DNA from: Bacillaceae bacterium IKA-2
GTDB taxonomy: Bacteria > Bacillota > Bacilli > Bacillales > Anaerobacillaceae
DNA: 64,000 nucleotides
Assembly: GCA_031761875.1 (NCBI GenBank)
Contig: CP134492.1
Coordinates: forward strand, 3,224,001-3,288,000
Direction: 5' to 3'
The stretch's first letter is position 1, and each line of letters starts with the position of its first letter. Of the stretch, positions 1-64,000 are shown piece after piece. The notes under the pieces are model-generated. The model was not told the DNA's origin and made no database searches. It saw nothing but the letters and a program-made list of their open reading frames with translations. A program made the translations under genes and the position numbers.

Positions 1-102
1 TACTTTTTGATAATCATTAAAGTTAAAGTACAATGGGACCGCACTAAGTACTGCCGTTGCGGCTGAAGCTTTTAAAAACGTACGTCTTCGCATTTTAGTC
101 AT
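1..102 (-). CDS. N-terminus of a Tat-exported protein (probable oxidoreductase), cut by window edge
   Basis: Only the first 34 codons are in the window. They begin MTKMRRRTFLKASAATAV, a typical twin-arginine signal (RRRTFLK followed by a hydrophobic Ala-rich stretch), so the protein is folded and loaded with cofactor before export by the Tat system. The ATG at 102 is preceded by AAAGGAGA at good spacing; an in-frame ATG at 108 is too close to that site. It is the last visible gene of a run containing tatA, an iron-sulfur protein and a rhodanese lipoprotein. That context fits a molybdopterin enzyme of the DMSO reductase family, but the catalytic part lies outside, so its class is inference. 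Confidence 0.75.
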   Translation of the reverse strand, partial: MTKMRRRTFLKASAATAVLSAVPLYFNFNDYQKV

Positions 103-188
103 TTTCATTCTCCTTTCTAACTACCTATCTTTCTAACTATCTTTTTACCTTTTATTTTTTTATCTTCCTAATCAACTAACTATTTTTT

Positions 189-207
189 TACGTACGAACT
201 GTACGTA
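189..207. repeat. Small perfect inverted repeat between rhodanese and Tat-signal genes
   Basis: TACGTAC and GTACGTA flank a 5-base loop in the gap between two minus-strand genes. There is no T-run on the downstream side for either strand, so it is not a convincing terminator. It could be an operator or an RNA processing hairpin. Confidence 0.4.
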
Positions 208-221
208 TGCTGGTATTAGCT

Positions 222-1298
222 TCAGCCAGCCGCTGCGGCTTCGCCGGAAAGGTTAAAATTTAAGTTTGCCACTGGCAACTTTCCTAATGAACCCACTGGA
301 ATACTTCCAGTTCCTGTTACTGCTGTGTCAGATGTCCAAACGCGCATACCCGAGTGCATGGCTACTGCGTTATAACCTAATTGGTTTAAAACACGATTTG
401 CAACACTCGCATCCGTTGCATTATAACCAATAATGATAATTTGTTTATCTAATGGAAGCTTTGCTAAGTTTTCTTTGTTAGCTAGAGTTTCCACTGGAAT
501 ATTAAGTGCAGTTTGTACATGACCGTTTTGATAATGATTCTCTTGTCGAATATCAAGTAAAAAGACATCATCTGCTTCCTCTTGCACTTTTTCCATTACT
601 GTCGGTGCCGGAATAACTGCGCTTTTACCAGACGATAAGTATTCTTTAGATTGAGCCAAAATTAACTCACTAAAATTTGCTACTGTTTCTGTTTCAAGTG
701 TTGGAAGTTCGTAACTACCCGTTTCTTGAACTGGGTTATTTACGACTTCAAAGTCAAATGGTTGTTTAATAAATGGTGCTCCTAAACCGTCAGCTGTACT
801 CCAGCCACCCATACCATATTCCATCGTTACTGCGTCATACCCTAACATGCTCCATAAAGCCACTGTTTGCGCTGCAGTATGACCCGAGAAACATACAACG
901 ATTAACTTCTTATCTTTTGGTAAATCTTGAAGATAATTAGCATCTGCTGTATTTGCATATGGAATATTTACAGAACCTTCAATATTTCCAATTGCGAATG
1001 CCTCTACATCTCTTACATCGACAATTAAAAATTCTTCCTCTGAACCAAATATGAACTTGTTATACACGTCATTTGGCAGAACAGACTCAATTGTGACATT
1101 TTTCAAGTATTCCTCCGATGCTTGTTGTAAAAGTTCAAAATGATCTCCTTCAAATTGTTCAACTTCAACCTCGACTCTTTCTTTTCCAGGTCCGATGTTG
1201 TCTATATTTGTATTCGCACTTTCTGAACAGGCTCCGAGAAATAACACCATCAAAACACTGCTTGACAACGATAGTAATTTTTTGTGAAACAATTTCAT
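222..1298 (-). CDS. Tandem rhodanese-domain lipoprotein
   Basis: A 358-residue protein with a lipoprotein signal (hydrophobic run, then LGAC with Cys24 as lipid anchor), so it works outside the membrane. It holds two rhodanese domains. The first (about residues 70-170) keeps the catalytic loop CFSGHTA with Cys136, the residue that carries a persulfide. The second (about 235-325) has IGYNATDA in the same place with Gly instead of Cys, so it should be catalytically dead. It lies 47 bases downstream of the iron-sulfur gene and upstream of the Tat-signal gene. Likely role is sulfane-sulfur (or selenium-type) handling or transfer to the exported enzyme; the substrate is inference. Confidence 0.85.
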   Translation of the reverse strand: MKLFHKKLLSLSSSVLMVLFLGACSESANTNIDNIGPGKERVEVEVEQFEGDHFELLQQASEEYLKNVTIESVLPNDVYNKFIFGSEEEFLIVDVRDVEAFAIGNIEGSVNIPYANTADANYLQDLPKDKKLIVVCFSGHTAAQTVALWSMLGYDAVTMEYGMGGWSTADGLGAPFIKQPFDFEVVNNPVQETGSYELPTLETETVANFSELILAQSKEYLSSGKSAVIPAPTVMEKVQEEADDVFLLDIRQENHYQNGHVQTALNIPVETLANKENLAKLPLDKQIIIIGYNATDASVANRVLNQLGYNAVAMHSGMRVWTSDTAVTGTGSIPVGSLGKLPVANLNFNLSGEAAAAG

Positions 1299-1345
1299 AA
1301 TTCACCTCTCCCATCCCTAATCTTCTTTATTTCTAGTTTAAAAAA

Positions 1346-2470
1346 TCAACTTGTAAAAAAACGACTTGGATCTTTTTCCTTTTTTGCTTTACAGAAAAAG
1401 CAAGTTACCTCAGTTTCCTGAGTTGTTTTAAATGTTGTACCGCAATCTGAACACTCGGCTATATTCATCGAAATAAGTTCTTTTTTAAAATCTATTTCTT
1501 CTTTTTTAGGATCAGATTTAGTGAGAGCTCCAATAGGACAAGCAAGACATTTATCGCACTCCACACATAAACGGCTATCAAAAATTAACTGCGCTACCTT
1601 CTCATTAGTTTTCCAAGAAATTGCTTTTGTTGGACAAATTTTTTCGCAGACATTGCAGCCATTACAGCTGTCATTGACAGCGAAAGAAAAGGAAGCGTTA
1701 GAATTTTGATACTCAACTTCATTCAATCGCTTTTCACCCATATAAAAGTCATTTAAAAGCTTTTTCTTAAATTGAATTCGTTCCACTATCGATAGGCTTT
1801 CAAATTTTTCATCTGCAACTGTTTGAGTATCATCCTTTTTACTTGTTGGCAATATCAATTCTTTAATACTTGATATTGAGAACCTACTCAACAGCTCTCT
1901 TCTTGAAACAGCATTAACGGTTTGTTCGCTACTACTTTGTGGAAGTTGATGCTTTGTTTTTATTTTGAAAATAGCACCTGAATTTTCAAACTGCCATTGG
2001 AGTTTTTCAAGGTGTCTAGAAATTTTTTCGGCACCGACTTTTCGACAAGATTGACAATGTTCTGTATAGATGTGAAGTTCTTCACATCTATCAGCGTATT
2101 GACTTAGAAGTGGAAAGTCTAAATAAAGTAAACACGGAACTTTAATACCTCGATTAAATTCTTCAACTTGGTCACATGTAATTTCTGCTAGCGGGAATTC
2201 ATCAACATATTGCGCTACCTTTGCATAAGGCTTACGAATATGGTCAATCGCATTTACAGGACATTCACTAACGCAAGCTCCACAATCAATGCATTTCGTG
2301 TCAACGATAACTGGGGTTTGATTTTGTAATGAGATCGCATCTTCATCGCAACAATCGACGCATAAACTGCAAGCTACTCTTTTATTTCCGAAGTTTTTAC
2401 ACGCTTCTTGATACACTGCTACTACTTCTGTTGTCAGTAATTTTTGAATAGCAGAACTCATTAATTTCAC
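1346..2470 (-). CDS. Cytoplasmic multi-cluster 4Fe-4S ferredoxin-type protein
   Basis: 374 residues with several cysteine clusters. Near the N-terminus are C34, C37, C40 and C41, then C60-x2-C63-x2-C66-x3-C70-P. A second ferredoxin pair lies around residues 265-315 (CNGCNVCEKICP and CVECDKCLACP). The C-terminal tail has two CxxC pairs (CSDC...CFFC) resembling a zinc ribbon or rubredoxin knuckle. No signal peptide is present, so it is cytoplasmic. It resembles electron-transfer subunits or maturation ferredoxins linked to molybdoenzymes. tatA is 13 bases upstream and the rhodanese gene is downstream, suggesting one redox operon. The exact partner cannot be told from this window. Confidence 0.8.
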   Translation of the reverse strand: MKLMSSAIQKLLTTEVVAVYQEACKNFGNKRVACSLCVDCCDEDAISLQNQTPVIVDTKCIDCGACVSECPVNAIDHIRKPYAKVAQYVDEFPLAEITCDQVEEFNRGIKVPCLLYLDFPLLSQYADRCEELHIYTEHCQSCRKVGAEKISRHLEKLQWQFENSGAIFKIKTKHQLPQSSSEQTVNAVSRRELLSRFSISSIKELILPTSKKDDTQTVADEKFESLSIVERIQFKKKLLNDFYMGEKRLNEVEYQNSNASFSFAVNDSCNGCNVCEKICPTKAISWKTNEKVAQLIFDSRLCVECDKCLACPIGALTKSDPKKEEIDFKKELISMNIAECSDCGTTFKTTQETEVTCFFCKAKKEKDPSRFFTS

Positions 2471-2483
2471 CCCTTACAATTCC

Positions 2484-2672
2484 TTATTTCTTATCGTCTT
2501 TAAACGTGCTTGTCAGATCGACATCCTCTCTTATCTCTTTTGTTGCTTTCTTAAATTCCTTCAATGTATTACCAACTGCTCTACCAATTTCAGGTAGCTT
2601 TTTTGGTCCAAATATAATTAAAGCGATCACTAGTATAAGTACCAATCCTGGAATACCAATATTTGATATCAA
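2484..2672 (-). CDS. tatA: Sec-independent translocase protein TatA
   Basis: 62 residues: one membrane helix ([16 protein letters not shown]), the [14 protein letters not shown] hinge typical of TatA/E, then an amphipathic helix and a charged tail. It forms the pore-like part of the twin-arginine translocase. The start is TTG at 2672, preceded by AAAAGGAGGGG at proper spacing. It is first in the run of four genes ending with a Tat-signal protein, so it is probably a dedicated TatA for that cargo. No tatC is in the window. A possible -10 (TATAAT on the minus strand) lies at 2742-2747. Confidence 0.93.
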
Positions 2673-2900
2673 GTAAACCCCTCCTTTTTATTACTCTAAT
2701 ACTAGAAAGCATCATATAAAACCTTGATGTTTCTTAGTTTCATTATAAATTCGAAATGTGAAATGAGCATGAATTTTAAATGATATATATGTGAACAGAT
2801 ACACTAATGGGTATACAAAATTTACTAGTATAAAAAAATCACAAGCAACTTGATTACTTACTAAGGCAAACATTGATGATTTCTTACTTTAGGCATTTCC

Positions 2901-2941
2901 AAAAAAAAAACACTGCATACCAACTAGTGGTTTGCAGTGTT
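2901..2941 (-). terminator. Rho-independent terminator of the chemotaxis gene
   Basis: AACACTGCA pairs perfectly with TGCAGTGTT around a 15-base loop. On the minus strand it is followed by a run of ten T. It lies just past the stop of the methyl-accepting chemotaxis gene. Confidence 0.9.
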
Positions 2942-2953
2942 TAACTTCGCTGA

Positions 2954-4435
2954 TTATTTTCTTTCGTCAGTCAATTTTTGCAATTGTCTTGTCATACTAT
3001 CTAGCTCCTCAAAAGAATTAGTTATATTTTCAATTCGTGCGTGCTGTTCTTCTACATGCGCCATAATTTCTTCTGATTGTGAACTTGATTGTTCTGTCAC
3101 ACTTGAAACAGCAGAAATTTCATCAATAATAGCCATCGCTGATTGCTCTAGCTTGTTGAGCATTGCTTTTATGTCCTCTGCTTGGTGAGCTACTTTTGAG
3201 GTATTGTTTAAAATTTGGCTAAAACTTTCTTTACTTTGTTCAGTTGCTTCAATACTTGAGGTAACAGCATCTTCGCCTTCACCAATTTGCTTTGTTACTT
3301 GAGCGGTTTTTCCTTGAATTTCATGAAGAATTTCACTTATTTTTACTGTAGAGCGCTGCGAGCCTTCAGCTAGTTTACGAACTTCGTCAGCAACGACAGC
3401 AAAGCCCTTACCGTGTTCTCCAGCCCTAGCTGCTTCAATAGCAGCATTGAGAGCCAATAGGTTTGTTTGATTCGAAATGTCACTAATCGAAGAAAGAATC
3501 GTCCCAATTTGGTTTGTCTGATTGTTTAACTCTTTCATTAATTGACTTGCAGCACTTATAGTTTGGCTTACTTGTCTCATATGAGAAGACAACTGCAATA
3601 TCTGATCATTTCCTTTGCTGGTAATCTCACGTGTTTCCGTCGAAAGATTCCCCATTTGAATAGAAGTTCGCGAAACATTAGCGACTATTTCATTTGTACT
3701 ATTCATCGAGTCATTCATTTCAAGTACACTTGCTGCTTGAGCCTCAACACCTCTTGTTACTTCCCCAAAAGCTGTTGTTATTTCATTAGAGATTTTCTGT
3801 GTAGCCATTATATTCCCTTTAAGTGTTTCACTAAAATTAGTAATAACTTGAACGGAGTTCGTTACTTCTTTTAAAATTTGATCAACTTTTATTTTATCTT
3901 GTTTCATCTCTTCATGCTGTTTATTAACCTTATCTTGCATTCGTTCACCAATTCTTGCTTGTGTGATTAGAACACTCGTAATAATGATGTACATGATATT
4001 CATTGAGATAAATACATCGTTGCCAACACCAAAAAACATTTCTTCTCGGTAAGTAAAGAAAAAATAGTTAGAGAGGATTAATCCAGATATAGTCGCCGCT
4101 GCAATAGAACGAAAATTATGGAAAAGTGTTAAGAATGCTACGACAACATAAATCATTAAGTAATTCGAAAATTTTGGTGAAGTCGAAACCATCACAAAGA
4201 TAAGAATACTAAAACCAATGACAGCGACATATTGAATTTTGTAAACTAAAACACGTTTTAAAGTCATAAATGTGACAACGCTTAAGACGACTATCCCTGC
4301 AAAACTGTAACCAATAATCCCATTAATCGGTACTTTAGACATAAAGTTACTGGCTAAGCCTAGAAAAAATGCAAACCACAATAGCTTCATAAGTAGCTGA
4401 TTGCGATCTTGAATAACTTGATGTTGCTCGTCCAT
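2954..4435 (-). CDS. Methyl-accepting chemotaxis protein with six membrane helices
   Basis: The first part holds about six closely spaced hydrophobic helices with very short loops, so there is no sizeable outer sensor domain. Next comes a linker and a long coiled-coil signalling domain with the conserved tip [20 protein letters not shown], which contacts CheA and CheW. The start chosen is the ATG at 4435, preceded by TTAAGGGG; the longer frame begins at 4480 but its upstream site is weak. The protein would be about 493 residues. Sensing within or through the membrane (energy state, hydrophobic ligand) is inferred from the layout. The ligand is unknown. Confidence 0.88.
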
Positions 4436-4534
4436 TAAATTTTCGCCCCTTAATATAATTTCCTTTTCTTGTAATTTCATAATCCTTAGCTTTTAAATAG
4501 AAAAAATGAATTAATCACATTAAACTTTTTTAAA

Positions 4535-4572
4535 TTAAAAAGAGCAATGAATGGTAATTCATTCAATACTCT
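4535..4572 (-). terminator. Probable terminator of the addB-addA operon
   Basis: AGAG-ATGAATG pairs with CATTCA-CTCT (with one mismatch and one G-U), followed on the minus strand by TTTTTAATTT. It is about 210 bases past the addA stop. The stretch 4573-4783 is AT-rich and shows nothing else. The rest of the gap, 4436-4534, would hold the promoter of the chemotaxis gene. Confidence 0.6.
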
Positions 4573-4783
4573 AAAGTTAACACAATATTCAATAATAAAA
4601 AATAGTTTTTTCACCATTTAGACAAATTTGTTCAAAAAATAAAACGACTGCTTTAAAAAGTTTCCCTTTTGAATTAGCTTTTCCATCTAAATCAAGGATA
4701 AATAATTTGTTATTTTTAAAGATAAGCTCCATTATGTCCTAACATTTCATTCTGAATGAATTTCATTCTTCTAAATAAAAATG

Positions 4784-7700
4784 TTAATATTTATCTTTGG
4801 AGGCATTGTTCTGTTTTAATAATGCCATTTTTTTTATAACCTCTCTCATTTTTTTTTCGATGTCAGTCGGCATTGTTACAGTACGAAAGCCTTCTTTTTC
4901 GTCTCTCATAAAAAACAGCGAAAGATGACTAACTTTTTGTTTATACTCTTTCTCAAACGCCATTTTATACAAGTAAAGCTGAGGAGCGTAATAAGTTGTT
5001 AGCTCAACGTAATTTTGACTTTTATTCGTCTTTAAATCAATCAGGTGATAAAGGCCGTTTTTTTCAACGATTTTATCAATTTCACCGATGATTTGAACAC
5101 CTTCAATTTCAACGACAAACTGCCATTCATTCGCTATTGTGCTACCCAAATTCATTTGTTCCAACTGTCGATAATTTACTATTAGTTTATCAACTTCTTT
5201 CCGATATTTTTCTATCTGAAGCTCATCTTCAAGTAATGCCAGTGCATCTTCTGTTGCTTCAGCTAATGGATATCCGTTATCAAGGAGCTCACAAGCGCGG
5301 TGAACGACCGTTCCTAGCTTAGCTCCTGAAATGGCGTCACTTGCGATAGATGAAAAAAGTTGTGAGCTGTCTTGTTTATCCTCTAACCATTCGTCCTCAG
5401 CTTTTACAATATATTTATAGTAATACTTTAGCGGGTCATTTAGATAGGTGATAATTTCAGATACAGAAAAGCTAACGGGTATAGCGTCCCTTTTTACGAG
5501 AGTTGGCGGATCATATTCCTCTTCAGTCCCTGACCATTCAGCTTGCTCTTTCACGTTAGAAATCTCGGTAATATAGTTAGCTAATCTCCCGTTTTCCTCG
5601 ATCGCTTTTTGAAGCATTGAATACCAAGAATTGTTTGTGCGCTTGTCAATTGAAGATAAAACAAGATAATCTTTGGCCCTTGTTGCAGCAACGTAGAATA
5701 ATCGTTTTGCTTCTTCAACAGCTTGGTCTTTAGAGCGTTGTTTAATTGTTTCAAAGGATGGTGATGATTTTTGGTCTGGTTTTTTTAAAGGGTGCTCTTC
5801 TTTTTCTTTTTCATATTGAACAACAATACGAACATCTTTATCAAAGCGTATTTTTCCAGTATCACCTTTTGGAACTTTTGCTAAGTCTGGTAAAAATACA
5901 ATTGGAAACTCTAACCCCTTTGAGGCATGAACAGTCATAATGTGAACCATATTTCCTTCAGCTAGCTCAATTTCTGCCTCACCTTCTTTATCCGATAAAG
6001 CAGCTAACTGTTTAACTTGACTCAAGAGATCGTCTAATGAAGCTGTCTGAAATTGGGCTAATACTTCAATCAGCTTTTCAACATTTTTCACTAATTGAAT
6101 ATTATTTCTTTGTAAGAGTAGCGTTGTTTTTAAGCCAGATTGCTGAAATAGTTCTTGTAAATAGTCACTCATTGATGATTGGGGGATAAATGGAACCCAG
6201 TCTTCGTAAAACTGTTTTAGTTTTTGTAGGGCAGCTTTATGCTCCAATTTTAAATTTTCGTCTTCTAAAAATAAACCTTCATAGATATAATTGGCTAAAC
6301 TTTTTTTCTCCCCCAAAGATTCGTCAATCGTTAAAAAAGCTTCTACTGTCAATCCAAATAACGGATTTCTAAGCAGTGCTAAAACATAAAGTGGTTCCCA
6401 TGGTCGATTTAACCAGGAAAGTAAAGCGAGCATATCACGTACTTCCTGTTTGTCATAAAAGCCGATCCCTCCATAAACGACGTAAGGAATTCTTTTATCT
6501 TTTAATGCGCGTTCTAGCTTTGTTAATTTTGTTCTCGCTTGAATTAAAATCGCAAAATCTCGCCAAGTAGGGGCGCGCCAACTCATTTTTTCGGCAACGA
6601 TTTCTTGTTTTTGTTCCATCATTTCCAACATTCGATTAATGATTACTTCATACTCTGTTTGCGCTCCGGGATCGTTTTCTGTTTGCTCTGCTCCGTTCAC
6701 TACTTGTGCTACTGCTTTATTTACTTCTTGTGGGTCTAGCTGCTTTTCTACTTCAGCAGGTAGTGTAATCATTTCAACTCGACATTCTCGTTCTTTAGGA
6801 CCCTTTCGATCGCTGTCAATATTCGTATAATGAATTTTGTAGGCAGCTTCGTCTCTGTCTTTTTCAGTGCCCATTATTTCTTGAAAGGTAACGTTAACAA
6901 ACTGAATAATACTATCACAAGTACGATAATTGGTACTCATGTTAATAAAGTCACTGTTTGGATCTTTTTTGGAAAAGTTAACAAGCTCATTCATTAAACT
7001 AACATCGGCCCCACGAAATCGGTAAATCGATTGTTTCCCATCACCAACAACAAACTGAAAAGCTGGTTGAATAAACTTTAACATGCTCATTTGCAACTGG
7101 TTCGTATCTTGAAATTCATCGACCATCATATGCTTGTATTTTTTCCGACAAGCAGCTTGAATTGCTTCATTTTCTAATAAAACAATTGCCTTTTGTTGAA
7201 GATCAGAAAAATCCATTGCAGCTCTTTCATTTTTTGCACTGTCATATTTATCATGAAAGACCGCTAGCATATGAGCAAAAAGTTTAATAATTATTTTTAT
7301 TTCTTCAATTTCTTCTTCCGATGGTCCTTTTAATTTCTTCCATGTTTCTTTTAATGGCTTATACAAAAACTCATATAGCTCATATAATGATGGATCGCTT
7401 TCTTTCCAGCTGCTGCTCACTCGTTTGGGCATAGCTTCTTCTAAAATTTGATATAAATTTATAGGGTTATTAATAACATGCTCATTGACTTCGCTAAAAT
7501 GGTCAATAATTTTTTCCTGAGCTTTCTTAGTTTCATCAAGTTCCATGACAAAGTAGCGCCCTTGTAGATAGAAATTTGTTATCGCTTGTTTTTGAGCCGT
7601 TTCAATAGATGCAAGTTGCATTTGGACTACACTTTCACTGTTAAAAAATTCTTCAATCGAGTCGGTAGAAGTAATAATTTCCTTCATTTGTCCGTAAACT

Positions 7701-8275
7701 GCTTTAATTGCTTCTTGCAACTGGTTTTTCGTGTAAAAATCATATAACGGACGCCACTGTTTATGAAACTGGGGTGAATCATACATATCTTCAAAAATTT
7801 TAATTTGAATTAATTTTGCTTGAACATCATCTAAAACGGTGAAACTTGGTGTCACTTTAGCTTCAAATGCATATTCATGAAGAAGTTTATGGCAAAAACT
7901 ATGAAACGTCGTAATTAAAGCCGTGTCTAGTGATTCTAGTTGCTCTTGCCAAAACTTCGTTGCTAAAGACTGTTCGTCTTTTTGATAATGTTCTTGAACA
8001 GTCGCTCTTTTTTCCTCGACACGTCCTCGAATACGATCTTTCATTTCTCGAGATGCTTTTTCTGTAAATGTAATTGCTACTATTTCTTCAACGTTGGCTC
8101 CGATCGGTGAAAAATTGTCATTTCCCAACAATTCTTGTAATTTTTGTTCACAAAGATGAACATAACGCTCGGTTAAGACTCTAGTTTTCCCAGAGCCTGC
8201 TCCCGCGGAGATGACAACTAAATTCTTTTCACTGAGGATCGCTGTTTCTTGTTCTGGATTGAAATTCACTTCCAC
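4784..8275 (-). CDS. addA: AddA-like helicase-nuclease (UvrD/Rep superfamily)
   Basis: 1163 residues. Walker A GAGSGKT is at 25-31, the DEFQDT helicase box is in MMVDEFQDTNQ, and GDGKQSIYRFRGAD and VAATRAKDYLVLSS complete the superfamily I motifs. The C-terminus has a RecB-type nuclease: GEIDKI (D1067) and LIDLKTNKSQ (D1080, K1082). It should unwind and resect double-strand breaks with its partner AddB. The frame starts at GTG 8275, overlapping the addB stop by 10 bases; a second GTG at 8269 has an equally good AGGAG spacing. It is a divergent member: the N-terminus differs from classical Bacillus AddA, so a second, standard addAB may exist elsewhere. Confidence 0.85.
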   Translation of the reverse strand: MEVNFNPEQETAILSEKNLVVISAGAGSGKTRVLTERYVHLCEQKLQELLGNDNFSPIGANVEEIVAITFTEKASREMKDRIRGRVEEKRATVQEHYQKDEQSLATKFWQEQLESLDTALITTFHSFCHKLLHEYAFEAKVTPSFTVLDDVQAKLIQIKIFEDMYDSPQFHKQWRPLYDFYTKNQLQEAIKAVYGQMKEIITSTDSIEEFFNSESVVQMQLASIETAQKQAITNFYLQGRYFVMELDETKKAQEKIIDHFSEVNEHVINNPINLYQILEEAMPKRVSSSWKESDPSLYELYEFLYKPLKETWKKLKGPSEEEIEEIKIIIKLFAHMLAVFHDKYDSAKNERAAMDFSDLQQKAIVLLENEAIQAACRKKYKHMMVDEFQDTNQLQMSMLKFIQPAFQFVVGDGKQSIYRFRGADVSLMNELVNFSKKDPNSDFINMSTNYRTCDSIIQFVNVTFQEIMGTEKDRDEAAYKIHYTNIDSDRKGPKERECRVEMITLPAEVEKQLDPQEVNKAVAQVVNGAEQTENDPGAQTEYEVIINRMLEMMEQKQEIVAEKMSWRAPTWRDFAILIQARTKLTKLERALKDKRIPYVVYGGIGFYDKQEVRDMLALLSWLNRPWEPLYVLALLRNPLFGLTVEAFLTIDESLGEKKSLANYIYEGLFLEDENLKLEHKAALQKLKQFYEDWVPFIPQSSMSDYLQELFQQSGLKTTLLLQRNNIQLVKNVEKLIEVLAQFQTASLDDLLSQVKQLAALSDKEGEAEIELAEGNMVHIMTVHASKGLEFPIVFLPDLAKVPKGDTGKIRFDKDVRIVVQYEKEKEEHPLKKPDQKSSPSFETIKQRSKDQAVEEAKRLFYVAATRAKDYLVLSSIDKRTNNSWYSMLQKAIEENGRLANYITEISNVKEQAEWSGTEEEYDPPTLVKRDAIPVSFSVSEIITYLNDPLKYYYKYIVKAEDEWLEDKQDSSQLFSSIASDAISGAKLGTVVHRACELLDNGYPLAEATEDALALLEDELQIEKYRKEVDKLIVNYRQLEQMNLGSTIANEWQFVVEIEGVQIIGEIDKIVEKNGLYHLIDLKTNKSQNYVELTTYYAPQLYLYKMAFEKEYKQKVSHLSLFFMRDEKEGFRTVTMPTDIEKKMREVIKKMALLKQNNASKDKY

Positions 8276-11235
8276 TCCTCCTCTCCTGCTTCAATTTGTT
8301 CTTGTGTGACACGACAAACTGTTTTATATACACAACTACTCATACATTTTAAAGGCTTAACAGAAAAATCTTGTGTACTGCCTACCCAAAGCTGCTTTAA
8401 TCGTTGTTTTAGTTCATATTTGGCTAAAAATACTTCTGATTCAAGCGTTTCTTCTTTCGTAGCATGGGTTGCGTTAATAGAAAACGGATTATTTTTCCGG
8501 AAATGATCTTCTCGCCAAACGCTATTTCCCGCTCTCTTGACAGGATCACGAAGCGATATATATGAAGCACCATGAGCCGTTATTTTCTCTGGAACCTCTG
8601 CAAAAAGATCCGCTAAGTCAATGTGATAATGACCATTTGCTAGACGTTTCTCCATCGCGACTAAATACAGTGGTAACTGTAATTTTAAGCCTGGTCGTAC
8701 TTCTTTTTCAAAGTTTAACGAAGCAAACCCGGATTTGTAATCGTAAATCACAAAACCATGCTCATCAATATCGATGCGATCTATTTTTCCTGATAAGGTA
8801 ATCATCGTTTCATCATCAATCGTTAAATCCAGTTCGATCGGCTCTTCTAAACGGAAAAGGTGCATCGACTGTAATTGTTTATTTTCCCAAAAGTGATGTT
8901 TTTCAGCAAGCCACCATTTGCGAAGCTTTTTTTGCCATTCTTCTTTTTCAATTGAAAGTTGTAGCTTTGAAAAATCACCATGGCTTTCTTCAACTTCAGC
9001 CCATTCTGCTTCAAATATTTCTTTTAGAGTGGTTTCAGCCTCTAGTTTCAACTCTTCTGTAAAAGTCGAAAATGGCTTGCCAACTAATTTTAATTTATTA
9101 TAAAACTTTTCGATTGTTGTATGGAGCATTGAGCCAACATCACGAAAATCAAGATTCGTTTGCTTCTCTATTGGTTCTTTTACTTTTAAAATTCGTTCCA
9201 TTGCATATTTAAATGGACACATCGCATAACTTTCTAACATTGTTACCGACAACTTATCGCGTTTTAATTTTTCTCCCCAGTATTGCGAAACGATTTCATT
9301 GCCTAACTCAAGTTCCTTTAACTTTAGCGTGGTCATCTTTAGGGCTTCTGGTACCTCTTTGATGCTTTTGCCAATCCCGATATGGTAGGCAATCTTTTCT
9401 TGATAATCTGATTCGGAATCACTCATTTTTAGAGAAAATCGTTTTGTAACACTATACTTGCGGTCTTCAATTTGCTTTTTCCAAGCTTCAAGATACGGTG
9501 ACGGTAAAAATGGATTGTGCGGATCAACCCCGACTACATAAGAAAATGACAATTCGTTTGCGAGTGTAAATAACTGTCCAAAGAAGGCATCGTCTTTTTG
9601 ACGAAATAATTTTTTGGTCGGACTAGCATAAGCGACTGGAAGCTTCTTTAAATCATTTTCCTGAAAAAAACCGGCCAATTTATGTGCTTTTGGAAATGTA
9701 CCTTCATTCATCCCTAATACGTAAATGTGAGTTCCTTGAAACAATGCGACATCACGAAACGTAAAAAGTTGAATCCCTTTTTGCGGCGTCCGCTCGAGAT
9801 AAATACTTCCACTTTGAAGCCCCTCAGCCAACCAATCGACAAAAATAAGATAATCGACTTGTAAATCTTCTAGACCTTGATTAGTTAACATCTCGATTTT
9901 GCTTGAAATTAGGCTAATAAAATAATCATATGATTTCCACTCAAGACGAATTTTTTGTAATTTTTCCGTATTTGTTTCAGTTAGAATCCGTTGTTTCCAA
10001 ATTTGTGTGAAAGAACTTTTTTCAATAACATCCTTTAATGAAGTCAAATAGGTAACTAAACTAGCTTTCTGCGGCACTGCCCGGCGAAATGATATAAACT
10101 CTTCAAGCTCGTCTTCTTGTTTTTTTGGAAAAAAACCAGTTTCAATATACTGCTGCTTTTTCGTCATGTACTGAAAACTTTTCAAAAAATAAAGTCTTAA
10201 AAAGGTATCAACTAAATCAAGACGGTCCCAGCGCGTTTTAAATCTGCCATTATGCTTTAAAAGCGACTGATAAATAAACTGAAAAAACAACGTATCTTTA
10301 ACACTTGTTTTCAAGGGTATTTGGATCGGGAGCTGTTTTTGATAAGCTATTTTTATTAGTTTCTCTTCGTACCCTTTATCATCTGCAAGGACAATTCCGA
10401 CCTGTTCAAAAGAAGTTTCTTGACTTTTTTCGGAAATTTCTTCTAAAACACCATAAATTTCTTCTGCTATTGTGGTCGCTGAATGGACTTGAACTTGCGG
10501 TTGCTTTTGCGTTTCGAGCTTCTGTAGATCAGCTTCGATTTCTTCAATGGTAAATCCTAACTTCTTAAGTTGCGACTTGGTTTCAAGTAGGATATCGGCT
10601 TTAAGAGTGGGGAGATAAATCGTAATCCCATAGCCTTGAGCAACAAAATAGGTAATAACCATATATTGAAGTGTACTGAAATCTAGGTAGCCATCGATAA
10701 TAATTTCACAAAGCGGACGCGCTAGAGCAGTTTGTTTGTTTAAAGAAACCGCTTTATGAATTCGATTTTCTGGATCAAGGAGTCGCTGATGCTCAACCCA
10801 CTCAGTCTCATATTCACGAAAAATCGGGGCCATTTGTTGAAACTGAGTCGGAAGATCCGCTATCGATAACCCAATTCGTTTTAATTGCCCATACGTTTCG
10901 GCATAGGCTTTTGCTTTATGACGGAGTTCTTGTGGATTTTCTAAAAATTTACTTTGATCTTGATCATTTGTCATTAATTGCTGAAAAAATAAAATACGTT
11001 CACTTTCTGAAACTGGCAAATAATCATAATTCGCTTGTTTTAAAAGTAAATCAGCTAAATCATCGAACGTCTTAAAAGCGATCCCAGCTTTACGCTTCCG
11101 GGCTGCTTGCAAATATTTATTAGATGGTAATATGTAGTAAATAGGAATTTGTAGCTGCTTTTGCCTTTGAAAACACTCGTTTAGTCGGTCGACGTGTGCA
11201 ACATCTGTTATAGAGGAAGGTTTTACAATTAGCAT
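8266..11235 (-). CDS. addB: AddB-like PD-(D/E)XK nuclease subunit
   Basis: About 989 residues from the ATG at 11235. The C-terminal nuclease has GKIDRIDIDEHG and VIYDYKSG (D and K catalytic pair). Four cysteines (one in LESYAMCPFKYA, three in KCMSSCVYKTVC) match the iron-sulfur clamp that staples the AddB nuclease domain. The N-terminus is helicase-like but lacks a clear Walker A. The frame is open to 11340, but those 35 extra codons lie in an interspersed palindromic repeat, while GAGGAGTGAGTGAGAAA precedes the ATG at 11235. It is shorter than the B. subtilis protein (about 1166). It overlaps and precedes addA, so the pair is one operon. Confidence 0.83.
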   Translation of the reverse strand: MLIVKPSSITDVAHVDRLNECFQRQKQLQIPIYYILPSNKYLQAARKRKAGIAFKTFDDLADLLLKQANYDYLPVSESERILFFQQLMTNDQDQSKFLENPQELRHKAKAYAETYGQLKRIGLSIADLPTQFQQMAPIFREYETEWVEHQRLLDPENRIHKAVSLNKQTALARPLCEIIIDGYLDFSTLQYMVITYFVAQGYGITIYLPTLKADILLETKSQLKKLGFTIEEIEADLQKLETQKQPQVQVHSATTIAEEIYGVLEEISEKSQETSFEQVGIVLADDKGYEEKLIKIAYQKQLPIQIPLKTSVKDTLFFQFIYQSLLKHNGRFKTRWDRLDLVDTFLRLYFLKSFQYMTKKQQYIETGFFPKKQEDELEEFISFRRAVPQKASLVTYLTSLKDVIEKSSFTQIWKQRILTETNTEKLQKIRLEWKSYDYFISLISSKIEMLTNQGLEDLQVDYLIFVDWLAEGLQSGSIYLERTPQKGIQLFTFRDVALFQGTHIYVLGMNEGTFPKAHKLAGFFQENDLKKLPVAYASPTKKLFRQKDDAFFGQLFTLANELSFSYVVGVDPHNPFLPSPYLEAWKKQIEDRKYSVTKRFSLKMSDSESDYQEKIAYHIGIGKSIKEVPEALKMTTLKLKELELGNEIVSQYWGEKLKRDKLSVTMLESYAMCPFKYAMERILKVKEPIEKQTNLDFRDVGSMLHTTIEKFYNKLKLVGKPFSTFTEELKLEAETTLKEIFEAEWAEVEESHGDFSKLQLSIEKEEWQKKLRKWWLAEKHHFWENKQLQSMHLFRLEEPIELDLTIDDETMITLSGKIDRIDIDEHGFVIYDYKSGFASLNFEKEVRPGLKLQLPLYLVAMEKRLANGHYHIDLADLFAEVPEKITAHGASYISLRDPVKRAGNSVWREDHFRKNNPFSINATHATKEETLESEVFLAKYELKQRLKQLWVGSTQDFSVKPLKCMSSCVYKTVCRVTQEQIEAGEEEWK

Positions 11236-11283
11236 TTTCTCACTCACTCCTCGTGTTTTAAGATCTTTTTTTCTATCTGAGAT

Positions 11284-11391
11284 AATTTCATCATACCAAT
11301 AAACTAGCCACATCAAGCTGCTAAGTTGAAAACGGTTCATTTCAACTAGATGTAGTTTCCTAGTGGCCCAGAATATTCATGATGAAAATCA
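11284..11391. repeat. AT-rich palindromic repeat, copy 1 (long form)
   Basis: Begins with TTTCATCATACCAATAAACT and GCCACATCAAG, has an inner stem (AAGTTGAAAA...TTTCAACTAGATGT) and ends with AGTGGCCCAGAATATTCATGATGAAAAT. It overlaps the open frame ahead of addB and is one of five related copies in the window. Confidence 0.75.
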
Positions 11392-11536
11392 TCTATACGA
11401 ATTAGCTTTATTGGCTGTTAATAATTTATGATATCACTGATTACCCTACATTTACATGATCAATTATAGGGTGAACGCAGATTATTTGCTTTATTTGCTG
11501 GTTTGTCCATCAATCACGTACAATTGTTCTTTTTAG

Positions 11537-11579
11537 GTGTGAAGGCACCATGTGAATTTTTCACATGGTGCCTTCACAC
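11537..11579. repeat. Perfect 20-bp-arm hairpin of the REP-like family
   Basis: GTGTGAAGGCACCATGTGAA, a 3-base loop, then its exact reverse complement. It shares GCACC-ATGTGAA with the other REP-like copies at 21875, 26991, 28943 and 44151. T-runs flank it only weakly, so it is better seen as an interspersed palindrome than as a designed terminator. The remainder of 11392-11536 shows nothing recognisable. Confidence 0.8.
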
Positions 11580-11584
11580 AATTA

Positions 11585-11610
11585 TAGCCTCCTGTGATAA
11601 ACGGAGGCTA
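11585..11610 (-). terminator. Weak hairpin downstream of the Asn-rich gene
   Basis: TAGCCTCC pairs with GGAGGCTA around a 10-base loop, 45 bases past the stop of the small gene. The following minus-strand bases (ATAATT) are not a strong T-run. Confidence 0.4.
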
Positions 11611-11655
11611 TTGGAGCTAGCTATTTTTTTAACGATCATTGTTGTTGTTATTGTT

Positions 11656-11820
11656 TTAGTTTCTATTATTATTTTTATTGTTTTTTAAGTCTTGAGCATC
11701 GTTTTCATTTGCGAATTCAACGTTTACATTTTCAATGTCTAAATCTTGATTATCGTTGTTTGGTTTATTATTATTGTTGTTATTTTTATTGCGGTTATTG
11801 TTATTTTTACTATTGACCAT
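11656..11820 (-). CDS. 54-residue Asn-rich hydrophilic protein
   Basis: Starts at ATG 11820 after a near-perfect ribosome binding site (AGGAGGTGAATACA). The product starts MVNSKNNNNRNKNNNNNN and ends in KNNKNNNRN, with a short acidic middle (DNQDLDIENVNVEFANENDAQ). It has no hydrophobic segment and no cysteine. About half the residues are Asn and the composition is bipolar, with Asn/Lys ends and an acidic core. I do not recognise the family. Small Asn- or Gln-rich proteins occur among spore-associated proteins of bacilli, but that link is only a guess. The strong start signal argues that it is translated. Confidence 0.6.
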   Translation of the reverse strand: MVNSKNNNNRNKNNNNNNKPNNDNQDLDIENVNVEFANENDAQDLKNNKNNNRN

Positions 11821-11916
11821 TGTATTCACCTCCTACAATGTAGATTATCCAATATTTATACTTTTTATGAAGATAATATGAGGAGTGTGAATATATTCTA
11901 TTTTACCATGACAAAT

Positions 11917-12003
11917 AAATGACTTTCATAATACCAAAAAACTAACCACATCAAACTAGATTTAAATCCAAGTGCCGCCGATTCTCCATTATGAAATCGA
12001 TTT
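11917..12003. repeat. AT-rich palindromic repeat, copy 2 (short form)
   Basis: Starts AATGACTTTCATAATACCAA, passes through AACTAACCACATCAAACTAG, and ends CGATTCTCCATTATGAAATC. The outer arms pair (TTTCATAAT with ATTATGAAA). It lacks most of the inner ACATCTAGTTGAA stem of the long copies. Confidence 0.75.
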
Positions 12004-12017
12004 AAACAATTATAAAT

Positions 12018-13712
12018 TCACAATAGAAAATCGTTTGCTAATTTTTTTGTCAAATCTTCAATTTCAAGTGGCTTACTAAACAAAAAACCTTGACCGGACT
12101 CACAGTTATGTTCTTCTAAATAACATCGTTGTTCCTCAGTCTCAATTCCTTCGGCAATAACATGATAGTCCAAATCATTAGCTAAACTAAGTATTGATTT
12201 AATGATCAAAGCATCCTTACCTTTTTTACTAATATTTTTTACGAAACTTCGGTCAATTTTCACAAAGTCTAAAGGTAATTCTTTTAAATAGGTAAGCGAA
12301 GAATAGCCTGTTCCAAAATCATCCAAAGCAATTTTTAAGCCAAGTTTTTTTAATTTATTTAGTCTGTAAATAGCTAGATTTACATCTGTTAATATTGCCG
12401 TTTCGGTAATTTCAATCGTTATTTTAGAGAAATCTAGATTAAATGAAGCTAGTAACTCTTCTAACTCATTAAAATTCAATTCACTCATCAATGTTTTATT
12501 TGAAAGATTGATAGATATCTCCAACTCTGAAAATCCATTCTTTTCAAACCATTTCTTTTGATTTAATACAGTAGTCATCACCCATTTTTCAATTTGATAG
12601 ATTTGACCAGTTTCTTCTGCCAAAGGTATGAATTGCGCTGGTGAAATAGCCCCCTCTAATGGGTGAAACCACCTAATTAATGCTTCTATTCCCTTTACTT
12701 TACCTGTCTTTAAATTAAATTTAGGTTGATAGTGCATCGTTAACTCTTCATTATGGAACGCCTGTTGGAGCATTTGTGCCATTAAAATATTTCCAGTATT
12801 GGATTTCAGGATTTTCTTCACGTAATATACCCACCGACCCCGGCCTTCTTTTTTAGCTTTTTGCATTGCTAAGTCGGCATTTCTAAACAGGATCTCTTGA
12901 CAGTTTCCGTTTTCTGGATATTTCACAATTCCTATACTAACTGAAATAAAGAATTCATAATTATTTTTCTCCCATTTCGGACCGAAAGACTCAATAATAT
13001 TTCTTAAATTAGCTTCTAATTTTTCCTTTGGGGTATCCTTAAATAAAACCACAAATTCGTCACCACTTAGGCGTCCAACGATATCAGGGTTTTGAATTTC
13101 TTTTTTGAGGGTTTCCCCTATAAATCTTATAAACTCGTTTCCAACAGAATAGCTATGAATATCATTTATATTTTTAAAGTTATCGAAATTTATGTAAACC
13201 AAACAAAATGGAACGTTTTCTTCAATTGCTTTAGTTATTTCATTTTCTAAACATTTTCTGTTAGGTAGTCCGGTTAAATCGTCTTTTTGAAGCATCTCAA
13301 TAATTTTTTCTTCAGCAAATTTCCTATCTGTTATATCTGTACGAATCGCAATGTACATGTAAGGAATTTCATTGCTATCCAAAATAGGAACTATTGTTGC
13401 TTTTAGCCAATATAATGACCCATCTTTGGCCTTATTTTTTAGTTCACCTTCCCAAACTTTACCCTGACTAATTGTATCCCACATCAAACTAAAGAACTCT
13501 TTCGGATGGTAACCTGAATTTATAATCGTATGTGTTTTGCCGATCAGTTCGCTTCTTTTATACTTAGATAATTCGCAAAATTTTTGATTAACATATCTAA
13601 TAATTCCCTCTGTATCTGTAATCGCAATGATCGATGCTTGATCAATCGCATATAGTAAATCTTCAATGAGCTCATTTGACTCGGGAAATTTCTTCTTATC
13701 ATACATAACCAT
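12018..13712 (-). CDS. PAS-GGDEF-EAL cyclic di-GMP signalling protein
   Basis: 564 residues, no membrane segment. A PAS domain (about 20-130) with a PAC-type tail (YMYIAIRTDITDRK) comes first. Next is a diguanylate cyclase domain (about 140-300) whose signature reads GRLSGDEFVVLF, SGDEF instead of GGDEF. The EAL phosphodiesterase domain (about 310-560) keeps EALIRW, the DDFGTGYSSL loop, KIDRSFV and EGIETEEQ, so c-di-GMP hydrolysis looks intact. Cyclase activity is uncertain because of the Ser. The start is at 13712, with AGGAGGTG ten bases upstream. It is flanked by palindromic repeats and stands alone. A link to the pilus genes at 44-57 kb is plausible but unproven. Confidence 0.92.
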   Translation of the reverse strand: MVMYDKKKFPESNELIEDLLYAIDQASIIAITDTEGIIRYVNQKFCELSKYKRSELIGKTHTIINSGYHPKEFFSLMWDTISQGKVWEGELKNKAKDGSLYWLKATIVPILDSNEIPYMYIAIRTDITDRKFAEEKIIEMLQKDDLTGLPNRKCLENEITKAIEENVPFCLVYINFDNFKNINDIHSYSVGNEFIRFIGETLKKEIQNPDIVGRLSGDEFVVLFKDTPKEKLEANLRNIIESFGPKWEKNNYEFFISVSIGIVKYPENGNCQEILFRNADLAMQKAKKEGRGRWVYYVKKILKSNTGNILMAQMLQQAFHNEELTMHYQPKFNLKTGKVKGIEALIRWFHPLEGAISPAQFIPLAEETGQIYQIEKWVMTTVLNQKKWFEKNGFSELEISINLSNKTLMSELNFNELEELLASFNLDFSKITIEITETAILTDVNLAIYRLNKLKKLGLKIALDDFGTGYSSLTYLKELPLDFVKIDRSFVKNISKKGKDALIIKSILSLANDLDYHVIAEGIETEEQRCYLEEHNCESGQGFLFSKPLEIEDLTKKLANDFLL

Positions 13713-13901
13713 TTATGTTTCACCTCCTGTTTACCTTCCCAAAGAAAATCAGCCTAAAAGAGTATTCCCATTACATACTTTCTATAACAACTTATATAAT
13801 AATAGCACAAAAAACTATATAATTTGTCAAGTTATTCATGTTGCAGATAATTTTTCACGGCAATAAATAGAGTAATCACTTGCGCTAATGAAACTTGTAA
13901 A

Positions 13902-13940
13902 CAAAAAAAACGTTCATCCCTTCTCTGGAGCAGAGATGAA
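13902..13940 (-). terminator. Orphan terminator-like hairpin
   Basis: TTCATCTCT pairs with AGAGAAGGGATGAA (one bulge) and is followed on the minus strand by CGTTTTTTTT. No convincing minus-strand gene ends here: the only frame running into it (13914 to about 14130) has no ATG, GTG or TTG start in its plausible part. In the gap 13713-14209 I see only this hairpin and AT-rich sequence. Confidence 0.5.
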
Positions 13941-14209
13941 ACCACGTTTAACGTAACTATTGACTAGGTTTAATTTTTTGTCTAAAAAAACAACCGCGAT
14001 GAATGGTTCGTCAATTCTTGACTGATAGCGCAGATCAAACCACTGAAGTTCATAAACATCTATTTTAGTGAAAATTGTCGCATGTAAATGCAGAATGAAG
14101 CATCTGCGCTGATCACTGTGTGGGTGCTTTTTATTAACATATATTATACAATAATGAAAATGACAATGAGTCCTTGTTGTCGTTATCAACGAAAGGCAGG
14201 CATAGTGAA

Positions 14210-14662
14210 GTGAAAGTGATTGGAATTGATTTATCAGGACCTGCAAATCATAAAGATACTGCGCTCATCGTGTTTAATCGAACGGACGATGGACGCCTTG
14301 AACTTGAGGAATTAGTCGTTAATGCAAATGATGAGAAGCTACTTACAACGATTTTGACTGCAACTTTACACGATGATGATGTCGTAGTAGGGATAGATGC
14401 ACCTCTTTCTTTTCAAGACGGAGGCGGCGATAGGCCACAAGATAAAAGCTTACGTCAGTTCATGAAAGAATGCGGGCTTTCAGGAAGCTCTGTCATGCCT
14501 CCAACGCTAACGAGGATGGTTTATCTTACACTTCGAGGAATCTCATTAACAAGAACAATTACGAACATGAAAATGAGCGACAAAGTTCGAATTGTTGAAG
14601 TCCACCCAGGCGCTGCAATTGGTAGTCGAATTGGTTCTGAGAAGCTTCATCATGCGCTCCGA
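14210..14662 (+). pseudogene. DUF429 protein, 5' part, interrupted by IS21-family insertion
   Basis: Begins at GTG 14210 with VKVIGIDLSGPANHKDTA, the usual start of DUF429 proteins (predicted RNase H-like fold, function unknown). The later motif VVGIDAPLSF and EVHPGAAIG also fit. The frame is intact up to HHALR, where CTCCGA (14657-14662) marks the target duplication. The 3' part resumes at 20560 in the same frame. Joining the two parts gives about 222 codons, the normal size, so the gene was whole before the insertion and is now dead unless the element excises. Confidence 0.9.
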
Positions 14663-14713
14663 TGTATTTGTCAACTCAAAAGCGGTCCACGAATCAGTTG
14701 AAAAAAGGTCCAC

Positions 14714-15460
14714 TTATTTAGTTGGTTTTAGCCATGACATTGTCTCTTCAAATCGGTGACTTACTTCTCGTGAAATATCTAAGATATGTGATTTGTGAGC
14801 AAGTCTATCTACAATTGCACCAGTAAGCATCGGGTCTTTAAAAATCTCTTCCCAGCGATCAAAAGCCAAGTTTGTTGTTATGATTATTGATCCTTTATCG
14901 TTTCTATTTGATAATAAATTAAATAGTATTTCACAACCAATTTTGTCAAATGATACGTATCCCAGTTCATCTAAAACGACAAGACTGTACTTTTCAAATT
15001 TGGTTTTATATTGCGATAGTTTGCTTTCACTCATTGCTTCTTTTAACTCTATTATTAAGTTAGGTACAGAGATAAACAATACACTTTTGCCTTCCAAACA
15101 CGCCTTAATACCAAGCCCAATACTATAATGTGATTTCCCGCAGCCAGGAGATCCTATTAAGATTATATTTTCTTTATTTTCAATGAACTGCAACGTTTCT
15201 AGTTCTTCGAATTTCGGTATAAATTTCTTATGGTACTTACTCTTGTCGAAGTCTTCTAAGTACTTGTTAAGAGGGAATTTAGCCCTTCTGAGTCTATGTT
15301 TTAAACCATTCTCAAGCCTTAGTTCTAATTCTCTTTCGAGTAGACGACTTATCAGCTCTCGGTGGGTCATGTTTGTATGGTTTGCTTCATCAAGAAGCAT
15401 TTGATAATTGGTTTTTATATAGGGTAATTTTAGTATATGGGCCATTTCTTGTATTTGCAT
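14714..15460 (-). CDS. istB: IS21-family helper ATPase IstB
   Basis: 248 residues of the DnaC-like AAA+ class. Walker A is GSPGCGKSHYS (about 100-110), Walker B LVVLDELGYVSF, and there is a sensor motif IIITTNLAFDRW. It loads and regulates the IstA transposase at target DNA. It sits one base from the end of the istA remnant, the normal istA-istB arrangement, and looks intact. Confidence 0.93.
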   Translation of the reverse strand: MQIQEMAHILKLPYIKTNYQMLLDEANHTNMTHRELISRLLERELELRLENGLKHRLRRAKFPLNKYLEDFDKSKYHKKFIPKFEELETLQFIENKENIILIGSPGCGKSHYSIGLGIKACLEGKSVLFISVPNLIIELKEAMSESKLSQYKTKFEKYSLVVLDELGYVSFDKIGCEILFNLLSNRNDKGSIIITTNLAFDRWEEIFKDPMLTGAIVDRLAHKSHILDISREVSHRFEETMSWLKPTK

Positions 15461-16149
15461 TTATTCCACCTCCGAGAAACATAATTCGTTATATCTAGAT
15501 ACTTGCCTTGTAGCGATGTTGCTAAGTGCAGTTTTATCTATGTGCATAGATGGAATAATATCGATATGAGATTTATTGTATGTTTCTAGAATCAATAGTA
15601 TTTCTTCGATTGGTTTATCATCATTTTCTTGAATGATCTCTATGAATTTTTTCTTGTTTCTGCTAAAATTAGTATCATAGATGGCTTTTAACCTTGGTAT
15701 GCTTTTTAGAGCGTGGGAGTTCTTGATTGCACCTGGTTTTTTGTTTAATGAGTTTAAGTAATGTTTAATTTTAATACTTATCTCGTTAGTACCATCTATT
15801 TTTTTGTGTTCACAAACGAGTATGTTGTTTGAATAAAAGCCTATTGTGTCGTAATATTTCTTGATTGTTATTAAGCGTCCTACAAGATACTCCGGTACTG
15901 AATAGTGGTTGTTATCAACTCGTACAAAACTATATTTATTTGGTTTTTGCACTGTAACTGTTGCAAGATCAAGCTTTGGTTTTGTAGGTTGAAGATGTTT
16001 TATTTCTTCAGAAATAGTGCTGTCTTTATTGAGTTCTATCAATATAGTATTCAAGTATTCACGTGCATCATCGAATGTCTTAAACTTATAAGTTAACGCA
16101 AATGCTTTGTTCCTAATTATCTTCACGCTGCCCTCCACATGACCCTTCT
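15461..16149 (-). pseudogene. istA: IstA transposase, C-terminal part
   Basis: Reads in from KGHVEGSVKIIRNKAFA, which in whole IstA proteins follows the NEKG stretch and carries the third catalytic acid (Glu of the DDE triad). The rest is the C-terminal domain, ending in RYNELCFSEVE next to istB. It has lost its own start because a recombinase element is inserted at 16150. The N-terminal part is at 19650-20466. Confidence 0.9.
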
Positions 16150-16167
16150 AATGTAAAGCTTTGCATT

Positions 16168-16218
16168 AGAAGGGTAATGAAAAGTATATGATAATGTAAA
16201 GTAAGGCTGTTAGATAAC
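16168..16218. repeat. Left terminal inverted repeat of the RIT element
   Basis: Starts AGAAGGGTAATGAAAAG and ends GGCTGTTAGATAAC; 50 of 51 bases match the reverse complement of 19599-19649. It contains AATGTAAAGTAA, which recurs inverted at 16244-16255 (TTACTTTACATT). Each end therefore has a pair of opposed half-sites, as expected for recombinase binding. Confidence 0.93.
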
Positions 16219-16263
16219 TATAAACAAAGTGATTCTAGTTGTTTTACTTTACATTTTCAATGG

Positions 16264-16303
16264 CTATATTTAATATAGGCGAGGTCGCCTACGTTAAATA
16301 TAG
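16264..16303 (+). promoter_or_regulatory. 40-base palindrome overlapping the ritA ribosome binding site
   Basis: CTATATTTAA-tat-AGGCGA-gg-TCGCCT-acg-TTAAATATAG: two perfectly paired arm segments on each side. Its right end runs into the AGGAGG that precedes ritA. It could be an operator bound by one of the recombinases, or an RNA hairpin that hides the ribosome binding site and holds expression down until needed. Confidence 0.65.
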
Positions 16304-16315
16304 GAGGTTATGATT

Positions 16316-17563
16316 ATGGAACAAAAATATCAAACATTTGAACAACTGTCCTCAGAAGTAGTTAAATCCCTTCGGGATATGTCCTATTCCGAATCAAGGA
16401 TAAGCCAATATCGTTCCGCGTGGCAAAAACTGGCTACTTTTATGGAAAACAATCAGATTGAGTATTATTCAGCGTCAGTAGGTGGAGCATTTATAGCTGA
16501 CTTTATTGGTACTGGGAAATACGAGGAATTTAGCCATTGGGAAAAGAGCATAATCCGGTGTGTGGATGTTCTAACTGAATTTCAGTCTACAGGAACGTTC
16601 CAATACAGAAGGGCAAAGAAATCCTACCAATTTTATGGTTGCATCGGTAATCCTATGGTGGATTTCCTTAATCACCGAAAATCTTTGGGTATTACAGAAA
16701 ATACGCTTGGTCATTACCGATTAAATCTTCATCGCTTTCTTAGTTTTTTTAATGAAGAAGGAGTCATGGAAACCGAAGCAATTAAAAAACAACACATTTT
16801 AGGATTTGTGAATCAGCTTGGTTTTTATACACCTGCAACGCGCCACAGCATGCTTACCACTTTACGTGGGTTTATGAGATATCTACATGACAATGGGTAT
16901 ACAGGGATTGACTTTTCATACCTAATTCCAAAAGACAATTACAAGAAGCAATGTAAACTACCCACGACATATACGAAAAATGAAGTTGAATCATTAATCA
17001 ATACTGTTGACAGAAGTAGCCCAAAAGGGAAGCGTGATGCTGCTATGATACTATTGGCTGCACGATTGGGATTGAGGGCTTCTGACATCTGTCTGTTGAA
17101 GTTTGAAAACATACACTGGGAAAAGAATACAATTACACTTGTTCAACAAAAGACTAAAAATAAGATTGAGCATCCACTTTTAATAGAAATAGGAGAGGCT
17201 ATTATCGATTATCTGAAGTATGGACGGCCTAAATCTGATCTTCCTTATGTCTTCCTACATGCAATCCCGCCATATAACTGCCTAAATAGATCGACTTTGC
17301 ATAGCATTGTTACTTTTTATCTCCGTCGTGCTGGCATTAAAAACATAACAGAAAAGAAACATGGTCCTCATGCTTTGAGGCACAGTCTTGCTGGGCAACT
17401 ACTGGAACAAAAAATACCCATCCATGTTATATCAGAAGTGCTAGGTCACAAGAATACCGAAAGCACAAAAACTTATTTACGAATAGACTTAACATCTTTG
17501 AGCCAATGCGCATTAGATGTTCCACTCTTAAAAACGCCATTTTATGCCAAGGAGGTGGAATGA
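16316..17563 (+). CDS. ritA: RIT tyrosine recombinase A
   Basis: 415 residues from the ATG at 16316 (AGGAGG eight bases upstream; the ATG at 16310 is too close). The N-terminal part contains SAM-like DNA-binding folds with two core-binding stretches. The catalytic domain (about 215-400) has all active-site positions: Arg in AARLGLRASDI, HALRHS (His and Arg), LGHKNTEST (His) and the nucleophile in KTYLRI (Tyr). It is the longest of the three, as usual for the first gene of RIT elements. Its stop overlaps the ritB start (ATGA), so the proteins are made together. Confidence 0.88.
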   Translation: MEQKYQTFEQLSSEVVKSLRDMSYSESRISQYRSAWQKLATFMENNQIEYYSASVGGAFIADFIGTGKYEEFSHWEKSIIRCVDVLTEFQSTGTFQYRRAKKSYQFYGCIGNPMVDFLNHRKSLGITENTLGHYRLNLHRFLSFFNEEGVMETEAIKKQHILGFVNQLGFYTPATRHSMLTTLRGFMRYLHDNGYTGIDFSYLIPKDNYKKQCKLPTTYTKNEVESLINTVDRSSPKGKRDAAMILLAARLGLRASDICLLKFENIHWEKNTITLVQQKTKNKIEHPLLIEIGEAIIDYLKYGRPKSDLPYVFLHAIPPYNCLNRSTLHSIVTFYLRRAGIKNITEKKHGPHALRHSLAGQLLEQKIPIHVISEVLGHKNTESTKTYLRIDLTSLSQCALDVPLLKTPFYAKEVE

Positions 17564-18534
17564 TGCCGAACTATTGTGGTATTTATGCTGGTTTAATCGA
17601 ACAGTACATTGATTTCAAAAGAAACCTCGGTTACAAGTTTGTTGATGCCACTTACACACTTTCGTTATTTGACAGATTTACAATAGATAATGCCGTATTA
17701 AAACTCGGTCTATCAAAGGAGATTGTTGATAAATGGAGTGAGAAGCGTCCAAATGAATCAGACAAGACACGTTATGCGAGGATTCATTATATTGCAAAAT
17801 TTTCCGCCTATTTAAATGATATGGGATATCCATCACATATACCGAGATTGCCTAAAAAGTACAGCAGTACGTTTGTACCACATATTTTCTCGAAAAAGGA
17901 AGTGAATGCATTCTTCGATGCATGTGATACGCTTAAAGTTAATAGACGATTTGAAACAACTGTGTATGTACTCCCCGCTTTATTTAGAATGCTATATGGC
18001 TGTGGCATCCGTATCAGCGAAGCGTTATCCCTAACATGTAAGGATGTTGATCTTGATGCAAAAAATATTATTGTCAGGGAAACGAAAAACGGCAAAGACC
18101 GAATACTCCCATTATCTGAAACACTAACTGAGGTGTGTATTCAATATAGGAATGTTCGTCCCGGCAAATATGAACCGAAAGGTTATTTTTTTATCAAGAA
18201 CAATGGGCAAAAATGTAATGCCAAGGCAATATATGAATGGTTCAGAAAAATACTCTGGAATGCAGGAATTCCACATGGTGGGAAGGGTTTTGGCCCAAGA
18301 ATGCATGACTTTCGTCACACTTTCAGTGTACACTCTCTTGTGAAAATGTCAGAAGCTGGGCTAGATTTATACTACTCACTCCCAATATTATCAAAATATC
18401 TTGGGCATCAGTCATTAGAGGCTACAGATAAGTATGTAAGGCTAACATCTGACATGTACCCTGATTTAATTAGAGAAGTAGATAACGTTTGTGCCTATGT
18501 ATTTCCGGAGGTTGACCATTATGAAGCCGACTGA
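17560..18534 (+). CDS. ritB: RIT tyrosine recombinase B
   Basis: 324 residues. The start is ATG 17560 or the adjacent ATG 17563, just behind AAGGAGG; the longer open frame to 17506 is inside ritA. Catalytic residues are intact: CGIRISEAL, HDFRHT, LGHQSLEAT and DKYVRL. Its stop lies 14 bases past the ritC start. Confidence 0.88.
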   Translation: MMPNYCGIYAGLIEQYIDFKRNLGYKFVDATYTLSLFDRFTIDNAVLKLGLSKEIVDKWSEKRPNESDKTRYARIHYIAKFSAYLNDMGYPSHIPRLPKKYSSTFVPHIFSKKEVNAFFDACDTLKVNRRFETTVYVLPALFRMLYGCGIRISEALSLTCKDVDLDAKNIIVRETKNGKDRILPLSETLTEVCIQYRNVRPGKYEPKGYFFIKNNGQKCNAKAIYEWFRKILWNAGIPHGGKGFGPRMHDFRHTFSVHSLVKMSEAGLDLYYSLPILSKYLGHQSLEATDKYVRLTSDMYPDLIREVDNVCAYVFPEVDHYEAD

Positions 18535-19540
18535 TTTCTCTCGCTATCTGACAGGATTTCTTACAAAATACCTGCCAGGAGAAATGGGGTTCAGTATAAA
18601 TACGATTGCCTCTTATAGAGACACATTTGTACTTTTCCTTACATTTATCAAGGATAAAAAAGGAATAAAAACAAATTCTCTGACGCTGGGCATGATTAAT
18701 AAGGAAATGGTTATTCACTTTCTTGACTGGATAGAAACAGAGCGTGGCTGTAGTACAGCCACAAGGAACGTCCGCCTTGCGGCATTACACTCTTTCTTCC
18801 AATATCTCCAGTATCAGAGCCCCGATAATCTTTTGGAATGGCAGAGAATCCTTGGAATCCGGGTTAAGAAAACAGAAACAAAATCAATCAGTTACCTAAC
18901 GCTTAATGGGATCAGACTACTTTTGGAAATGCCTGATCAGTCAACTAAAATAGGACGAAGAGATCTTGCTCTTTTGTCAATTATGTATGAAAGCGGTGGA
19001 AGAGTACAGGAAATCATTGACCTCACTCCGTCACAAGTACGTTTTGACAGACCATGTACTGTAAAGTTAATTGGTAAGGGGAATAAAGCCCGGATAGTCC
19101 CTCTGATGGATGCTCCGTTAGATTTATTAAATCGATATATGGATGAGCAGGGGCTGTTAAGTTTGTCAGCAAACATGTACCCATTGTTCTGTAACAAAAG
19201 AGGAGAAAAACTGACCCGGGCAGGGGTGAATTACATACTAGATAAATATGCACGCAAGGCTCGTATTAAAGATCAAATATTAATCCCAGAACGATTTAGC
19301 TGTCATTGTCTGAGACATTCAAAAGCTATGCACTTACTCCAAGCAGGAGTTAATCTCATATACATCCGTGATATACTAGGTCACCGTTCTGTCCAAACAA
19401 CTGAAATTTACGCTAAGGTAGATTCAAAACAAAAAAGAGAAGCAATTGAAAAAGCATATACAGATGTTGTACCAAAAGGTGCACCTTCTTGGCAAAAAAG
19501 TGGAGATTTATTGGAATGGCTAAAAAGATTTGATAAATAA
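18521..19540 (+). CDS. ritC: RIT tyrosine recombinase C
   Basis: 339 residues from ATG 18521, with CCGGAGG upstream inside ritB. The catalytic set is complete: ESGGRVQEI, HCLRHS, LGHRSVQTT and EIYAKV (Tyr). The N-terminal core-binding domain includes RYLTGFLTKYLPGEMGFS. It ends 58 bases before the right inverted repeat. The three enzymes are thought to act together in recombination of their element; the individual roles are not known to me. Confidence 0.88.
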   Translation: MKPTDFSRYLTGFLTKYLPGEMGFSINTIASYRDTFVLFLTFIKDKKGIKTNSLTLGMINKEMVIHFLDWIETERGCSTATRNVRLAALHSFFQYLQYQSPDNLLEWQRILGIRVKKTETKSISYLTLNGIRLLLEMPDQSTKIGRRDLALLSIMYESGGRVQEIIDLTPSQVRFDRPCTVKLIGKGNKARIVPLMDAPLDLLNRYMDEQGLLSLSANMYPLFCNKRGEKLTRAGVNYILDKYARKARIKDQILIPERFSCHCLRHSKAMHLLQAGVNLIYIRDILGHRSVQTTEIYAKVDSKQKREAIEKAYTDVVPKGAPSWQKSGDLLEWLKRFDK

Positions 19541-19598
19541 AATAGTGTTTGCGTTGCAGATAATGTAAAGTAAAACAGCGAGGGATCCTTTACTTACG

Positions 19599-19649
19599 GT
19601 TATTTAACAGCCTTACTTTACATTATCATATACTTTTCATTACCCTTCT
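19599..19649. repeat. Right terminal inverted repeat of the RIT element
   Basis: Ends in ACTTTTCATTACCCTTCT, mirror of the left repeat. An inner copy of the half-site (AATGTAAAGTAAAACA, 19562-19577) is the exact reverse complement of 16240-16255, so both ends have the same layout. Confidence 0.93.
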
Positions 19650-20466
19650 CGTTTCCACTGAAACAATTAGTGACGTTGATATCGAATCCGTAGTAGAGTG
19701 ACAATTTTAGCAAATTCTCATTGAGGACTTTTTCAGTTTTACCTATGAATTTTGATACTACATTTCTCATATTGTCGTACACAATCTCTGAATAAACGCC
19801 ACCTAACATATCGAAGAAACGCACATGAGAATCCATAAAGACGTCTTGCTTTTGATTCTTATATAAATACGCCCATCTGAAATCAGCAGCTGGTGAAGAT
19901 AGTACAGCTAGATGATAGGTATTGATCTCCCCGTTTATTTCTAACTTCACTTCGCCAAAATCATATTCAAGTCTTTGCCCTAAATCATATGATTGTTTAA
20001 TAAAGCATTCCTTAGGTTTGTTTCTTTTTTCTCTGATTTTATTTGTAATAGTTGTATATCCAATATCAAACTTTTCATTGACTAGCATTTGGTGAATTTG
20101 CAAATTAGTCAGCTGTTGTTTATGTCGACCTAACTCTTTACACTTTTCAGATTCACTCTCTAGGATTTCGTCTAATCTGGTATCGATTTCTGCTGTGTAC
20201 TTTCTTGGCTTTCTATTTTGAGCATTATACTTTGGTGCCTCGCATATTTTTTCTTGTACTTCTTGTACTTCTTTTTTATTAACGTCTAAGGCATTCAACA
20301 GAGTATTGTTCTTCTGGTACTCATTCCAATAGATTGCGACTGTTTTCCGATTGATGTTTAAAAGCTTGGCAGCTTTTCTATTGGATACACCTTGCTGCTT
20401 TAGTTTTATTATTGCATGTTTGTCCATTATCTCAATCACTCCATCCCACCCCTTTACTGCCATCAT
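19650..20466 (-). pseudogene. istA: IstA transposase, N-terminal part
   Basis: Holds the helix-turn-helix (KLKQQGVSNRKAAKLLNINR) and two of the three catalytic acids: EYDFGEV (first Asp) and VYDNMRNVV (second Asp). The frame is clean to CFSGNEKG and then runs into the inverted repeat of the RIT element. The missing C-terminus is at 15461-16149. The original transposase would have been about 500 residues, typical of IS21. Confidence 0.92.
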
Positions 20467-20559
20467 AACAGTAAGAGATTAGTGTTAAAGTACTGGACCG
20501 TTTTTCAATTGATATTATTCTATTAATGGGCCACTTTTAGAGTATCATAAACACTCCGA

Positions 20560-20772
20560 TATAAAAAAGAAGTTGATTCACAAAAAGAAATTTTTTTGTG
20601 GTTACAAACCTTAGGTATTACTGGATTACAAGAAGATCTTCTTGAAAGTACTCATACAATTGATGCTTGTGCAGCGGCATTAGCTGCATGGCATTGGGGA
20701 GATAAGTCAAAGCAACCAGAGTGGCATTGGGATCTGACGACCGCTAGTCACCCGTATGAGTTATGTTGCTAA
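20560..20772 (+). pseudogene. DUF429 protein, 3' part
   Basis: Continues the frame of 14210-14662 directly after the CTCCGA duplication: YKKEVDSQKEIFLWLQ... TIDACAAALAAWHWG ... ending ELCC and TAA at 20770-20772. The DACAAA motif is the conserved C-terminal signature of DUF429 proteins. The gap 20773-20976 shows nothing else. Confidence 0.88.
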
Positions 20773-20976
20773 TTTAATAAATTAATAAATATGAAGATTT
20801 CCCTGTTCGTTCTAAAATCGAGGGTTTATTTTGAAAGATATTGTCCTTATCATATAGTGTTTCAATACTATTATTGGAACATTATTGTTTTTAAACTTGT
20901 CGGTCGGTATAATGCTTCAAACCATGATTGATATTCAAAAAGGAATTTTATCGAAACAACGAAAATGATTTATAAG

Positions 20977-21013
20977 AAAGCCTACAACCCATTAGATAGA
21001 TTGTAGGCTTTCT
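20977..21013 (-). terminator. Terminator of the response regulator gene
   Basis: AAAGCCTACAA pairs with TTGTAGGCTTT around a 13-base loop, ending at the stop codon of the regulator. The following minus-strand bases are moderately T-rich. Confidence 0.75.
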
Positions 21014-21743
21014 ATACAGGGATTTTGATTTCTTGAAACAGATAACCAATATTCCTGACTGTTTTAATATAACTTGGATTTCTTCGGTCTGCCTCAATTT
21101 TTTCCCTTAATTTGCTAATATAAATATCAATAATTCTAACGTCATGATATTTTTCGTCGTCACGGACAATAGAAAGTAACTCATCTCTCGAGATCGGTCT
21201 TCCTAAGTTACAGCAGAAATGATAAAGAATTTGAAACTCAACTTTTGTTAAATCAACAGATTTCTTTTTCACATAAACAGAAAATCGATTAGGATCGATG
21301 ACGAGTTCCCCTATACTAATAATTCCAGAATCCGATAACTGCTCTTTATTTAGCATACTACTTTGTCCAATTTTTTCTCTTCTAACGATTGATTTCATTC
21401 TCGCAATTAGTTCCTTTGCTCGTATTGGCTTACGAACATAGTCATCTGCCCCTAATTCTAATCCAAGAACTAAATCAAGTTCTTTATCTGTTTGCGAGAT
21501 AAGAATTAAGGGAGTCCAGTTTCCGTGGTGAAAACGTAATTTGCGACAAAAATCAAAGGCTAGATAGTTTTGTGTATCTATTTCCAAAATAATAATAGCA
21601 GGTTTTTCTGTTTCAATTAATCCTAGTCCCTCTGAACCATCATCTGCTTGGAGTGGTTGGAATCCTGCTTGTTCTAATGGTGTTTTCAGTGCTCCGAACG
21701 TTGCCGGATCAGGATCTATTATGAGAACTTTTTGACTCATCAT
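21012..21743 (-). CDS. OmpR/PhoB-type response regulator with atypical receiver
   Basis: 243 residues: receiver domain (5-120) and winged-helix DNA-binding domain (about 145-238, with KVEFQILYHFC and DVRIIDIYISKLREKI). The receiver is odd. The strand that should end in the phosphorylated Asp reads IIILEIDTQ, placing Glu54 at that position, with Asp56 two residues on. The acidic pocket is IDPD (D10, D12) rather than an adjacent pair. The conserved Ser83 and Lys105 remain. It may be phosphorylation-independent or mimic the active state. No histidine kinase is next to it. It follows the phosphate operon but is separated by a terminator. Start: AGGAGG just upstream of ATGATG. Confidence 0.85.
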   Translation of the reverse strand: MMSQKVLIIDPDPATFGALKTPLEQAGFQPLQADDGSEGLGLIETEKPAIIILEIDTQNYLAFDFCRKLRFHHGNWTPLILISQTDKELDLVLGLELGADDYVRKPIRAKELIARMKSIVRREKIGQSSMLNKEQLSDSGIISIGELVIDPNRFSVYVKKKSVDLTKVEFQILYHFCCNLGRPISRDELLSIVRDDEKYHDVRIIDIYISKLREKIEADRRNPSYIKTVRNIGYLFQEIKIPV

Positions 21744-21831
21744 ATTAGCCTCCTATAGTAAACTCTATTAGAGAAAAACTTGGTCAGTCCATGCCTTTAG
21801 GCGTTGTCTAAGACTTAGTTGAAGTTATAAT

Positions 21832-21872
21832 AAAAAGACAAACGTCTGTCCAGTGCAGACATTTGTCTTTTT
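21832..21872 (-). terminator. Terminator after phoU
   Basis: AAAAAGACAAA-GTCTG pairs with CAGAC-TTTGTCTTTTT, followed by TTATTAT on the minus strand. It closes the pst-phoU operon and separates it from the response regulator. It is symmetrical enough to work in both directions. Confidence 0.85.
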
Positions 21873-21874
21873 AT

Positions 21875-21931
21875 GGTGTCTGACACCGAGTGTAAGAGTG
21901 GTTCTATCTTACACCATGTGGATTTTTCACA
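21875..21931. repeat. REP-like repeat (GGTGTCTGACACC) with second hairpin
   Basis: Palindrome GGTGTCTGACACC (21875-21887), then TGTAAGA...TCTTACA, then CACCATGTGGATTTTTCACA. Same family as the copies at 26991, 28943 and 44151. Confidence 0.75.
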
Positions 21932-21940
21932 ATTATTTTT

Positions 21941-22603
21941 TTAATTCAAATCATAATATTGCCCATTCACTTCATAAATAACTAGTTCAGCAATGTTTGT
22001 TGAGTAATCAGCAATTCGTTCTATATAGCGCGCAATGAAAGCAAGTTGGGTTAGGTTTTCAATTCCTGATTGGACTGCTATACCATTTTTAAAGATTTCT
22101 TTAATGAATTGTGCATACAATTCGTCAACTTGATCATCAACTTGAGCAATTCGCTGTGCTTCTAGGACATTTTCATTTTGATAAGCAATTAGTGATTTTT
22201 CTAACATTTCTCTGGCGATTTTTGACATTTCTATTAATTTCGATGTATCAATTCCAGTTCCAGTTCCTATCTGTGGTATTCTTTTCGCAGCCTTTGCTAT
22301 ATCAACAGCCAAATCACCTACTCGCTCTAAATCACTAGAAATTTTAATTGCCGTGATTATTTTACGAAGATCCGAAGCAACTGGTTGTTGTTTTGCAATC
22401 AGCAAGGTTGCTTTTTCATTAATACTTAATTCTAATAGGTTAATTTTATAATCATTTTTTTTGATTTCAGTAAATTTCACTAAATCATTGGTTTCAAATG
22501 CTTCCATCGATTCGCTAAAAGCAAATCCCGCATCTTTTCCTAAAACCATAATACTTTTCCTCAATTGCTTTAAACCATCATGAAAAGCTTCTCGGGTTTG
22601 CAT
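21941..22603 (-). CDS. phoU: Phosphate uptake regulator PhoU
   Basis: About 220 residues, all helical, with the two PhoU repeats (ERVGDLAVDIAK and ERIADYSTNIAEL). It dampens phosphate transport and Pho signalling. The open frame begins at GTG 22612, but AAGGAG fits ATG 22603 better. It is last in the pst operon, 14 bases after pstB. Confidence 0.94.
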   Translation of the reverse strand: MQTREAFHDGLKQLRKSIMVLGKDAGFAFSESMEAFETNDLVKFTEIKKNDYKINLLELSINEKATLLIAKQQPVASDLRKIITAIKISSDLERVGDLAVDIAKAAKRIPQIGTGTGIDTSKLIEMSKIAREMLEKSLIAYQNENVLEAQRIAQVDDQVDELYAQFIKEIFKNGIAVQSGIENLTQLAFIARYIERIADYSTNIAELVIYEVNGQYYDLN

Positions 22604-22617
22604 TTGTGCCACTCTCC

Positions 22618-23442
22618 TTAACCGAATCTTCCGGTAATATAGTCTTCAGTACGCTTATCACGAGGATTAGAAAATATAACGTTCGTATCATCATACTCGA
22701 CAACTTCACCATTTAAAAAGAATGCCGTTTTATCAGAAATACGCGCTGCTTGTTGCATATTATGAGTGACGATGATAATCGAGTAGCTTTCTTTTAGTTT
22801 TTGGATTAATTCTTCTACTTTTAATGTTGATTTTGGATCAAGAGCACTAGTTGGCTCATCCATTAAAATAACCTCTGGCTCAACTGCAAGGCAGCGTGCG
22901 ATACAAAGGCGCTGCTGTTGACCACCGGACAAACCTAAAGCTGACTCGTGCAAACGATCTTTTACTTCCTCCCAAAGAAATGCTTCACGTAAACTTTTTT
23001 CAACGATTTCTTGAAGCTGGGCTTTCTTTTTAATGCCATGAACTCGAGGGCCAAAAGCAACATTATCAAAAATTGATTTCGGAAATGGGTTCGGTTTTTG
23101 AAAAACCATTCCAATCGCACTTCGAAGCTCTACTAAATTTACTGATCGATCAAAAATATTTACACCATGATAATCAACTTCTCCTGATATTTTTGCAATT
23201 GGAACAAGTTCAATCATTCGATTTAAGGTCTTTAAAAAAGTTGATTTACCACAACCTGAAGGTCCGATAATTGCTGTTATATTATTTTTTTTAATCGAAA
23301 ATGATATATCTTTTAACGCCTGATCTGAGCCATACCATAAATTTAATCCATTTACTGTAAAAATACTTGTTTCTTTAGCTGCATCCCGATGTGAGATTTT
23401 TTCTATTTTATTTTCTTCTATAACTTTTTCTAGAACTGACAT
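22618..23442 (-). CDS. pstB: Phosphate ABC transporter ATP-binding protein PstB
   Basis: 274 residues. Walker A is GPSGCGKST, the signature [13 protein letters not shown], Walker [12 protein letters not shown], and the H-loop VTHNMQQ. It powers uptake through PstC and PstA at the inner face of the membrane. A 93-base gap separates it from pstA. It carries about 20 extra N-terminal residues before the usual [11 protein letters not shown] start. Confidence 0.97.
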
Positions 23443-23535
23443 GTTAACATCTCCCCATGTTTTATTTAATGAGCGTTTAAAACTAAATGGAAATTCTCAA
23501 GTAAGGATGTGCTGCGAAAATCAGAAAATTATTTT

Positions 23536-24390
23536 TTATAATAATTCATTTTTCTGACGGTAATAGTTTCTTAGAACAATTGCAAAACTATTTAATAATA
23601 TAACTAGTAAAATTAACACGAGCGCTGTACCATAGGCAATTGGTCTAACCGCTGTTGCTTGCGCATGCTGCGTTGCCAAAATGTATAAGTGATAAGGCAA
23701 AGCCATAAAACCATCCATTAATGATGACGGTAATTGCGGTAAAAAATATGCCGCCCCCGTTAAGATAATCGGTGCTGTTTCCCCAGCTGCCCTTGCGAGT
23801 CCTAAAATCGATCCTGTTGCCATTCCAGGAATTGCTGATGGCAAAACTAGCTGACGAATCGTCTGCCATTTTGTTGCCCCGAGCGCGAGACCACCTTCAC
23901 GAAACGAAATCGGTACGCTCTTCAAGGCTTCTTCTGACGCGGTGATCACCCACGGTAAAACCATAATTCCAAGCGTTATTGCTGCTGTCAGTAAACCTGT
24001 GCCTAACTTTAGTGTAGCCGCAAAAATCGCTAACCCAAACAGTCCATAAACGATTGATGGAACTCCTGCTAAATTACGAATACTTAAGCGAATCACTCGA
24101 ACGATAACCCCTTGCTTTGCATATTCGTTTAAATAAATTGCTGCACCAATCCCTACTGGCACCGAAATTAACACGGTTAATGACGCGACATAAAATGTTC
24201 CGACTAGAGCTGGCCAAATTCCACCTTCTGTCATATTTTTCCTTGGTGGCTGTGTAACGAATGACCAACTTAACACACTAGCCCCTTCCCTTATAATTGA
24301 GAATAATAGGAGGCCTAAAGCGGCAACTGTTAAAAAAGCAAAGAAACCACAGATTGAAAACCAAATCTTTTCTGTTATTTTTTTATTCAT
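23536..24390 (-). CDS. pstA: Phosphate ABC transporter permease PstA
   Basis: 284 residues with about six membrane helices. The permease coupling loop reads EEALKSVPISFREGGLALGATKW, which docks with PstB. It overlaps the pstC stop by 8 bases, so the two permeases are translated together. Confidence 0.96.
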   Translation of the reverse strand: MNKKITEKIWFSICGFFAFLTVAALGLLLFSIIREGASVLSWSFVTQPPRKNMTEGGIWPALVGTFYVASLTVLISVPVGIGAAIYLNEYAKQGVIVRVIRLSIRNLAGVPSIVYGLFGLAIFAATLKLGTGLLTAAITLGIMVLPWVITASEEALKSVPISFREGGLALGATKWQTIRQLVLPSAIPGMATGSILGLARAAGETAPIILTGAAYFLPQLPSSLMDGFMALPYHLYILATQHAQATAVRPIAYGTALVLILLVILLNSFAIVLRNYYRQKNELL

Positions 24391-25390
24391 TGCCCAGTTT
24401 GCTCCTTTGTCTAGAAATTAATAAATCAGCGATTAAGTTAACAACAAAGGTAATAATAAATAAGATGATCGCTGTCACAAATAATGAACTATAATGTAAA
24501 CTGCCCCAAGCTACATCTGAGCCCTCAATAGCAATATTAGCTGTTAACGTTCGGACAGATGTTAAGAAGTTAGGGACGACAATCCCAAAAAACTCTTTAA
24601 GAGGCATATCAATTGCGTTTCCCGCTGCCATTAATACCGTCATTGTTTCACCAACTGCGCGACCAAAACCAAGCATAATACCAGCTACAATCCCAGATTT
24701 CGCCGCTGGTACAGTAATTGTTTTTATTGTTTCCCAACGCGAAGCCCCTAGCGCATACGCTGCCTCACGATAATCTTTCGGGATACTTTTAATCGAATCT
24801 TCAGAAATTGAAATGATCGTTGGTAATGCCATTACTGATAAAATCAATGACGCTGTTAACGCCGTTAGTCCATTTGATAAATTAAATAAATTTGCGATTA
24901 GCGGTGATAAAATCACTAAAGCTATAAATCCTAATACTACCGAAGGGAAAATAGCTAGGATTTCAATTGTCGGCTTCAAGATTTCTCGAACTCTTTTTGG
25001 TGCAATTTCCGCAATATAAATTGCGGTGAAAATACCCCACGGAATAGCAATAATTAATGCTCCAATGGTTACCATAAATGAACTTATAATAAATGGTAAT
25101 GCCCCATATCCTGCGCCTTGTGACGCGGTTGAAGACGGATACCATCTTGTAGTCGTTAAAAATTCCATTAACCCTACTTCGCTTAGCGCTGTTGAACCTT
25201 CTCTTATTAAGAAATACAATAATAAACATAAAATAAAGACCGCTATTAACCCAAATACTAAAAAGGCTTTTTCTACTAAGAAATCTAAAATATTTACTTT
25301 AAACGATTTTTGCGTTAATTTTTCTTTTGTGATTACTTTTAACTTTGTAAATTGTTGTTCCTCTTTATGTTTTTGAGCGATAATTGCCAC
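24383..25390 (-). CDS. pstC: Phosphate ABC transporter permease PstC
   Basis: 335 residues, six or more membrane helices after a cytoplasmic N-terminus of about 35 residues. The coupling loop is EDSIKSIPKDYREAAYALGASRWE. It pairs with PstA to form the phosphate channel. Confidence 0.96.
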   Translation of the reverse strand: MAIIAQKHKEEQQFTKLKVITKEKLTQKSFKVNILDFLVEKAFLVFGLIAVFILCLLLYFLIREGSTALSEVGLMEFLTTTRWYPSSTASQGAGYGALPFIISSFMVTIGALIIAIPWGIFTAIYIAEIAPKRVREILKPTIEILAIFPSVVLGFIALVILSPLIANLFNLSNGLTALTASLILSVMALPTIISISEDSIKSIPKDYREAAYALGASRWETIKTITVPAAKSGIVAGIMLGFGRAVGETMTVLMAAGNAIDMPLKEFFGIVVPNFLTSVRTLTANIAIEGSDVAWGSLHYSSLFVTAIILFIITFVVNLIADLLISRQRSKLGNE

Positions 25391-25629
25391 ATTGTCCCCT
25401 CCATTACTATCATAAACCTGTAACTTTTCTGAAAGTTAGCTGTTTGCAATGAGCGTATCAACTAATTTTTTCGATGTTAACTTTCGATGGATAACTTATT
25501 AAACTAGCTAAAAGCAGTGAGCGCATCGCTCTACTTTTTGATACAGTAACTAAGTCTTTATTAATAATTTCCGTTTCGCGTCGTGGCTGTTAAGCTATGT
25601 TAGTTTTGAACCGTCCAAGTTAACTATAT

Positions 25630-25674
25630 ACAAGCAACTTGGAACTACCCCAAGTGGGTAATTCCAACGCTTGT
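25630..25674 (-). promoter_or_regulatory. Intercistronic hairpin between pstS and pstC
   Basis: Three paired blocks (ACAAGC/GCTTGT, TGGAA/TTCCA, TACCC/GGGTA) make a long bulged stem in the 350-base gap 25391-25740. No T-run follows. It probably stabilises the pstS message or partly stops transcription, so that the binding protein is made in excess of the permease. The rest of the gap shows nothing clear. Confidence 0.55.
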
Positions 25675-25740
25675 AATTACACTTATATAAGCGGATATTC
25701 AAAAAATTGATAATCTCGCGCTCTTACCGACGCTTACTAT

Positions 25741-26739
25741 TTACCAATCTAATCCAAATTCAGCGTAAACTGCTTTATTTTGATCTTGATACTTTGATCC
25801 AATTTGGTAAAAACCAGTATCACGTAATACTTGCTTAGCATCTTCTGATTTTAATACCCAGTCTAAGTAGTGAAGTTTTAATCCTTCTGGCTTACCATTT
25901 ACATAGAAGAAAAGTGGACGAGCGATTGGATATAATCCTTCATTAACGTTATCTTCATCGAATGGCGTGTAATATTCACTATCTTCGTCTAAGGCTACAT
26001 CAATTGCATTAATACCATCAATATAACCAATACCGATATAACCAATTGCATTTACTTCCTGTGAAATAGCTTCACGAATGGCTGATGAACCAGGCATAAA
26101 CATCGTACCTTCTGCAAAATCTTCTCCATCCATTACATTTTCGTTAAAGTAAACGTAAGTACCTGAATTTGATTGACGAGAATAAACAGTTATTTCTCCA
26201 CCGTCTGCCCAACCTACGTCAGCCCAGTTAGTAATCTTTCCTACAAAAATATCTTTAACTTGAGCCAATGTTAATTGTGATACAGGATTATCATTATGAA
26301 TGGCAACCGCTAAGCCATCTTGACCAACAATAAATTCATAAGCAGTAGCACCATTTGCTTCCGCATCATCCAATTCTTCTTGTTTCATCGATCGAGACGA
26401 TTGAGCAATATCAACATTATTGTTAATCATTGCTGCAACACCAGTTCCAGATCCACCACCAGTTACTGCTAAGTTTCCATTTTCGTTAGCGTTATCCATG
26501 TAAACTTCAGCAAATGCTTGACCTAAGTTAACCATTGTGTCTGAACCACGAATATCTAACATTCCAGCTGGTAATTCTTCCTTAGTGTCCTCTTGAGTTG
26601 TTGATTCTACAGGATCCGCTTGACTATCTGTTGATCCCTGTTGACTTTCACTTGCCACATCCTCATTTGAACCACATGCTACAGCAAAAATCATAACTGC
26701 TCCCAAAACTAGAAATAAGAAAAACTTTTTTGCACTCAC
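25741..26739 (-). CDS. pstS: Phosphate-binding lipoprotein PstS
   Basis: 332 residues. The lipoprotein signal ends in AVACG (Cys22). The mature part has the PBP-like fold with phosphate-contact motifs: RGSDTMVNLGQAF, GGGSGTGVAAMINN, SRSMKQEE and RQSNSGTYVYF. It captures phosphate outside the membrane and delivers it to PstCA. It is first in the operon, with PhoP boxes upstream. Confidence 0.96.
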   Translation of the reverse strand: MSAKKFFLFLVLGAVMIFAVACGSNEDVASESQQGSTDSQADPVESTTQEDTKEELPAGMLDIRGSDTMVNLGQAFAEVYMDNANENGNLAVTGGGSGTGVAAMINNNVDIAQSSRSMKQEELDDAEANGATAYEFIVGQDGLAVAIHNDNPVSQLTLAQVKDIFVGKITNWADVGWADGGEITVYSRQSNSGTYVYFNENVMDGEDFAEGTMFMPGSSAIREAISQEVNAIGYIGIGYIDGINAIDVALDEDSEYYTPFDEDNVNEGLYPIARPLFFYVNGKPEGLKLHYLDWVLKSEDAKQVLRDTGFYQIGSKYQDQNKAVYAEFGLDW

Positions 26740-26809
26740 TGATAATTTCCTCCCTTTATTTAAGCTTACTATTTAAGATAAGGTATTTTGTTTCCCTATC
26801 TCAATTGCT

Positions 26810-26874
26810 AGTATAGTAGTTGAATGTTAAGGTGATTTTAATTTCATGTAAATTGTTTGTAAATGATTTGTAAA
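26810..26874 (-). promoter_or_regulatory. PhoP-box array and -10 of the pst operon
   Basis: On the minus strand TTTACA occurs at 26869-26874, 26858-26863 and 26847-26852, exactly 11 bases apart. A weaker TTAAAA lies at 26836-26841 and TTAACA at 26825-26830, all in the same 11-base phase. A -10 TATACT follows at 26810-26815. This is the arrangement recognised by PhoP in Bacillus: direct TTHACA repeats one helical turn apart replacing a -35. The pst operon should therefore be induced by phosphate starvation. Confidence 0.85.
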
Positions 26875-26926
26875 GGTATAAACGATTTTATTTGATATTA
26901 TGAAATATACTTATGTATAAAAGAAA

Positions 26927-26966
26927 AAAACACTCTTGAAGCCAATTTTGGCTTCAAGAGTGTTTT
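26927..26966 (-). terminator. Strong terminator upstream of the pst promoter
   Basis: AAAACACTCTTGAAGCCAA and its exact reverse complement with a two-base loop, then TTTTTTTCTTTT on the minus strand. It protects the pst promoter from minus-strand read-through. It was probably the terminator of the metallo-hydrolase gene before the IS110 insertion. Confidence 0.9.
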
Positions 26967-26972
26967 AAAAAT

Positions 26973-27021
26973 GCGGTGTCTACCCCAAGTGCGGTGCCTG
27001 ACACCATGTGAATTTTTCGCA
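26973..27021. repeat. REP-like repeat GGTGCCTGACACC
   Basis: A partial unit (GCGGTGTCTACCCC) followed by the full unit GCGGTGCCTGACACCATGTGAA and TTTTTCGCA. The 13-mer here equals the sequence that can be rebuilt at the IS110 insertion point. Confidence 0.8.
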
Positions 27022-27179
27022 ATATTACTGTGATGTCAACGATTTTAATTCACAATCTTCACTATTTGGTGTCAGCGTACTATGTCAATTAGTTTTTTCT
27101 AAAAATTAAACAAACTTAATAAACTCATGTAATAATATACAAAAAAATCCAATAAGCAACTGACAGAAAGCTTATTATT

Positions 27180-27390
27180 GAGCCTTTCTCCTCTCGGACT
27201 TGAAAAGAACCTTAACCTCGTTTTTCATACTACAGGGATACAACCTGGTTAGTTCAGGATTTTATCTTAACGTACAATTCGTATTTGTAGGACGAGGTAA
27301 ATCATGCTGACACTCGAGGTCTACAGCCTCCGGCACCGAATCGATTTTCCCTCAGTCCCAGAGGAGGAGACTCATATTTTTACTGTTATT
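27180..27390 (-). ncRNA. Candidate bridge RNA of the IS110-family element
   Basis: Non-coding stretch 3' of the transposase. On the minus strand it can fold into two stem-loops. The first has outer arms AAATC/GATTT and inner stem GAGG/CCTC; its internal loop shows CGGTGCC on the 5' side and GTGTCAG on the 3' side. The second is closed by ACCTCGT/ACGAGGT with inner CTACA/TGTAG and CCTG/CAGG. The loop sequences of the first match what is needed to pair with both halves of the target GGTGCCTGACACC. Position 3' of the gene agrees with the IS1111 group. Folding was done by eye. The donor loop could not be matched to the element ends. Confidence 0.55.
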
Positions 27391-27393
27391 TCA

Positions 27394-28794
27394 CTATGCT
27401 GCACTAATGATTCGAGAAAACTCCGACATTTTTGTATGTCGTAACTTTGCTTTCATCATTCGTAAATACTGGTAAGACTCATCATTTGTCTGATACACGG
27501 TTCGATTCGTAAGCATCGCAAATGCTATTCGAATGAACTTATTTCCTAAGGCAATGTACGCTTTTCTTTGATGTTTGCCTTTCGCTCTGAGGTTCTCGTA
27601 ATACGGACGTACATCTTTATTGTGCTGTGCTAAGCTCTTTCCAATATTATAGACGACATAGCGTAAATTCTTATTTCCTTGTTTCGATATTTTTCCATAG
27701 AACCCTTCTAGACCCCCTGATTGAATGACAATTGGATTGGTTCCTGCTTTTTTGATAATCTGCCCTGCATGCTCAAAGGCCAGTACATCGCCTACCTCAC
27801 AGTAGAATTCCGCTGCCGTTGTCACTCCAATTCCTGGAATACTGAGAAGGAGACGCCCATCTGTTTCTAATAAAATACGCTCAATTTCTCGATCTAACAC
27901 CTTTATATTGGCATTCAGATTTCGAAAGTTTGGTAAGGCTAGCTTTAGTAATAGTAGCTCAGCTCGAACGTCTCTTTTAGGCCTGCATAGGCTTTCCTTA
28001 GCGATATATAACAGGTTCTTAATGGTTAAATCTCGTAACTTCAAATTATGTTCAATCGATAGGTTTCGAAGATCTTCTTCACTCATTGATAGAAGATCTT
28101 CTGGGTGCGGGAAGTTTTCCATAAAAAAGAGGGAGGACTTGCCCCAAAAATCACTAAATAATTCTACTTTATTTGGCGTATGACCATTTACTATAACGTG
28201 CCCTTGGAACTCTCTCCAAATTTTGTCCATTAACGTCCGGATCTCTACCTTGACTCTGGATCTCTTTCTAACTTCACTCCTACGTGCTCTCGTTAACGTT
28301 ATTAACTCTTGATGAGTTCCCGTCGGCAACTTACTCTCCGTCCCTTTATTTTGAATAATGACTTGGGCAATAGCCTTGAGATCGAGGTCATCGGTCTTAG
28401 TCCAGTTCAACGAACTTGATCTTTCTTCGTGTGTCGTTGCCGCATTGATAATCGTTACACCGTATCCTAAAGCGCCTAATTCCCTCACAATATCCTCATA
28501 GTAATGCCCCGTTGCCTCAATACCAACAAAAATCCGCTCTGCGTCAACTTCCTTGCTTGCATGCTCGATCTTTTCGTGAAGTTGGCTAATACCTTTTTTA
28601 TTAACACCAAAAAATGTAGGTTTCACTAGTACATCACCAAAATAATTACACACCATCGCTTTCTGATAAAACTTCGCTGCATCAATGGCTACAATTAATA
28701 CTCGCTCCAGATCTGTACCTCTTAGCTCAGATCGGAATTGACTTCCTTTTCTTCCTCTAATATTATTAGACTTAGATTTATGTTTTTGCCCCAT
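27394..28794 (-). CDS. IS110-family transposase (DEDD recombinase)
   Basis: About 466 residues from ATG 28794 (GGAG ten bases upstream); the frame is open to ATG 28926, which has no ribosome binding site. The N-terminal RuvC-like DEDD domain shows VAIDAAKFY (Asp), VGIEATGHY (Glu) and KTDDLDLKAIA (Asp pair). The C-terminal Tnp domain has LLSIPGIGVTTAAEF and the Ser-bearing segment NPIVIQSGG. These enzymes insert without target duplication of usual length, guided by a bridge RNA. Confidence 0.92.
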   Translation of the reverse strand: MGQKHKSKSNNIRGRKGSQFRSELRGTDLERVLIVAIDAAKFYQKAMVCNYFGDVLVKPTFFGVNKKGISQLHEKIEHASKEVDAERIFVGIEATGHYYEDIVRELGALGYGVTIINAATTHEERSSSLNWTKTDDLDLKAIAQVIIQNKGTESKLPTGTHQELITLTRARRSEVRKRSRVKVEIRTLMDKIWREFQGHVIVNGHTPNKVELFSDFWGKSSLFFMENFPHPEDLLSMSEEDLRNLSIEHNLKLRDLTIKNLLYIAKESLCRPKRDVRAELLLLKLALPNFRNLNANIKVLDREIERILLETDGRLLLSIPGIGVTTAAEFYCEVGDVLAFEHAGQIIKKAGTNPIVIQSGGLEGFYGKISKQGNKNLRYVVYNIGKSLAQHNKDVRPYYENLRAKGKHQRKAYIALGNKFIRIAFAMLTNRTVYQTNDESYQYLRMMKAKLRHTKMSEFSRIISAA

Positions 28795-28929
28795 GTGACT
28801 CACGCTCCAATTTTGTAGTTTGTGATGAGGCTTCCCGTCAGGTAGTTTTATCTTACTACATGTAGTCGCTGGGGTCTTTTTTTGTCCTTTTTTCTCCTTT
28901 CTCCTCTTTAAAAGATCTTTCGACATTTA

Positions 28930-29700
28930 TTATTTCATACACCAGGCACCTTGTGAATTTTGCACACTCAATTCATATGTTAAACCTTTTCTCGCTAAAG
29001 CTACTTCGCCTGCAAAAATTGATTTTGCTTCTTTGATTAGTTGTTGATGATCTCCAAAATGGGGTAAGTGGGTAAGGATGAGCGTCTGTACATTTGCTTG
29101 TTTGGCGATCGTTGCTGCTTCGAGACTTGTCATATGACCATATTGCTTAGCATCTTGGTCAGCATAGAAACTTGTTTCGCTAATGAGAATATCGGCATCT
29201 TTTGCAAAAATACTAAAGTCAGGTTTATAACTACTATCAGCTGTGTAAACAATTACTTTACCAGCAATTTCAAAGCGCATTGCAAAGCATTTCGCTGGAT
29301 GATCTGTTTCAAGAAAAGTAATTCGAAATGGACCAATACTTGAATAATCTGATTCATTATAAATAAACGATAATACGTGCGGCGGTTTCGCTAACTTTTG
29401 AAATTCAGCTTGCTCATAAGGGTGACCATAAATAGCTAGGGGTTTGTCTGTATTTTTTAACTGTCGATCAACTAGACGACTATATTGAAGTGGGCCAATA
29501 TCTGCCCAGTGATCGTGATGATAATGTGAAATAATCACGGCATTAAGTTCTGCTAACGAACAGAAATTTTGCAGCTGCGATAAGGCGCCACTGCCACAAT
29601 CAATAAGTAGTTTAAAACCGTCATGTTCAAGTAAATAGCAAGATGTTGCTTCGTTTTTTTCAGGGTAGGCACCCCATTGACCAATGACTGTTAATTTCAT
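28930..29700 (-). CDS. Metallo-beta-lactamase fold hydrolase (YhfI-like)
   Basis: About 256 residues from ATG 29700 (GAGGTGG upstream). The metal site is SHYHHDHWADI plus ETDHPAK (His), TADSSYK (Asp) and LTHLPHF (His), the pattern of RNase Z/YhfI-type phosphodiesterases. The substrate is unknown. The last residues (SVQNSQGAWCMK) are unlike the family, which normally ends near GLTYEL. They come from a REP-like repeat and then from the end of the IS110 element, whose insertion replaced the original stop a few codons earlier. Confidence 0.85.
   Translation of the reverse strand: MKLTVIGQWGAYPEKNEATSCYLLEHDGFKLLIDCGSGALSQLQNFCSLAELNAVIISHYHHDHWADIGPLQYSRLVDRQLKNTDKPLAIYGHPYEQAEFQKLAKPPHVLSFIYNESDYSSIGPFRITFLETDHPAKCFAMRFEIAGKVIVYTADSSYKPDFSIFAKDADILISETSFYADQDAKQYGHMTSLEAATIAKQANVQTLILTHLPHFGDHQQLIKEAKSIFAGEVALARKGLTYELSVQNSQGAWCMK
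28942..28967. repeat. Right half of the REP-like repeat split by the IS110 element
   Basis: CCAGGCACCTTGTGAATTTTGCACA; its missing left half GGTGTCAG is at 27068-27075. It lies within the last codons of the metallo-hydrolase gene. Confidence 0.7.
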
Positions 29701-29950
29701 CTTTTCCACCTCTTTTTATACGACTATATAATATTTTAAGTACTGCATCAAAGTTTTATTTTTTTCATTGTATATTTTAGTATGTATTAAATAACTTGAC
29801 TTATCTCCAATGTTTAGCAAAAAACTTAGTTTTATTATACATTAGACAAAGTTTAACTTAACTAAAGAAGGACAAAAGGAACGATCACTTGTCCTAGAAA
29901 TGATAATCATACCTAAAACTTATCCTCAGTTCAAAAATCTATAGTTCCCT

Positions 29951-29988
29951 AAAAAACAAAAAAGCCCTAACCACGAATGATTAGGACT
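29951..29988 (-). terminator. Terminator of the rplU-prp-rpmA operon
   Basis: AGTCCTAA pairs with TTAGGGCT (one G-U) and is followed by TTTTTTGTTTTTT on the minus strand. The remainder of 29701-29950 is AT-rich and shows nothing recognisable beyond a promoter region for the metallo-hydrolase. Confidence 0.85.
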
Positions 29989-29999
29989 ACTAATAAGAT

Positions 30000-30302
30000 T
30001 TAAGCTTCTTGTGCTACTTCTTCTGGTACTGGATAAACACTTACTTGCTTTCTGTCACGACCAACGCGCTCAAATTTAACAACGCCGTCAAGCTTAGCAA
30101 ATAAAGTGTCGTCTCCACCTCTACCAACGTTTACACCTGGATAAATAGCTGTGCCACGTTGACGAACTAGGATCGATCCACCTGTTACTTCTTGACCGTC
30201 GCCACGTTTTGTACCAAGACGCTTCGATTGTGAGTCACGACCGTTTCTTGTACTACCTACACCTTTTTTCGATGCGAAAAATTGAAGGTTCATTTTTAAC
30301 AT
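30000..30302 (-). CDS. rpmA: 50S ribosomal protein bL27
   Basis: 100 residues from ATG 30302 (AGGAGGTG upstream). It begins [17 protein letters not shown]: the first nine residues, ending FF, form the removable extension of Firmicutes L27. Prp, encoded next to it, cuts after FF to expose the Ala-Ser-Lys end that reaches the peptidyl transferase centre. Confidence 0.97.
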
Positions 30303-30310
30303 GAGAATAT

Positions 30311-30649
30311 TCACCTCCTGGTTTCTTTGATTTTAATATATTTTCCGTATTGTTCACTAATTGAAGTAAGTGAGACAACCATTGCTTCTAGTAGAAGCTG
30401 AACTTTCTCAATAGTTTGTACGTCCAAATCATTTGGTACTATACAGCGGAGAAAGCCGTTATCGTTATCAATTTCCACTTCAAGACGAACATTACATAAT
30501 GTATCAATAGCATTTACGGTTCCAAATGAAACAGCCGAAGCTCCTGCACAAACAATATCTTGTCCGTGTGGTGCCGAATCAGCATGTCCACTCATTTCAA
30601 AAGAAATGATTTTGTTATGTTGATTTCGAGAAATAGCTACTTTAATCAT
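30311..30649 (-). CDS. prp: Ribosomal-processing cysteine protease Prp
   Basis: 112 residues with the catalytic pair His22 (SGHADSA) and Cys34 ([11 protein letters not shown]). It removes the N-terminal extension of L27. Its place between rplU and rpmA is conserved in Firmicutes. Formerly called YsxB. Confidence 0.96.
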
Positions 30650-30658
30650 ATCAAAGCC

Positions 30659-30967
30659 TTACGCGTTAATCTTTTCGATAATAACTTTAGAATACGGTTG
30701 ACGATGACCTTGCTTACGACGGTAGTTTTTCTTCGCTTTATACTTATAAACGATCAATTTCTTAGCTCTACCTACTTGTTGTACTTTAGCAGTAACAGTA
30801 GCTCCTTCTACAAATGGAGCTCCTACTGTAACAGCTTCGCCTCCAACCATTAATATGTTGTCAAAGCTTACTGTATCACCAACTTCAGCATCTAACTTTT
30901 CAATATAGATCTCTTGACCTTCTGTAACTTTAACTTGCTTACCACCAGTTTCAATAATTGCGTACAT
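30659..30967 (-). CDS. rplU: 50S ribosomal protein bL21
   Basis: 102 residues from ATG 30967 (TAAGGAGGTGCA upstream), starting [14 protein letters not shown] and ending with the [14 protein letters not shown] tail. First gene of the L21-Prp-L27 operon. A longer frame to 31003 runs into the leader and is not the real start. Confidence 0.97.
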
Positions 30968-31085
30968 GAACGTGCACCTCCTTATTATACTCAGACTCGC
31001 CAATTTGGGTGTTTTACCTAAGCAAAATCTTTAAAACCCTATTTTGAGCGGTTATAGCTCTTTGAAGGTTATCCAAATAACTAAC
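30968..31085 (-). promoter_or_regulatory. L21 leader RNA
   Basis: Between promoter and rplU the minus strand reads AACCGCTCAAAATAGGGT, then TTGCTTAGGTAAAACACCC, then GGCGAGTCTGAGTATAAT directly before the ribosome binding site. This order (ACCGCUC ... GGUAA-ACACC ... GCGAGUCU) is that of the known Firmicutes L21 leader, which lets L21 control its own synthesis. Recognised from memory, not by a model search. Confidence 0.75.
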
Positions 31086-31092
31086 AAAGGCT

Positions 31093-31122
31093 ATCATACC
31101 ATCTTCCACACCCGTTAGTCAA
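31093..31122 (-). promoter_or_regulatory. SigA-type promoter of rplU operon
   Basis: TTGACT, an 18-base spacer and TATGAT on the minus strand, placed just ahead of the L21 leader. Confidence 0.75.
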
Positions 31123-31194
31123 GAGGATTTTAATGACCAAAACAAGCTGGATATTCGACTAACTTTGGGGTGAACAAGCTCTAATACAATAATT

Positions 31195-32679
31195 CTAGAT
31201 ACGACTTTTAATTTCCTCAACACTACCGATAAAACTAATCGTAAAATCATTTGGAGCAAGATTTAGATTTGTCTTTACAAAAATCTGATAATGCAGATTG
31301 TCTACTAATTTGTTGAGCAGTTCACCTTTTTCGCTATTTAAAATTTTTGCGACATTTGCTGGTACTTCAACGAGTAATGCTTCACTGTCCATTCCTTTAT
31401 ACTCCCATAAGGTTCGTTCTACTTTATGAGCAACAGCTTCAACAGAAAGCACCTTTCCTTTTCCATTACAGGATGGACATTGACTTGAAATACTATCTTG
31501 TAAATTTTGTCGGACTTTTTTACGTGTCATTTCTAATAGTCCTAACCCTGTAAAACCGACTACATTTGTTTTTGTACGATCACTTACTAGAGCCTCTTTG
31601 AAAGCATCCAAAACCGTTTGTTTATTTTGATCGTTTTTCATATCGATAAAGTCAATAATAATAATACCACCGATATCACGAAGCCGCAGTTGTCTAACAA
31701 TTTCTTTTGCTGCTTCACTATTTGTTTTGACAATTGTATCTTGCAAATCCAGTTTGCCGGTAAATTTTCCGGTATTTACATCTATAACCGTTAATGCCTC
31801 GGTTTGGTCAATCACCAAATTAGCACCACTTTTCAACCAGACATGCCGGCGTAAAGCTTTTTCTAATTCTGCTTCAATATTGTAATGCGAGAAAATATTT
31901 TCCCGTTGCTGATAATAATGGAGTTTCTCTAAAAAAAGCGGATATGGTTTGAACATATCTTTTAAAAGCAAGTAATCTTTCATAGAATCGATGATAATCT
32001 CATTTACATCATCAAAGCTAAAATCTCTGACAACCTTTTCAACGAGTGAATTATCCTCATGGATCAGCGCTGGTGGCTTTTTATATTTGCCTTCTTTCCA
32101 TACATCCTCCCAAAGCTTTCGCAGAAAAAATAAATCTTGAGATACTTTTGCTTCTGTTAAACTTTCTGTGGCAGTTCGAATAATCATGCCTTCTTCCCCT
32201 TGGCAAAGCTCGGCACCTATCTTTCTCCACTGTTCTCGGGCAGTTTCCGTTTGCATTCGTTTGGAAACCCCGACATAACCGCCATTAGGCATGTAGACAA
32301 TGTATTTACCTGGAAAAGAAATAACACCAGTAAGCCTTGGACCTTTTTTACCAAAACCTTCTTTTGTCACTTGAACAAGTATTTCTTGACCAACAGTCAC
32401 AAATTGAGAGATCGAACGTTCTTTTTTTTGGATTTCATTTTCTTCGAGTTGTTGAAAACTAACTAGTTCATCTCGATATAAAAAACCATTTTTCTCTAAG
32501 CCAATATCAACAAAAGCAGCTTGCATTCCTGGTAGAACATTGACAACCTTGCCTTTATAAACGTTGCCAATCAATTTATTTGTGGCTGGTCTTTCAATCA
32601 AAATTTCAGTTACTTTTTTATTTTCCAAAATGGCAAGGCGTTTTTCATTCGTTATCATATTAAAAATAAATGTTTTCAA
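31195..32679 (-). CDS. rng: RNase E/G family ribonuclease
   Basis: About 494 residues. The start taken is TTG 32679 (GAAGGG upstream), giving MKTFIFNMITNEKRLAILE, the usual start of this family; the open frame extends to 32736. An S1-like domain (about 35-120) precedes the catalytic core with VIDVNTGKF and GGIIIIDFIDM (metal-binding Asp residues). A zinc-link CPSCNGKG lies near residue 390. It degrades or matures RNA. B. subtilis lacks it, but other bacilli and clostridia have it just upstream of rplU, as here. Confidence 0.92.
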   Translation of the reverse strand: MKTFIFNMITNEKRLAILENKKVTEILIERPATNKLIGNVYKGKVVNVLPGMQAAFVDIGLEKNGFLYRDELVSFQQLEENEIQKKERSISQFVTVGQEILVQVTKEGFGKKGPRLTGVISFPGKYIVYMPNGGYVGVSKRMQTETAREQWRKIGAELCQGEEGMIIRTATESLTEAKVSQDLFFLRKLWEDVWKEGKYKKPPALIHEDNSLVEKVVRDFSFDDVNEIIIDSMKDYLLLKDMFKPYPLFLEKLHYYQQRENIFSHYNIEAELEKALRRHVWLKSGANLVIDQTEALTVIDVNTGKFTGKLDLQDTIVKTNSEAAKEIVRQLRLRDIGGIIIIDFIDMKNDQNKQTVLDAFKEALVSDRTKTNVVGFTGLGLLEMTRKKVRQNLQDSISSQCPSCNGKGKVLSVEAVAHKVERTLWEYKGMDSEALLVEVPANVAKILNSEKGELLNKLVDNLHYQIFVKTNLNLAPNDFTISFIGSVEEIKSRI

Positions 32680-32835
32680 TGGATATCCCTTCTTTAAAAC
32701 GTAATAAATAGTTGGACAGTTGGTTAGTAAGTTCAAAGGCTTTTAAGGGCAGTTGGTTTGGTAGGTAAAAGTTAAAGTACTGTTGATTTAGCTTTGACCT
32801 TTACCTTTTGACTTCAAGCTTTTTTTCTATTTTCC

Positions 32836-32873
32836 AACTTTCTACTTTCTACTTTCTACTTTCCACTTTCCAT
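32836..32873. repeat. Short pyrimidine tandem repeat
   Basis: Four to five copies of ACTTTCT / ACTTTCC in a row in the gap between the ribonuclease and spoIVFB genes. A polymorphic slippage site is likely; no function is visible. Confidence 0.6.
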
Positions 32874-32894
32874 CTTTATCCTTTCTTACCTCAC

Positions 32895-32926
32895 GAAAAA
32901 ACCAGCCCTAATTATCGAGGCTAGTT
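32895..32926 (-). terminator. Terminator of spoIVFA-spoIVFB
   Basis: AACTAGCC pairs with GGCTGGTT (one G-U) and is followed by TTTTTT on the minus strand, just past the spoIVFB stop. Confidence 0.85.
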
Positions 32927-32936
32927 TCTCTAGTCA

Positions 32937-33830
32937 TTAATAGATTATACCATTTTTTAGCTTTTTACTGCAAATAGGGGGAGCCAAGCTTGAAATCATA
33001 AACCGGGCTTTTTCTTCTTCAAAAAACGCTTTCAGGACTGCTTTTTCAGGAATGATTTTTTTCGGGGCAAATGATCCATCATCAATGATAACTTTATGCT
33101 TTACACCACGACGAAATAGTTTCAATACTTCTTGAACAGTTAATTTTTCCAGTACTGGAACAGGTACGGTTTCCGCAAATGGTTGATGATTTTGGTAGTA
33201 TCGCTCCATTAAAAAACGCATATAGGCATAATTTCGTTGCTTCCATTCAAAATAATGAGAATAAATCAGAAAAACAATCACAATCCACAAATTCAAATGA
33301 AATGGAAATAAGTAAATACTTATTAAAGAAAAAAATCCTAATAAAACTATCGAGCTTTTTAACGTTGTCACTAGACTTTTTTGAAAAGGAAGTTTGGTTG
33401 ACAACATTAAATACATTAGCTTGCCGCCATCTAGCGGCCAGATTGGTAATAAGTTAAATAGTAAGATCATTAAGTTGTGTGTAATAAACATCTGATGATC
33501 AGTTTGAGTCCAAAAAGAAAAATGAATCATCAAGTAAGATAGACCAATTAACCAAATATGCTGCAAAGGACCCGCGATTAATACAATAAACTCTTCTTTC
33601 AATGGTCGATTTCCGTATTCTTCAACTTCTGCAACACCACCAAACGGTAAAAGTTCAATTTTCCGAATTCGCCATTTGAAATGTTGCGCTGCTATACCAT
33701 GTCCTAATTCATGAATTAACACGATTGAAAAAATCATAATTACTTCGCGAAAATACCCCGTTAACATTCCGATACCAATAACAAACCAAAATAACGGATT
33801 TATTTTTATTTTTTTTAGTAATGAAATCAT
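32937..33830 (-). CDS. spoIVFB: Stage IV sporulation intramembrane metalloprotease SpoIVFB
   Basis: About 297 residues with several membrane helices. The zinc site is HELGH (40-44), completed by PIWPLDGGK (Asp), as in the M50/S2P family. It cleaves pro-sigma-K inside the mother cell during spore formation. Its ATG at 33830 follows the spoIVFA stop by one base, so translation is coupled; a TTG at 33839 is the alternative. The C-terminal part resembles a CBS-like regulatory domain. Confidence 0.93.
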   Translation of the reverse strand: MISLLKKIKINPLFWFVIGIGMLTGYFREVIMIFSIVLIHELGHGIAAQHFKWRIRKIELLPFGGVAEVEEYGNRPLKEEFIVLIAGPLQHIWLIGLSYLMIHFSFWTQTDHQMFITHNLMILLFNLLPIWPLDGGKLMYLMLSTKLPFQKSLVTTLKSSIVLLGFFSLISIYLFPFHLNLWIVIVFLIYSHYFEWKQRNYAYMRFLMERYYQNHQPFAETVPVPVLEKLTVQEVLKLFRRGVKHKVIIDDGSFAPKKIIPEKAVLKAFFEEEKARFMISSLAPPICSKKLKNGIIY

Positions 33831-33831
33831 G

Positions 33832-34617
33832 TTACTCAAATGAGATCACATCAATCGGGTTAATAAACGTTTCTCCTTCTTTTAATGCAAAGTAATAAAA
33901 ACCGTTATCTCCCTTTAACGAAACTGTACCTATTATGCTTCCTGCTTCAATGTGGTCATATAATTTCACTTCAACATGATCAAGCATCGCATACCAAGAT
34001 TCACCACCATCATAATGAGCAACGATAACTGTTTTACCTAAGTTTTCTTCTTCTGCTACAAAGCGTACCATGCCACTTTTGGCAACTTCGACATTTTTAT
34101 TAGCGACTGTCTCAACAATCACCCCTTTACCATCCTCAGCAAAATTTTTCGCTATCCTTCCTGTTGCCGGTACTGCATACGCTAAATCTATATCCTTATT
34201 AAAATCTTCAAGTGCCAGATTAGTCGTAGTTGGAAGTAACGCTAACGGTCTACCGAATTGACTTTCATACCAATTAGCAACCGTTGCAAATTGGAACTCC
34301 TCTTCAAAAGAGGTACTGACAAATTGCCGCGCTCCTTCAAGTTGGGGAGAATCAGTTTTAAACAGAATCCCAACAATTAAAAACAAGCACACAGCAGCTA
34401 ATAATTGCAAAACTAAAATGTCTTTTCTGATAAACTTTTCCTCTGGCTTGCCTATTTCTTTAGAGCTTGGAAAATAATACTCAGGTTCATCCCTAAATTC
34501 TTCTTGACTTTGATAATACTCAGGTTGGGAACGTAGATTTTTTTTAACTTTTGTACTACCGATTTTTTTTCTTCTCGCCTCAATTTGACGACGAATATTG
34601 TCTATCTTATTGGCCAT
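33832..34617 (-). CDS. spoIVFA: Stage IV sporulation protein SpoIVFA
   Basis: 261 residues: a basic cytoplasmic N-terminus, one membrane helix (about 80-100), and an outer domain of the M23/LytM fold (PATGRIAKNFAEDGKGVIVET ... TVIVAHYDGG). The metal ligands of true M23 enzymes are not kept. It holds SpoIVFB in the forespore-engulfing membrane and keeps it inactive until signalled. Confidence 0.92.
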   Translation of the reverse strand: MANKIDNIRRQIEARRKKIGSTKVKKNLRSQPEYYQSQEEFRDEPEYYFPSSKEIGKPEEKFIRKDILVLQLLAAVCLFLIVGILFKTDSPQLEGARQFVSTSFEEEFQFATVANWYESQFGRPLALLPTTTNLALEDFNKDIDLAYAVPATGRIAKNFAEDGKGVIVETVANKNVEVAKSGMVRFVAEEENLGKTVIVAHYDGGESWYAMLDHVEVKLYDHIEAGSIIGTVSLKGDNGFYYFALKEGETFINPIDVISFE

Positions 34618-34732
34618 CTATTTTTCATCCCCTTCTATTTAAACCCATGTTCAAAAAAGTTATATTTGTTATTAAAGATATGACTTGTCCGGTTCGGATA
34701 TGCTAATTTCCAGTCAAATAACTATGAGAATC

Positions 34733-34763
34733 AAAAAGAGACTAGCCTGATTAGCTCGTCTCC
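34733..34763 (-). terminator. Terminator of the mreBCD-minCD operon
   Basis: GGGAGAC-GAGCTAATCAGGCTA-GTCTCTTTTTG on the minus strand, 31 bases past minD. Confidence 0.85.
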
Positions 34764-34793
34764 CTTAAAACTATTCTTTTAAACTATCAAAAA

Positions 34794-35594
34794 TTACGGC
34801 CTGATTCCAAAAAACTTCTTCAGTTTTGAAATAATTCCTTGATTAACTTCTAATGACATTAACGGAACAGTTTCACCTAAAATTCGTCGTGCAATATTAC
34901 GATACGCAATCGATGCGCGGCTGTTTGGTTGAAAAGCAACTGGTTCACCTTTATTTGAGGCTTTTATCACATCATCATCATCAGCAACAATGCCAACAAG
35001 TTCGATTGCTAAAATAGCCACGATATCATCGACATCGATCATATCTCCATTCTTCATCATATGATTACGGATTCTGTTAATAATTAATCTAGGTGGCTCG
35101 ATATTCTCTTCTTGCTCTAATAAACCAATAACTCGATCTGCATCACGAACAGCTGACGTTTCTGGTGTTGTCACGACAATAGCCTTATCAGCGCCTGCAA
35201 TTGCATTTTTAAAGCCTTGCTCAATCCCAGCCGGACAGTCAATAATAACATAATCGTATTCTTCTTTTAGCTCTTTTATCATCAACTTCATTTGTTCTGG
35301 GCTTATCGCAGATTTGTCTTTTGTTTGGGCTGCCGGTAATAACATTAAACATTCAAAACGCTTGTCCTTAATTAGAGCTTGATGCAGACGACACCGTCCT
35401 TCAACAACGTCAACGATATCATAAATAATTCGATTTTCTAGTCCCATTACAACATCAAGATTACGTAAACCAATGTCTGTATCTACTAAGCACACTTTCA
35501 TTCCTGAAAGTGCAAGGGCAGTACCAATATTTGCAGATGTAGTTGTTTTTCCAACTCCGCCTTTACCAGAAGTTATTACAATAGCTTCTCCCAT
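34794..35594 (-). CDS. minD: Septum site-determining ATPase MinD
   Basis: 266 residues. The deviant Walker A is GKGGVGKTT (about 10-18). The C-terminus has the amphipathic membrane helix (GIISKLKKFFGI). It positions MinC at the membrane to block division near the poles. Confidence 0.97.
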   Translation of the reverse strand: MGEAIVITSGKGGVGKTTTSANIGTALALSGMKVCLVDTDIGLRNLDVVMGLENRIIYDIVDVVEGRCRLHQALIKDKRFECLMLLPAAQTKDKSAISPEQMKLMIKELKEEYDYVIIDCPAGIEQGFKNAIAGADKAIVVTTPETSAVRDADRVIGLLEQEENIEPPRLIINRIRNHMMKNGDMIDVDDIVAILAIELVGIVADDDDVIKASNKGEPVAFQPNSRASIAYRNIARRILGETVPLMSLEVNQGIISKLKKFFGIRP

Positions 35595-35624
35595 ATGAAA
35601 CTCCCTTTCTATTTTGCATTCACC

Positions 35625-36305
35625 TTAAATGTTTGTTATTTTCGGGCGAACTTTACCCAAATGTTGAATTCGTTCAATCGCTATTTTATTATCAGCAGAA
35701 ATATACGCACATTCTAGATCCTGGGTTTCCTTTTCGGTAGTATCAGGTGACCGGCTAACTATATCAGCAATTCTTAATTGTGACGGTTCCATCTTTGCAG
35801 CAGTAATGACAGCTTCTGTATTACCTTCATTTCCGGCGTGCGCAATACCACGCAAAACACCGATAATATAGATGTTCCCAGTAGCAACAATTGTGCCACC
35901 AGGATTAACATCACCTAAAAGTAAGATGTCCCCTTTTACTTTTAGTACTTGTCCTGAACGAATGACCCTAACAATTGTTGTGGTTTTCGCTTCTTCCCTT
36001 AAATTATCTGCCTCAGCTCTCGTCATTACATTTGACTCAATCTGATTTATCATTAATTTTTGTTTTCCACTAATAACTTTTGTAAGTTGCTTCGTTTGTC
36101 CTTCCGATAAATAACGATTACCAACAACAACTTTCACTTGAACAGAAGGTCCTTCTGTTGTCTGTGGGTATTTTGAGGAAAGCTTTTCTTCAAGCTCACT
36201 TAATAACTCAGAAAACGCACATTCATCGTCTAAAAATAAAATTAGGCCTTCTTTGGTTCCCCTAATCGAAACGTAATTTGATTTTTGCATGTTTCCAAAG
36301 TTCAC
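35625..36305 (-). CDS. minC: Septum site-determining inhibitor MinC
   Basis: 226 residues: N-terminal FtsZ-binding domain, a linker, and the C-terminal beta-helix (LLLGDVNPGGTIVATGNIYIIGVLRG), which binds MinD. 30 bases upstream of minD. Confidence 0.95.
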   Translation of the reverse strand: MNFGNMQKSNYVSIRGTKEGLILFLDDECAFSELLSELEEKLSSKYPQTTEGPSVQVKVVVGNRYLSEGQTKQLTKVISGKQKLMINQIESNVMTRAEADNLREEAKTTTIVRVIRSGQVLKVKGDILLLGDVNPGGTIVATGNIYIIGVLRGIAHAGNEGNTEAVITAAKMEPSQLRIADIVSRSPDTTEKETQDLECAYISADNKIAIERIQHLGKVRPKITNI

Positions 36306-36321
36306 CTCAACTTTCCTTTAT

Positions 36322-36891
36322 TCAACGTTGCCATCTGAAATCCTTTTTTCTTCCACTTATTTTTTCTTCGATGTCTCCAGTATTTTGCAAAAAGACTAGT
36401 GTTTTTCGTAAAAAAGGAGCAAATATAATCAAAAACACACTGTTTACTAGTAAACTCGGGAAAATTCTTTCCTGTAAGAAGCGATCATGAACAAGATCTG
36501 TAATACCTACCGCTGTATGGATACCGTAAACAAGATACTCAAGAAGAATTGTTCCAAAAAGGGCTGTTACCATTAATAAAATTAAGTTTTTTTGAAAAAC
36601 TTTAAAAGAAAAGCAAAAGCCTAATAAATAGGCAATTAAACCCATACTAAAAATATAGATCCCTAATATATGGGTATAGATAACATCTTGTAATAAGCCA
36701 AGTGCAAGTCCATAAATAGTCCCTGTTGTTCGTCCTAAAAAAATCGTCCCCATAATAACAACGAGAAAGGCAAAACGGGGTACGATCAAAAACTCAGATC
36801 CAAAGCTATCTGGGGAGAAAACAGGTATCACTGTTCCCTCAATAATAAATAGCAAAAAAATGATCAAAGGAAGGAGAAGCGCGCGTATCAT
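36322..36891 (-). CDS. mreD: Rod shape-determining protein MreD
   Basis: 189 residues with five or six membrane helices and little polar sequence, as usual for MreD. Two bases after mreC, 16 bases before minC. Confidence 0.93.
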   Translation of the reverse strand: MIRALLLPLIIFLLFIIEGTVIPVFSPDSFGSEFLIVPRFAFLVVIMGTIFLGRTTGTIYGLALGLLQDVIYTHILGIYIFSMGLIAYLLGFCFSFKVFQKNLILLMVTALFGTILLEYLVYGIHTAVGITDLVHDRFLQERIFPSLLVNSVFLIIFAPFLRKTLVFLQNTGDIEEKISGRKKDFRWQR

Positions 36892-36893
36892 GA

Positions 36894-37772
36894 TTATTCT
36901 CCTTCCTTTTCAATTAAAATACTTTCATCAATGGAGCCTGCGCCACGCTTTATGATCATCACATAATCCAAGTGCCGGAAACTGGCTGATGGTTCAATAT
37001 AAGCATTTTTTGTTAGTCCATATTCATCTGGTTCAACTCTGGAAACTTTTCCAATCAAAAGCCCTTTTGGAAAAACTCCACCTAAGCCAGAGGTAATAAC
37101 CGTTTGTCCTTCTTCAATTTCGGCATTTGCTTCAATTTTTCTTAGCATTAACTCCCCAGTTTCTTCATCTATGCCTTCAATAAAACCATATACTTCTATT
37201 TCTTCGGCATCAACCATCGCTGATATTCGATTTCTGTGGTCATGGTCAGTCAGAAGCTGGACGATAGACGTAAATTCTGAGACATGCTTTACTTTTCCTA
37301 CTAAACCTTTAGCAGTAATCACTGCCATATCTCTTTCAATCCCGTGCTGTAGTCCTTTATTTACCCCTACAAAATCGTTCCACCGATCTGGTGAGCGATG
37401 AATCACTAGCCCTGGAATTACCTGAAGATCAAAAAGGCTTTCCTTTATTTCTAGAGCTTGTTTTAAATTATCATTTTGCCGTCTAAGTACGTTTACCTCT
37501 ACTGCTACTTTAGCATAGCTATCTAAATGTTCTTTTAATACTTGGTTCTCTTCGTATAAATCTTTCATTTCAGATATATTCTCAAAGAAACCCGCTACAT
37601 AAAGAGCGGGTTGTTTAAATGCGGTCTGGACCCAACCAACTGAGTCTTTCATAAACTGTTCAGGCCAAGTTAAGCTGCGTCGTTCACTCATTGAATAGCC
37701 TATTAATGCCACCAACAGGATAATACTAACGAGTAATACGATCAGTCTTTTATTCCAAAAAAATTGGGGCAT
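36894..37772 (-). CDS. mreC: Rod shape-determining protein MreC
   Basis: 292 residues: one N-terminal membrane helix (10-28), a coiled coil (about 65-110) and the outer beta-barrel domain with VITSGLGGVFPKGLLIGKV. It links MreB to the cell-wall synthesis enzymes. Confidence 0.96.
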   Translation of the reverse strand: MPQFFWNKRLIVLLVSIILLVALIGYSMSERRSLTWPEQFMKDSVGWVQTAFKQPALYVAGFFENISEMKDLYEENQVLKEHLDSYAKVAVEVNVLRRQNDNLKQALEIKESLFDLQVIPGLVIHRSPDRWNDFVGVNKGLQHGIERDMAVITAKGLVGKVKHVSEFTSIVQLLTDHDHRNRISAMVDAEEIEVYGFIEGIDEETGELMLRKIEANAEIEEGQTVITSGLGGVFPKGLLIGKVSRVEPDEYGLTKNAYIEPSASFRHLDYVMIIKRGAGSIDESILIEKEGE

Positions 37773-37787
37773 TGATCACACACCTAC

Positions 37788-38825
<1,038 letters not shown>

Positions 38826-38976
38826 CTATGTATCTCCCTTCAAAATGGAAAGCGTAACCGCAATTTAAGTTATTTTTATTGTAACTTATTAAATCCATAC
38901 CCTAAATTATACTGAAAAAAAATAAAAAAGGATAGTGTCAATTTGATTACTAACTGGCTAAAAAAAATTAAAAGTA

Positions 38977-39007
38977 CGCTTCGATGATTTTTAAGAACCC
39001 CGAAGCG
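38977..39007 (-). terminator. Possible terminator of maf-radC
   Basis: CGCTTCG pairs with CGAAGCG over a 17-base loop, then TACTTTTAATTTTTTTT on the minus strand. The rest of 38826-39116 should hold the mreB promoter; I see nothing else. Confidence 0.5.
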
Positions 39008-39116
39008 AGACTTTTATAGAGATGATCCGTGTTGTTGTGAGACATACGCGAAAGAATTTAAGATTACCGTTCCTCTACTTTTAGAAAACATTGCTACTTA
39101 TTCATAAAATTAACAT

Positions 39117-39806
39117 TTAAACATAGCCTTTTTCTTTTAAGCTTACAAATTTTTTTTCGCCAATAATAATGTGATCTAACATTTCAATACCGATAACTTT
39201 GCCGCTTTCAACTAATCGTTTCGTCACTTCAATGTCTTCACGACTTGGTGTGGGATCGCCACTTGGGTGATTGTGCAAACAAATAACTGAGGCCGCGGAA
39301 TATCGAAAGGCTTCTTTAAAAATTTCGCGTGGATGAACGATGCTAGCGTTGAGGCTACCAATAAAAATTGTTTTCTTGTGGATAACATGATTTTTCGTAT
39401 TTAAATATAAAGCAACAAAATGCTCTTGGGTCAAAAAACGCATTTCTTCCATCACATAGCGGGACACATCTTCTGGAGAGCGGATAATGTAACGCTCTTC
39501 TTGTTGGAACGTATGAACCCGGCTACCTAGCTCAAGAGCAGCCAAAATCTGGACTGCTTTTGTATCACCAATCCCTTTAATTTCCTTTAGTTCCTCCACA
39601 GACGAATTTTTTAACAATCTTAATCCGTTAAAATGGTGCAAAATTCGTTGCGAAAGCTGTAATACCGACTCTTGCTTTGTCCCTGTACCTAAAATTGATG
39701 CAATTAACTCTTGATTAGATAACACATGCGACCCTTCTTTTAAAAGACGTTCCCGAGGTCGTTCATCTGGTGGTACGTCACGAATCATTAATGGTTTTAT
39801 TGTCAA
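39117..39806 (-). CDS. radC: RadC/YsxA JAB-domain protein
   Basis: About 229 residues from TTG 39806, preceded by AGGAGGAGAACTTA; the frame is open to 39872 but without a ribosome binding site. An N-terminal helix-hairpin-helix (VEELKEIKGIGDTKAVQIL) precedes the JAB/MPN metal site (VCLHNHPSGDPTPSREDIE). Despite its name the role in DNA repair is doubtful. Place next to maf is conserved. Confidence 0.94.
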   Translation of the reverse strand: MTIKPLMIRDVPPDERPRERLLKEGSHVLSNQELIASILGTGTKQESVLQLSQRILHHFNGLRLLKNSSVEELKEIKGIGDTKAVQILAALELGSRVHTFQQEERYIIRSPEDVSRYVMEEMRFLTQEHFVALYLNTKNHVIHKKTIFIGSLNASIVHPREIFKEAFRYSAASVICLHNHPSGDPTPSREDIEVTKRLVESGKVIGIEMLDHIIIGEKKFVSLKEKGYV

Positions 39807-39881
39807 TAAGTTCTCCTCCTTTTTTTGGGGAGAAGCACATGAAGTAGGACAAAGATGAAGGACTAGAGCCACTCCCAGTTA

Positions 39882-40442
39882 TTAATTTTGGAAATTCCTT
39901 AACTCTCTTACTGTCCTCGCTAACGGGAGACCAACAACGTTAAAGTAACAGCCATAGATTTTTTTGACGAGTAATGCACCAATCCCCTGAATCCCATATG
40001 AACCAGCTTTATCAAAAGGTTCTCCAGTTGCAAGATATTCCGCGATATCTGCTTCTGTTAAATCCCAAAAAGATACAAGCGTTTTTTCATGGAAAACAAT
40101 CGTTTTTTCCTTTGAAACAATCGCTACCCCTGTGTAAACTTCATGATCATTACCTGACAAAAGTCGCAACATTTCTGTCGCATCTGTTTTATCTTTAGGC
40201 TTCCCTAAAATTGTTCCATTTATTGAAACAATTGTATCAGCACCAATCACAACACAGTCGTCATGTTCCGAAGAGACATCAATAGCTTTTCTTAGGGCTA
40301 GTTGTTCAACTACTTGGTTGGGAAAAAGGGTTTCGTCTACAATTTCGTCAACAGTACTTGTGGAAATTGAAAATTTGAGCTGCGCTTGTTCGAGCAGCTG
40401 TTTGCGGCGAGGTGAAGCAGAGGCTAAAATGAGTTTTTTCAC
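39882..40442 (-). CDS. maf: Maf nucleotide pyrophosphatase
   Basis: 186 residues; starts with the phosphate-binding SASPRRKQLL and has VIGADTIVSI and the YGIQGIGALLV signature. It hydrolyses non-canonical nucleoside triphosphates. In B. subtilis it lies in the same spoIIB-maf-radC order. Confidence 0.96.
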   Translation of the reverse strand: MKKLILASASPRRKQLLEQAQLKFSISTSTVDEIVDETLFPNQVVEQLALRKAIDVSSEHDDCVVIGADTIVSINGTILGKPKDKTDATEMLRLLSGNDHEVYTGVAIVSKEKTIVFHEKTLVSFWDLTEADIAEYLATGEPFDKAGSYGIQGIGALLVKKIYGCYFNVVGLPLARTVRELRNFQN

Positions 40443-40550
40443 GAAGATTCTCCTTTAAGAAAATAGAAAAGAAATTTTCTACAAAGGGTACCTCTAGAAT
40501 ACCAAATTGTAGAAAATTTTCAATTCTTTTTTTCAATTATTTATTTATGT

Positions 40551-40667
40551 GAATGAATTTCATAATACCAAAACTAGCCACATAAAGTTACATCTAGTTG
40601 AAAATGTTTTAGTTCAACTAGATGTACTATCCTAGTGGCGCAGAATCTCCATTATGAAATTCATTTA
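40551..40667. repeat. AT-rich palindromic repeat, copy 3 (long form)
   Basis: GAATGAATTTCATAATACCA ... AACTAGCCACAT, inner stem ACATCTAGTTGAAAA...TTCAACTAGATGT, then AGTGGCGCAGAATCTCC and ATTATGAAATTCATT. The outer 15 bases of both ends pair. It is the clearest copy. The remaining parts of 40443-40750 are AT-rich and empty. Confidence 0.85.
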
Positions 40668-40750
40668 TGCTTAAAGCTATCTATTGAAGATATATTACTT
40701 GGTGGCGGTGTTGCTAGTAGCTAAAATGAAATCCAAAGAAAATAGTAATC

Positions 40751-42169
40751 TTATTTGCCAAACAAAAGCTCGGCTCCAGCAATTCCTGGGGCTGTCATTT
40801 CATTTGCATCTAAGATGACGTTTAATTCGCCTTCAGTTAGAATACCTCTTTCAATACAAATCTCTCGAACCGATCGCTTTGTTTGAATTGCTTCTTTGGC
40901 AACTCGCGCTGCAACTTCGTAACCGACGTGAGGATTAATAGCTGTTATAATCCCAACACTTTTCTCAACCATTTCACGACAGTGCTCCGTATTAGCTGTA
41001 ATTCCTTCAATCGCATATTTCCTAAACACTTTGATCCCATTATGCAGAATTGAAAGTGATTGGAGAAGATTAAAAACTAAAACAGGCTCCATCACATTTA
41101 ACTCTAGTTGACCTGCTTCAGACGCTATCGATATCGTGTGGTCATTGCCGATGACTTGGAACGAAATTTGGTTAATCACTTCGCACATAACAGGGTTAAC
41201 TTTTCCTGGCATAATTGATGATCCTGCTTGACGTGGCGGCAAGTTAATTTCATTAATCCCAGTTAGTGGTCCAGAACTCATAAGACGTAAATCATTTGCT
41301 ATTTTTGATAAATTAATCGCATTAATTTTTAAGGCACTTGAAAGTTCCGTATAAGCATCCGTATTCTGGGTAGCATCTACTAAATCTTCGGCATTTTTTA
41401 ACGGTAAGCCTGTATGTTCTGCTAAATATAATGCTACAAGCCTAATATACTCTGGCATCGCGTTTAGACCCGTGCCTACAGCTGTTGCCCCCATATTAAT
41501 TTCGAATAAATGGTCGACAGAATTTTTAATTCGCCCTAAATCACGGGTAAGTACACGTTTATATGCACCAAACTCTTGACCAAGCCTAATTGGGACTGCG
41601 TCTTGTAGATGAGTTCTGCCCATTTTAATTACTTGATCGAACTCTATTTGTTTTGCTTCCATTGCTGAAATAAGTTCATTTAACTCACTTTTTAATCCTT
41701 TAGCCAAGTTAAGGCAAGCAATATGAATCGCAGTTGGAAAAGCGTCGTTCGTTGATTGGGCCATATTAACGTGCGTATTAGGACTAACCATCATGTAGTC
41801 GCCTTTTTTACCGCCAAGAATTTCAATCGCTCGGTTAGCAATCACTTCATTAGCATTCATATTAAAAGAAGTTCCAGCTCCGCCTTGGATCGAATCGACG
41901 ACAAATTGATCGTTTAGACTGCCGCTAATTACTTCCTCACTAGCAGTCACGATCGCCGCAGCAATTTTTTTATTTAATGCCCCTACATCTCGGTTAGCCA
42001 TCGCTGCTGATTTTTTCACAAATCCAAATGCGCGAATTAATTCATGATGCGGCGGGTAACCAGTAATCGGAAAATTTTCGAGTGCCCGAGCTGTTTGGAT
42101 CCCGTAATAAGCATCTCCTGGTAGTTCCTTTTCTCCCATTAAGTCTCGTTCAATACGAACTTCTGTCAT
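40751..42169 (-). CDS. aspA: Aspartate ammonia-lyase
   Basis: 472 residues; the fumarase/aspartase signature is GSSIMPGKVNPV, with earlier motifs GGAGTSFNMNANEV and GRTHLQDAVP. It converts aspartate to fumarate and ammonia in the cytoplasm, feeding anaerobic fumarate use or nitrogen release. It is out of place compared with B. subtilis, where maf and spoIIB are neighbours, and it lies between palindromic repeats of opposite orientation. Possibly brought in. Confidence 0.95.
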   Translation of the reverse strand: MTEVRIERDLMGEKELPGDAYYGIQTARALENFPITGYPPHHELIRAFGFVKKSAAMANRDVGALNKKIAAAIVTASEEVISGSLNDQFVVDSIQGGAGTSFNMNANEVIANRAIEILGGKKGDYMMVSPNTHVNMAQSTNDAFPTAIHIACLNLAKGLKSELNELISAMEAKQIEFDQVIKMGRTHLQDAVPIRLGQEFGAYKRVLTRDLGRIKNSVDHLFEINMGATAVGTGLNAMPEYIRLVALYLAEHTGLPLKNAEDLVDATQNTDAYTELSSALKINAINLSKIANDLRLMSSGPLTGINEINLPPRQAGSSIMPGKVNPVMCEVINQISFQVIGNDHTISIASEAGQLELNVMEPVLVFNLLQSLSILHNGIKVFRKYAIEGITANTEHCREMVEKSVGIITAINPHVGYEVAARVAKEAIQTKRSVREICIERGILTEGELNVILDANEMTAPGIAGAELLFGK

Positions 42170-42221
42170 CTAAATAACCTCCGTTTATTTTATAAATAAA
42201 TAATATCTTTTATTATGAAGT

Positions 42222-42340
42222 TGAATGAATTTCATAATGTAGATTTTACACCACTAGGATGCTATATCTAGTTGAATAAAACATTTTCAACTAGATGTAA
42301 ATTTATGTGGCTAGTTTTTGGTATTAAGAAATCATTCAGT
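42222..42340. repeat. AT-rich palindromic repeat, copy 4 (long form, reversed)
   Basis: GAATGAATTTCATAATGTAG ... CACCACTAGGATG, inner ATCTAGTTGAA...TTCAACTAGATGT, then ATGTGGCTAGTTTTTGGTAT. Orientation is opposite to copy 3. Confidence 0.8.
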
Positions 42341-42504
42341 TGATGAGTGATTGATATCGTGGTGCTACTTTGGTGGTGATGTGGTGAAGTTTAGTGATTT
42401 TAATAAATAGTTAGACCCCCTTCTAGTATGTATATTACCTCTATTTATAGATGGTAAGATTAAATTTGTCAAAGAGAACGAAAAATCTTTTAGTCGATTA
42501 GTCG

Positions 42505-42665
42505 AAATCAGTGCTCATCCTCCAAGGTGTCCGCCTATCCGCGAAAACCGGTGGAAGGTCGACAGAGGTCGCTTTTTGACTAGCCTATGGCGCCTGCTCC
42601 TGCGGTTACTCGTCGCAAAACCCGCTACGAAGAAGCTCAAATGATGTGTCTTGAAGCTAGACCAC
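42505..42665. other. Unexplained GC-richer segment between two palindromic repeats
   Basis: In the 639-base gap 42170-42808 this stretch is clearly richer in G and C than its surroundings. It contains several small inverted words (GGTCGAC-AGAGGTCG; GCGCC-TGCTCC; GCAAAACCCGC). Open frames on either strand run into the adjoining repeat and look accidental. It may be the remnant of another interspersed repeat or of a structured RNA. I cannot name it. Confidence 0.35.
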
Positions 42666-42689
42666 AAGAAAATTGTATGCTTTCTTACC

Positions 42690-42769
42690 TGAATCAATTT
42701 CATAATGCAGATTCTGCGCCACTAAGTGGCTTGATGTGGCTAGTTTTTGGTGTTATGAAATTCATTCAC
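42690..42769. repeat. AT-rich palindromic repeat, copy 5 (short form, reversed)
   Basis: GAATCAATTTCATAATGCAG ... CGCCACTAAGTGGC ... GATGTGGCTAGTTTTTGG, ends TTATGAAATTCATTC. Lacks the inner ACATCTAGTTGAA stem. Confidence 0.8.
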
Positions 42770-42778
42770 CTAATAAAG

Positions 42779-42810
42779 AAAAAAGACTAACCAGTTAAGT
42801 TAGCCTTTTT
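42779..42810 (-). terminator. Terminator of spoIIB
   Basis: AAAAGGCTAAC pairs with GGTTAGTCTTTT and is followed by TTCTTTATT on the minus strand. It begins at the spoIIB stop. Confidence 0.8.
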
Positions 42811-43897
42811 ACAGCGAATTGATTAATTCTTCATAAGCAATTAAACTATTTAACAAAAATTGTTGTACTTGCCAAACACTTGCTTGATCTTCTGTAGTCG
42901 TGAAATTTTGCAGCTGTTGGTAGGCGCTAGCTAATGCTCCTTGAAAACCGTCTGCTAAAAGTTGTTGTTGTTCATTTTCGATAAATGACTCATTCATAGC
43001 TTGAAAATTTTGCTGAGTTACTTCCAATTCCGCAACTGTCTCTGTTGTTAATAACGAGCCGCCGTTTGCTATAGCATTAACAGATAACAGCGTGATTTGC
43101 TGATAGAGTTCAACTCCACTTTGCAGAAATAAAGCTTGATCTTCCGTTGCAACAGTCCCACTAGCAGCTACTGCATAAGGCTTCATATACACCTCTTGAC
43201 CATTTGCTTGATATTTTCCGGAAATAACAGTCGCTTGCTCGCGGTCTAAGCCTACACCAATGAATAAATAAATCGGGTCTGTTGTATTCGATAATGCCGC
43301 TGCAAAACCTCTGTCTTTGATCATTTCGGCAGTTTCATGACCTTTTGCCACTAACGTGTATGCCCCGCCTTGAATTATTTCAACAGCAAGAGTCGGAATT
43401 CCTCGCTCATCGATTATTGCTGGGGCGCTCGTTACTGGTTTTACTTGGACTGAAGAGACTGTTTCAGCGTTATCTCCAGTAAAAATCGTCAACATCATTA
43501 ATCCAAAACTAGTACCAACAATGATCGCGGATATTATTATCCCAATCAAGCCTAATGGAAGATCTTTAAAAATAATTTGCAGTCTTCTTTTCTTTTTTCG
43601 TTTTTTATGTGGTAGTTTAGGAGAATCCTCGCTCTTGCCATCATCCCAAAACGGAGCCGCTAACTTTTCTTTATCACGACGCCGCTCTCCTAAATCGACT
43701 ATTTTCGGCGACGGTTGCTTCCATTCATTTTCTGGTAGCAGCCACTGGAAATCCTCGCCAATCTTGTTTTTTTCACTCACCGCTGGAATTTCTTGTTCAA
43801 GCAGATGTTTATATGCCTGCTTGTCCTTCTTCAACTCAATCTGTGTTTTTTCTTCCCCATTCAGTATAATTGAAATTCGCCGGTCATTTTTCTTCAT
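42809..43897 (-). CDS. spoIIB: Stage II sporulation protein SpoIIB (SPOR domain)
   Basis: About 362 residues from ATG 43897 (MKKNDRRISIILNGEE); the open frame reaches TTG 43933. A polar cytoplasmic N-terminus with a basic patch (KKRKKKRR) leads to one membrane helix (about 118-142). Outside is a SPOR-like domain (about 160-250: GGAYTLVAKGHETAEMIKDRG, PIYLFIGVG) that binds denuded glycan at the septum. It aids engulfment. Identity rests on the SPOR layout and on its place next to maf. The start is uncertain. Confidence 0.8.
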   Translation of the reverse strand: MKKNDRRISIILNGEEKTQIELKKDKQAYKHLLEQEIPAVSEKNKIGEDFQWLLPENEWKQPSPKIVDLGERRRDKEKLAAPFWDDGKSEDSPKLPHKKRKKKRRLQIIFKDLPLGLIGIIISAIIVGTSFGLMMLTIFTGDNAETVSSVQVKPVTSAPAIIDERGIPTLAVEIIQGGAYTLVAKGHETAEMIKDRGFAAALSNTTDPIYLFIGVGLDREQATVISGKYQANGQEVYMKPYAVAASGTVATEDQALFLQSGVELYQQITLLSVNAIANGGSLLTTETVAELEVTQQNFQAMNESFIENEQQQLLADGFQGALASAYQQLQNFTTTEDQASVWQVQQFLLNSLIAYEELINSL

Positions 43898-44150
43898 ATT
43901 ATCCACCAACTCCAGCTCCTTTTTATATTTCAATTTACTCTATTCTATTAATCTAGAATGATAGATAGAACTATAAAATCTGAAGATAAATTAAATTAGG
44001 ATGTCGAGTATCAAATGTCGAATTTACGCTCGCGATAGTAACTGTGGGGTTTCCCTGATCATATAAATAATCTAAACTTAGCTACCTTAAATTTATCATA
44101 AAAGCCAGAAAAAAAACCAAGACTTTTGTCACTCCATGAATATATTAATT

Positions 44151-44180
44151 TGTGAATATTTCACATGGTGTCAGACACCA
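44151..44180. repeat. REP-like repeat GGTGTCAGACACC
   Basis: TGTGAATATTTCACAT followed by GGTGTCAGACACC (44167-44179), inverted relative to the copies at 21875 and 26991. The remainder of 43898-44226 shows nothing else. Confidence 0.8.
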
Positions 44181-44226
44181 GAAAAAGACAACTGTCCTCC
44201 ACTCACGGACGACACTACCAATACAA

Positions 44227-44252
44227 AAAACAAGACTTTTAAAGTCTTGTTC
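44227..44252 (-). terminator. Terminator at the end of the pilus operon
   Basis: AACAAGACTTT / AAAGTCTTGTT, nearly loopless, then TTTTTGTAT on the minus strand. Confidence 0.85.
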
Positions 44253-44276
44253 AAGGTTTGTACAATTTTAATCTTT

Positions 44277-44726
44277 TTATCGAATTAGACTAATGTTGAG
44301 GTCTTGAAATAGAATTCCTTTTCCATCTTCATCACAAAGCTGTCGCTCATCGCCTTGATAACAAATATAGTAATTAAGTGCCCCTGCTTGATTATTTATT
44401 TCAACAAATGTCCCATTTCCAGATACAGGCATCATTTCGCTTGTATCTGGATCTTTAAAAACTTCAATAAACCCACTTGTAAGTATGACCTCAAAAGGAA
44501 TTTCGAGAGGAAGCGCGCTTTCATCAGTAAAACTTCCCGATGAAAGATAATACTTTTCTGCTGCTTCCTTTAACGTATATGCATTTGCAACAAAAGCATT
44601 GTCTTTCGATTTTTGAATAATTGTACTAAAACTAATGATCGCAATACCTGCTATGATTCCCAAAATAACAATCACAACTAGTAACTCAATTAACGTCATT
44701 CCCGTTTCGTTCTTACTCATTTTCAT
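44277..44726 (-). CDS. Type IV prepilin-like minor pilin
   Basis: About 149 residues from ATG 44726, which overlaps the end of pilO (GAGGAAACTACAA upstream); the longer frame to 44804 is inside pilO. The prepilin signal is ETGMTLIELLVVIVILGIIAG: cut after Gly by PilD, with Glu5 kept. The helix is followed by a small head containing a Cys pair (YYICYQGDERQLC). Probably a minor pilin co-assembled or priming the pilus. Confidence 0.88.
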   Translation of the reverse strand: MKMSKNETGMTLIELLVVIVILGIIAGIAIISFSTIIQKSKDNAFVANAYTLKEAAEKYYLSSGSFTDESALPLEIPFEVILTSGFIEVFKDPDTSEMMPVSGNGTFVEINNQAGALNYYICYQGDERQLCDEDGKGILFQDLNISLIR

Positions 44727-45444
44727 TTGTAGTTTCCTCTTTGACATGATAGTAAAGCGGATCATTGCGATTGCCTTGAACTGGGTAGTCAACTTGTGGT
44801 GCAAATTCCGAAAATTCGGCTAACTCTGGCAAATAAAAGGTAGAGACTGTGATCGAGAATGTAATGTCATCAGCTGTTTGTTCAACCATCGTTACTTCAG
44901 GGTACCCTGTAAATGATAGCTGATCTATTTTCGTAATTCGCTCTAATTCCTCGATTCTTTCTAAAAACTGAATCAAGTTCTCGTAGCCTGGAGTGACGAC
45001 TGACATGCTAACAGTAATCCGATCACTGTTAGACGTATCCGTTAAATCTTCACTATTTTCCACTTCAGTTTCTTCATTATTATCATTCGTAGAAATTCCA
45101 GTTCCAGAATACTGCCCTTCCGCAAAATCATAGTTAATAATAAAACTATCAGAATAGATTTCTGCTTTTTCTAAGTCAAGGATAAATTGATCGACTAACG
45201 GCTTGACGGGAACTTGTTTTTGCAGTGTTTGCAATTCATATGATGAGATATCAGCAGTTTCCTGAATCTGTTGTGATTGAACTAATTCTAAGAGTTCTTC
45301 TTCAAACTGCAATTGTGCTTCTGCTTGAACTATTTTTTGATTTAATGGCGGAAAGAAAAAGAAATAACTACCGATAATGGCTACTAGCAGGAGTAAACTA
45401 ATCCCGGTGATGATTAACTCTTTTTTTGAACTAGCTAGTTCCAT
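44713..45444 (-). CDS. pilO: Pilus assembly protein PilO
   Basis: 243 residues: one N-terminal membrane helix (10-32), a coiled coil (about 35-75) and a ferredoxin-like outer domain (SVVTPGYENLIQFLERIEELERI), the usual PilO layout. It pairs with PilN to connect the motor to the pilus base. The centre has a low-complexity Asn/Glu segment. Confidence 0.85.
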   Translation of the reverse strand: MELASSKKELIITGISLLLLVAIIGSYFFFFPPLNQKIVQAEAQLQFEEELLELVQSQQIQETADISSYELQTLQKQVPVKPLVDQFILDLEKAEIYSDSFIINYDFAEGQYSGTGISTNDNNEETEVENSEDLTDTSNSDRITVSMSVVTPGYENLIQFLERIEELERITKIDQLSFTGYPEVTMVEQTADDITFSITVSTFYLPELAEFSEFAPQVDYPVQGNRNDPLYYHVKEETTNENE

Positions 45445-45446
45445 GG

Positions 45447-46037
45447 TTATTCCTCCTTCTCCTCTGCGCGCTTCACTGCCTCACGGTCTATCGTTATGCT
45501 GTAGTTAGCCATATATCTCGGTAGAAAGTGAAAACGTTCATCGCTCACCTCATCAGTCACTTCTTGCGTAGTTAAATTCTGCAACGCAGTCTCTATGATA
45601 TATGGTGACTCATTTAATTCATTCAAATAGCTCGCTGCTTCCCGTGGCGTGTCAAATTGAACATTAATAGACACGGTTCCTTGATCCGAATATTGGTAAT
45701 TCATAAAATAGCCTCGTTCAGGAAGTAAAGAAACGAGATGGTCGAGAAGAAACACAAGAGAAATTCGTTGACTTGAAATCCAGTCAATCTTTGCCATTAT
45801 TTCAGCAAAGCTACCAAGCTTTTCTCCGGTTACTAGTTTCTGCTCTTCGATTTCGCGGAGGGCAATCGTAAACTCAATTTCATTTTCAATCGCTTTTAAC
45901 GCCCGACTTTTGCTTTCATAAGAAAAATACCCAACAATAATAGCAGTCATAAATAAGCTGAAAACTAAGCCGGCAATTATAAAGATAAGCATACTCCGCT
46001 GTTGTTTTTGAGGTAAAAGATTAATTTCTACTAGCAT
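45447..46037 (-). CDS. pilN: Pilus assembly protein PilN
   Basis: 196 residues starting MLVEINLLPQKQQRS, the conserved EINLLP peptide that binds PilM, then one membrane helix (17-40) and an outer domain. Its start overlaps the pilM stop. Confidence 0.9.
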   Translation of the reverse strand: MLVEINLLPQKQQRSMLIFIIAGLVFSLFMTAIIVGYFSYESKSRALKAIENEIEFTIALREIEEQKLVTGEKLGSFAEIMAKIDWISSQRISLVFLLDHLVSLLPERGYFMNYQYSDQGTVSINVQFDTPREAASYLNELNESPYIIETALQNLTTQEVTDEVSDERFHFLPRYMANYSITIDREAVKRAEEKEE

Positions 46038-47023
46038 TATTTCACCTCTTTTAAAACGAGACTTAGAGGTAAGTAAAATTGTGTTGGAACAATTTCACCT
46101 TTGATTGTCTCAAAGACATGATCCGTAAATGTGGCACTTTGCATGCCGGTCGTACTATCTAATTGTTCTTTAATATAGCTTAAATAGGGATGGTCCCCCG
46201 TTAGAAATGTCTTCGTTATGCCTGCTTTTCCTTGATTAATTGAAAATTTATAGAAATTAACAACTCGTTCAATTTCCATTAAATTATCTTTTAAGTTCCC
46301 TTTCATTTTATCAATATCTTCACAAACAACAGAGAACTCACCTTGATCATTAATCTTGTTGCTCCATAGTACTTCATCACTTGACACATGAATATTTCGC
46401 ATAAATACCGGTTTTTCCTCATGAAATATGCTTAAGCTAATTGAACCAATCGAAATTTGCAGCAAGAGTAAATGCTCTTCGCGAACAAATAAGTCAAGGG
46501 CATGATACAGACGGTACGTGCAGAGCGGTGAAATATCGGCTACCTTTGGTGTTAGCTTCACGTCTTCTAATAGTTCAGTATAATCATTAATGATCTGTTC
46601 CGGTGCACCAAAGAGGAGTATTTCCTTTTTTTCATCTTTTTGACCAAGAACGTAAAAATCAAAGATCGGGTCTTCAAAAGGAAGATGAATGGTTGTCCCA
46701 ATTTCAAAATATAAATAGCCCTTTATTTCATCATCGGGTATATCATTTGGAATCGAAAGCTTTTTAAACAAGACCGTCGAATCTGGAACGATAAAATTGA
46801 CGTCCCTATTTTTTAACTTCCACGTGTCGACGCATTCTTCGAGAACCGCTTCGACATGTTCGCGATCGCTAATTTTGCCGTCGCGAACCCATCCTGTTTG
46901 CAAATAGCGCTCTCCAAATGCTTTGACAGATTGGAGATTTGTTCCTTTTGCATCAACATAGCGAATAACATGATCTTTTATGACAAGATTAACTGGTTGT
47001 GTTTTTCCGAAACGAAGGTTCAT
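46037..47023 (-). CDS. pilM: Pilus assembly protein PilM (actin-like)
   Basis: 328 residues, cytoplasmic, of the FtsA/PilM fold, with FIVPDSTVLFKKLSIP and DEIKGYLYFEIGTTIHLP typical of the family. The ATP-binding motifs are weaker than in Gram-negative PilM. It binds the PilN tail and couples to the PilB/PilT motors. Confidence 0.88.
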   Translation of the reverse strand: MNLRFGKTQPVNLVIKDHVIRYVDAKGTNLQSVKAFGERYLQTGWVRDGKISDREHVEAVLEECVDTWKLKNRDVNFIVPDSTVLFKKLSIPNDIPDDEIKGYLYFEIGTTIHLPFEDPIFDFYVLGQKDEKKEILLFGAPEQIINDYTELLEDVKLTPKVADISPLCTYRLYHALDLFVREEHLLLLQISIGSISLSIFHEEKPVFMRNIHVSSDEVLWSNKINDQGEFSVVCEDIDKMKGNLKDNLMEIERVVNFYKFSINQGKAGITKTFLTGDHPYLSYIKEQLDSTTGMQSATFTDHVFETIKGEIVPTQFYLPLSLVLKEVK

Positions 47024-47033
47024 TTGTTACCCC

Positions 47034-47798
47034 CTACAATTGCAAAAAATGAAGATATATTTCTAATAACTCATCTCCGAAAAAATAAGCTGTTAACACA
47101 CCTAGGACGATAAACGGGCCAAAAGGAATCGGTTTGCCACGCTTCACTTTTCCAAATGCCATACCGATTAGTCCGATCACTGAACCGTAAAAAGCTGAGA
47201 GAAAAATAGTGAATAACGTCATTTGTAATCCTAACGCGATCCCGAGAACGGCAAACAACTTAATGTCACCGCCACCCATACCGCCTTTTGAAACAACAGC
47301 AATTGCATACATAATAAAAAAACCGATAAGGGCTCCTGCAATTGGACTCCACCACGGATCAAACGGTACAACTACGCGAAGCAAAACTAGTAAACCGAAA
47401 AAGAAGACTAGCACCTTATCAGGAATGATCATGTAATGGATGTCTGATATAAATATTATCATTAAAAGTGAGATTAACGCTAGCGCAATCATCAATTCCT
47501 TTGACCAGCCCACCAACATTGGTGAAATCGTAAAAAGAACCGCTGTCGCAAGCTCCATCAAAGGATACATCGGTGATATTCTCCCTTTACAATGGCGACA
47601 TTTACCGCGAAAAGAAAGATATGATAAAACAGGGATCAAGTCCATAAAGCGAAGCCGCTCATTGCATTGTGGGCAATGAGACGGCGGCTTTACAATTGAC
47701 TGACCAACAGGTATTCGTAAACCTACAACGTTGAAGAATGATCCTAGGGTTAGGCCTAGAATGAATAGGTAGGTATATGGTAATAGGGTTGTGGTCAT
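47034..47798 (-). CDS. pilD: Prepilin peptidase / N-methyltransferase
   Basis: 254 residues with eight membrane helices. The zinc loop is HCPQCNERL ... GKCRHCKGRI. The two catalytic Asp residues are in ISDIHYMIIPD and MGGGDIKL. It trims and N-methylates the prepilins. It corresponds to ComC of B. subtilis, whose gene occupies this position between folC and spoIIB. Confidence 0.95.
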   Translation of the reverse strand: MTTTLLPYTYLFILGLTLGSFFNVVGLRIPVGQSIVKPPSHCPQCNERLRFMDLIPVLSYLSFRGKCRHCKGRISPMYPLMELATAVLFTISPMLVGWSKELMIALALISLLMIIFISDIHYMIIPDKVLVFFFGLLVLLRVVVPFDPWWSPIAGALIGFFIMYAIAVVSKGGMGGGDIKLFAVLGIALGLQMTLFTIFLSAFYGSVIGLIGMAFGKVKRGKPIPFGPFIVLGVLTAYFFGDELLEIYLHFLQL

Positions 47799-47857
47799 GG
47801 GATCAGTCCTTGAATTTTTGTTTTATTTATATTTAATAATTTTCTATATAATTAACC

Positions 47858-48301
47858 TTACTCATCAACTTCCTCAACATCTTCCCTAGTCATCTGACCA
47901 TCTTCTCCAACTTTTATTTCTCCTTTACTTCCTGCTATAGCTATCGTATAAGTGTAACCATTACCAGCCGTATTCACAGTCATAGTTACTGTCCCTGTAA
48001 CTGTTCCTGTTCCCCATGGATCTTTTATCGGTTCAAGATAACCAAGTCCCACCAGACCATTATCACCTTCTACATCAATTGTAGCACCTTCGATAGTACT
48101 ACTTGATGTAGCATATAACTTCGCTGCATTAATAGTCTGCTGGGCACTACCTACCAAAGCGTCCTTCCGCGAATTCTCAATCAATCCTCCAACACTCGGC
48201 ACTGCAATCGCCGCAATAATCCCTAAAATAACAACAACTACTAGTAACTCGATCAGTGTTAAACCACGCTGATCTTTTAACAATTTGAATTTTTTTAACA
48301 T
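47858..48301 (-). CDS. pilA: Major type IV pilin
   Basis: 147 residues. The prepilin signal DQRGLTLIELLVVVVILGIIAAIAVP is cut after Gly; Glu5 is present. The head is small and has no cysteines. It is the only pilin gene with long intergenic regions on both sides, which suits separate high expression of the main subunit; that it is the major pilin is inference. Confidence 0.87.
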   Translation of the reverse strand: MLKKFKLLKDQRGLTLIELLVVVVILGIIAAIAVPSVGGLIENSRKDALVGSAQQTINAAKLYATSSSTIEGATIDVEGDNGLVGLGYLEPIKDPWGTGTVTGTVTMTVNTAGNGYTYTIAIAGSKGEIKVGEDGQMTREDVEEVDE

Positions 48302-48584
48302 CTGTTTTCTCCCCTTTTTTGAAATAATTTTGTTTCAAAATATAAAAAAACCACTCTACATTCTCTATTAATCTGCCACTGATACTAGAGGATATTAAAA
48401 TCTACTAAAATAATAATTAGTTTATCTTTTATTCCTACTTTTATCAATGTTTACTTAAAGAAAATGTTAAACTGGCCGGTTGCACTACTAGCTCCAGATC
48501 ATCCAAGTGCCCACGTGCAGATAATCTATCTTCACTTCCAAATCTATTTTACTATAAAAATAGTAAAATAGTTAGTAAATTTTT
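48302..48584 (-). promoter_or_regulatory. Long leader region upstream of the major pilin gene
   Basis: 283 bases without a gene. The part near 48476-48530 is GC-richer and carries paired words (TGCAC...GTGC, AACTGGCCGGTT), hinting at a folded 5' leader on the minus strand. The part near pilA is AT-rich and ends with AAAAAAGGGGAG, the ribosome binding site. I could not match it to a known riboswitch. Confidence 0.4.
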
Positions 48585-49790
48585 CTAAATTTCGGAATAA
48601 ATTTGAAACATTGGTAACATGATCGATATGACGATTGTCCCAACGATGACTGCTAGGAAGACAATCATGATTGGTTCGATAAGTGACTTTATTCGATCTG
48701 TGGCATTTTCTACTTCAGTCTCGTAAAAATCAGCCACTTTTCCTAACATTTGATCGAGAGTACCTGTTTCTTCACCAATCGCCATCATCTGCACGACGAG
48801 TGGTGGAAATACCCAGTGGTCACGCATCGGTTCTGTTAATGGTTGTCCATTTTCTAGTGACTGTCTTGATTGTTTTAAGATACGTGCAATCACTTCGTTT
48901 TCAACAACCTTTTCAACAATCGCTATCGCTTGCAAAATTGGGACTGAGCTAGAAAATAATGAACTTAAAGTTCTCGTCATTCTTGCTAACACAGCTTTTT
49001 GCATCATTCTACCAAAGATAGGCATTTTCAGTATAGCATAATCTAAGAAATATTTACTAGCTGGATTTTTTTGAACAATTTTAAGTCCGACATAAAAAGC
49101 AAAGAACAAGAGAATTATTAACCACCAGAGCTTTTGAACGACGTCACTTGCTCCAAGAACAAATTTCGTTATTGCTGGTAATTCTCCACCAACGTCACTT
49201 AGCATTGCTGCAAAGGTTGGGACAACGGAAGTCAAAAGGAAAATAACAACAAAGACGGCAATCACACCAATAACGATCGGATAAGCTAATGCTGAGATAA
49301 CCTTTTGCCTTGTTTGATGCTGCTTTTCATAGTGTACGGCCAATCTGTCTAGCGCCTCATCGACGGTACCACTTGCTTCTCCAGCTCGCATCATGTTAAT
49401 AAACATCGGCGGAAATATCTTTTTATGTTTTGCCGCTGAATCTGAAAAGGGTTGTCCAGATCGTAATTCATCTTCAACGGAGGCTAACGCCTTCTGGAGC
49501 GGCTTACTTTCTGTTTGTTTCCCTAATATACTCGTCGACTCTACTAATGACACGCCTGCTTGTAATAGCGTCGCAAATTGCCGTAAATAGATAACAAAAT
49601 CTTGATTCTTGACGGGGTTCCCAATGACAATGTCTTTTTTAAAGAGCGACTCTTTCATTTCTATTATTTCAGTAATTGCGATCCCTTTTCCGCGGAGTTT
49701 TTGGATCACTTCTCGCTTGTTTGTTCCATTGATCGTGCCTTTTTGCTTTTTCCCTGTTCTTGTTTTTCCTACATATTGAAACTGTGCCAT
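48585..49790 (-). CDS. pilC: Type IV pilus inner-membrane platform protein PilC
   Basis: 401 residues with two GspF domains, each with the FAxxLxxGxxLxxxL pattern (RQFATLLQAGVSLVES and RTLSSLFSSSVPILQ), and three membrane helices. It is the platform on which PilB and PilT act. Starts in the last base of pilT. Confidence 0.95.
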   Translation of the reverse strand: MAQFQYVGKTRTGKKQKGTINGTNKREVIQKLRGKGIAITEIIEMKESLFKKDIVIGNPVKNQDFVIYLRQFATLLQAGVSLVESTSILGKQTESKPLQKALASVEDELRSGQPFSDSAAKHKKIFPPMFINMMRAGEASGTVDEALDRLAVHYEKQHQTRQKVISALAYPIVIGVIAVFVVIFLLTSVVPTFAAMLSDVGGELPAITKFVLGASDVVQKLWWLIILLFFAFYVGLKIVQKNPASKYFLDYAILKMPIFGRMMQKAVLARMTRTLSSLFSSSVPILQAIAIVEKVVENEVIARILKQSRQSLENGQPLTEPMRDHWVFPPLVVQMMAIGEETGTLDQMLGKVADFYETEVENATDRIKSLIEPIMIVFLAVIVGTIVISIMLPMFQIYSEI

Positions 49791-50830
49791 TATAACTCAC
49801 TCGCTTTTAAATAAGGCTCTGCTGTTTCTTTTGAAATTTTTTGATGTGCTAGTAATTCTTTGATTGACATTTCTAACGTATGCATGCCACTTGATCGACT
49901 TGTTTGCAAAACATTATCGATTTGATGAATTTTTTCGTTACGAATTAAATTAGCGATCGCAGAATTATTGACGAGAATTTCCGTTGCTGCACAACGACTT
50001 TGTTTGTCCACGGTTGGAAATAGTCGTTGCGAAACTATCGCTGTCAAAACTGACGCTAATTGAATCCGCACTTGTGGTTGCTGATTAGGCGGAAAGACAT
50101 CGATGATCCTGTCAATTGTTGACGGAGCATTTGTCGTATGCAGTGTCCCGAGAACTAAGTGCCCAGTTTCTGCTGCCGTGATCGCCGTTCCAATCGTTTC
50201 TAAATCTCGCATTTCTCCAACGAGGATCACATCAGGATCTTGACGCAATGAAGCCCGCAGACCATTGGCAAAATTTTTCGTATCAAAACCAACTTCCCGC
50301 TGGTCAATAATACAATAATGGTGTTTATGCAAATATTCAATCGGGTCCTCTAACGTTATAATGTGCTTTCGTTCTGTTTTGTTTAAATAGTCGATCATTG
50401 CTGCTAAAGTCGTCGATTTTCCACTTCCTGTTGGGCCCGTCACTAAAACAAGTCCTTGCGGCTTTACGACAACTTTTTTTAAAACATTGGGCATTCGTAA
50501 ATCATCAAGAGAAGGAATCAAAGTTGGAATAAGCCGAATTGCTAAAGAGACACAAGAGCGTTGTCGATAGGCATTAATTCGGAATCTTGAAACCTGGGCA
50601 ATCCCATAGGAAAAGTCAATTTCCCCCTTATCCTTAAAGTTTTCTTTTAACTGCTCAGAGAGGATTGAGAAAACCATCCCCTCAGTATCTGCTGGCTTTA
50701 GCACTTCTTTGCCGTACTGCTTCAAATCACCATTAATTCTCATAATTGGTGGCACGCCAACAGTTAAATGTAAATCTGAAGCTTTTAATTCAAAAGCGGC
50801 TTTCATTAATTTCTCTAAGCGCTCTTTCAA
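49790..50830 (-). CDS. pilT: Type IV pilus retraction ATPase PilT
   Basis: 346 residues. Walker A GPTGSGKSTT, Walker B DPDVILVGEMRD and the His box HLVLGTLHT are intact, plus the AIRLIP motif typical of PilT. It drives retraction, so these pili should support twitching and DNA uptake rather than act only as static fibres. Confidence 0.96.
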   Translation of the reverse strand: MKERLEKLMKAAFELKASDLHLTVGVPPIMRINGDLKQYGKEVLKPADTEGMVFSILSEQLKENFKDKGEIDFSYGIAQVSRFRINAYRQRSCVSLAIRLIPTLIPSLDDLRMPNVLKKVVVKPQGLVLVTGPTGSGKSTTLAAMIDYLNKTERKHIITLEDPIEYLHKHHYCIIDQREVGFDTKNFANGLRASLRQDPDVILVGEMRDLETIGTAITAAETGHLVLGTLHTTNAPSTIDRIIDVFPPNQQPQVRIQLASVLTAIVSQRLFPTVDKQSRCAATEILVNNSAIANLIRNEKIHQIDNVLQTSRSSGMHTLEMSIKELLAHQKISKETAEPYLKASEL

Positions 50831-50870
50831 GCTCTTTCACCACCTTTTTTTGAGTTTCTTTTCACTCTTT

Positions 50871-52532
50871 TTATTCAGATACAACTCGAAGAATTTCTTC
50901 TGTTGTTGTTAAACCTTGTTTGACTTTTAATAAGCCATCATCAATGAGGAAAATTGTACCCGCCTTCATTGCATAGTCACGAATTTCATTAATTTGGCGG
51001 TTGTTCATGATCAGCTTTTGAATCGTTTCATCAATAACTAAGATTTCATGAATGGCGACTCGCCCCTTGTAGCCTGTCATGTTACAAGTTGGACACCCAG
51101 CGCCTTTAAATACTTTTTCTATTTTCAAGCCGCGTTTGGCAAAGATTTGTTTCTCACTTACCGTTGCTTCATGTTCTGTTTTGCAATCGCGACAGATCCG
51201 CCGAACTAATCGTTGTGCGACTATTCCTGACAAAGAAGAAGCAATCAGAAATGGCTCTAAACCCATATCAATTAATCTCGACACAGTACTAATAGCGTCA
51301 TTCGTATGGAGAGTACTCAAAACAAGATGCCCTGTTAGTGAGGCTCTTACCGAAATTTCCGCCGTTTCTCGGTCACGTATCTCACCGACCATAACGATAT
51401 CAGGATCTTGGCGTAAAATTGAGCGCAGCCCAGCCGCAAAGGTCATTCCTACATTGACGTTTACTTGAATTTGGTTGATTCCTTCAAGCTGATACTCGAC
51501 CGGATCTTCAACCGTAATAATATTGACTTCTTCTGTGTTTAATTTATTTAAACTAGCGTATAAGGTCGATGATTTACCTGAACCTGTAGGTCCTGTAATG
51601 AGAACAATTCCTGTCGGCTTTTTAATCATCTCCATAAAGCGCTTATAGTTAATTTTATTAAAGCCTAATTTATCAAGGTCATTTAAGGAATTTCCTAAAT
51701 CTAAAATACGCATAACAACTTTTTCACCATAAACGGTTGGTAATGTAGAAACACGGAGGTCGATGGGATTAAAATCAATCACAACTTTTATTCGGCCATC
51801 TTGCGGTAATCTTGTTTCCGTAATGTTCAAGTTGGACATAATTTTAATTCGAGCAACGAGCATATTCTGCATATGCTTTGGGAGTGTTCGTTCTGTTCTG
51901 AGCAAACCGTCAATTCGATAGCGAATGACCACTTTTGTTTCTTGAGCATCAAAATGGATATCACTAGCTCGTTGTTGGACAGCTCGTTGTAGCATTTGAT
52001 TGACAAGTTTTACGACGGGAGAATCTTCATTCGTTACCGTATCTTCTTGTTCTTTCCCTTTATCTTTTTTTGGATCATCCAACATTTCTTCAGCGACATC
52101 GTCCATATCATAATATTTATTGATGGCCCTCAAAATATCGTCTTTCGTAGCTATCGCCGTCTCGACTTGAAACCCTGTCGAGAGACGTAAGTCATCAATT
52201 GCAAAAAAGTCCATCGGATCAGCCATAGCAACCAATAACTTTTCTCCATCCTGCTTAAGGGGCATTAAATAGTTTTTCGTGGCCATTTCTTTTGAAACAA
52301 TCGATGTCACTTTTGGGTCAATAGGGTATCGATATAAACTAACATGGGGAATGCCTAATTGAAATTCAAGGACTTCAATTAACTGCTGCTCAGTTATGAA
52401 TCCTTGCTGTAATAAGGCATCCCCTAATTTTTGCTTATCTAGTTTTTCATTTAATGCTTGTTGAAGCTGGTCATTTGTAATTAAACCAGCATCTACTAAA
52501 ATATCTCCTAAGCGTTTACGAGTGTTTGACAT
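50871..52532 (-). CDS. pilB: Type IV pilus extension ATPase PilB
   Basis: 553 residues. The N-terminal MshEN domain (about 5-150) starts with RLGDILVDAGLITNDQLQQA; the RLG...L.....L pattern binds c-di-GMP in some PilB/MshE proteins. The core has GPTGSGKSSTL and DPDIVMVGEIRD. The zinc-binding CRDC...CPTC pair lies near residue 460. It powers pilus growth, possibly under c-di-GMP control. Confidence 0.95.
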   Translation of the reverse strand: MSNTRKRLGDILVDAGLITNDQLQQALNEKLDKQKLGDALLQQGFITEQQLIEVLEFQLGIPHVSLYRYPIDPKVTSIVSKEMATKNYLMPLKQDGEKLLVAMADPMDFFAIDDLRLSTGFQVETAIATKDDILRAINKYYDMDDVAEEMLDDPKKDKGKEQEDTVTNEDSPVVKLVNQMLQRAVQQRASDIHFDAQETKVVIRYRIDGLLRTERTLPKHMQNMLVARIKIMSNLNITETRLPQDGRIKVVIDFNPIDLRVSTLPTVYGEKVVMRILDLGNSLNDLDKLGFNKINYKRFMEMIKKPTGIVLITGPTGSGKSSTLYASLNKLNTEEVNIITVEDPVEYQLEGINQIQVNVNVGMTFAAGLRSILRQDPDIVMVGEIRDRETAEISVRASLTGHLVLSTLHTNDAISTVSRLIDMGLEPFLIASSLSGIVAQRLVRRICRDCKTEHEATVSEKQIFAKRGLKIEKVFKGAGCPTCNMTGYKGRVAIHEILVIDETIQKLIMNNRQINEIRDYAMKAGTIFLIDDGLLKVKQGLTTTEEILRVVSE

Positions 52533-52546
52533 CTTGAACCCCCACT

Positions 52547-53953
52547 TTAATAACCTTTTATTGGGTCATTAACTTCACTTTCCGTATCGTCATCGATTTC
52601 CGATCCATTACCATCCGAGGAATTTTCATCCTGATCGGTAGTTTCAGATCCATTACCACCAGAAGGATTTTCATCCTGAACGAAAGTTTCGGATCCATTA
52701 TCACCCGAAGAATTTCCACCCTGATCGGTACTAGGATTTGTAATCCCTTGATCTAAGTCACTTGAGTTTGAGCGATTACTAGTTTCAGTTAGTATGAGAC
52801 TGCGTACTTCAATAATGTGGGTAGGTCGGTAAAAATCTTCTGAGATGAGTTCTATAGTCATAATACGATTAGAACGATCATAAGCTTCACGATACACCTT
52901 GATTGCGTATCCGTACTTTCCTTCTTGTTGGATAACTCGATTTCCCAATGGAACTCCTGCTGAATATTGTAAGATCCGCTTTGGTTTAAATGTCTGTTCA
53001 TCTTTAAGGTTTACAATGTAGCTATTCGCTAACGGATACCCTTCTATTGCTGCAGATAAGACTTTTCCTTGTAAACGTAACACGAGTGTATAAGGCTTAC
53101 TATTTGGATTATAAAAACGCAAATCATTTCCATCACTAGAAACATACGCTTCATATCCTAACTCGCTATACTCAGGTAAAGAGCTACTCGTATGTCGTTC
53201 AATCACTTCAAAATTTGTTTCAAGAATAACTTTATAGATTGCTGAAGCAGCAATGCTCATCGTTTCATTATTATTCAGCGAAAAATTAACCTCCTCTAGC
53301 ATTGATAAAAATGAAATTTCTTCCTTTGGATTAATTTTATACCCATTTAGATTTCTTATTAGCTCATTTAAATCATTCCCAGGAGATAGATTATGTATAT
53401 AGCTAGTAGCTATTGTTCCACTCTCTTCCTGATACTCTTCTAATAAGTAATTGTTGATATCAACAGCTAAAGGATCATTTGTTAAGGTTTGAGCGTAGGC
53501 TATTAAATCTTCATTTAATAAGTCCTGATCAATCATGTCCCGTAAATCGACAAAAGAGAGCTGATGTAATAGCTCATCTATTGCTTGATTATTTAAAACA
53601 ACAAATATTGGCGTAATTTTGTTTGTTGCTGCTAATTGAAGGGTCGTCTGAGTATCAAATGAAATCAGCTCACTTGCAACTTTTGTCGATTCAGTATCCA
53701 TATAGTGAAAAGTAACCATATTGGCTTCTCCCCAAATCTCCGTTTCATTTTCAATCAGTTGTAATGCTTCTTTATTTGTTAACTCTCCGATCGAGATCGA
53801 TGAGACTAGCGTTCCCTGCTCAATTAATTGTTTCTCTGGATATAACATTTCGTATGCGTAGCTTCCAACAATGGAAAAACCAATTAAGAAAAAAGTACAT
53901 AATAAGACTAACGAAAATAATTTGAAACCTATTTTTAACATGTTAGAAGCCAA
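52547..53953 (-). CDS. VanW-like membrane protein of the pilus operon
   Basis: 468 residues: one N-terminal membrane helix (about 9-32), a large outer part, and a Ser/Asn/Gly/Asp repeat tail (DENPSGGNGSE-type units). Residues about 200-340 match the VanW fold (PKEEISFLSML ... IYKVILETNFEVIERHTSSSLP ... LRFYNPNSKPYTLVL). The stretch where VanW has its GGxCQxST motif reads NNETMSIAASAIYK, so the conserved Cys is missing. It lies 14 bases upstream of pilB. It may anchor or align the pilus with peptidoglycan; this is inference. Confidence 0.7.
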   Translation of the reverse strand: MASNMLKIGFKLFSLVLLCTFFLIGFSIVGSYAYEMLYPEKQLIEQGTLVSSISIGELTNKEALQLIENETEIWGEANMVTFHYMDTESTKVASELISFDTQTTLQLAATNKITPIFVVLNNQAIDELLHQLSFVDLRDMIDQDLLNEDLIAYAQTLTNDPLAVDINNYLLEEYQEESGTIATSYIHNLSPGNDLNELIRNLNGYKINPKEEISFLSMLEEVNFSLNNNETMSIAASAIYKVILETNFEVIERHTSSSLPEYSELGYEAYVSSDGNDLRFYNPNSKPYTLVLRLQGKVLSAAIEGYPLANSYIVNLKDEQTFKPKRILQYSAGVPLGNRVIQQEGKYGYAIKVYREAYDRSNRIMTIELISEDFYRPTHIIEVRSLILTETSNRSNSSDLDQGITNPSTDQGGNSSGDNGSETFVQDENPSGGNGSETTDQDENSSDGNGSEIDDDTESEVNDPIKGY

Positions 53954-54078
53954 TCTTCTCCCCCTTAGCCTAAATTAATTTCTATACTTTATAGATAATT
54001 TATTTTTGTCAAAATGATCATTGTTGTTCTAGCTAAAAGCACTTCTAAATGATCAAATTCCTCTAGAGTTTGCCCTCG

Positions 54079-54933
54079 TTATTGCTCTGTTTCTAATAGA
54101 GAAAACAGCTTCTCCCTACTTAAAGAATTGTTTTCATTAGTTGACATCTCTTCGACCATATCCGCCATGTCATCTTCACTAGCTAAACGAACCTCACGAT
54201 TGAGAAACACTGCTTCATCTTCATTTAATTCAGGGGGAATTTGGTCAAGATTTTCTTTGGTTTTAGTTTCAAAATTAATTTCAACTTTCGGATCCTTTTC
54301 CAGTTGTTCTACCCAAGCAATTTCTTCAATTACCTCAAAATCATTGAAAGCAGTTTCCCCTTCTAAAATTGCGATTTCACCTAGTAGGTCACTATCTTTC
54401 AGTAAAGGTTGGCGACTATCTTGCTCCACCGTATTTTCTATTAATTCCTCAACTGTTTCTGAGTGAGCCATTTGACGCTCAAATGGCTCACTCTCATCTA
54501 CATCTAGTTGATAATTATCTAGTGCAGATACTACCACACCAAAATCTTCTTTATTAACAATTAGCTGATTGTCCTTTTCATCATTTAATGGGGCTATTAT
54601 AGTTGGGTGAAAATCTCCTTCTAAACTGATGTCTTTCTTCTCTTCAAAAACAGCTTTACGCTCGTCTTTTTTTAGTGTTTGAACACCAATGGTAGAAAGT
54701 CCAAAAAAAACTTTCTTTAACATAAAAAAAGTACTTAAAAAAACTAACAAATATACTATTGTTGCAGATCGCCAGATCCCCAGAATTGGGTAACTATACA
54801 AAAATAGATTTGCTAAAATTAAGGATATTATTACAAAGCCAAGCTTATCTAGTAGTTTCAATTTTAATGGGAGAAAATATATAATTCCAAATAAAAGCAC
54901 ACCGCCAATTACCGTTATAATAAGGTAGTTCAA
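54079..54933 (-). CDS. Membrane protein with long acidic cytoplasmic tail
   Basis: About 284 residues from TTG 54933 (ACGGAGGTG at good spacing; the ATG at 54957 has none). Three to four membrane helices in the first 85 residues are followed by about 200 residues very rich in Glu and Asp, ending SREKLFSLLETEQ. No family recognised. It sits inside the pilus operon between the VanW-like gene and the prepilin cluster, so an accessory role in pilus assembly is likely but unproven. Confidence 0.65.
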   Translation of the reverse strand: MNYLIITVIGGVLLFGIIYFLPLKLKLLDKLGFVIISLILANLFLYSYPILGIWRSATIVYLLVFLSTFFMLKKVFFGLSTIGVQTLKKDERKAVFEEKKDISLEGDFHPTIIAPLNDEKDNQLIVNKEDFGVVVSALDNYQLDVDESEPFERQMAHSETVEELIENTVEQDSRQPLLKDSDLLGEIAILEGETAFNDFEVIEEIAWVEQLEKDPKVEINFETKTKENLDQIPPELNEDEAVFLNREVRLASEDDMADMVEEMSTNENNSLSREKLFSLLETEQ

Positions 54934-55132
54934 ATACACACCTCCGTCCAATAACATTATTCAAAGATTTTTTATTTATCTGTGCAACACTTCAATTTAT
55001 TGTATATTAAAATCACATATTTTGAAAGATGTGGGTTTGAAAGAGTCTTGTCCACTTGAACACATCATTTTTTCTTGCTTCAGACATTACGTCCCTTCTG
55101 ACTTTTGGGTTATTATACGATAACTGAATAAT

Positions 55133-56485
55133 TTAGAAGGGGTAGTCCTCTAAACTGTCTATAAATTGATCGATGCCTTTAAATGTTACTGTTGATCCAC
55201 CACTCGTAACAAAAAAACCATCTTTAGCAATTACTAAACCTTCAAACGAACCTCCCCCAAATGTAACTTTTCCATTTGGGGCATATAAAATGCCAGTTAC
55301 ATGCATCCAGTTAGAAAGAGTAATATCTCCTTTGCTTACTATAATAACGTTATTGAAAGTTTGTGAGCTTGAAAACGAGTAGTTATTATGTGTGAATATT
55401 TTTCGTCCGTTAGCTAAATCCCCCCCTGAAACATAACCATTATCTTCATACCATTGATCAGATTTTACAGGTGGAAGATCATAAATAGGCATATCAAATG
55501 TTGGAACAATGCTTTCTTTAATAAATTTTGATGTAATGTTTGTTGACATACTTGCCGGATGTGTAAAACTGCCTGTATAATAAACCTTCGATTCGTCAGA
55601 AAGCCAAGGTGTCCACCCTAATTCAACATCGCCATCAACATAAATATTTCCATAAATTTTTGCGTCTTTTAAGCGTAAATCACCAGAAACATGAACATCA
55701 CCATATATAGAACGTGTTCCACTCCATAAGCTTAAATTTCCATTCACATATAAAAGACCTGGATTAATGCTTGATCCTAAACCAGCACTACCACTATCAA
55801 AATTTGCGTTGCCATTTATATAAATGTTAGAAATATTACCGAGAGCACCTCCGTTAAGATCGCTGCTATTTAAACTTCCTAGAATAACCATAGTAGCATT
55901 TGGACCATTAATTTGATTGCCTTTAAATAGTAGCTGTGATCCATATACAAAAACGTTCTTATCTAATAGAAAATCATAGAAATCATTGTCTCCCCCACCG
56001 CAATCTGGGTCGTCAATACAAGTTTCCGGATCTTGTGAATTTGGTTGAATATTTATAGTTAGAGGGTCAGGTATATGGTTAACTGCTTCAATAATTGTAT
56101 CTATTTCAAATTCATTATTAAATGCATCAACCAGTACAAAATTAACTTCTAAATCAGTTAAAGGGTCAATATTTACTGAATAATTGCAGTTAACCTCTAT
56201 GGTATTTTGTTTAACTTTAAATTCTTTAAATTCTATTTTATCATTTGCTATATAGTCTTCAAAACAATCAGAATACTTTTTTTGTTGATGGTGCTGTCTC
56301 AGTGTAGTAACAATAATATTTGCTTCTTGTCTTAAATTAACGTGAGACTGCGTTTTATCATTAAATTTTACTGATGTTGTTAAAACTCCGAATGTAACCC
56401 CTGTTACCATTGTTAGAATTACTAACGAGGCCAAGACTTCAATTAACGTAATACCCGACTGCTTCGTTATATATTTCTTAATCAT
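55133..56485 (-). CDS. Large pilin-like protein with bactofilin-like beta-helix
   Basis: 450 residues. The prepilin signal is KQSGITLIEVLASLVILTM (Gly, then Glu5). A region of about 130 residues and a Cys pair (CIDDPDCGGG) lead to a long repetitive domain (about 185-440) with units such as LYVNGNLSLWSG, DVHVSGDLRL, NIYVDGDVEL and GILYAPNGKVTFGGG. These resemble a right-handed beta-helix like bactofilins and the DUF7305 type. It is too large for a shaft pilin, so a tip adhesin or pilus-initiating subunit is the best guess. Confidence 0.75.
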   Translation of the reverse strand: MIKKYITKQSGITLIEVLASLVILTMVTGVTFGVLTTSVKFNDKTQSHVNLRQEANIIVTTLRQHHQQKKYSDCFEDYIANDKIEFKEFKVKQNTIEVNCNYSVNIDPLTDLEVNFVLVDAFNNEFEIDTIIEAVNHIPDPLTINIQPNSQDPETCIDDPDCGGGDNDFYDFLLDKNVFVYGSQLLFKGNQINGPNATMVILGSLNSSDLNGGALGNISNIYINGNANFDSGSAGLGSSINPGLLYVNGNLSLWSGTRSIYGDVHVSGDLRLKDAKIYGNIYVDGDVELGWTPWLSDESKVYYTGSFTHPASMSTNITSKFIKESIVPTFDMPIYDLPPVKSDQWYEDNGYVSGGDLANGRKIFTHNNYSFSSSQTFNNVIIVSKGDITLSNWMHVTGILYAPNGKVTFGGGSFEGLVIAKDGFFVTSGGSTVTFKGIDQFIDSLEDYPF

Positions 56486-56501
56486 TACTATGCCACCACC
56501 T

Positions 56502-56975
56502 TTACTCTGATTTTATATTTAAATATTCATTCAGTTCATTTACAATATCTGAATTCTCACTTTCTATATCATTAATAATTGTTACAATCGAATAAGAAAT
56601 CTTGAGCCCGTTAATATCAATACCATTAATATATTCTATTCTAAACTTTTGTTTTTTTTCTTCTAATTGGCTTGGAATAACTGGATGGAGCTCGTTTAAT
56701 TCATCGTTTAATTCAACCAAAAAATCTGTCTCATTATTTGGACGATCTTCATTACTATTAATTGATTTAGCAATTTGCTTAACAGTTTTTTCAAAATACA
56801 ATTTAGCCATTTCTTCTAATTTAGTTCGTTGAAAACTTTCTTCTGTCTTTTGATATTGAGTTGCACTTGATAGAACGCTAGACATAAGTGGAGGTACTAA
56901 AATTCCAATGATTGTAATTATAAGAAGAACTAAAATTAATGCAATGCCATTTTGATTAATCAATTTTTTTCCCAT
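56502..56975 (-). CDS. PilX-type minor pilin-like protein
   Basis: 157 residues starting MGKKLINQNGIALILVLL. The hydrophobic helix begins after NQNG, but Glu5 is replaced by Leu-type residues, as in PilX/GspK-like tip subunits. Its ATG overlaps the stop of the upstream gene by one base. Confidence 0.75.
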   Translation of the reverse strand: MGKKLINQNGIALILVLLIITIIGILVPPLMSSVLSSATQYQKTEESFQRTKLEEMAKLYFEKTVKQIAKSINSNEDRPNNETDFLVELNDELNELHPVIPSQLEEKKQKFRIEYINGIDINGLKISYSIVTIINDIESENSDIVNELNEYLNIKSE

Positions 56976-57397
56976 TATTCAACCCTCTCATACTCTCTAT
57001 ACCCGTAAACTTCAGTTTCGGGTGTTAGTTCAGGGTTTAATGCAGGATCATCAACAAAAATCTCTACATATAACGTAATTAATTCCAAGTTCTCATCAGT
57101 AGATAATTCAAAATGCCTTATATAATAATCTTTATTATTCATATTAAACAAAGATGTACTGTCATTTATATATTTATAACCTCGATTATCATCTAAACTT
57201 TCCATTTTTAAATCATTAAGTGCTCTTTCGGCCACATTTATTGCTGTCAATTTATCCCCCACTTTTACAGAAAACATCATTGACTGTGAGAAAAAACTTA
57301 AGAAACTCAAAATTACAATACTTAATAGAACAAAAGATGCAAGTATTTCAATTAACGTAAAACCTTTATTTTTTTGACAATACTTGTATACTTGCAT
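56975..57397 (-). CDS. Minor pilin, first gene of the pilus operon
   Basis: About 140 residues from ATG 57397 (GAGGTGAAAATT upstream). The prepilin signal is KNKGFTLIEILASFVLLSIV, with Glu5. The small head resembles PilV/GspI-type minor pilins (AINVAERALNDLKME). First of a run of genes that ends at 44277. Confidence 0.85.
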   Translation of the reverse strand: MQVYKYCQKNKGFTLIEILASFVLLSIVILSFLSFFSQSMMFSVKVGDKLTAINVAERALNDLKMESLDDNRGYKYINDSTSLFNMNNKDYYIRHFELSTDENLELITLYVEIFVDDPALNPELTPETEVYGYREYERVE

Positions 57398-57584
57398 AAT
57401 TTTCACCTCTTATTTTCAAACTATTAATCATAAAGTCTATTGATAATCTCAAATAATAAAAGAAAATAAGAATGTCAGTCTTGATATACTCATTATCCTT
57501 TATTATACATGATTGCCATATTGTTCGATACTCTATTTTAAAGTAGATTCTGTTCATTGTCACTATCGGTCTAAAACTCAAAAA

Positions 57585-57622
57585 AAAAAAGGAACTGAGA
57601 CCCATCTCCCGATTCCTTTTTT
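57585..57622 (-). terminator. Terminator between the 86-residue gene and the pilus operon
   Basis: AAAAGGAA...GAGA pairs with TCTC...TTCCTTTT, followed by ten T on the minus strand. The pilus operon promoter must therefore lie in 57400-57580, which is AT-rich with no motif I would stake on. Confidence 0.85.
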
Positions 57623-57634
57623 ATTTACATACTC

Positions 57635-57895
57635 CTAAACCTCTAATACCCCTCCCCCTTCAATATCTCTTCCACTATCTTGCCCGTGTGTTTCAATACT
57701 TGAAACGGGAGGAGTAGATCCATAGTTCCTCTGATTCACTGTCTCGCTGCAAACGGAACGCGGTGGACGGTTATTTGCTAATGAGACCATATTAAAATCT
57801 GGTAAATAAAATCCACCACTCGTAAAGCTTATTAGAAATAAAGTTAAACAAAAAACTAAAATCATCGAAAAAAGCTTATTTTTTTCGGATTTCAC
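57635..57895 (-). CDS. 86-residue exported peptide of unknown function
   Basis: MKSEKNKLFSMILVFCLTLFLISF is a signal peptide or membrane anchor. The mature part (about 55 residues) is rich in Gly, Ser and Asn, has one Cys, and ends DSGRDIEGGGVLEV. I do not recognise it. The frame is bounded by its own terminator and lies between folC and the pilus genes. The start has only a weak ribosome binding site (GAGGTGAAATCC). Confidence 0.5.
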   Translation of the reverse strand: MKSEKNKLFSMILVFCLTLFLISFTSGGFYLPDFNMVSLANNRPPRSVCSETVNQRNYGSTPPVSSIETHGQDSGRDIEGGGVLEV

Positions 57896-58035
57896 CTCAG
57901 ATCATATAGTTAGGGCATTTGCACTTCCAAATCAAGCTGATTTTACAACATAAATGGGCAACCTCCTATTTTAAAGGAGATTCGAGTGGGTTTCTCATAT
58001 CCGATTCGCAGCTCGTCGCGCCATTGCCATTGTCA

Positions 58036-59310
58036 TTACCTTTTCAAGACAAACTCTCTCAGATAGGTCAAAAAATACAATGAACCTGTGATAACGAAAA
58101 TATCATTGTCTGATAGTTGCTTTAATCTATACGAATATGCTTCAGTAGCGTTTTCAATTACTTTACTATTTCGAAGCGGATACGTTTCATAAACTTGATG
58201 GGGATCCATGACGCGATTGAATGGGAAGCTTGTTAAAATGATTTCTTTAGCTACTTCGGCAAGAGGAGCCAGCATTCCTTTAATATCTTTATCTTTCATA
58301 GCACAAAAAAGAACGTAAATCTGCTTGTTTGGATATGTACTTGTCAATGTATCTGCTAGAGCTTGCATTCCCTCTAGATTATGACCACCATCAAAAATAA
58401 TCACGGGTTTTTGTTGGATTATTTCAATTCGGTTTGCGATTTTTGCTTTTGCTAACCCGTTTCTAATTGCTTGATTATCGATCGGATACTCCTTGGCTAA
58501 ACAATTAAGCGCCATTATTGCTAAACAAGCATTTTCTTGTTGATGCTTCCCGAGCATGCCTGATTTTAGATTTGAATAGTGAATCTGTTGATAGTCAAAT
58601 GTAAACGTATTGGCTGCTTGTTCACAAAAAAAGTCTTCCCCTAATTGATAGAGTTGAGCGTTTTTTTCTGTTGCCTGTTCTTTGAGCACAAAAATTGACT
58701 CATCTTGTTTACAACCAGAAACGATTGCAACCCTTTGTTTAATAATTCCTGCTTTTTCTCGGGCCACAGCCGCAATCGTATCGCCGAGGATATCCATATG
58801 GTCATGTCCGATATTCGTAATAATCGATACAAGCGGGGTAATCACATTTGTTGAGTCAAGTCTACCACCCAGTCCTGTTTCAATAAGGATAATATCGGGA
58901 TGCGTAATTGTCGCGAAATATTGGAATGCAACTGCTGTCAAAAGTTCAAATTCTGTTGGTGGGCCAATGCTAGTTCCAGCTAATTTTTCGCTAATTGGCT
59001 TTAGTTGTTCTATCATTAACGCAAAATCTTGATTTGAAATATCCGAATTGTTAAATTGAATTTTATCATTTATACTTCGGATCGCCGGTGATGTGTAAGT
59101 CCCGACATTGTAACCCGCTTCTCGTAAAATTGATTTTAAATACGTTAAGGTTGAGCCTTTGCCATTTGTACCCGCAATATGAATGGCAGGAATTTTTCTT
59201 TCTGGATGATCAAGCTCTGTTAAAATCGCTTCCATCCGCTCGAGACCTAAACAAATTCCAAATTTAGTAGCTGAAAATACAATTTCACATGCTTCTTCGT
59301 AAGAAATCAA
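58036..59310 (-). CDS. folC: Folylpolyglutamate synthase / dihydrofolate synthase
   Basis: 424 residues; P-loop GTNGKGSTLTYLKS (about 47-60), GLGGRLDSTNV, and the Mur-ligase motif GHDHMDILGDT. It adds glutamate to folates. It lies between valS and the pilus genes, as in B. subtilis where folC is followed by comC. The gap 57896-58035 has nothing recognisable. Confidence 0.96.
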   Translation of the reverse strand: MISYEEACEIVFSATKFGICLGLERMEAILTELDHPERKIPAIHIAGTNGKGSTLTYLKSILREAGYNVGTYTSPAIRSINDKIQFNNSDISNQDFALMIEQLKPISEKLAGTSIGPPTEFELLTAVAFQYFATITHPDIILIETGLGGRLDSTNVITPLVSIITNIGHDHMDILGDTIAAVAREKAGIIKQRVAIVSGCKQDESIFVLKEQATEKNAQLYQLGEDFFCEQAANTFTFDYQQIHYSNLKSGMLGKHQQENACLAIMALNCLAKEYPIDNQAIRNGLAKAKIANRIEIIQQKPVIIFDGGHNLEGMQALADTLTSTYPNKQIYVLFCAMKDKDIKGMLAPLAEVAKEIILTSFPFNRVMDPHQVYETYPLRNSKVIENATEAYSYRLKQLSDNDIFVITGSLYFLTYLREFVLKR

Positions 59311-59576
59311 TGAAATAACTCCTTTGTCGGTGAATCTAGTTGGAAAGTTGGAACGGCTAAAGTTAGCAAGTCAGTTGAAATACATTCTCAAAAAAATTGA
59401 TTTTATCATTTATTTTTAACCTTTTCTTTTTGGTTTCATTTCCAAATTTCCGAATTTCAACCAATTTTTAATCTATTATTTTTTTGAACGCTTCTTAAGT
59501 CTGTTACTATTTGCTAGTGTATAATATGCTTGTTCAATGATCAAGAAAATCTCGATTAAGTAGGTGTGGTACCGAT

Positions 59577-60446
59577 ATGCAAAAAACAGGTTGGCTTATT
59601 TACAACAAAGAAATGGCTCAAATTAATAGCGGCTTTATTAGTTGGTTTATGAGTGAAGCAATTTTATTGAACATCAAGCTGCAACTGGTGATTAAAGAAG
59701 ATTTACATTATGGGATAACTAGTGATCAATTATCTATGCTTCATAATGGAAAAGCAGTTTCTATGCCTGATTTTGCAATTATGCGCAACAATGATCCATT
59801 ATTAACTAAGCAGCTTAATGGGTTAGGAATTAAAGTTTTTAACAATTCACTTGTTTCTCAAATTAGTAATCATAAAGGTCGAACTCATCAATTTTTAGCA
59901 GGAAAGGGTATACCAATGCTTGATACTGTGTTTGTGAGTCGCGAAGAATTTTGTTCGGATTTTGATTTGTTACCGTTTCCTTACCCAGTTGTCATCAAAG
60001 AAGTAGCGGGTCGTGGTGGTAATCAAGTTTACAAAGCTGAGTGTCACAAAGAATTAGCCGATATTTTAGAATGTGTCCAAGCAAAGGAATTGATCATTCA
60101 ACGAATGGGTGATGTGATTGGTCGAGATGTGCGCGTGTTTGTGATTGGCGGCGACATTATCGCAGCGATTCTACGCTCGTCTGATCAAGACTTCCGAGCA
60201 AATTTTTCGTTAGGCGGTACAGCTCAGCTTTACGAACTAAATGAAGCGCAACGGAGCTTAGTTAAGAAGGTTATTGCGGCTTTTAATGGTGAATTAGACT
60301 TTGTCGGGATTGACTTTTTATTTGCCAAGGATGGCTCATTTATCTTTAATGAAATTGAGGATGTGGCGGGTTCACGAACATTATCGGCCAATTCCGATGT
60401 ATTTATTGTTCGACTTTATTTAGAGCATATCTTGCGCAGCGTCTAA
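59577..60446 (+). CDS. ATP-grasp (RimK-like) ligase
   Basis: 289 residues, one of the few plus-strand genes. The ATP-grasp fold is shown by VVIKEVAGRGGNQV (about 135-150), LIIQRMGDVIGRDVRVFVIG, FSLGGTAQL and the metal-binding end IDFLFAKDGSFIFNEIEDVAGS. This family joins amino acids or acts on cofactors; the substrate is unknown. It is divergent from folC across 266 bases and sits in a place where B. subtilis has no such gene. Confidence 0.85.
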   Translation: MQKTGWLIYNKEMAQINSGFISWFMSEAILLNIKLQLVIKEDLHYGITSDQLSMLHNGKAVSMPDFAIMRNNDPLLTKQLNGLGIKVFNNSLVSQISNHKGRTHQFLAGKGIPMLDTVFVSREEFCSDFDLLPFPYPVVIKEVAGRGGNQVYKAECHKELADILECVQAKELIIQRMGDVIGRDVRVFVIGGDIIAAILRSSDQDFRANFSLGGTAQLYELNEAQRSLVKKVIAAFNGELDFVGIDFLFAKDGSFIFNEIEDVAGSRTLSANSDVFIVRLYLEHILRSV

Positions 60447-60457
60447 TATAAAATGGG

Positions 60458-60579
60458 GTTTGGACAGTAAACTGCTTAGTTTGGACAGTAAATCACGTAG
60501 TTTGGCTAATAAAACGAAATTTTGGACAGTAAATCACCTGGTTTGGCTAGTAAAACGAAATTTTCGACGATAAACGAAG
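60458..60579. repeat. Six degenerate tandem repeats of 19-21 bases
   Basis: Units start at 60458, 60479, 60500, 60520, 60541 and 60561. Two kinds alternate: GTTTGGACAGTAAATCAC (21 bases) and GTTTGGCTAGTAAAACGAAA (20 bases). They lie between two convergent genes, just after the plus-strand stop. Confidence 0.85.
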
Positions 60580-60635
60580 TGTTCATTTACACAAAATAAT
60601 CTACATTCCCTTTTCTAGTGCTGGTTTCCATTGAT

Positions 60636-60671
60636 AAAGGGGGCGATTCTTACGAATCGGCCCCCTTTTTT
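60636..60671. terminator. Bidirectional terminator between the ATP-grasp gene and valS
   Basis: GGGGGC-GATTC, loop TTAC, GAATC-GGCCCCC. T-runs: TTTTTT on the plus strand and CTTTATC on the minus strand. It serves the two convergent genes. Confidence 0.92.
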
Positions 60672-60684
60672 CATTATTCCACTA

Positions 60685-63327
60685 TTAATTTTTCAATTCT
60701 GCGATTCTCGCTTGCACAGTTACGCGTTTTTCTAAATAATCTTGCTCTTTTGCTTTTTCTTCCTCAATAACTTTTGCTGGTGCCTTCGCTACAAAACCTT
60801 GATTACTTAGTTTCTTTTGAACTCGCTCTACTTCATTGTCTAAATTCTTTACTTCTTTTTCTAAGCGAGCAATTTCCGCGTCAATATCAAGCAATCCTGC
60901 TAGTGGTAAGTAAAGTTCAACACCTGATAAAATAGAAGACATTGATTTTTCAGGAGCTTGTATGTCCGTCCCTAGCTGTAGCTTTTCTGGATTACAAAAC
61001 TTTTCTAAATAGATGCGTCCTTCTTCAAGGTTACTCAATATACCCGTATCTTTAACTTTAATTAACAATTCAATTTTTTTACTCATCGGAACGTTCAACT
61101 CTGCTCTTGTGTTACGTACTGAACGAATAATCTCCTTTAGTAAATTCATTTTCTTCGTTGCCTCTGGAAAGTCAAATTCTTCATTTCTCTTTGGCCACGG
61201 AGCTACTGTAATCGAATCTCCTTGATGTGGTAAATGTTGCCAAATCTCCTCTGTAATAAACGGCATGAATGGATGTAATAGCTTCATCGTTTGTTCAAGT
61301 ACATGAGCTAAAATAGAACGCGTCGTCTTTTTAGCTTCTTCATCTTCACCGTATAATGGTAGTTTTGCCATTTCAATGTACCAATCACAAAAGTCATCCC
61401 AAATAAAGTTATATAGCAAACGACCAACTTCACCAAATTCATAGACATCAATTAAGCGCGTGACATTAACAATTGTTTCTTGTAGACGCGTTAAAATCCA
61501 CTGATCAGCAATTGATTTTTTACCGGTAAGATCGATTTCATCATACGTTAAGCCATCCATGTTCATAAGCGCAAAACGAGAAGCGTTCCAAATTTTATTT
61601 CCGAAATTCCAAGTTGATTCGACTTTTTCCCAATAAAAACGCAAGTCATTTCCCGGGGAACTGCCTGTCGATAAGAAGAAACGCAGCGAATCAGCGCCGT
61701 ATTTGTCGATGACATCCATTGGATCAACACCGTTACCTAATGATTTACTCATTTTACGACCTTCTGAATCACGAACTAAACCGTGGATCAAAACATCTTC
61801 AAATGGACGTTCACCTGTAAATTCTAACCCTTGAAAAATCATCCGTGCAACCCAGAAGTAGATGATGTCATAGCCAGTTACAAGAACATCCGTTGAATAG
61901 TAACGCTTAAAGTCATCGGCATCTACATCAGGCCAGCCCATTGTCGAAAACGGCCATAAAGCTGATGAGAACCATGTATCTAAGACATCTTCGTCTTGTG
62001 TCCAGTTTTCGCTGTCTTTTGGCTCTTCATGTCCGACATACAATTCGCCTGTTTCGTTGTGATACCAAGCAGGAATCTGATGACCCCACCAAAGCTGGCG
62101 CGATATGCACCAATCTCTAATGTTCTCAATCCAGTGCAAGTATGTTTTTTCAAAGCGTTCTGGAACAAAATTAACTTTTCCCTCACCTTTTTGTAGTTGA
62201 ATCGCTTTTTCTGCTAATGGTCCCATGCTCACAAACCACTGTGTTGAAAGATATGGCTCCACAACAGCACCACTTCGCTCTGAATGTCCAACTGAATGAA
62301 GATGCTCTTCAATTTTGAAAAGAATTCCTGCTTCTTGGAGATCTTTAACGATTTGTTTACGGCATTCAAAGCGGTCTAGACCTTGATACTTACCAGCATT
62401 TTCATTCATCTTTCCTGACTCATCCATCACAAGCACACGTTCTAGATTATGACGATTGCCAATTTCAAAGTCATTCATGTCATGCGCCGGCGTAATTTTT
62501 ACCGCCCCTGAACCAAATTCCATATCAACATAATCATCAGCAACAATCTTAATTTCACGACCTACAATTGGAAGTTTGACTTTTTTACCAATTAAGTGCT
62601 TATAGCGTTCGTCTTTGGGGTGAACGGCAACAGCGGTATCGCCTAGCATTGTTTCAGGGCGAGTTGTAGCAACCTCAATATGCCCTGAACCGTCTGCTAA
62701 CGGATACTTCATATGGTAAAAGCCGCCTTGTACGTCTTTATAAATTACTTCAATATCTGAAATCGCTGTTTTCGTATGCGGATCCCAATTGATGATGTAT
62801 TCACCACGATAAATCAGCCCTTTTTCATACAGCTTAACGAACACTTCTCGAACTGCTTTTGAAAGGCCTTCATCCAATGTAAAGCGTTCACGTGAGTAAT
62901 CGAGAGAAAGGCCCAGTTTTGACCATTGTAGGCGGATGAAGTCAGCGTACTCATGCTTCCAATCCCATGATTTTTCTAAAAATTTCTCCCGACCTAAATC
63001 ATAGCGACTTACTCCCTCCTCGCGAAGCTTTCCTTCAACTTTTGCTTGCGTAGCAATTCCAGCATGATCCATGCCAGGTAGCCATAACGCATTATAGCCT
63101 TGCATTCGCTTAGTACGGACCAAAATATCCTGTAAAGTTGTATCCCATGCATGACCAAGATGCAGTTTTCCCGTTACGTTTGGCGGCGGAATTACGATTG
63201 TATAAGACTCTTTACCTTCCTCACTTTTCGCTTCAAAAAACTTACCTTCTAACCAGTACGGATACCATTTTTCCTCTGTTGCTTGCGGATCATATTTCGT
63301 TGGCATTGAAATTTCTTGATTTGACAT
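60685..63327 (-). CDS. valS: Valyl-tRNA synthetase
   Basis: 880 residues; class I motifs HLGH (in [13 protein letters not shown]) and KMSKS (in [11 protein letters not shown]), the editing domain ([15 protein letters not shown]), and a C-terminal coiled coil (about 815-880). It charges tRNA-Val. A T-box leader precedes it. Confidence 0.98.
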
Positions 63328-63409
63328 TTTTAATTTCCTCCTTTGTTTCGGAAGGTACTAGAGCTAGACACCTTTCCAATTTAAACAATCTATATATTTC
63401 CGAAAATAG

Positions 63410-63735
63410 AAAACTCCCTCCATCCTCAAAGGACGAAGAGAGTAAATTCGCGGTACCACCTTTGTTTGCCATCAATTAGAAAAATGGATTCACACTAGTA
63501 ATAGCGAAATCCATGTACGATCAGCAAAAATAAAGTATCTTTTTTGATCGTACAACAAGCTGTGTCAATGGCACACTTGATTGTTTTTAACGGTTATAAA
63601 CCGGCTTCTTCTACTTGGAAAGACTATGCTTGTCGCCTCTTTAGACGCTTGCCTTAGTTTTTCTGATACTCTCACATTTTAATTCCTAAAGTGTAATAGC
63701 GGTTCAAAGAAGCTGCTCCAGGGTGACTTTCCATC
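63410..63735 (-). promoter_or_regulatory. T-box leader of valS
   Basis: On the minus strand the T-box AAAGGTGGTACCGCG lies at 63449-63463. It is followed by a 13-bp terminator stem (ACTCTCTTCGTCC with GGATGGAGGGAGT) and TTTT at 63409-63443. Upstream stems include GTACGATCA/TGATCGTAC (63515-63553) and ATGGATT/AAATCCAT (63482-63513). Uncharged tRNA-Val would bind and prevent termination. I could not fix the specifier codon by eye. Confidence 0.92.
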
Positions 63736-63785
63736 TTTAGCTCCGAAAAAATCTCTCAGCAATGTTACTGTTAAAGGATGTCAAA

Positions 63786-63947
63786 ATGTTCGATAAACAA
63801 AACAGTCGAATTTCTTCGTTGGCTCTGTTTATCGTTTTTAAACACGCACTTTTTGTAACAATGATTTTTCTCTCTGCTGGTATTACAGATGTACTCTTCC
63901 CAATCTCAGCATATTTATATTTAATTGCATTCGAAAGCTTAGTATGA
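63786..63947 (+). CDS. Possible 53-residue membrane peptide
   Basis: MFDKQNSRISSLALFIVFKHALF... with two hydrophobic stretches. It starts at ATG 63786 after AAAGGATG. Unknown family. The region (63736-64000) shows nothing else, and the frame could be chance. Confidence 0.25.
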   Translation: MFDKQNSRISSLALFIVFKHALFVTMIFLSAGITDVLFPISAYLYLIAFESLV

Positions 63948-64000
63948 TGCTCTTCACAAAATTAGTAATCATTGTTGTCAAGTTTTTCAACGAGGCTATG

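Follow-up and report, generated by a model that had tools for sequence, protein, structure and literature searches.

The element and its insertion site

The window analysed here, a 64,000-nt stretch of contig CP134492.1 from Bacillaceae bacterium IKA-2, contains on its minus strand a complete IS110-family element of 1868 bp (27076..28943, with the left end at 28943 and the right end at 27076) in which an IS110-family recombinase gene is followed by a predicted structured RNA of about 200 nt. Its ends are set by comparison of the four full copies in this genome, which have different flanks further out and all lie between GGTG[C/T]CT and CTGACAC[C/T], giving the order left flank GGTG[C/T]CT, element GGTGTATGAAATAATAAATG ... 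TTGACATAGTACG, right flank CTGACAC[C/T]. Relative to the window copy, the others differ within the element at 0 (L002), 1 (L003) and 20 (L004) positions, and L003 has one further difference in its left flank. The CT core is present on both sides of all four copies, the IS110 trait of site-specific insertion around a short shared core. In the window the host targets, defined from the sequence and the copy comparison, are GGTGCCT on the left (28944..28950, minus strand) and CTGACACC on the right (27068..27075, minus strand), each including the core. The flanks of L001, L002 and L003 rejoin into GGTGCCTGACACC or GGTGTCTGACACC, and those of L004 deviate at the last base. The original prediction had placed the element at 27076..28967; its start holds, and the copy comparison moves its end to 28943. 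The proposal that the host halves rejoin into a repeat likewise stands, although the second half as then drawn, CCAGGCACC (28942-28950), took in the last two bases of the element.

The interrupted repeat is one of many. The genome, 4.42 Mb in size, contains 91 copies of the intact 13-mer GGTG[C/T]CTGACACC and 0 of the pattern read backwards, and what remains of the repeat beside the element (26990..27075) includes a second palindrome, GGTGCCTGACACC, at 26993-27005. Many copies are paired, 31-139 bp apart and mostly 53-108 bp by eye, and 17 of the 30 copies read for context have TTCACA no more than 12 bases upstream or TGTGAA no more than 24 bases downstream. The target looks like a REP-type repeat because palindrome copies flank one of the seven Y1 transposase matches in the genome: the gene at C1:4072232-4072567 has two copies on each side, and by coordinates the remaining six matches have none within 1 kb. 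We call this gene RAYT-like since it passes the Pfam Y1_Tnp cut-off and falls below the NCBIfam cut-off for REP-associated transposases (REP_Tyr_transpos, 60.4 bits with a cut-off of 80). Numerous palindromic copies, some of them beside a Y1 transposase gene, are the pattern expected of a REP/RAYT system.

A neighbouring MBL-fold ORF continues across the repeat half and into the end of the element (28930-28950), and its last codons are thus supplied by the insertion. The orthologous empty site was sought beside this gene in six relatives of the genus, and none carrying the repeat was found; the five that reach far enough (L147-L151) have about 420 bases after the MBL-fold gene with neither element nor repeat, and the sequence of the sixth (L152) stops at the gene. 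Since these relatives show neither, the argument for an empty site comes from the 91 intact copies of the repeat at other positions in the genome.

The recombinase gene occupies 27394..28794 on the minus strand and encodes 466 residues from M45, the likely start within a 510-aa ORF (27394-28926); for most relatives at 42-55% identity, the alignment begins near residue 50 of that ORF. The product is a DEDD recombinase with the DEDD_Tnp_IS110 and Transposase_20 domains (PF01548 and PF02371; Pfam and NCBIfam), and its score of 186.5 bits against NF033542, where the cut-off is 140, places it in the IS110 family. A structure model from an alignment of 12 sequences (pLDDT 78.7, pTM 0.64) has as its 11 best PDB matches chains of the IS621 and ISCro4 bridge recombinases. 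A stem in the 5′ leader (28789..28874, minus strand; 28864-28874 with 28789-28800) would cover the start codon in minimum-energy folds. Such folding over the start codon was seen in the eight lineages folded, by minimum energy without a shuffle control and with the sequence changed among relatives; in one further lineage no ribosome site was found by the pattern used. In kind, the stem resembles the leader described for ISPpu9.

A predicted guide-bearing RNA downstream of the gene

The predicted bridge RNA (27180..27378, minus strand, about 199 nt) was delimited by an alignment of 13 lineages and their consensus fold. Covariance model R1 matches 27184-27378, and since it was built from this element family it is not an independent locator of the RNA. 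Among the 41 pairs of the common fold of the 13 RNAs, 20 show pair-keeping changes on both sides, compared to 4 to 10 after the partner has been shifted by one to three columns. The closing stem P1, formed by 27354..27366 (5′ arm) and 27188..27200 (3′ arm) on the minus strand, contributes strongly: 11 of its 14 pairs have both sides changed in one or more sequences. A scan of 26500-29500 with Rfam returned, at E up to 1, a single match far below its gathering score, and no family was reached.

The first internal loop holds the target guides between an outer stem and an inner one. Its outer arms are AAATC (27347-27343) and GATTT (27303-27299), and its inner stem-loop (27316..27330) pairs GAGG (27330-27327) with CCTC (27319-27316), all on the minus strand; double changes occur in four of eight pairs of the outer stem, and five of six pairs of the inner stem are invariant. 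The left target guide, CGGTGCC (27332..27338, minus strand), matches the left flank GGTGCC, and the right target guide, GTGTCAG (27307..27313, minus strand), is the reverse complement of the right flank CTGACAC, both covarying with the flanks across relatives. The original prediction had described this GAGG/CCTC stem flanked by the two guides inside AAATC/GATTT, and the elements lie where it put them, with correct guide coordinates. The outcomes that it had named as damaging to it did not appear: the alignment-based fold does not place the RNA elsewhere, copies with the same loop at unrelated sites were not found among the four full copies, and the element ends fall within the repeat, at its CT core.

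The correspondence between guides and flanks extends across the family. We tabulated 46 insertions, 45 with a right flank and 40 with a left flank, from 23 genome-and-guide lineages with 19 distinct guide pairs. Omitted from this count were two partial genes (L011, L021), the second copy at L024 (assembly gap), a left-end remnant (L005), re-fetched instances of the same copies, L125 (inner stem off-pattern and no left end found) and L126 (target loop lost). Among the right guides tabulated, GTGTCAG, GTGACAG, GGGTCAG, GGGACAG, CGTTTAG, GCACAG and GACACAG face the flanks CTGACAC, CTGTCAC, CTGACCC, CTGTCCC, CTAAACG, CTGTGC and CTGTGTC, respectively. Scored over eight positions, two of which belong to the core and are largely imposed by the search patterns for guides and ends, the right flank matches its guide at 7 or more positions in 43 of 45 insertions and the left flank at 6 or more in 35 of 40. 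The weak right matches are L122 (5/8) and L123 (6/8); the poor left matches are L025 (4/8) and L003, L013, L017 and L135 (5/8 each). In L125, outside the table, the right guide matches the right flank over 7 nt by eye.

With the core left out, permutation of guides among lineages did not reach the observed score on either side in 100,000 trials. The right side scores 4.86 of 5 compared to 3.39 when shuffled (22 lineages, z 8.6) and the left side 4.21 compared to 3.30 (18 lineages, z 5.6), the lineages being related by descent and hence not fully independent draws. Shared descent of the element alone fails to explain the match, because every target belongs to the host and has a location of its own. 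Agreement between guide and flank thus exceeds chance on three grounds: the loop and flanks shared by four copies, the core-free covariation, and the compensatory changes in the surrounding stems. A target loop whose 5′ guide has the sequence of the left target and whose 3′ guide complements the right target, both covarying, is the defining arrangement of a bridge RNA, and the fit around a CT core proposed originally from the window alone is borne out by this wider comparison.

A second loop carries shorter guides that match the element's own ends, as the donor loop of a bridge RNA does. The left donor guide, GTACG(TT) (27269..27275, minus strand), is the same as the right end of the element, GTACG. 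In 16 of 16 elements this guide equals the last five bases, which read GTACG (3), ATACG (11) or AAACG (2), and the free positions agree in all 16; the test is confined to the first two letters because the search pattern required ACG. The right donor guide, AACCAG (27245..27250, minus strand), has the reverse complement CTGGTT, to be compared with CT|GGTG at the left end, and across the 16 elements it is complementary to the core and first element bases over 4 to 6 nt. Its two free letters (GG, AG or AT in the element) track the end in the same three classes, the closing AG being imposed by the pattern. Given these guide, target and donor relationships, we are highly confident that the locus is an IS110-family mobile element using a bridge RNA whose coding sequence lies 3′ of the recombinase gene.

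Relatives and placement within the superfamily

A protein search, with the window's own genome included in the counts, gave matches for 6 of 150 relatives at a threshold of 1e-60 and, at 1e-100, for 11 of the 397 genomes from the order; plasmids searched by tblastn at 1e-60 gave no match. A scan of named genomes with a close query returned only the two further loci of Evansella clarkii, which hold three copies at 77% identity. With the RNA model, matches came from 15 of the 397 genomes at the level of the order and from 6 of the 398 at the level of the class, the window's genome again being counted, and the RNA lies 3′ of the gene in every locus where both were read. Several loci depart from the complete form. 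L125, L128 and L132 have the RNA with a right end and no recombinase match in the 2.4-2.8 kb upstream, and appear to be bridge RNA copies that either stand alone or have decayed; L131 is at the edge of a contig. In L126 the target loop is lost from the RNA copy and the letters of the donor loop and closing stem remain. In L005, 59 bp at 1501-1559 are what is left of a related element's left end, inside a different repeat (of the GGGACAGGCACC type). At L024, in E. clarkii, two element copies stand head to tail separated by a run of N, which may be an assembly effect. Two copies in G268 (L025 and L031) have guides and sites unlike the REP type (AGTTT / CTAAACG), and by eye both sit just before hairpin sequences.

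Repeat content was compared with guide type in 11 genomes by counting two repeat types, five of the 11 carrying other guides whose own repeat types fall outside this count. GTG[C/T]CTGACACC occurs 96 times in G000, the window's genome, and 57 times in G003, the two with GTGTCAG-guide elements, and in the other nine it occurs 11 (G001), 4 (G172), 1 (G023) and, in six, 0 times. GTGCCTGTCACC occurs 52 (G243), 28 (G023), 13 (G001) and 6 (G248) times in the four genomes with GTGACAG-guide elements, and 11 (G003), 2 (G128), 2 (G172) and, in four, 0 times in the other seven. The correspondence has exceptions: G003, with a GTGTCAG guide, has more copies of GTGCCTGTCACC (11) than G248, whose guide matches that repeat (6), and in G001 the 13 repeats of its own type are accompanied by 11 of the other. 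A degenerate pattern spanning several repeat types is found at 19 to 162 places per genome compared to 0 to 6 for the control.

The location of the RNA is that of the IS1111 group, as the original prediction noted. By far most elements of the IS110 group, though not all, have the RNA in the left end (PMC11187229, PMC11208160); here it follows the gene, in the right end, and the left-end, upstream position typical of IS110 is not seen. A standard IS1111-group element would combine this 3′ RNA with a top-strand match placed first and long subterminal inverted repeats. The long right end also fits (PMC11187229, PMC11208160). According to the portions of Siddiquee et al. (PMC11187229) bearing on this distinction, the IS1111 RNAs tested have the top-strand match first, the order is reversed in the IS110 member, and IS1111 elements have identifiable subterminal repeats.

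Scored by strand in the 17 lineages for which both flanks are available, the 5′ guide fits the top strand better in 13, ties in 4 and is never reversed, and the 3′ guide reads as the bottom strand in all 17; the IS4321 control instead has a bottom-like 10-mer first and a top-like 7-mer second. Thus the top-strand match 5′ of the bottom-strand match, in the sense in which PMC11187229 defines that order for IS1111, is absent here. Subterminal inverted repeats of 7-17 bp are likewise lacking: that of the window element is 4 bp, at the level of shuffled sequence (P 0.59), compared to 11 bp in the IS4321 control, although 4 of 13 lineages do reach 7 bp (P 0.014-0.055). The 12 relatives group together as one clade (support 100/100) in a tree of 27 rows, apart from IS4321 and IS621, so that the tree does not unite the clade with IS4321, and the deep forks are weak (support 67-68, where long branches meet). 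An attempt to place the clade more deeply failed on these forks and on the presence of a single row, IS4321, known as IS1111. A standard IS1111 element is therefore very unlikely; the likeness is limited to RNA location, because the guide order and the missing long subterminal repeats are IS110-like. Protein binding sites are often palindromic and the target is nearly so, but the idea that the recombinase itself reads the palindrome, with the loop resemblance a relic of captured flank, is scarcely credible given that covariation links both guides to both flanks, with the same orientation and register as in a bridge RNA, that the stems around them are kept by compensation, and that the donor guides covary too.

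On balance, we favor a reading in which these elements represent a third architecture of the IS110 superfamily, with a right-end bridge RNA, IS110 guide order, no long subterminal repeats and a recombinase clade of its own, and in which the guides have been repeatedly retuned to the common REP-type repeat of each host. If so, the family would provide a natural series of reprogrammed bridge RNAs.

Proposed mechanism and relation to known systems

The insertion site, element ends, core, guides, their covariation with target and donor, RNA fold and recombinase family can all be read from sequence comparison, and they suggest the following pathway. The first RNA loop would select GGTG[C/T]CTGACAC through its 5′ guide, which has the sequence of the left half, and its 3′ guide, which complements the right half; the selected site, with the CT core in its middle, would be the host's REP-type palindromic repeat, available in 91 intact copies. 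The two shorter guides of the second loop would bind the joined element ends, and the recombinase would swap strands at the shared CT core. The element would thereby exit as a circle and then enter another copy of the repeat, in keeping with the position of all four genomic copies at the same type of site and with the earlier proposal of a bridge RNA that homes to an interspersed palindrome as IS621 does to REP sequences. The right-left junction of the circle would read TAGTACG-CT-GGTGTATG. On GGTGCCTGACACC and GGTGCCTGTCACC targets, recombination would be expected to follow the right guide of the RNA supplied, be it the window RNA or that of E. clarkii.

The RNA would have to be expressed, perhaps from a promoter created at the circle junction. 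A −35-like TTGACA in the right end (27083..27088, minus strand) would lie 18 nt before a −10-like AATAAT in the left end (28934-28929) in the predicted circle, as a match to consensus. The combination TTGACA-18 nt-AATAAT is present at the joined ends of 3 of 13 lineages, the window's included, and TTGACT or TTGACC lies 17 nt before TAGTAT in 8 of 13; L036 has only TTGCCA-18-AATAGT and L009 has no match. Promoter and terminator scans gave values near shuffled means.

The locus is a bridge-RNA element of known kind with a variant layout and an unusually clear natural series of guide changes. These changes occur with matched new targets in relatives from the same order and class, and the longer recombinases could be tested as programmable tools. 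Because the clade separates RNA location from guide order, it is also relevant to how the RNA passed from one end of the element to the other. Downstream location of the RNA alone is not new, since elements of IS110 type that have a non-coding region downstream are mentioned by Siddiquee et al. (2024, PMC11187229); these share with the present family the IS110 type and the 3′ non-coding region, and the passage of that paper that mentions them describes neither guide order nor targets. A literature search on four target motifs, covering few subscription papers and no bioRxiv, returned only papers whose titles point to unrelated subjects.

Compared to IS621, as presented in the relevant sections of PMC11208160, the elements share guide order, the CT core, target and donor internal loops, the recombinase fold and REP targeting; they differ in having the RNA 3′ of the gene. 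Pairing of the right target guide extends over 7 nt here and over 4 in IS621, within the 4 to 7 nt that the same account gives for the loops' 3′ sides among orthologues (PMC11208160). The recombinase is 140 aa longer than that of IS621, to which it is 27% identical over 216 aa. ISPpu9 of Pseudomonas putida also has a REP target. With the IS1111 group (IS4321, ISPa11, ISKpn4) and its seekRNAs, to the extent that they are set out in PMC11187229, the elements have in common the RNA 3′ of the gene, and with ISPa11 also the targeting of REP sequences, whereas the guide order of that group is reversed and its subterminal repeats are long.
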